Origin: a virus | Reading direction: 5' to 3' (one strand) | Length of the DNA stretch: 23,048 nt | Virus record (IMG/VR): IMGVR_UViG_3300037070_008748 | Coordinates: 1-23,048 of that record | In this document: positions 1 to 23,048 of the stretch, piece after piece | Layout of the letters: every line of letters begins with the position of its first letter | How positions within the stretch are numbered: position 1 is the first letter of the stretch | Notes under the pieces: model-generated | The model's database searches: none | What the model was told of the DNA's origin: nothing | What the model saw: only the letters and a program-made list of their open reading frames with translations | Program-made: the position numbers and the translations under genes

Positions 1-2
1 GA

Positions 3-1061
3 TACGGCACGGTGATCACGCAGATGGAGCAGCAGGAGACTGAGCTCACCGCGACCACCCAGGCGGAGACGGCGGGCACGTACGAGAAGGCCGAGGCGTT
101 GGCCGGGCTCGACCAGCTGCGCCGAAACCCCATCCCCCCGCCTCCCATCCCGCCGCAGTGGATGGTGGACCCGTACGACGACACCGAGCTGCCCAGGCCC
201 CCGGAGCGCAAGCCCATCAACATGTACTCGCACGGCGTCTGCATCGAGCCGCTGACGGGCGTCGTGGGCATCGGCTACGGGCGCATCCTGACCGACCTCA
301 ACGTGGCGGCGAACGTGGCCATGTCGCAGTTCACGGACTCGGCCACGCTGAACAACGCGTGGGGCATGCTCGTGTCGGAGGAGTTCGATGTCGGCAACCA
401 GCTGACCATCACCCCGGGCGGCTTCACGAAGATCAAGGGCCTGAGCTCGGCCGAGCTGAAGAACGCCATCATGGAGCTGCGCCCGACGCCTGCGAACCCG
501 CAGCTGATCGAGGTCGTGCGGATGGCGCGCGAGATGGCGCAGGACACCTGCCAGGCACCTGACGTGCTGAGTGGCGCCGCCGGCAAGAGCGGAGAGACCT
601 ACCGTGGCCACTCCGCGCGCATCGAGCAGGCGACCTTGCAGCTCGGTGTGGTGGCGCGGAACTTCGCGAACTTCTTCGAGCAGGTGCTCAAGAACAACGC
701 GAAGCTCAACAGCATCTACTTGCCGGACGAGGAGATCGTGAACATCAGCGTGCAGCCGGGCACGCCGTCCGAGCAGCTCGTGGTGCGCCGCGAGATGTAC
801 AAGAAGAACTACCAGATCGAGGTCAGGAGCGACCTGAAGTTCACCTCGATGGCGCAGCGCATCGCCGAGGCCGACGAGGTGCTGGCGATGATCATGAACA
901 ACCCCATCCTCATCTCGAACACCGCGCTCGTGTACGAGGCGACGAAGAACTGCCTCTCCGCGCGCGGCAGGGCGGACATGGTGGCGCTGCTTGGTCCCGT
1001 TCCCCCGCCGCCTACGGTGCCCATGGCCCTTCCACCACCACCGCCTGAGGAGGCTGCGTAA
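3..1061 (+). CDS. Portal protein, C-terminal part (5' end outside window)
   Basis: The frame is open from the first bases of the window, so the GTG at 12 is probably not the true start and this is the 3' part of a longer gene. About 350 residues are visible. The composition fits the stem, crown and C-terminal part of a podovirus portal (the dodecameric DNA channel at the capsid vertex): an aromatic/Pro segment (PIPPPPIPPQWMVDP), a helix-rich stretch with APDVLSGAAGKSGETYRG, and a long helical region ending in alternating helices. The Pro-rich loop near residue 45 and a Pro-rich C-terminal tail (PPPPTVPMALPPPPPEEAA) are notable. Its position upstream of scaffold and major capsid genes supports the call. 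The stop TAA overlaps the ATG of the next small gene. The family is inferred from residue pattern and synteny, not from a search. Confidence 0.75.
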   Translation, partial: YGTVITQMEQQETELTATTQAETAGTYEKAEALAGLDQLRRNPIPPPPIPPQWMVDPYDDTELPRPPERKPINMYSHGVCIEPLTGVVGIGYGRILTDLNVAANVAMSQFTDSATLNNAWGMLVSEEFDVGNQLTITPGGFTKIKGLSSAELKNAIMELRPTPANPQLIEVVRMAREMAQDTCQAPDVLSGAAGKSGETYRGHSARIEQATLQLGVVARNFANFFEQVLKNNAKLNSIYLPDEEIVNISVQPGTPSEQLVVRREMYKKNYQIEVRSDLKFTSMAQRIAEADEVLAMIMNNPILISNTALVYEATKNCLSARGRADMVALLGPVPPPPTVPMALPPPPPEEAA

Positions 1062-1204
1062 TGCTGTTGTCTGCACTCATCTGTACGTCCTGCTGGGCGT
1101 CGTGTTGGGGCTGGGTCTTCGGCGCGTTCGTCGTCGGTTCCTGGTTCGGGATGATGGCGCTCGCGCTCTGTGTGATCGGGAGGGATGACCATGACCGAAC
1201 GTGA
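1061..1204 (+). CDS. Small Cys/Trp-rich single-span membrane protein (47 aa)
   Basis: A short ORF, ATG at 1061 overlapping the portal stop (TAATG), preceded by a strong Shine-Dalgarno GAGGAGG at 1047-1053 with 7-nt spacing. The product starts MLLSALICTSCWASCWGW and continues with a hydrophobic stretch (roughly residues 16-40) ending in the charged tail GRDDHDRT. This reads as one transmembrane helix with a polar C-terminus. It has four Cys and four Trp, including CWASCW. It overlaps the next gene by 14 nt in another frame. No family is recognised. Its place between portal and scaffold makes a holin possible but not the obvious choice; a minor membrane or virion-associated microprotein is equally possible. 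The coding call rests on ribosome-binding site, overlap and composition. Confidence 0.6.
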   Translation: MLLSALICTSCWASCWGWVFGAFVVGSWFGMMALALCVIGRDDHDRT

Positions 1205-1427
1205 CCGGATCGACGAGGTCGACTTCGAGGACGCGTGGCTGGAGCATCCCATCACGCACAAGAAGCGTCGCGACCTCGAGAAGAAGCGTCAGTCCGCCCT
1301 GTCTTCGCTGGTCAGTGCGGCGCACACGTCGGTCGACGCGGACGTGCGTGGAGCGCTGGTGAAGTTCCGCGAGCTCGACCAGCTCGTGGTGGACCTGGGC
1401 GGCGTGAAGTTCGCGGAGGTGAAGTGA
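1191..1427 (+). CDS. Small charged helical protein (78 aa), unknown
   Basis: The frame could start at ATG 1185 or 1191. The 1191 ATG is chosen because GGGAGG (1178-1183) lies 7 nt upstream of it but only 1 nt from 1185. The product begins MTERDRIDEVDFEDAWLEHP. A strongly basic helical stretch (HKKRRDLEKKRQ) follows, then a helix-rich C-terminus with FRELDQLVVDLGG. No cysteine, signal peptide or membrane segment is seen. The stop overlaps the ATG of the next gene (TGATG), which implies translational coupling. No family is recognised. Location between portal and scaffold suggests a minor head-assembly role, which is inference only. Confidence 0.7.
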   Translation: MTERDRIDEVDFEDAWLEHPITHKKRRDLEKKRQSALSSLVSAAHTSVDADVRGALVKFRELDQLVVDLGGVKFAEVK

Positions 1428-2071
1428 TGGACAAGGCCGAGTTTGACGAGATGGAGGAGATCAAATACATGCCTCCGGGCCCTGGGCGCGACGCGAAGAT
1501 GATGCGTCTGGCCGAGCGTCTGGACAAGTCAGGCGAGTGGGCGAAGTACATCTCGCCGCCGGGGTTCCTGGAGGACATCCGGCTCGAGGATGCCCGGCTC
1601 AAGTACGGGATCCCCGACTCCGTTTTCGGCGTCGAGGCGCTGTTCGATCGCATCTTCGTGTGGCAGCTGCCGCGGGTGTTCGGCGACGTCATCGAGGGCA
1701 CGACGCTCATCAAGCCGGAGACCACCCGGCAGCGCGAAGAGGAGGGCACACCCCGCGGGGTGGTGGTGTCGGCCGGGCTCAAGGCGCTCGACAACCTGCG
1801 TTCGAACGGCGTCGAACTCGGCGACGTGGTGAACTTCATTCGGCTCTCGCCCTGGAAGCTCACGATGCAGGAGATCCGCGGCGTGGAAGTGAACGTGCTC
1901 ATCCTGCGTGACGGCGACCTGATCGCCTCCGAGGAGCTGCCCAAGCGGCGCAACAAGGGGTTTCTGACGACGACGTGCGTCACGACGAAGGACGGGCTGG
2001 AGCACCAGCTCACGCATCTCGGGGGGTCACCTATCAAAGCAGGCAGTCCGTGGGTGCCTGAGGACTACTGA
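1427..2071 (+). CDS. GroES/Cpn10-like domain protein in head module (214 aa)
   Basis: ATG at 1427 overlaps the previous stop and follows GGAGGTG (1415-1421). Residues about 71-170 read like a co-chaperonin fold. LFDRIFV matches the GroES first strand (LHDRVIV in E. coli). GTTLIKPETTR sits where the GroES mobile loop lies. RGVVVSAG and LDNLRSNGVELGDVVNF align with the region of E. coli GroES reading RGEVLAVGNG and VKVGDIVIF. VLILRDGDLIASEE aligns with the C-terminal VLIMSESDILAIVE. About 70 residues precede the domain (acidic start, KYMPPGPGRDAKM), and a basic tail of about 45 residues follows it; neither is part of standard GroES. Known phage co-chaperonins (T4 gp31, RB49 CocO) replace GroES when host GroEL folds the capsid protein. 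A similar role here is inferred from fold resemblance and position next to scaffold and capsid genes. A structural protein that borrowed the fold is the alternative. Confidence 0.65.
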   Translation: MDKAEFDEMEEIKYMPPGPGRDAKMMRLAERLDKSGEWAKYISPPGFLEDIRLEDARLKYGIPDSVFGVEALFDRIFVWQLPRVFGDVIEGTTLIKPETTRQREEEGTPRGVVVSAGLKALDNLRSNGVELGDVVNFIRLSPWKLTMQEIRGVEVNVLILRDGDLIASEELPKRRNKGFLTTTCVTTKDGLEHQLTHLGGSPIKAGSPWVPEDY

Positions 2072-2079
2072 GGAGAGCC

Positions 2080-2982
2080 ATGCCCAAAGACGTGTTCACC
2101 GACCCCGACGACGAGAAGGAGAGAGGCGACAAGGGCCCTCTCGAGCGCTTCCAGCAGCAGGTCAAAGACAGCACCGACGACTCGGAAGTCCGCATGGAGC
2201 GCGACGACGCCGGGGCGGAGGTGGCGGTCGTCACGCGCGCGGACAAGAAGCGCGAACGCGGCACGATGCGCGAGGAGAACGAGCGTCTGCGCCGGGAGAA
2301 CGAGGAGACCAAGACGCGCCTGGCCCGGCTCGAGGGCGCGTTCGTTGCGCGCCAGGCCAGCCGTGACTCCACGGACGAAGAGGACGACGGCGAGGCCGAG
2401 TTCGAGGAGCGCTACAGCCAGCTCCAGAAGCAGCACACCGACGCGTACAAGGCCCTGATCGGCAAGGGCCACAACGCCACCCAGGCCGAGAAGGACGAGT
2501 ACGCCAAGCTCTCCGCGCGCATCGAGCGGCAGCGGATCGAGATGACCGCCGAGCGCCTCCTCGAGCGTCGCAGCGGCGAGCAGTCCATGCGGACCACCCA
2601 GGAGGTGATGCGCGCGGCCATTCGCAACCGTCACCAGGACGTCTACACGAAGCCCGCCGCGGTGGCCTACGCCGAGGGGGAGTTCAGAAAGCTGCGTGCC
2701 ATGGGCAAACCCGACTCCCAGGAGACCCTCGACATCGCCATGCACGCGGCTCGCCGCGCGTTCGGCCTGACGCGCGAGCCGGCGCCGAGCGACGCAACGC
2801 GCAGCCGTTTCGCGGGACCGCCCCGTGGGCAGAGCACGGTGCGAGAGCCAGGCGTGGTCAGAATGACGGCTGAATTGCGCAGAATGGCGAACGCGAAGTA
2901 CAGCCACATCAAAGACGAAGAAAAACGCTACAAGATGTGGGCGAACAACGAGGGTCGCTCCCTGTCGGAGGACAAGGATTGA
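2080..2982 (+). CDS. Scaffolding protein (300 aa)
   Basis: ATG at 2080 follows GAGGAGAG (about 2069-2077). The protein is highly charged, with almost no hydrophobic core and no cysteine. A heptad-like coiled coil runs from about residue 53 to 90 (MREENERLRRENEETKTRLA). An acidic spacer (DSTDEEDDGEAEFEE) follows, then further helices with Arg/Glu alternation. The C-terminal helices (about 263-300, ELRRMANAKYSHIKDEEKRY) are basic, as in scaffolds whose C-terminal helix-turn-helix binds the inner face of the capsid protein (P22 gp8 is the known example). Position between portal and capsid genes is the usual place. Scaffold sequences diverge strongly, so the call rests on composition and synteny. 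Its stop codon overlaps the TTGACA of the promoter candidate. Confidence 0.72.
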   Translation: MPKDVFTDPDDEKERGDKGPLERFQQQVKDSTDDSEVRMERDDAGAEVAVVTRADKKRERGTMREENERLRRENEETKTRLARLEGAFVARQASRDSTDEEDDGEAEFEERYSQLQKQHTDAYKALIGKGHNATQAEKDEYAKLSARIERQRIEMTAERLLERRSGEQSMRTTQEVMRAAIRNRHQDVYTKPAAVAYAEGEFRKLRAMGKPDSQETLDIAMHAARRAFGLTREPAPSDATRSRFAGPPRGQSTVREPGVVRMTAELRRMANAKYSHIKDEEKRYKMWANNEGRSLSEDKD

Positions 2983-3007
2983 CAGGAAAACAGTCGGGAC
3001 GTAATGT
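2979..3007 (+). promoter_or_regulatory. Sigma70-like promoter candidate
   Basis: A perfect -35 hexamer TTGACA (2979-2984) overlaps the scaffold stop codon. A 17-nt spacer leads to TAATGT (3002-3007), which matches 3 of 6 positions of the -10 consensus, including its first two bases and last T. Transcription would start near 3013-3015, leaving a leader of about 115 nt before the GTG at 3129. This is one of only two clear intergenic gaps in the window, which strengthens the case. It could boost the decoration and capsid genes relative to the scaffold. The weak -10 keeps confidence moderate. Confidence 0.45.
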
Positions 3008-3056
3008 CACCCCCAACGGTGCCTAGCTGCCCAGCGAAGCGCCTGTTGGCGGTGAC
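3006..3056 (+). promoter_or_regulatory. Long-range inverted repeat in leader (12-nt arms)
   Basis: GTCACCCCCAAC (3006-3017) pairs with GTTGGCGGTGAC (3045-3056) at 11 of 12 positions around a 27-nt loop. The left arm overlaps the -10 region of the promoter candidate, so only read-through RNA from upstream would carry the full stem. The right arm overlaps the first two bases of the following hairpin, so the two structures exclude each other. No T-run follows. Confidence 0.45.
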
Positions 3057-3077
3057 AGACGCCCTAGTCTGTTCGCC
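3048..3077 (+). promoter_or_regulatory. Leader hairpin, not followed by a T-run
   Basis: ACAGAC (3055-3060) and GTCTGT (3067-3072) form a perfect 6-bp stem around the loop GCCCTA. The outer arms GGCG (3048-3051) and CGCC (3074-3077) add 4 bp across a small internal loop. Lack of a U-tract argues against an intrinsic terminator; an RNA-processing or regulatory structure is more likely. Confidence 0.45.
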
Positions 3078-3091
3078 CGATGCTCAGGGGA

Positions 3092-3121
3092 CCTCACCAG
3101 TCGGCGATGCCGGTGAAGGAG
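3092..3121 (+). promoter_or_regulatory. Ribosome-binding site of the 3129 gene, possibly sequestered by a hairpin
   Basis: AAGGAG (3116-3121) lies 7 nt before the GTG at 3129 and decides that start. TCACC (3094-3098) can pair with GGTGA (3112-3116), and CC (3092-3093) with GG (3118-3119) across a bulged A. This would occlude much of the Shine-Dalgarno. A smaller competing hairpin CGGC-gat-GCCG (3102-3112) sits inside the loop. The pairing is seen in sequence; regulation is inference. Confidence 0.4.
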
Positions 3122-3128
3122 CCGCATC

Positions 3129-3629
3129 GTGGCAGAACCAAGCCGAGCCCCTGATCAGAACGTAGCTTCGCAGCATGCCCAAGCCGCGAAGCGAAAAGAC
3201 CCAGTCCGCAGGCACGCAGACGGCGCGCACAACGTGGCCACCCTAAAGGGTGCCAATCCCAAGCGCAAGTACGTGCTCGTGAACATGTCCGACCTCGACG
3301 CCATGGGGACGTACGAGGAAAACGGGTACGTTCGCGAGGTCTCCTCGCCCGATGGTCCGCGCCTCTTCGGCATGCGTTCGACCCTCAAGCCTGGCGAGGT
3401 GATCACCTACCGCGGCCACGTGCTGATGTCCGTGAGCAAGGATGTCGCCGAGGAGATTCGGCTGCGCGGCGCACCGGGCATGGGGCAGGGCACGGAGCCC
3501 TGGGACCGCCTGGAGAAGCGTCTGCTCGACCGCAGAGGCGCGACCCGAGACATGCTGCGCGGCATCGGCGGCGCTCGTCACATGCACGTGGAGAACGAGT
3601 CCGAGCTCATCGAAGAGTTCGGGGTCTAA
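3129..3629 (+). CDS. Conserved-looking phage head-module protein (166 aa), unknown function
   Basis: A GTG start at 3129 is supported by AAGGAG (3116-3121). The first 45 residues are polar and basic (SQHAQAAKRKDPVRRHADG) and look disordered. The ordered part begins at KRKYVLVNMSDLDAMGTYEENGYVRE and ends in a charged C-terminal helix (ESELIEEFGV). The 5' 140 nt use more A- and T-ending codons (gta, cga, gat, aaa) than the rest. The true N-terminus might therefore lie further in, but no better ribosome-binding site is visible. The next gene follows after 10 nt with a strong AAGGAGG, so the two are likely co-translated. No family or function is recognised; a minor capsid-assembly or virion role is inferred from position. 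Confidence 0.7.
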   Translation: MAEPSRAPDQNVASQHAQAAKRKDPVRRHADGAHNVATLKGANPKRKYVLVNMSDLDAMGTYEENGYVREVSSPDGPRLFGMRSTLKPGEVITYRGHVLMSVSKDVAEEIRLRGAPGMGQGTEPWDRLEKRLLDRRGATRDMLRGIGGARHMHVENESELIEEFGV

Positions 3630-3639
3630 GGAGGACAGC

Positions 3640-4302
3640 GTGGCCGATAACATCCACAGGTACGGGTTCCGATTCCACAAGGGCCAGTACAACGATCAGC
3701 CCAAGGGCGAGCTCTTCCACGTCGCCGACGCCTACCAGGCCACGGCCGACGCCGCCGGCCCCTCGGTGGACCTGAACATCGGCGATCCGGTGAGGATGGC
3801 GGCCGGCAGTGGCGGCGGCGTCGAGCTCGCGAATACGGCCGACCTCGTGTACGGCATCATCATCGGCGTCCACCGCATCTTCGAGGCCTCCACGGGCGTC
3901 ACGCGCCCTGCGGACCGCGTGCCTGGCGGCACCACTGGCGGCGGAAATATCGAGCGCTCCACGCTGGTCGAGGTGGTCCCCGCCAAGGGCATCATCTGGG
4001 AGATCGACGTGGGCGGCACCGCTCCGGGCATCACCGAGGCGTCGTACCGCGCGCTCATTCACGAGAACGCAGAGCACAACTGCCTGGGAGACTTTTCCAT
4101 CGCCGGCCGCCCGAAGGCCGACCCCCGTCTGCTTCTGCCCAGTGCGGGCGGCGCGGGCAGCGAGGCTCGCGGCTGGCGCATCGTGGGCATCAGCAAGAGC
4201 ACCCACAACAAGGACTTTTCGGGCGCGAACGTGAAGCTGCTCGTGAAGGTGAACGACAGCGCCGAGGCCGGCTCCGCCGCGACCACGGTGGCGGGTCTCT
4301 GA
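3640..4302 (+). CDS. Capsid decoration/cement-like protein (220 aa)
   Basis: GTG at 3640 follows AAGGAGG (3628-3634). The protein is beta-rich and Gly-rich. NIGDPVRMAAGSGGGVELA and DLVYGIIIGVHRIFE appear near residues 47-82, then RVPGGTTGGGN, and the conserved-looking end GWRIVGISKSTHNKDFSGAN near 178-197. The pattern of a property-resetting strand (VYGIIIGV), an aromatic strand and a C-terminal WRIVGIS element resembles small virion proteins encoded just before HK97-type capsid genes, which I take to be decoration or cement proteins. No signal peptide or membrane segment is seen. Position directly before the major capsid gene supports a capsid-surface role. The family is recalled from pattern only. 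Confidence 0.6.
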   Translation: MADNIHRYGFRFHKGQYNDQPKGELFHVADAYQATADAAGPSVDLNIGDPVRMAAGSGGGVELANTADLVYGIIIGVHRIFEASTGVTRPADRVPGGTTGGGNIERSTLVEVVPAKGIIWEIDVGGTAPGITEASYRALIHENAEHNCLGDFSIAGRPKADPRLLLPSAGGAGSEARGWRIVGISKSTHNKDFSGANVKLLVKVNDSAEAGSAATTVAGL

Positions 4303-4330
4303 TCGCTGGATGACCTGAAGGAGAAGCTCC

Positions 4331-5233
4331 ATGACTGTTTTCACAGGCGTAATCTTCCGGGCTCTGAAGGCGACCCTCGAGACGGTGGTCGACGACAAGA
4401 CCGACGGCTACGAGTCGTCCCTCGACTTCAAGCAGTGGTGCGAAGAGAAGTCGATGAGCGACAACTACGAGGACGACCAGGAGTACGGTGGTCCCGGGTT
4501 GGCTGCGGAGGTGCCCGAGGGAGAAGAGATCCCCGTCGGCACCATCCGCGAGGGCGCGCCCACGCGCTACCAGAGCCGCAAGTTCGCCTTGCGCCTGGTG
4601 GTCAGCGAGGAGGCGCTCGAGGACTCGAAGTACGACCGCGTGATCAACGCGGCCAAGCGCCTGAAGCGGGCGCTCTACAAGACGGCCGACATCGACGCGA
4701 CCACGATGCTCGTGCGCGCGACGGACACCAACGTCGTCGGTGGTGACGGCCAGCCGCTGGCGAGCGCGTCCCACACGCTCCCGCACGGCGGCACTTTCTC
4801 GAACATGATGGCGGTCCCCATGACGCCGTCGCGTTCGGCGGTCATTCAGCTCGTTTCCCAGGCGAAGAAGCTGCCGGGCCACGACGGCGTGACCGAGGGC
4901 TACGAGCTGCAGAAGATCGTCAGCCCCGTCGAGCAGTGGGCGGTCTGGGAGGGCATCCTTCTGACCGACCGCGTGCCCGAGTCGAACGCGAACGAGATCA
5001 ACGTCGTCAAGAAGCTCGGTCTCACCAACCACTCGCTCAAGTTCTGGGACAACACGACCACGAACTGGGCCGCGCTGACCGATGCGGAGAACGGGCCGAA
5101 CTTCCGCTGGAGGCGCAAGCCTCGCAACCGCTCCTACGTCGAGAACTCGCAGGAGCTCATGAGCTACGCGATCAGCGCGCGCTGGTCACGCGGCTGGACC
5201 GACCCGCGCAGCATCATGTTCGTCAACGCCTGA
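4331..5233 (+). CDS. Major capsid protein, HK97-fold type (300 aa)
   Basis: ATG at 4331 has AAGGAG at 4318-4323. Length (300 aa) suits a compact HK97-fold capsid subunit. The N-terminal helix (residues 5-20) is followed by an acidic, E-loop-like region. Then come strand/helix elements LVVSEEALEDSKYDRV (89-104) and AAKRLKRALYKTADIDA (107-123), which resemble the spine helix. GGDGQPLASASHTLPHGGTFSN (137-158) contains the DGxPL...H.L..GG..SN signature common in this capsid family. The C-terminal part has IVSPVEQWAVW and ENSQELMSYAISARWSRGWT, matching the usual A-domain and closing strands. It is expected to assemble around the upstream scaffold and dock the portal. No prohead protease gene is seen in the window. 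Confidence 0.88.
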   Translation: MTVFTGVIFRALKATLETVVDDKTDGYESSLDFKQWCEEKSMSDNYEDDQEYGGPGLAAEVPEGEEIPVGTIREGAPTRYQSRKFALRLVVSEEALEDSKYDRVINAAKRLKRALYKTADIDATTMLVRATDTNVVGGDGQPLASASHTLPHGGTFSNMMAVPMTPSRSAVIQLVSQAKKLPGHDGVTEGYELQKIVSPVEQWAVWEGILLTDRVPESNANEINVVKKLGLTNHSLKFWDNTTTNWAALTDAENGPNFRWRRKPRNRSYVENSQELMSYAISARWSRGWTDPRSIMFVNA

Positions 5234-5242
5234 AGGAGCCCC

Positions 5243-6217
5243 ATGGGAACCGAGAACGTAGCCTACGGCTCCGCGAGCTTCCCCGACGTCCCGTCTGTGG
5301 CCGTGGGAGCGGGCTTCAAGACCAACCTCGCCCTGATGCTGCCGACCGGTCGCATTGCGGCCTACGTGCGTGCCACGCCTGTGAACGGCGACCCGCCGGA
5401 GATCGAGCAGCGCCGCTACAAGACGCTCGCCGACGCGCTCAAGCAGTGCCGGCCGGGCGCGGGCGACATCGTCGCGGTCCTGCCTGGCCACACGGAGAAC
5501 GTGGTCGACGCCACGATGCTCAACAACCTCGTGGACGGTACGGTGATCCTGGGCCTGGGCTCGACCCGCCAGGACAACGCGCCCACGTTCCGCTGGACGG
5601 CGGCTGCCGCGAAGTGGCTCATCAGCAAGAAGAACGTCACGATCCAGGGGCTCCGGCTTCGGCTCGAGGGCTTCAACGGCGTGGTGAAGGCCATCGAGAT
5701 CACGGGCATCGGCAACACCCTGTCCGGCAACACCATCGAGGTCGCGAGCGCTGCGGCGCTGAAGGCCACCATCGCCATCGAGGTCGGCACGGGCGCGCAC
5801 GACACGTCCATCGTCGGCAACTACATCTTCGGCACGGCGACCCACAACGTGACGGACGGCATCAACGTGGTGGGAGCAGCGCCCCCGGCGCGTCTGCGCA
5901 TCACCGACAACGAGATGCTGTTCAGCGCCACCGCGGCGAACGGGCTCATCCACGTCCGCGCCGCGGCCCTACAGCTCTTGATCTCCCGCAACATCCTCTA
6001 CAACACGATGACCGCCTCCACGTCGGCCATCACGCTCGACGCAGTCGCCGCCGACGGCATCATCGCGAGCAACATGATCGGCATTCTCACCAACGGGGTG
6101 GCCGCTGCGACGGGCATCCTGACGGGCGCCACGGCGCTGGTGAAGTGCTTCCTGAACCTGTGTGCGGACGAGCCCCGTGCCAGCGGTGTGCTCAGTCCGG
6201 CGGCCGTGGCCACCTGA
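5243..6217 (+). CDS. Right-handed beta-helix virion protein, paralog of the 7280 gene (324 aa)
   Basis: ATG at 5243 follows AAGGAG (5233-5238), with only 9 nt after the capsid gene stop. Residues 60-85 (KTLADALKQC, DIVAVLPGHTENV) begin a parallel beta-helix: a helix cap, then strands with repeating turns (GTVILGLGSTR, KNVTIQGLRLR, IGNTLSGNTIEVAS, DTSIVGNYIFG, LRITDNEMLFSA, LLISRNILYNT, DGIIASNMIGI). The spaced N/G-rich turns are typical of pectin-lyase-like helices. It lacks the N-terminal anchor of the two larger spikes, so it may bind the capsid shell or a head vertex. No catalytic residues can be assigned. It is paralogous to the protein at 7280-8104 (KTLADAL versus KTLAQAL; LPGHTENV versus LDGHAEVF). 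Structural role is likely; precise location is unknown. Confidence 0.72.
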   Translation: MGTENVAYGSASFPDVPSVAVGAGFKTNLALMLPTGRIAAYVRATPVNGDPPEIEQRRYKTLADALKQCRPGAGDIVAVLPGHTENVVDATMLNNLVDGTVILGLGSTRQDNAPTFRWTAAAAKWLISKKNVTIQGLRLRLEGFNGVVKAIEITGIGNTLSGNTIEVASAAALKATIAIEVGTGAHDTSIVGNYIFGTATHNVTDGINVVGAAPPARLRITDNEMLFSATAANGLIHVRAAALQLLISRNILYNTMTASTSAITLDAVAADGIIASNMIGILTNGVAAATGILTGATALVKCFLNLCADEPRASGVLSPAAVAT

Positions 6218-6244
6218 TCGCGGTTCACGGGCCGTGACCAAACT

Positions 6245-6277
6245 GGCCCCTGGGACACCGGGGGCCTTTCGTCTTTC
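6245..6277 (+). terminator. Rho-independent terminator after the capsid operon
   Basis: GGCCCC-T-GG (6245-6253) pairs with CC-G-GGGGCC (6258-6266) around the loop GACA. This gives a 9-bp, very GC-rich stem with one T-G wobble, followed by TTTCGTCTTTC. A weaker hairpin (CACG/CGTG, extended by GGT/ACC) lies just upstream at 6222-6239. Position at the end of the head genes fits. The next gene's ribosome-binding site begins at 6278, so read-through must supply the tail genes. Confidence 0.85.
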
Positions 6278-6288
6278 AGGAGGGCATC

Positions 6289-6576
6289 GTGCGCACCATC
6301 GGCAAACACTGGCCCAAGAGCTGGCGCGGAAGCTACGCGGCGCACTGCGACTACTGCGGAGTGCGCTGGCCCCGCTTCAAGATGGTGCGCGACGCCGCAG
6401 GCCTTCTTGCGTGCCCCGACGACCAGGCCGGCAGGGACGAGGTCACCCTCGACCAGGAGAACGCCGCAGGCGCGGCCGAGGTGGCCTCCCACGAGTCCAA
6501 CCACGACGGCGGCTCCTACTTCCGCGTGGACATCCACGCCGTCCCCATCCAGCGCCTGACCCGGGAGGACATCTGA
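6289..6576 (+). CDS. Small CxxC (zinc-ribbon-like) phage protein (95 aa)
   Basis: GTG at 6289 follows AGGAGGG (6278-6284), immediately after the terminator T-run. The motif HCDYCGVRW (Cys20, Cys23), an 18-residue spacer (PRFKMVRDAAGLLA) and CPDD (Cys42) resemble a small treble-clef family found next to connector genes in many phages. That family usually has CxxC...CxxC. Here the fourth ligand position is Asp, so zinc binding would need Asp or His19, or may be lost. The C-terminal half is polar and acidic, ending in VDIHAVPIQRLTREDI. The stop overlaps the next ATG (TGATG). A virion-assembly role is inferred from context only. Confidence 0.65.
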   Translation: MRTIGKHWPKSWRGSYAAHCDYCGVRWPRFKMVRDAAGLLACPDDQAGRDEVTLDQENAAGAAEVASHESNHDGGSYFRVDIHAVPIQRLTREDI

Positions 6577-7280
6577 TGACCGTCAACCCCGAGAGCACCC
6601 GCGAGCTCGACATCGACCGCATCGTCATGCTGGCCGTGCAGACGGCTGGCGTCCTGCCGGCGGGCTCGCCGCGCTCGGGCCGCCAGTGGGACAACCTCGC
6701 CGCCCAGGCTCGAGACTTTCTCGAGATCAACATGGACCACATGCAGGCCCTCGGGTCCTTCGGCCGGTCCATCGAGATGTACGACGTGGCCATCGAGGAG
6801 GGCGTCCTGAACTACGACCTGCCCTCGACGACGCTGATCGTGGTGGGCGACGCCCAGTACGCCTCGACGCTGGACGGCGGCTCCACGTACGTGCGGCAGG
6901 TGACGCGCGAGGAGTACATGGGCATCGGCGACAAGACGAGCAAGGGGCGGCCGAGCATCTTCTACTCGCAGATGCACGCCACCACGACGCTCTTCCTGTG
7001 GCCGATTCCTGACACGGACGGCGTGCTCGAGATCCAGCGCAGCCGCCTGCTCGCGGACAACGACGACGGCGCGTCCACCGTCGACCTCGAGCGCCACTGG
7101 ATGAAGTTCGTGCTCTACGACCTGGCCCACAGCATCGCCGTGGCGAACTCGGTGAACCCGATCCGCTGCGGCTACCTGCGCAGCCAGGCGGATGCCGCGC
7201 TCGGGCCCTCGAAGCGCCTGGCCACGAGCAAGGGACCGGGGCGCGCGGTGCTCTCTCACCCCACAGGATGGAGGCGGTAA
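6576..7280 (+). CDS. Head-tail connector/adaptor, P22 gp4- or T7 gp11-like (234 aa)
   Basis: ATG at 6576 overlaps the previous stop and follows GGGAGGA (6562-6568). N-terminal helices (DIDRIVMLAVQTAGVLPAG; DNLAAQARDFLEINMDHMQA) precede a small beta domain (LNYDLPSTTLIVVGDAQYAS, STYVRQVTREEYMGIGDK, GRPSIFYSQ, TLFLWPIPDTDGVLEIQRSR). It ends in a helical region (LERHWMKFVLYDLAHSIAVA). An N-terminal helical bundle, then a core with a REEY...GRP..FY...LWP.PD pattern, then a closing helix that selects W..L..LA, is typical of podovirus adaptors that bind under the portal ring. It would link the portal to the gp10-like hub encoded at 12475. Family by pattern and synteny. Confidence 0.75.
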   Translation: MTVNPESTRELDIDRIVMLAVQTAGVLPAGSPRSGRQWDNLAAQARDFLEINMDHMQALGSFGRSIEMYDVAIEEGVLNYDLPSTTLIVVGDAQYASTLDGGSTYVRQVTREEYMGIGDKTSKGRPSIFYSQMHATTTLFLWPIPDTDGVLEIQRSRLLADNDDGASTVDLERHWMKFVLYDLAHSIAVANSVNPIRCGYLRSQADAALGPSKRLATSKGPGRAVLSHPTGWRR

Positions 7281-8104
7281 TGCCCACTCAGCTCTACGCC
7301 GGCGGACTCGGCGGCACGGTCGACCCGGTGGCGACGAACAGGCCGTTCTACGGGCTCGACTGCAACGTCTGGTACGTGCACTTCGCAACGGGCTTCGACG
7401 CAGTCGCACCGGCTGGCCGCGACAAGCAGCGCCCGCTCAAGACCCTCGCGCAGGCCCTCGTCAACGCCACGGCGAATGACGTCGTCGTGTTGCTCGACGG
7501 CCACGCCGAGGTGTTCACGGCCCCGCAGGCGATTGGCCAGGCGGGCCTCGTCATCGTCGGATGCGGCCAGACCGCGGGCGTGCCGAACGTGAAGCTCCAG
7601 CTGAACGCGCCCGCAGCCGAGATGATCTCGGTGTTCGCGTCGAGCGTCCAGCTCCGCAACCTCAAGCTCCTGTCGAACGCGCAGGCCAATGCCCTCCCGC
7701 GGGTGTCGGTCCTGGAGGCGGGCTTCGCGATGGACGGCTGCTACGTGGAGTGCGGACCGAACGACGGGGGCCCGGCTGTGGGCCTCGACATCGGAGCCCA
7801 CCACGCGCTCATCCGCGACACGACCATCATCTCCACGGCTCTCGTGCCGTCGGCGAGGCCCGCTCGCGGTCTGAGCGTCACGAACGCGGCGGGCCTGCGC
7901 GGTCTCCACCTGGACGGCCTGGTCGTCTCGGACGGCGTGTGCGGCTTCTCGAGCGGCTACGGTCTGGACCTGAGCACGGGCCCTACGCTCGACCTGAAGG
8001 GTGACCGCGTGAGCCTGCTGCTCGGCGCGTCGGCGAAGCTCGGCGCCCTCACCACTGGATACATCATCCCCGTCGTCACCGGTGGCGGCGCCATCGACGT
8101 GTGA
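7280..8104 (+). CDS. Second small beta-helix virion protein, paralog of the 5243 gene (274 aa)
   Basis: An upstream in-frame ATG at 7268 exists, but ATG 7280 overlaps the previous stop (TAATG) and has GGAGG (7270-7274) at good spacing, so 7280 is chosen. After an N-terminal lead (RPFYGLDCNVWYVHFATGFD), residues 51-80 (RPLKTLAQALVNATANDVVV, LLDGHAEVF) and following strands (GLVIVGCGQTAG, SSVQLRNLKLLS, GFAMDGCYVECG, HALIRDTTIIST, LRGLHLDGLVVSDG) form a right-handed beta helix. The match to the 5243 product is at the helix cap and first coils. The C-terminus (TGYIIPVVTGGGAIDV) is not shared. It is separated from its paralog by the terminator, a small protein and the connector. It may be tail- rather than head-attached. 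Confidence 0.72.
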   Translation: MPTQLYAGGLGGTVDPVATNRPFYGLDCNVWYVHFATGFDAVAPAGRDKQRPLKTLAQALVNATANDVVVLLDGHAEVFTAPQAIGQAGLVIVGCGQTAGVPNVKLQLNAPAAEMISVFASSVQLRNLKLLSNAQANALPRVSVLEAGFAMDGCYVECGPNDGGPAVGLDIGAHHALIRDTTIISTALVPSARPARGLSVTNAAGLRGLHLDGLVVSDGVCGFSSGYGLDLSTGPTLDLKGDRVSLLLGASAKLGALTTGYIIPVVTGGGAIDV

Positions 8105-8115
8105 AAGGTTGAGCC

Positions 8116-8628
8116 ATGCCACCTCCCGAGAAGAAGAAGAACGACAAGAACGTGGACGCTGCCTGGGGGACGGTGGGCCAGGCCCCGTCCGCGGAGGGCT
8201 TCTACGACAAGTACTCACCCGAGACCCTCGCCCAGTCGGGCTCGAGGGGCACTGGGCGGCCTGACATCTCTCTCGTGCAACTCAGGGACGCCATCAACCT
8301 CGTTCTGCAGAACGACCCAAGCGCCGCAGACCCCGCCGAGTACGACGCGGAGCGAAGCCAGACGGAGGCCAACGAGACCCTTGGGGCCGTGGAGGCCGCG
8401 TACGACGCGCCGGACAGGGACGAGATCAGTCAGCTCGACGACGCGCCCGAGGACTGGCAGCGACAGCCGCTGCCGGAGTGGTTCGAGGCTCCCGCCCAGG
8501 CCGAGATGCGCAGGCGGGAGGGCTGGGACCCGACCCCCAGGGCCCATTACGAAGAGCCAGGGCCAGGCTGGCTCGAGGACTCCCGACGGCAGGAGCCGCC
8601 ACCGGCGAGGAAAAAGGGCAAGCGCTAG
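8116..8628 (+). CDS. Lys/Pro-capped acidic protein (170 aa), unknown
   Basis: ATG at 8116 follows a modest ribosome-binding site GAAAGG (8103-8108). N-terminus MPPPEKKKNDKNVDAAWG is basic and C-terminus EPPPARKKGKR is basic too. The middle is acidic and rich in Pro, Trp and Asp (DAPDRDEISQLDDAPEDWQR, PLPEWFEAP, REGWDP). No membrane segment, cysteine or catalytic motif is seen. It may be largely extended and bind a partner at both ends. The MPPPxKKK start is shared with the next gene, although the rest of the two proteins differs. Position between tail proteins suggests a minor virion or assembly factor. No family is recognised. Confidence 0.65.
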   Translation: MPPPEKKKNDKNVDAAWGTVGQAPSAEGFYDKYSPETLAQSGSRGTGRPDISLVQLRDAINLVLQNDPSAADPAEYDAERSQTEANETLGAVEAAYDAPDRDEISQLDDAPEDWQRQPLPEWFEAPAQAEMRRREGWDPTPRAHYEEPGPGWLEDSRRQEPPPARKKGKR

Positions 8629-8630
8629 CC

Positions 8631-9029
8631 ATGCCGCCCCCCAAGAAGAAGCCAGCTCCGAAGAAGCGCTGCGACTGCGACAAGCCGAGTCCGCAGGAAA
8701 GCAGCGACGACTTCTCGCCGTTGTCGTTGGAGGGGAAACCGGAGCACTCGTTCGCGCCCCGCGCGCCTTCGCCGGCAGACACGCTTCCAATAGACCCGTT
8801 TGCAGACCCCCACGCGGCAGTGCCGATCCCCCCGTGGACCGGCCCGCACAAGTACGGGTGGGGGAAAAGACTCAAGCCGCAACCGTTCCCGCCGCCGCCG
8901 CTGCCAAGCCAATCCGAGGAGCTTCTCGACAAGGTTCTCAACCTCTTCAGGGAACGACCGGGCCCCACGTGGGAAGAGCTCAACCCGCCCGACAACGGAA
9001 CGATGACCGCGAAAAGGCCAGTGTACTGA
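8631..9029 (+). CDS. Pro-rich basic-start protein (132 aa), unknown
   Basis: ATG at 8631 lies 2 nt after the previous stop. The only nearby Shine-Dalgarno-like run is AAGGG about 12 nt upstream, so translation may depend on coupling. The product begins MPPPKKKPAPKKRCDCDKPS, with an isolated CDC motif. It is Pro-rich throughout (PIPPWTGPHKYGWGKRLKP, FPPPPLPSQSEELLDKVL). One amphipathic helix (SEELLDKVLNLFRER) is predicted near residues 94-108, and the C-terminus is polar (NGTMTAKRPVY). Its stop overlaps the ATG of the first spike (TGATG). A role linked to spike attachment or folding is possible from position alone. No family is recognised. Confidence 0.6.
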   Translation: MPPPKKKPAPKKRCDCDKPSPQESSDDFSPLSLEGKPEHSFAPRAPSPADTLPIDPFADPHAAVPIPPWTGPHKYGWGKRLKPQPFPPPPLPSQSEELLDKVLNLFRERPGPTWEELNPPDNGTMTAKRPVY

Positions 9030-10801
9030 TGCACCTGATCGCCCCACTCATGACCGGCATCCACGGAGCCAAGAACGGCACCGTGTTCACGTACGAACGT
9101 GGCACCACGACGCCTGCGCCGGTCTACGCCGACGCGAGCGGCAAGGTGCGCCGTCATGGCGCGGTGCGACTCGATGCGCTCGGCTCCGTGTCGCTCTACG
9201 TCGACCGCCTCGTGGACGTCGCCGTGTACGACTGGCACGCCGCCCTGGTACGCGAGTGGACGGACGGACGCGCAGACGGCGCGGTGATCGTCGAGAGCGA
9301 CGCGTTCACCGGCGTGGACTACGAGACGGGCGTGAGCGCCGTCGGCGAGCGCACGACCATGGCGGAGGCGTTCGCCCGGCTCGTCGGCAGCGCAGGGGCG
9401 CTCGACTGGGACGTGCTCTATCAGGGCGCCCCTGTGCCCGTGTACGCGGCCATCGGGAACGTTGCCGGGCTCTTCTTCAGCCCGGACAACTACGGAGCCG
9501 TGGGCGACGGCAGCGGCGACGACGTGGCGGCCATCCAGGCGGCCATCGAAGCGGCGCGGACGGCCGGCGGCGGGGTCGTGTACCTCCGGCCCGGCCACTA
9601 CATGGTCTCGACGGCTCTTGGCCTGTACGCCGAGGTGTCGCTGGTCGGCGCGGGGGCGGGCTCGACCTTCATCACGATGACGAGCTCCGGGGGCCCGGCC
9701 CTCTACATGTTCGGCAGCAGCAACGCCGACGGCGAGGCCAGACTCCCGTCGCACACCCTGGCCGGTGTGACGCTGTCCGCCAACGTCACGACGGTGGAGC
9801 CGCTCGTCTACATGACCTCGGGCAACTCGGCGGTGCAGGAGTGCGTGTTCGACGGCGTGCTCAGCACGGGGCCGCTCCTGTTCATCGATCACCTCGAGGG
9901 GTGCAGGATCGGTGACTGCCGGTTCCTGATCGCCGTGGCCACCACCACCGCCATTGACACGTACGACATCACCAGGCCGCTCCCCCCGCTCGCGCGCTGC
10001 TACGTGGACGGCTGCTCGTTCGTCACGCCGCCCGAGCACACGGCCGCGAGGGGCGTGGTGGGCACGGCGCGCTTTCACCTGAGCGACTGCATGTTCGACC
10101 TGAGAGCGTCGACCACGGGCACGGTGCGCTGCGTCCAGCTCGAGGGCGACTGCTACTCGGTGCTCGACGGCTGCGAGATGACGGCCACGGTCGGGGCCTC
10201 GGCAACGCTGCTCGCCATGGGCGTTCTGAACAGCGCGGCGGAGCGGATCTTCGAGGACTGCTCGGTCTGCAACAACGTGGCGAGCACCTCGCTCTATGTC
10301 ATCGCGGAAGGCAACCAGCCGAACCTCTACTACTGCCGACTCAAGAGCGTCGAAGCGCGCCACTCGCCGATCGTGCAGGACACGTTGGCGTTGCAGGCGG
10401 GCCTCGTTCATCCGGTGGCGCCTGACGCGTCGCAGTACGGCATCTTCTCCGTCTTCAACACGACGGCGTCCGTGCTGGGGGCGCCGGACAGCGGGCTTGT
10501 AGTGGGGGCGGTGGACGTCGCCACGAACACCTCCAACATCCCCCTCGGCCGCGTGTTCGACGTCCTGTACTTCAGCACGAACCCGGAGACCTTCCAGGTG
10601 CTGGACAACCGCACGCGGATGAGCGCCATGGGCCGGTTCATCATGAAGGCGACGAGCGTGTACGCGTTCAGGATGATGTCGGCCCGGGTGTTTGCGCAGT
10701 CTCCTGTCGTCGGCGAAATCACGCGCCTGTGCTGCCTCACGACCGGCGCGCAGGCCTCGCTGGCAGACCCCACGCAACAAGAGTCGTACGGGCCAATCTG
10801 A
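9029..10801 (+). CDS. Pectate-lyase-fold spike/depolymerase candidate 1 (590 aa)
   Basis: ATG at 9029 overlaps the previous stop; AAAAGG lies about 10 nt upstream. Residues 1-120 form an anchor module shared with the next spike (GIHGAKNGTVFTYERGT; LVDVAVYDW; DAFTGVDYETG near 91-101). At 154-195 comes a typical Pectate_lyase_3 (pectin-lyase fold) start: NYGAVGDGSGDDVAAIQAAI and GGGVVYLRPGHYMVS. Beta-helix coils run to about 460, with many Cys/Asp turns (EGCRIGDCRFL, YVDGCSFV, VLDGCEMTATV, FEDCSVCNN). A different C-terminal region begins at SQYGIFSVFNT and ends LCCLTTGAQAS..., which may cap or trimerise the helix. Catalytic acids cannot be assigned by eye. It most likely recognises or degrades host surface polysaccharide; pure binding is possible. 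Confidence 0.8.
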   Translation: MHLIAPLMTGIHGAKNGTVFTYERGTTTPAPVYADASGKVRRHGAVRLDALGSVSLYVDRLVDVAVYDWHAALVREWTDGRADGAVIVESDAFTGVDYETGVSAVGERTTMAEAFARLVGSAGALDWDVLYQGAPVPVYAAIGNVAGLFFSPDNYGAVGDGSGDDVAAIQAAIEAARTAGGGVVYLRPGHYMVSTALGLYAEVSLVGAGAGSTFITMTSSGGPALYMFGSSNADGEARLPSHTLAGVTLSANVTTVEPLVYMTSGNSAVQECVFDGVLSTGPLLFIDHLEGCRIGDCRFLIAVATTTAIDTYDITRPLPPLARCYVDGCSFVTPPEHTAARGVVGTARFHLSDCMFDLRASTTGTVRCVQLEGDCYSVLDGCEMTATVGASATLLAMGVLNSAAERIFEDCSVCNNVASTSLYVIAEGNQPNLYYCRLKSVEARHSPIVQDTLALQAGLVHPVAPDASQYGIFSVFNTTASVLGAPDSGLVVGAVDVATNTSNIPLGRVFDVLYFSTNPETFQVLDNRTRMSAMGRFIMKATSVYAFRMMSARVFAQSPVVGEITRLCCLTTGAQASLADPTQQESYGPI

Positions 10802-10807
10802 GGAACC

Positions 10808-12472
10808 ATGCAACTCATCTCAACGTTGGCATCGGGCGTGTTGGGCGCCGAAAACGGGTACGCCAGGATCTTCGTCCGTGGCTCGACCAAGCGCGCGCGT
10901 TACTACACGGACTTCGAGGGCCTCGAGGCGGTGGACGCCTCGGACGTGCAGCTCGACGCCAACGGCGGCGCCGTCGTCTACACGAACATCACCGTGGACG
11001 TGTTCGTGTACGGGGAGAACGACCTGCTCATCCGGCGCTGGGTCGAGTCCTCGACGGACGGCTGCGTGGAGGTCATCAGCCCGTCTTTCACGGGCGCCGA
11101 CTACGAGACCGGCGTGGGCGGGCCGAACAAACCCACCACCGCGGCGTCCGTGTTCGACCGCCTGATCGACAGCTTCGGAGCCGAGGACTTCCTGGTGAAG
11201 ATGCCGGACGGCTCGGAGCTCCCGCTTCAAGAGGCTATCGCCTCCATCCCGGTGCTCTACTTCAACGTCAAGAGTCCCATCTACGGGGCGACCGGCGGCG
11301 GCCTCGCGCCGGACAGGGCTGCCATCCAAGCTGCCATCAACGCCGCGGCGCTGGCCGGCGGCGGCATCGTGTTCTTCCCGGCCGGCGACTACCTCCTGGA
11401 CGGGACCACGCTGACCTTGCCCCCGACGGTGAGTCTGCTCGGCTCGGGCCCGAACGCGTCGAAGCTCATCTCGCCGGCCACGCTTCAGCCTGCGATCACC
11501 GTGCTCACCGCGGGCATCGCTGCGCACACAGTGACGGGCCTCAGGTTCTCGCACAACACCCCGGCGGGGAATCACTTCTGGGGCCTGAGCACGGCGAGAA
11601 TCTTGTTCCGCTCCTGCGCCTTCGAGGTGCGCGCGGGCAACGGCGTCGTCCTGTCGGGCGGCTATGTGGTCATCGACGACTGCGACTTCACCCTCGCCGG
11701 TGCGGGTCGAGCCATCGACTGCACCGTTCCCGGCCGCCAGGGGCGCATGGACGTGAGGCGCTGCCGGTTCGTCATGCTGGCGTCAGGCACCACGAACGCG
11801 ATCATCACCGGCGCCAACATTCACCTCCTCGGGTGTTACTACGACGGCCGGCTGTCCAACGTCCCGGACGTGGTCGTGTTCTGGCCGGACGACCTGGGCG
11901 GCAACGCCTACGGCTCGGCGCGGTGCTGCGAGTTCATCGACTCGGCCACGCGGCCTGTCATCGGCATCTCGATCAGCTCGCTCCTGCTCGCGTCAGAGTG
12001 GTTCACGGAGGACGGCAACTTCATTCTGCGCGCGCACGCGAACTCGGCGCTGGTGCAGATCGGGTCGTTCGCCAGCTCGCCCGGCTACTACTGCAAGCTC
12101 GGGTCGCGCGAGAACCGCATCCGCTCGCTGGCCACGGCGGCGGCCACCATCAACCTCAACCAGACGGGGGAGTACGGCATCTTCAACATCCGCTCGACGT
12201 TCGCGGGCGGACTCATCCTGCAGCCGGACGTGACGGCTCCGTTCGGAGCGCGGCTCAAGATCTTGCTGGTGAACGCTGACCCCGTGCTGCGCAACGTGTC
12301 CTTCGGCTCCAACGCTCGAGGAGGCGCCTACAACGTCAGCCCGAACGAGTGCGTCGGCTTCGAGCTGGTGCGCGCTGTCGCGAACAACGGCGTCGCCGAC
12401 GTGCCGGCCTGGTACGTGGTGGGCACGAGCGGCTGCCTGACGACTGGCGTCGATGCCAGCTACCCGGTGTAA
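10808..12472 (+). CDS. Pectate-lyase-fold spike/depolymerase candidate 2 (554 aa)
   Basis: ATG at 10808 is 6 nt after the first spike's stop, with GAGGA (10800-10804) close by. The anchor (1-125) mirrors spike 1: GVLGAENGYARIFVRGST, ITVDVFVYGENDLLIRRW, SPSFTGADYETGVG. The pectate-lyase-type cap is at 151-195 (YFNVKSPIYGATGGG, APDRAAIQAAINAA, GGGIVFFPAGDYLL). Beta-helix coils follow (AHTVTGLRFSHN, ARILFRSCAFEVR, GYVVIDDCDFTLAG, RMDVRRCRFVM, NIHLLGCYYDGR). The tail begins GEYGIFNIRST and ends CLTTGVDASYPV, matching spike 1's CLTTGAQAS. Middle coils are not obviously alignable to spike 1. Tandem duplication followed by divergence of the receptor part is inferred. Confidence 0.8.
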   Translation: MQLISTLASGVLGAENGYARIFVRGSTKRARYYTDFEGLEAVDASDVQLDANGGAVVYTNITVDVFVYGENDLLIRRWVESSTDGCVEVISPSFTGADYETGVGGPNKPTTAASVFDRLIDSFGAEDFLVKMPDGSELPLQEAIASIPVLYFNVKSPIYGATGGGLAPDRAAIQAAINAAALAGGGIVFFPAGDYLLDGTTLTLPPTVSLLGSGPNASKLISPATLQPAITVLTAGIAAHTVTGLRFSHNTPAGNHFWGLSTARILFRSCAFEVRAGNGVVLSGGYVVIDDCDFTLAGAGRAIDCTVPGRQGRMDVRRCRFVMLASGTTNAIITGANIHLLGCYYDGRLSNVPDVVVFWPDDLGGNAYGSARCCEFIDSATRPVIGISISSLLLASEWFTEDGNFILRAHANSALVQIGSFASSPGYYCKLGSRENRIRSLATAAATINLNQTGEYGIFNIRSTFAGGLILQPDVTAPFGARLKILLVNADPVLRNVSFGSNARGGAYNVSPNECVGFELVRAVANNGVADVPAWYVVGTSGCLTTGVDASYPV

Positions 12473-12474
12473 CC

Positions 12475-13959
12475 ATGCCCCGTACCGCCCGCGGCTCCTA
12501 CTCCAGCTCCAGTTCGGGAGCGCTCCCGTTCGGCCCCAACCAGCAGAGCGGGCTCGACCCGCTGTCCTCGAGCATCCAGCTCGCGGTGAACATGGTCATC
12601 GACCAGTCGGGCGCCATCCGTCGCCGGCCGGGCATCTCGAGGTACGAGGGCGCTCCGGAGACGCCCATCGACCCGGAGGGGCTCGACGGCCTCCACGTGG
12701 CCATCAACGGGAAGGTCTACGCAGCGGGCGGCTCAGGCGGCGCACGCAGACTGTACCGCGTCACGCCCACCACGGTGATCGCCCTGTCGGGCACGACGCA
12801 GACCGACCTGATCGGCGACGGTCGCCCCGTGTGGGCCGAGACCGAGGCCATGGTCGTGGTGGCAGCCAGGGGCCAGCCGCAGAAGATCCTCCTCGCCACC
12901 GACGAGAGCTCGCGCCTCGGCGGGAACCCGCCCGCCGGCTCCCACATCATCGCCAACAACGGACGCCTGCTGCTCAACAACGTGGCCGGAAACCTCAACC
13001 GCGTGAACTACTCGGACTTCGCCTCCGGCAGCGCCACGCTCGGCCACGAGACCTGGCTCAGCGCCGCCGACAACGACGCAGGCGAGTTCGTCGGCTCGGC
13101 ACGGCCTGACCCCGTCGTGGCCCTCGCGGAGAACGGCTCCGAGGTCTTCATGTTCGGCACGACGTTCGTGCAGCTGCGCGTCCAGGCTGCCGAGGGCGAG
13201 GTGTATCCGCCTGTGTCATTTCGTGAGCTCGGCTGCTCGGCACCTTACTCGGTGACAAAAATCGACGGTAAGTTTGCCTGGCTCGACCACAGGCGGCGCT
13301 TCGTGATCTCCGACGGTCGCGAGGTCGAGGTCATCTCCGGCACCATCCAGAAGACGCTCGACGAGATCGAGCAGGTGAACGACTGCTTCGGCTACCGCGT
13401 CGTCCTGGGCCCCGTGGACGCCGTCGTGTGGACGTTTCCTGCCGACGGGCGCAGCTTCGCCTACGCCAACGGCGGATGGTCCCAGTGGACGGGCTGGAAC
13501 GAGACCTCGGCCACGTTCGCCCGGCTGGGTGTTTCCTGTGCAGCCGCCCACCCGATCACGGGGCAGAACCTCCTCGGCATGGCCGACGGACGCGTCGGCG
13601 TGCTCGATCATAAGGTCCACACGGACCTGGGAAAAACCATCCCCGTGCGGGCTTTCACGGGCTTTCTGAATCGGGATACTGACGCCATCAAGCACTGCTT
13701 GTCCGTCAGACTGGTCTTCCGACGGGGCACCGTTACGACCGGGCCTGAGCCCACCGCCGTTCTAAGTTGGCGGGACGAAGAGGACGAGTGGTCCCCTGGA
13801 ATTGAGGTCGGTCTGGGCCATCCGGGCGATCGCAGTCCCGTGGTAGTGTTGCGGAGCCTGGGCACCTACCGCAGGCGGCAGTGGCGCATCGACTTCGACG
13901 GCGACTCCGAGTTCGCCTTGGCGAGTGCCAGCGAAGAGTACGAGCTCGAGGAGGAGTGA
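12475..13959 (+). CDS. Tail hub / DNA-stabilisation protein, P22 gp10-like (494 aa)
   Basis: ATG at 12475 lies 2 nt after the spike 2 stop. No good Shine-Dalgarno is visible, so coupling is likely. A Ser-rich N-terminus (SYSSSSSGALPFG) precedes the family-typical start: AVNMVIDQSGAIRRRPGISR (37-56). Beta-propeller-like repeats follow (DGLHVAINGKVYAAGG, AMVVVAARGQPQKILLATD, SHIIANNGRLLLNNVAGNLN, RVNYSDF...W, DPVVALAENGSEVFMFG, KFAWLDHRRRFVISDGRE). This is the layout of P22 gp10 and T7 gp12-like nozzle proteins, which close the portal/connector channel and stabilise packaged DNA. It probably binds the connector encoded at 6576. The C-terminus is acidic (ASASEEYELEEE). Family assigned by residue pattern and context. 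Confidence 0.75.
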   Translation: MPRTARGSYSSSSSGALPFGPNQQSGLDPLSSSIQLAVNMVIDQSGAIRRRPGISRYEGAPETPIDPEGLDGLHVAINGKVYAAGGSGGARRLYRVTPTTVIALSGTTQTDLIGDGRPVWAETEAMVVVAARGQPQKILLATDESSRLGGNPPAGSHIIANNGRLLLNNVAGNLNRVNYSDFASGSATLGHETWLSAADNDAGEFVGSARPDPVVALAENGSEVFMFGTTFVQLRVQAAEGEVYPPVSFRELGCSAPYSVTKIDGKFAWLDHRRRFVISDGREVEVISGTIQKTLDEIEQVNDCFGYRVVLGPVDAVVWTFPADGRSFAYANGGWSQWTGWNETSATFARLGVSCAAAHPITGQNLLGMADGRVGVLDHKVHTDLGKTIPVRAFTGFLNRDTDAIKHCLSVRLVFRRGTVTTGPEPTAVLSWRDEEDEWSPGIEVGLGHPGDRSPVVVLRSLGTYRRRQWRIDFDGDSEFALASASEEYELEEE

Positions 13960-13961
13960 CC

Positions 13962-14597
13962 ATGGCGGATGCATACGGCGGCTCTGGCGGCATGGTTGGC
14001 TACAACAACGACTACTACAGCCCCGAGAACGTTCGGGACCGTGCCGACCGAGACAACTCCGCGTTTCGCAGCACGGCCACCGGCGGCGCCATGAGCGGCG
14101 CGGGCACCGGCGCGATGTTGGGTTCGTCTGTGGCCGGTCCGTGGGGAGCTCTGTTCGGTGGCCTCTTCGGCGGTGCAGGCGGCGCGCTGAAGGGCATGCT
14201 CAACGCGGGCGACGCGGAGAAGGAGCGTCGGCGTAAGGAGCGAGCTTGGGAAGAGGCGAAGAAGAGCCTCGCGCGCGAGCGCTACCAGGCCCGCGTGGCG
14301 ACGCACGCCATGCTCAGCAACGCCTACTCGCCCGCGAACGCGTGGATGAAGCAGAACTACGGTGGCGACGCAGGCCAGGACCTGAACAAGACCCCGTGGG
14401 GCACGGTCGACCCGAACAATCCCCCGCAGGCGCAGAACTTCGACCAGTACGGCGGCGCGAGGACGCGCTCGTCGTCGGGCGGTGGCAAGGCCCCGGCCAA
14501 GAAGTCGAGCAGCGGCAGCTCGTCGAGCGGTCGGCAGACTCCGAGCCCTGAGCCGGCTCCGGCGGGGAAGCCTCCTCGCAAGCCAAGGGAGCGCTGA
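13962..14597 (+). CDS. Ejection protein with glycine-zipper segment, T7 gp14-like (211 aa)
   Basis: ATG at 13962 follows GAGGAGGAG (13948-13956). N-terminus is Gly/Tyr/Asn-rich. Residues 38-80 are dominated by Gly/Ala/small residues (GGAMSGAGTGAMLGSSVAG, WGALFGGLFGGAGGALKGML), a glycine-zipper-like segment able to insert in membranes. A basic helix follows (DAEKERRRKERAWEEAKKS). The C-terminal third is disordered, Ser/Gly/Lys/Pro-rich (KAPAKKSSSGSSSSGRQ). Length and position are close to T7 gp14 (196 aa), which forms an outer-membrane channel during infection. It is the first of four adjacent ejection genes. The function is inferred; sequence identity to gp14 was not tested. Confidence 0.65.
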   Translation: MADAYGGSGGMVGYNNDYYSPENVRDRADRDNSAFRSTATGGAMSGAGTGAMLGSSVAGPWGALFGGLFGGAGGALKGMLNAGDAEKERRRKERAWEEAKKSLARERYQARVATHAMLSNAYSPANAWMKQNYGGDAGQDLNKTPWGTVDPNNPPQAQNFDQYGGARTRSSSGGGKAPAKKSSSGSSSSGRQTPSPEPAPAGKPPRKPRER

Positions 14598-14599
14598 CC

Positions 14600-15802
14600 A
14601 TGGGAAAGATTGGCAGAGGCATCAGGGACTTCTTCACCGACCCAGGCGGCGGCGACAGGGCCGCGGAGCAGGCCGCTCAAGCGCGCGCTGCGCAGAAGGC
14701 GAAGTACGACAAGGACAACCTTGGCGGCACGACGTCGGGTCCGCTTGTGTCCGCGGACAGCGTCCGGGAACAGGAGGCCGCGAAGGCGGATGCTGCGCGC
14801 ACGGCGGCTGCGAACGCGCAGGTCCCTGGCGTGCTCGATGCGCCGGGCGACGTCGAAAACGCCTACGCCGAGCACGGGCAAGACTTCTTCGCGCCCAGTA
14901 ACCAGGACGACTTCTACAGCAAGGCCGGCGCTGCGTTCGAGGCTCCTGGTGTCGGTGAGCGGATGGGTGGCCAGGTCGCCGACGACCTCTACGTGGGCTC
15001 GCAGGGGTCGTCTTACGGCCAGGACTTCTACGAGGGCCAGCAGGGCTCTGGAGGCATGATTCCCCAGGCCTGGAAGGAGATGAACGAGAGCGTCGCGCCC
15101 GACCTCGGCGGCTACTACGACCTCGCCTTCCAGAAGGACCAGCGCCGGCTCAACCGCGCGTCGGCGGCTCGCGGCAGTCTCAACAGCACCGCTGCGATGC
15201 GGGGGCTGCAGGAGGCCTCGTCGGCGAACTCGGCGCAGCAGGCGAAGGACGAGTACACGTACAAGCTCGAACGCTCGAAGGCGCTCGGCGACCTGGCCGT
15301 GCGCGGCACCCAGACCATGGGCGAGCTCGCGTTCAGCGCGGGCGACGAGCGGCGTGAGTACGGAGAGGCGGCGGCGCAGGTGGCCGACCAGGCGCAGAAG
15401 AGTGAGCTCGAACGCCTTGCCACGGGCTTCGAGGCCAACATGGGCCGCGACAACACCAGACTCGCGGGCTTGGTCGGCGGAATGAACGCGGCCGACATCG
15501 CGCAGGCCGCGCGCGAGAAGCGCATCACCTACGAGCAGGAGGTGAACTTGCGGATGGCGGAGATCATCGCCGGGACCTGGGGCGGCTTCATGGAAGGCGA
15601 CTCTGCGCGCGGAGAGACCGGCGCGGCCACTGCGCTGTCGGGAGAAACCGATGCAAACAACCAGGCGAAAAACGACGCCCTCGCGCGCCAGCAGCGGTGG
15701 AACGACTTCGTGGAGTCGCTCTCGAAGTATGGTGGCGGCAATGGTGGTTCTGGCGGCACTGGCGGAGCCACCCCTACGGGTGGCACTGGCAGCGGAGGAT
15801 AA
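14600..15802 (+). CDS. Internal virion (ejection) protein, helical (400 aa)
   Basis: ATG at 14600 follows AAGGGAG (14584-14590). A short amphipathic N-terminal helix (GKIGRGIRDFFTDP) precedes Ala/Gln-rich helices (AAEQAAQARAAQKAKYDKDN). A flexible Tyr/Gly/Asp-rich region (GQDFFAPSNQDDFYSKAG) comes next. Then there is a long helical stretch (about 165-330) rich in Ala/Glu/Arg, such as ASAARGSLNSTAAMRGLQEA. The C-terminus is a Gly/Thr-rich tail (GGGNGGSGGTGGATPTGG). Such Ala-rich helical proteins with a flexible tail are common among ejection proteins packed around the portal, as with P22 gp7/gp20. It has no T7 counterpart by position. Assignment is by composition and neighbours only. Confidence 0.6.
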   Translation: MGKIGRGIRDFFTDPGGGDRAAEQAAQARAAQKAKYDKDNLGGTTSGPLVSADSVREQEAAKADAARTAAANAQVPGVLDAPGDVENAYAEHGQDFFAPSNQDDFYSKAGAAFEAPGVGERMGGQVADDLYVGSQGSSYGQDFYEGQQGSGGMIPQAWKEMNESVAPDLGGYYDLAFQKDQRRLNRASAARGSLNSTAAMRGLQEASSANSAQQAKDEYTYKLERSKALGDLAVRGTQTMGELAFSAGDERREYGEAAAQVADQAQKSELERLATGFEANMGRDNTRLAGLVGGMNAADIAQAAREKRITYEQEVNLRMAEIIAGTWGGFMEGDSARGETGAATALSGETDANNQAKNDALARQQRWNDFVESLSKYGGGNGGSGGTGGATPTGGTGSGG

Positions 15803-15803
15803 C

Positions 15804-18119
15804 GTGCCCTTTTCCCCTGAGCATTTCATCACGCCCGCCAGCGACCCGCTCGAGTGGGAGAAGCTCGCCTCGCAGCAGAAGGGTCGGATGTACACCGACC
15901 TGGCTGACCGCCGTCGTGAGCGGGAGCAGTCTCGTCAGTTCGAGATCCAGGAGGACCGGTTTCGGGACAAGCAGACCGACGAGCACGGGGAGGCGGTCGC
16001 GCGCCTTGCGTACGACCAGCGGGCCCACGACGAGACCCAGGCGCTCAACTATCAGAAGTACCGGCTGGACGAGCAGCGGCGACTCGATGACGTACGCAAG
16101 AACAAGCAGGAGGGCTTCAAGCAGATCCGCGAAGCCTGGAAACTGTCCGAGCTCCCCGAAGAGTTCGAGGCGGCCCGAGGCATGCTCGCCCGCCAGTACC
16201 GCATCATGGTCACCCCCAAGGGGACCATGCCGCCCGACGTTGCCAGGCGTGTGGCCACCCAGGCGGGCATGCCCCCGGCGCCTGGAATGGCTCCCCCTCC
16301 GGGCGGGGAGTTCACGCCCTCGCGTCCCGGCGAAGCCCCTGCCCCTGCTGGAGCCCAACCCGCTCCGTCGCAGCCGGGACAGGCTCCTGCGCCTGCCGGC
16401 GGCGGCGCCGCGTTCACGCCCTCGCGTCCGGGGGAGGCGCCTGCGCCCGACGCGGCTGCGGGGGCCGCGCAGCACGACGCCCTCGTGGCCGAGGTGCAGG
16501 CACGGCCCGAGACCAAGGCGCGCAACGAGAGCGAAGAGGCGCTGATGGCCGGCCTGCCGGCGGGCAAGGGCACCAGCCCGGAGGGCCTTGCTGCCGCACA
16601 GGTAATCACCAGCGGCGCGACCACCGCGGCGCAGGCCCTGGGCGTGAACGACAACCTCGGCGCCACGGACGACGTCCCGCTCCATCCTGCGGACGCGAAG
16701 ACGGCCGAGCAGGCGGGCGTGGTCGACAAGGAGAACCCCGTCGTCACGGAGGAGCAGAAGCCGCCGGTCACGAACGCGGTCGAGCTCGAACGCAAGCTCA
16801 TGGCCCTGAAGCCCGCGTCGCATGTCGAGTCACTCGACCGGACGGACACCGACGCGCAGCTGCGGGCCGGCTACGAGAAGCGCGTGGCGGGCATCAAGGC
16901 CATGGGACTCTCGCCTGCCGAGCAGGCGGCTGCGATCAACATGGCTGCCGGCGCGTTCGGCTACCCGCCCCCGCCCATTCCGCCGCCGGCCGTGCCCGAC
17001 CCCAACGTGCCGGCCGAGGTGCAGGGCACGGGCTCGATCCCCGTGACGCTGTCCGAGGAGGTGAAGAAGTTCGCCTCCGCGCCCCCCGAGCTCCTGCCCA
17101 GCGTGGTGCGCGAGATGCGCACGTCAGGCGGCGTGGACTACTGGGACATGGACACGGGCGAGTACTACGGCTCGGACGACTTCGCCACGATCCAGGAGGC
17201 GCGCATCGAACACCGGATGAAGGAGTTCGAGCCCATCATCGCCATGGCGCGCAATGACCAGGAGCGTGCCGCGTTCAAGGCGGCCGTGAAGTCGTACGCC
17301 ATCTCCGACAACGAGAAGGCGTTCGACATCCTCATGGCCACCATTCGTCTGGCCCAGACCACCGAGTACAGAGCGGCGACCACCGCGCGCATGGAGCGGG
17401 GCGAGTACCTCCAGGTCACGGACAAGATGAACGCCGAGGTCAACACGCTGGTCACGGGAATGAACACGCGCGAGAACCTCGAAAAGATGAAGGAGAACAT
17501 CGAGGGCACCAACCGCACCATCGCGACCCTGAACGGCGAAGAGACCACCCTCGAGCAGCGCAACGCGATCACCAACCACCTCAAGGTTGCCCACAACGGC
17601 AGAGCCACGGACAAGGACGCGCAGTTGTCCTTCCGCACGTCGCTCTGGGCGGACGTGGACAACGCGTACAACTACCTGATGAAGGGCGGCGAGATCAACG
17701 AGGCGTTCATGGAGCAGCTCAAGGGCCTCTCCGTGGACATCAACAAGGCCGAGCGCCAGAAGGAGTTCAGGCTGGCCGAGGGCCTGAGCCGTCAGGTGTA
17801 CCAGAGCTATCTCCTGCAGATGGTGCGCCCCGAGCACAGCGAGTGGCTTGCGAAGCAGGCGCTGGGCAAGGCCTTCCCGCAGATGGGACAGGACGTGATC
17901 GACGACATCGTCCTGAAGACGGTCAGAAACGCGCCGCCCCCGGGAATGACGAACATCCCGGACTTCGCTGGCGGCCAGAGCGCGAGCGTCAGCGAGAGCG
18001 TGCGTGTGACGGGGCCGAGGACTTCGGAGCCGGTCACGCCCGAGCAGAAGAAGGCGCGGCAAGAGCAGCTGAAGCGGGCGCTTGAGAGCCGGAAGCCCAA
18101 GCCCAAGAAAGGGACCTGA
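15804..18119 (+). CDS. Internal virion protein, T7 gp15-like by size and place (771 aa)
   Basis: The in-frame ATG at 15651 lies inside the previous gene; GTG 15804, 1 nt after that gene's stop, has GGAGG (15794-15798) at 5-nt spacing and is preferred. Residues 1-135 are charged helices (RRREREQSRQFEIQEDRF). Residues 155-225 form a Pro/Ala-rich linker with three near-repeats of TPSRPGEAPAP (nt 16311-16346, about 16362-16395, 16413-16448). The C-terminal half is helical and polar (EARIEHRMKEFEPIIAMARN; NTLVTGMNTRENLEKMKENI; QRNAITNHLKVAHNG), ending in a basic tail (RALESRKPKPKKGT). Length is near that of T7 gp15 (747 aa), and it sits between a gp14-like and a gp16-sized gene. No enzyme motif is seen. 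Confidence 0.62.
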   Translation: MPFSPEHFITPASDPLEWEKLASQQKGRMYTDLADRRREREQSRQFEIQEDRFRDKQTDEHGEAVARLAYDQRAHDETQALNYQKYRLDEQRRLDDVRKNKQEGFKQIREAWKLSELPEEFEAARGMLARQYRIMVTPKGTMPPDVARRVATQAGMPPAPGMAPPPGGEFTPSRPGEAPAPAGAQPAPSQPGQAPAPAGGGAAFTPSRPGEAPAPDAAAGAAQHDALVAEVQARPETKARNESEEALMAGLPAGKGTSPEGLAAAQVITSGATTAAQALGVNDNLGATDDVPLHPADAKTAEQAGVVDKENPVVTEEQKPPVTNAVELERKLMALKPASHVESLDRTDTDAQLRAGYEKRVAGIKAMGLSPAEQAAAINMAAGAFGYPPPPIPPPAVPDPNVPAEVQGTGSIPVTLSEEVKKFASAPPELLPSVVREMRTSGGVDYWDMDTGEYYGSDDFATIQEARIEHRMKEFEPIIAMARNDQERAAFKAAVKSYAISDNEKAFDILMATIRLAQTTEYRAATTARMERGEYLQVTDKMNAEVNTLVTGMNTRENLEKMKENIEGTNRTIATLNGEETTLEQRNAITNHLKVAHNGRATDKDAQLSFRTSLWADVDNAYNYLMKGGEINEAFMEQLKGLSVDINKAERQKEFRLAEGLSRQVYQSYLLQMVRPEHSEWLAKQALGKAFPQMGQDVIDDIVLKTVRNAPPPGMTNIPDFAGGQSASVSESVRVTGPRTSEPVTPEQKKARQEQLKRALESRKPKPKKGT
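16311..16448 (+). repeat. Three degenerate Pro/Ala-rich coding repeats
   Basis: FTPSRPGEAPAP is encoded at 16311-16346 and again, exactly at protein level, at 16413-16448. A middle copy near 16362-16395 reads APSQPGQAPAPAG. The codons differ between copies (ggcgaagcccct versus ggggaggcgcct), so protein sequence rather than DNA is conserved. The repeats form an extended linker between two helical halves of the 771-residue protein. Confidence 0.8.
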
Positions 18120-18121
18120 CC

Positions 18122-21100
18122 ATGGGAGCCCCCGAAGATCCCGGGCTGTTCGAGCTGCCCGACGACAAGACGCTGCAAGAGTGGGTCAAGGAGTACGAGG
18201 CCACCGGCGGCGAGAGCGGCATCAGCCCGGAGCAGTACCAAGAGACCATGGCCCTGCGTGCCGAGGTGGAAGGTGGAGCCGCGCCCATGACGCCCGGCAT
18301 GACGCCTGCGAACGCAGAGCGTGCTGCGCAACAGAGCCAGCCGGCGGCGCCCGTGGTCGATAACAGCCCCTCGGCCAAGTACGCTCGAGGTGACGACCTG
18401 CCCAAGGCGGAGCCGACGGCGGCCGAGCTCGCCGCGGCCTACAAGACGCCCACGGAGCTCGTGCGCGCGAGCGGCTACGTGCCGGGCCAGGGTCCCATCC
18501 CCGAGGGCCGCGAGCCGCTCGAGGACGGCGCCTGGTGGTCTGACGTGATGAAGTCGCTCCCGCAGATCGGCCGCGACATTCTCCTGACCGGCGGAGGCAT
18601 GCTGCCCTCGCGCGGTCCCGTCTACATGGAGCCGACGGACGAGGAGGCTCTCGCTGCGTTGCAGGCTGACGCTGAGCGTCGGGGCGTGCGGGAGAAGAGC
18701 ACGCACGCGGACATGCAGAAGTGGAAGGACAAGCAGTGGGCCGACGCCTACGACGACGCGCAGAACCGCGGCGTGGCCATCTACAGAGGCCGCGACATCA
18801 ACGACAACTCCCCCTCGTTCATGCAGATCGCAAGAAACACGGCGGAGTACTACGGCCGTGGCACCGAGACCTTTCTGCGCAAGGCGGATGAGAACGCCGC
18901 GTTCGGGATGGGCTTCAACGCCATCGACGAGGAGACGCTGACGCGGGGGCCGCAGCGGTGGGTTCGCCGGAACCTTGAGGGGGTGGGCGTGGCGCCGCCG
19001 TCCTTCCTGGGCTCGGAAGCGGACGACGCAGCGGTCGCCCGGCGCAACGTCACGCAGGGCGCACGCACGGTCGAGGACCAGCCCGTCGCGGGCTTTTTGG
19101 GCAGCATGGCCGGCGCGCTGCTGCCTGAGTCCGCCGGAGCTCAGCTCGGCAAGGTGATCGGCTCCGGGATGCAGCGCATCTCGCCGGGGCGAGGCGTGGT
19201 CAGCGGCGCCATCAAGGGCGCGATTGAGTCCGGTGTGGGCGGCGCGGCGGAGACGCTTACCACGTCGTGGCTCCGCGAGGGTGTCCGCGAGGCGGCTGGG
19301 CTCGCGCCGAGAACCCTGGGCGACAGGCTCATGGAGGCGGGCACGGGAGGCGCCGTGTCGGGGGTGATCGGCGGTGGCCTGAGCATCCCGAAGGGCGCGT
19401 CGCGTGGCATGCGCGAGGGCAACAACGCCACCAGTGGCGCGCACGCCACGCTCGAGGAGGGCACGGACCTGCCGAGTACGGACTTCTGGACCGTGAAGGG
19501 CCTCAGGGCCCCGCCCGACCACGAGCGTCTGCGTTCCGACGACCCGAAGCTCGGCAGCTACGCGGTGGCTCGTTCCGAGGCGGCGAACGAGGCGGCCGAC
19601 GACATCATGGGGGCCGCGGAGCGGACCCAGTGGAGCATCGGCGAGGGGTCGGAGGACATTGTCAGCGACCTCGTCAGGGAACACGGCGAGATGAACGCGC
19701 GTGTGCGGGGCATCGCCGACAAGGCCGTGGGCGACAACCAGAGCGTCGACCGGGTGACCGACGAGATGTCTCTGCGGTTCACGAACCGACTCATGAACCG
19801 GGTCGACGCGGAGCGCGTGCAGCGAAAGTCCCGCATGGCGGCAGAGACCGAGGAGGCGATGCAGTTCGAGGGCGTGCCTGACCAGCCGCCCATCCCCGGG
19901 CCCAACATGCACATCAGCGAGATCGAGGCGATGCAGTCGGAGGCGAAGCAGTCCGACTACGGGCTCACGACCGACTACCCGTCCATCTCCGCGGAGCCGA
20001 TTATCAACAAGGCCCACACGATTTTGCAGGAGCTGAAGTACCAGGACGGCACGAACATGCCCTCCGCTGCGCACCAGAAGTTCAAGGAGCTGGTGGACTC
20101 GCTCTACGAGACGAAGATCGTTTCCCCCGAGGAGGCGTCGATCTTCGACGACGTAGGCCACAACATGGTGTCGCTGCCAGACGGCAACGTGGAGATCACG
20201 AAGCCGCGCCTGCTCCACGCTCGCGAGCTCACCAACTTCATCCGCGGGGCGGACGACATGAGCAAGTGGGCGGACGCCAACGCGTCCCCCGACGCGGCCC
20301 GATACCGTGCGCTCGGCGCCACGGCGCGCGACCTGCGTGAGCAGGCAAACGAGGTGCTAGCCGGCGTGCAGGGCCAACACCACATGGACATGCTCGAGAA
20401 CGAGCGGATGCTGAGGAGCATCGGTCTTCCTGCGAACCTCGACGAGGTCAACCCAGGCGACATCGACCAGGTGCAGGCCGTGCTCGGCAACGTCCGGAGG
20501 ATTGCGAACGAGTACGACCTCAAGACCCCGGAGGGGCTTGCCATCCCGAAGAAGGAGTTCGAGAACTGGCTCGAGAAGTTCGACCCCGAGCTGAACCAGG
20601 AGTACCTGACCATGCGCGGCATGGCGGCTCAGCAGCGCAATGCCAACTCCTTCGACATCACGGTCGGCGCAGCTCCGAAGACGCAGGCGGCCAGCTACAA
20701 GCAGATCGAGGACGCCGTGCTGGGCCGTGACCGCGAGGCGGACGCCGTGCTCATGTCGTTCAAGAGCGTGCAGGAGCAGGTCGAGGTGGCGCGCGCGCAG
20801 CAGACGAAGTTCCGGGACGTGTTCAACATCCTGGGGGTTGACGGGGACATGCGGGCGATGTCGCCCGACAAGCGCCACAAGCTGAGCGTCGGTGTCAACC
20901 AGGCGATGCTCAAGGGCGGGTCCGAGTTCGACCGGCTCAGGGCGCAGCTCAAGCCCGAGCAGCAGAAGATGATGGACATCGGACGGCAGGCTGCGGCCGA
21001 CACGGACTCGATGTTTCGGACGCTCGGCTTCGGGCCTCAGCACAACAAGCCGGGCTTCGACACGGCTACGCGCGAGCAGGTGGTCGACGGTCTGCACGAG

Positions 21101-21526
21101 GCCTTTGACGCCTTCGAGAAGTTCAACGGCAAGCAGGACTTCGACCGCGAGGTGAACAAGATCTTCATGAAGACGCCGGCCGTGCGGCTCGCGCTCAAGC
21201 GCATGACCAAGGAGCGCGCGTTCCAGTTTCTGGACGGCTCCCTCAAGGAAGACGCGAAGTTGCTTTTTGGTGAAACCAGGCCGTGGCACGGGTTCGTCAC
21301 CGACTTCGCGCAGAACCACCTCGACGCGATGGTGAGCCGCAAGAAGAAGAACCTCGTGAACCCCTTCGACGTGCCCGCTCCCTACGCCATCGGCCTCAGC
21401 AGTCCGTCGGAAGACGACCCCAATCGCACGAACACGCCAGACCGCATCAGCGTGGTCAAAGCCCTGCAGGCGCTGAGCCGGATGGCCGCCCTCGCCACCA
21501 AGGAAGAGAAGGAGAAGAAGCCATGA
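18122..21526 (+). CDS. Large internal virion protein, T7 gp16-sized (1134 aa)
   Basis: ATG at 18122 lies 2 nt after the previous stop, with AAAGGGA (about 18108-18114). An acidic N-terminus with LPDDKTLQEWVKEYEATGG precedes a disordered Pro/Ala region. A soluble helical region follows (DAYDDAQNRGVAIYRGRD). Residues about 319-430 are Gly/Ala/Val-rich (VAGFLGSMAGALLPESAGAQ; GRGVVSGAIKGAIESGVGG; GGAVSGVIGGGLSIPKGA) and could span membranes. The remaining 700 residues are long polar helices ending KEEKEKKP. T7 gp16 (1318 aa) has an N-terminal transglycosylase; I see no SLT-type motif here. The ATG of the next gene overlaps its stop (ATGA). It likely forms part of the DNA-ejection conduit, by inference. 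Confidence 0.65.
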   Translation: MGAPEDPGLFELPDDKTLQEWVKEYEATGGESGISPEQYQETMALRAEVEGGAAPMTPGMTPANAERAAQQSQPAAPVVDNSPSAKYARGDDLPKAEPTAAELAAAYKTPTELVRASGYVPGQGPIPEGREPLEDGAWWSDVMKSLPQIGRDILLTGGGMLPSRGPVYMEPTDEEALAALQADAERRGVREKSTHADMQKWKDKQWADAYDDAQNRGVAIYRGRDINDNSPSFMQIARNTAEYYGRGTETFLRKADENAAFGMGFNAIDEETLTRGPQRWVRRNLEGVGVAPPSFLGSEADDAAVARRNVTQGARTVEDQPVAGFLGSMAGALLPESAGAQLGKVIGSGMQRISPGRGVVSGAIKGAIESGVGGAAETLTTSWLREGVREAAGLAPRTLGDRLMEAGTGGAVSGVIGGGLSIPKGASRGMREGNNATSGAHATLEEGTDLPSTDFWTVKGLRAPPDHERLRSDDPKLGSYAVARSEAANEAADDIMGAAERTQWSIGEGSEDIVSDLVREHGEMNARVRGIADKAVGDNQSVDRVTDEMSLRFTNRLMNRVDAERVQRKSRMAAETEEAMQFEGVPDQPPIPGPNMHISEIEAMQSEAKQSDYGLTTDYPSISAEPIINKAHTILQELKYQDGTNMPSAAHQKFKELVDSLYETKIVSPEEASIFDDVGHNMVSLPDGNVEITKPRLLHARELTNFIRGADDMSKWADANASPDAARYRALGATARDLREQANEVLAGVQGQHHMDMLENERMLRSIGLPANLDEVNPGDIDQVQAVLGNVRRIANEYDLKTPEGLAIPKKEFENWLEKFDPELNQEYLTMRGMAAQQRNANSFDITVGAAPKTQAASYKQIEDAVLGRDREADAVLMSFKSVQEQVEVARAQQTKFRDVFNILGVDGDMRAMSPDKRHKLSVGVNQAMLKGGSEFDRLRAQLKPEQQKMMDIGRQAAADTDSMFRTLGFGPQHNKPGFDTATREQVVDGLHEAFDAFEKFNGKQDFDREVNKIFMKTPAVRLALKRMTKERAFQFLDGSLKEDAKLLFGETRPWHGFVTDFAQNHLDAMVSRKKKNLVNPFDVPAPYAIGLSSPSEDDPNRTNTPDRISVVKALQALSRMAALATKEEKEKKP

Positions 21527-21873
21527 GCCAACCCGTAGGCACCAAGTACTGGCAGGCCGTAACGCTGGGCGCCTCGCTCATTGGCCCGACCCTGCGCGCG
21601 CCCTACAACGGCCACGTGTGGGGGACCTTCACCTGGACGGGCACCCCGACGGGTGCTTTCGCGCTCGAGGCCCGTGTGGCCGGCGGGCCCTGGACGGTGG
21701 TGCCTGGGGCAGCGGCGGCCTGGACCACGCAGCCGGCGGGTGCGCCTCTGGCCACGGCGGTCTTCGTGAACTGGGTGAACGTCCCTGGCGATGAGTTCCG
21801 CATCGTGTACGCGGGCGCTGGGGCCGGCACGGTGACGGCGCACATCGGCCTCGGGGACTCGCAGGAGGGGTGA
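21523..21873 (+). CDS. Small beta-rich virion protein (116 aa)
   Basis: ATG at 21523 overlaps the previous stop (ATGA), with GGAG at 21511-21514. The protein is beta-rich: AVTLGASLIGPTLRAPYNGH, VWGTFTWTGTPTGAFALEAR, GGPWTVVPGAA, then FVNWVNVPGDEFRIVYAGAG and GTVTAHIGLGD. Alternating hydrophobic strands with a GTFTWTGTPTG turn and a late FRIVYAG strand resemble a small beta-sandwich family I have seen annotated as phage structural proteins; that is recalled, not searched. No signal or membrane segment is seen. Its place between the largest ejection protein and a LamG-like protein suggests a fibre or decoration element. Exact function is unknown. Confidence 0.62.
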   Translation: MSQPVGTKYWQAVTLGASLIGPTLRAPYNGHVWGTFTWTGTPTGAFALEARVAGGPWTVVPGAAAAWTTQPAGAPLATAVFVNWVNVPGDEFRIVYAGAGAGTVTAHIGLGDSQEG

Positions 21874-22703
21874 TGCCGAAGCTGGGCATCGACCTTGCGA
21901 TTCACCTGGGCATCGAGCTCGGCATCGACCTGGCCGGCGTGGCCGTGGTGCCGCCTGTGGTCGAGCCGCCCGCGCTCCTGACAGGGCTCAAGGCGTGGTT
22001 TGACTCGCGCGACACCGCCTACTTCGCGCTGGGGGGCGGCGGCGAGGTGAGCGCGTGGCTGTCGCGTGGCGGCTCGCTCGGCGCCATCGCATGGAGCCAG
22101 GGCACGGCCGCGAACCAGCCTATCCGCGTGCCGAGCGAGCCCCTCATGAACAACATGCCCGCGGTGCTGTTTGACGGCGTGAACGACAGCATTATCACCA
22201 ACAACCAGAACGCGTGGACGTTCCTACACGACGGAACGGGACACAGCGTCTTTCGCGTCTACCGGATGGACTCGACCGGCGCCGCATCGCAGACGATCTC
22301 GGCCACAGCAGGCAGCACGTCGACCGTGGGCGCCAGGATGCAGTCGGGAGGCGTAGGCTCGTTCTCTTACCCGATTTACAACGGAACGGCCGCGGTCAAC
22401 CTGACAGCCTTCGGAGCGCACTCTGCGCGCGACGTGGCCAGGTGGCACATGCTTGGGCACGTGACTGGCACCGCGTACAGCCGCACGTCAATCAGCTCGC
22501 TCTCAGGAGCAGACGTTGGTGGCCAGCTACCGAGCGTGGCGAATCCCACGAGCCCGTACCGCCTCGGCGCTGTCGTGCCCGCCGGCACCTTGCCGTTCAA
22601 GGGCCTCGTCGTGCAAGACATCTACTACGACCACGTGCTCAGCGCGGGCGAGCTCGCGACGCTCACGGCCTGGGCCGCGCCCCTCTACGGAGTTGCAGCA
22701 TGA
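21873..22703 (+). CDS. LamG/ConA-like (jelly-roll) domain protein (276 aa)
   Basis: GTG 21870 and ATG 21873 are adjacent candidates. ATG is chosen because it overlaps the previous stop (TGATG) behind GGAGGGG (21863-21869). The N-terminus has a short repeated LGIxL pattern (LGIDLAIHLGIELGIDLAG, residues 4-22). A Pro linker (VVPPVVEPPALLT) leads to a concanavalin/laminin-G-like domain: LKAWFDSRDTAYFA, VSAWLSRGGSLGAIAW, NQPIRVPSEPLMNNMPAVLF, DGVNDSIITNN, and the late LGAVVPAGTLPFKGLVVQDI with YDHVLSAGELATLTAW. The last element (new position, Y.RVLS..E...L) is a strong LamG-like closing motif. Such domains bind carbohydrate or other surface ligands. A receptor-binding or fibre-tip role is inferred. 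Confidence 0.7.
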   Translation: MPKLGIDLAIHLGIELGIDLAGVAVVPPVVEPPALLTGLKAWFDSRDTAYFALGGGGEVSAWLSRGGSLGAIAWSQGTAANQPIRVPSEPLMNNMPAVLFDGVNDSIITNNQNAWTFLHDGTGHSVFRVYRMDSTGAASQTISATAGSTSTVGARMQSGGVGSFSYPIYNGTAAVNLTAFGAHSARDVARWHMLGHVTGTAYSRTSISSLSGADVGGQLPSVANPTSPYRLGAVVPAGTLPFKGLVVQDIYYDHVLSAGELATLTAWAAPLYGVAA

Positions 22704-23048
22704 AACAGCTGACAGGGCTCACGCCCGCCATCACCGACCAGCGCGATGCGTTCGACGTGCTCGAGGGCTTGCCTGCCAAGAGCGAGAACATCGGCGAAGC
22801 GCTCCTGCCGTTCGTGCCCGACGTGTACTACGAGGGGGCGATCGGCTGGATCGGACACGCCTTCAACGTGAACGAGATCCCCGACCCAGAGACCGGCGAG
22901 CCCACGGGGGAGGCGGTCATCTACGTGCCCGACGAGCTCGCCGCCGAGTACCCCGACGGCACGGTGGTCGAGCTGCCCGACGGCAGCCTCGTCACGATCG
23001 ACCTGTCGGCCGCCATCGACGTTCAGACCCAAGGAGGAGCCCCCATGC
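22700..23048 (+). CDS. Acidic protein, 3' end outside window (at least 116 aa)
   Basis: ATG at 22700 overlaps the previous stop (ATGA), and the frame stays open to the end of the window. The product starts MKQLTGLTPAITDQRDAFDV and is acidic, with FVPDVYYEGAIGWIGHAFNV, IPDPETGEPTGEAVIYVPDE and DGTVVELPDGSLVTIDLSAA. No membrane segment, cysteine or catalytic motif is seen. An in-frame ATG at 23045 has AGGAGGA (23032-23038) upstream, so an internal start is possible. No family is recognised. Codon use and coupling support it as a real gene of the same operon. Confidence 0.65.
   Translation, partial: MKQLTGLTPAITDQRDAFDVLEGLPAKSENIGEALLPFVPDVYYEGAIGWIGHAFNVNEIPDPETGEPTGEAVIYVPDELAAEYPDGTVVELPDGSLVTIDLSAAIDVQTQGGAPM

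Follow-up and report, generated by a model that had tools for sequence, protein, structure and literature searches.

Why a short-tailed phage should carry two tailspike-like genes side by side, and how the two came to differ, is the question raised by the window analysed here, the whole 23 kb fragment IMGVR_UViG_3300037070_008748 of an uncultured podovirus. The gene order around the spikes is P22-like, with genes for a portal-like protein, the capsid protein, a gp4-like adaptor, the spikes and an Hc3 head-closure protein, and the features on which the argument turns are listed below.

6576-7280, + strand: tail-adaptor-like gene, P22 gp4-like by position, with weak PHROG matches (phrog_12985, E 3e-4; phrog_399, E 0.005)
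9029-10801, + strand: tailspike 1, 590 aa, from ORF and alignment, with PF12708 at residues 153-233 (E 5e-16)
9029-9403, + strand: anchor domain of spike 1, 83% identical to the orthologous anchor of L004/L084 and keeping 11 of 12 near-invariant family positions
10808-12472, + strand: tailspike 2, 554 aa, from ORF and alignment, with PF12708 (E 2e-9)
10808-11185, + strand: anchor domain of spike 2, 85% identical to the orthologous anchor of L004/L084 and keeping 10 of 12 near-invariant family positions
12469-13959, + strand: head-closure (Hc3) hub protein, phrog_578 (E 2.3e-21), directly downstream of spike 2

The presence of two tandem spikes, as a preliminary description of the locus had proposed, was borne out, the genes being neighbours on the same strand with a 6 bp gap between them. 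Spike 2, which adjoins Hc3, stands where related phages have their single spike. Spike 1 comprises an anchor (residues 1-125), a hinge (126-150), the first helix turns (151-215), a right-handed beta-helix extending to about 440-465 and a poorly modelled C-terminus; spike 2 comprises an anchor (1-126), a helix (about 151-450) and a C-terminal beta-domain (about 455-545). Among named phages the capsid protein found matches at less than 30% identity, no protein in the named phage records matched spike 1 or spike 2, and a single-sequence viral scan with spike 1 as the query gave no matches. Two short beta-solenoid genes sit downstream of the capsid gene; the beta-solenoid-like proteins encoded at 5243-6217 and 7268-8104 are conserved across much of the phage group and were without a significant Pfam match, and the second of them is also fast-evolving (56% identity and dN/dS 0.55 against the nearest relative). 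One contig of the same phage group recovered in the capsid genome scan, L127 (MGMW01000088.1), is filed in the Chloroflexi metagenome-assembled genome RBG_13_53_26, which is too little to claim a Chloroflexi host.

AlphaFold2 models built from 29-sequence alignments gave both spikes a beta-helix body, with a mean pLDDT of 82.6 for spike 2 and 73.5 for spike 1, in which the last 120 residues are unreliable. Foldseek searches with these models returned the tailspikes of Sf6, HK620, Dettilon and P22 as well as alginate epimerases; the best match of spike 1 was the Sf6 in situ entry 7ukj (E 1.6e-8), spike 2 matched 7chu, Sf6 7ukj and the HK620 and P22 tailspikes, and the full-length matches cover the Sf6 and P22 chains. 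PF12708 was found in all 29 spikes of the family, scoring above the cut-off in both window spikes, and both anchors matched the family anchor profile (E 1e-52 and 4e-57). The anchor itself had no Pfam match. When a profile of 28 anchors was compared with the PDB, the top four matches were tailspike head-binding domains at non-significant E values of 0.15-0.21, while a profile of seven anchors retrieved nothing relevant; kinship with known head-binding domains is thus suggested as a lead rather than proven. Together, the results support the assignment of both proteins as tailspike-type right-handed beta-helices whose virion-proximal anchor is conserved and whose body varies.

The two window spikes (W1 and W2) were then compared domain by domain, with spikes 1 and 2 of the nearest relative, L084 (the same contig as L004), denoted L1 and L2. 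W1 and W2 are paralogous over their full length (blastp 30%, E 7e-41). The common N-terminal anchor of the preliminary description was readily recovered, with 42% identity over residues 1-125, a local score of 225 where shuffled sequences averaged 30 and reached at most 51, and all of the motifs GA.NG, RG, VDV.VY and FTG.DYETG present. Its divergent middle was likewise found, the helices being about 22-27% identical depending on the alignment used (24% in a four-sequence alignment with the nearest relative, 22% in one of 25 spikes). The anchor/helix boundary, which had been placed near residue 150, lies further on, conservation continuing through the first helix turns (49% identity over residues 156-215 in the four-sequence alignment) to about residue 210. 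The claim of a conserved C-terminal end was not upheld: identity there was 29% in the four-sequence and 19% in the 25-spike alignment, and the last 130 residues gave a local score of 45 against a shuffled maximum of 43. The motifs YGIF and CLTTG..AS occur in both W1 and W2, but in L1 they read YGVF and LGVAGGPAS. Across the 25 full-length spikes, column identity was 0.32-0.53 over residues 1-200 and about 0.12-0.31 from there to the end, with most of the C-terminus at about 15-20% mean identity in the family alignment. Of the proposed conserved ends and variable centre, domain-wise identity therefore retained the N-terminal end and the divergent middle, and the pattern is, at the level of sequence, one of a single conserved end (residues 1 to about 215) rather than two.

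A capsid-profile scan yielded 38 related viral contigs, among which 21 distinct loci besides the window show a spike next to Hc3, all with the same anchor-plus-helix spike in this slot. The tail-adaptor-like gene upstream of the slot is kept in those related loci that cover the region, and Hc3 adjoins the spike in every complete locus except L096, where a short beta-solenoid gene (shelixB) lies between them. A single spike was present in 19 of the 21 loci; tandem spikes occurred in L084, the closest relative of the window, and in L115, which belongs to a distant lineage and has two near relatives, L114 and L116, with a single spike, indicating that spike duplication arose at least twice. Two other arrangements were observed in this survey. 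In L064 and L067 (5926-8100) an anchor-like N-terminus and a beta-helix body lie in one frame with a single stop codon between them (ORFs 5926-6420 and 6424-8100), which could represent two genes, a recoded stop or an assembly error; in L113 (3378-5040) and L095 (6055-7668) it is the upstream shelixB gene, not the spike, that is tandemly duplicated.

As regards the origin of the two copies, W1-W2 similarity is ordinary for the family in every domain when set against the background of the 25 spikes; for the anchor, 42% compares with a background median of 38%, and 35% of unrelated pairs are equally or more similar. Since the identity of the pair falls within this background, the duplication is by sequence an old one, so that one copy could also have been acquired from another member of the group. 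In such an account spike 1 would have arrived as a cassette together with the small genes next to it, with no duplication in this lineage. The block at 8105-9028 immediately upstream of spike 1 (about 0.9 kb), which carries two small Pro/Lys-rich ORFs poorly conserved between the window phage and L084 (equivalent block 13766-14683), speaks for this, being limited to the two tandem-spike phages of the window lineage where single-spike relatives typically have about 10 bp, as does the position of the spike 1 anchor in free anchor trees, on a long branch apart from spike 2. However, trees computed with FastTree and a quick IQ-TREE run with AU tests showed that a topology constrained to unite the four anchors was no worse (p-AU 0.61), and the four bodies, those of W1, W2, L1 and L2, formed one group with support of 92. 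Acquisition as a cassette is thus rather unlikely. A mixed origin of the spikes, read from the first anchor tree in which spike 1 stood apart, was dropped when the AU test gave no ground to reject the union.

Domain swapping is often assumed for tailspikes, and the preliminary description had proposed modular exchange of the part that contacts the host. Here the conserved anchor would serve as a recombination site, one or both bodies having been replaced from another phage, as is common in other phages (PMC10408124, PMC11414711). The sharp fall in identity past the anchor in both ortholog pairs would fit such an event: between the window phage and L084 the anchors are 83-85% identical and the helices only 37-46%. 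Yet each body remains most similar to that of its own ortholog in the sister phage (W1-L1 37%, W2-L2 45%, crosswise 19-24%), and 4-fold silent-site divergence from the nearest relative was 0.38 in the anchors and 0.39 in the helices (p=0.90), with the helix silent sites of orthologs less diverged than those of paralogs (0.58, p=0.015). Bodies swapped in from distant phages would be expected to show saturated silent sites, like those of the paralogs, and the observed 0.39 instead supports change in place. GC3 is extreme (about 0.93) and reduces the power of silent sites, and for this reason the weight is placed on the comparison within genes. Silent divergence was slightly higher than in the anchor in the hinge/cap (0.52, p 0.07) and the C-terminus (0.51, p 0.11), both smaller samples, and small exchanges may possibly have occurred there. 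Among the 25 spikes no two were alike in the body yet unlike in the anchor, and no anchor/body chimera was found. Exchange of whole bodies therefore appears improbable. Between orthologs, dN/dS was 0.23-0.25 in the anchors and 0.83-1.18 in the helices; on these codon comparisons the anchors are under purifying selection and the bodies under weak or diversifying constraint, which supports fast amino-acid change in place, relaxed or diversifying, in the spike bodies from the time of divergence from the nearest relative, if not earlier.

The reading that we favour, at a probability of roughly 0.72, is that the two proteins are paralogous P22/Sf6-like tailspikes, tandem-derived, which would form separately anchored homotrimers directed at different glycans and whose bodies diverged in place. 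Most likely, the group's single spike was duplicated in tandem between the tail-adaptor and head-closure genes. From the conservation and position of the anchors, each spike, probably a homotrimer of its own, would dock to the tail hub by its own N-terminal domain, and the beta-helix bodies may recognise, and possibly cleave, surface glycans that differ between the two spikes, which would let a single virion use two receptors. By the evidence of silent sites, the bodies diverged through fast amino-acid change in place and not through exchange of modules, at any rate after the separation from the nearest relative. Two different receptor surfaces are plausible because both proteins are of the tailspike type, conserved in the anchor next to the virion and variable in the body. 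P22/Sf6-like tailspikes are homotrimers, six per virion, on a portal-gp4-gp10 hub. Since both spikes are fully anchored, they might contend for the same six hub sites, or share them out, through their homologous, independently conserved anchors, and virions might carry mixed homotrimers; we put this forward tentatively, as something short of an even chance. If true, mixed spikes would constitute a combinatorial two-receptor array that needs neither adapter nor branching and that arose in the group on at least two occasions.

The spikes might alternatively be heteromeric, either as a mixed trimer or as a branched complex in which one protein rides on the other. The genes are adjacent and the anchor is common to both, and branched systems exist (G7C/KP32, Ackermannviridae; PMC6872550), but co-trimerisation is unlikely at a helix identity of about 22%, both spikes have full anchors, unlike the second spike of branched systems, and Pfam scans of the spikes found no T4 gp10-like domain, so that a heteromer is very improbable. 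That one spike is a remnant in decay or has a different role, as the poorly modelled C-terminus of spike 1 might suggest, is scarcely credible when both frames are open and full-length in two phages whose 4-fold sites have come to differ by about 40% and the anchors are under purifying selection.

Duplication of a spike with a differing receptor part is an ordinary phage route to wider host choice. The duplicated tailspike seen here, whose attachment domain is conserved while its body evolves fast, is a real feature but an ordinary one. Its value lies in being a clear case from an uncultured podovirus, in which the protein sequence of the bodies changes at about five times the rate of the anchors at equal silent-site age, an equality that separates fast diversification in place from domain swapping, and in which duplication of spikes with two complete anchors has taken place at least twice within one phage group.

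Several known systems invite comparison. G7C and KP32, with their anchor-branched proteins, likewise have two depolymerase-type spikes in one podovirus, but there the second spike is anchorless and is mounted on the first through the latter's gp10-like domain (PMC6872550), whereas both window spikes are anchored. The multiple tailspikes TSP1-4 of Ackermannviridae have also been attributed to gene duplication (PMC11414711), but they form a branched four-spike complex with XD domains on a myovirus baseplate, none of which is found here. K1-5 and SP6 are podoviruses in which two spikes give dual glycan specificity; a short peptide at the N-terminus joins these spikes to a separate adapter (PMC5380687), in contrast to the full anchor of about 125 aa borne by each window spike. 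In the P22/Sf6/HK620 type an N-terminal virion anchor, to whose head-binding domains the window anchors bear a sequence resemblance that is suggestive at most, is followed, as here, by a right-handed beta-helix and the gene lies beside the hub genes, and the window differs in having two paralogous spikes where those phages have one.
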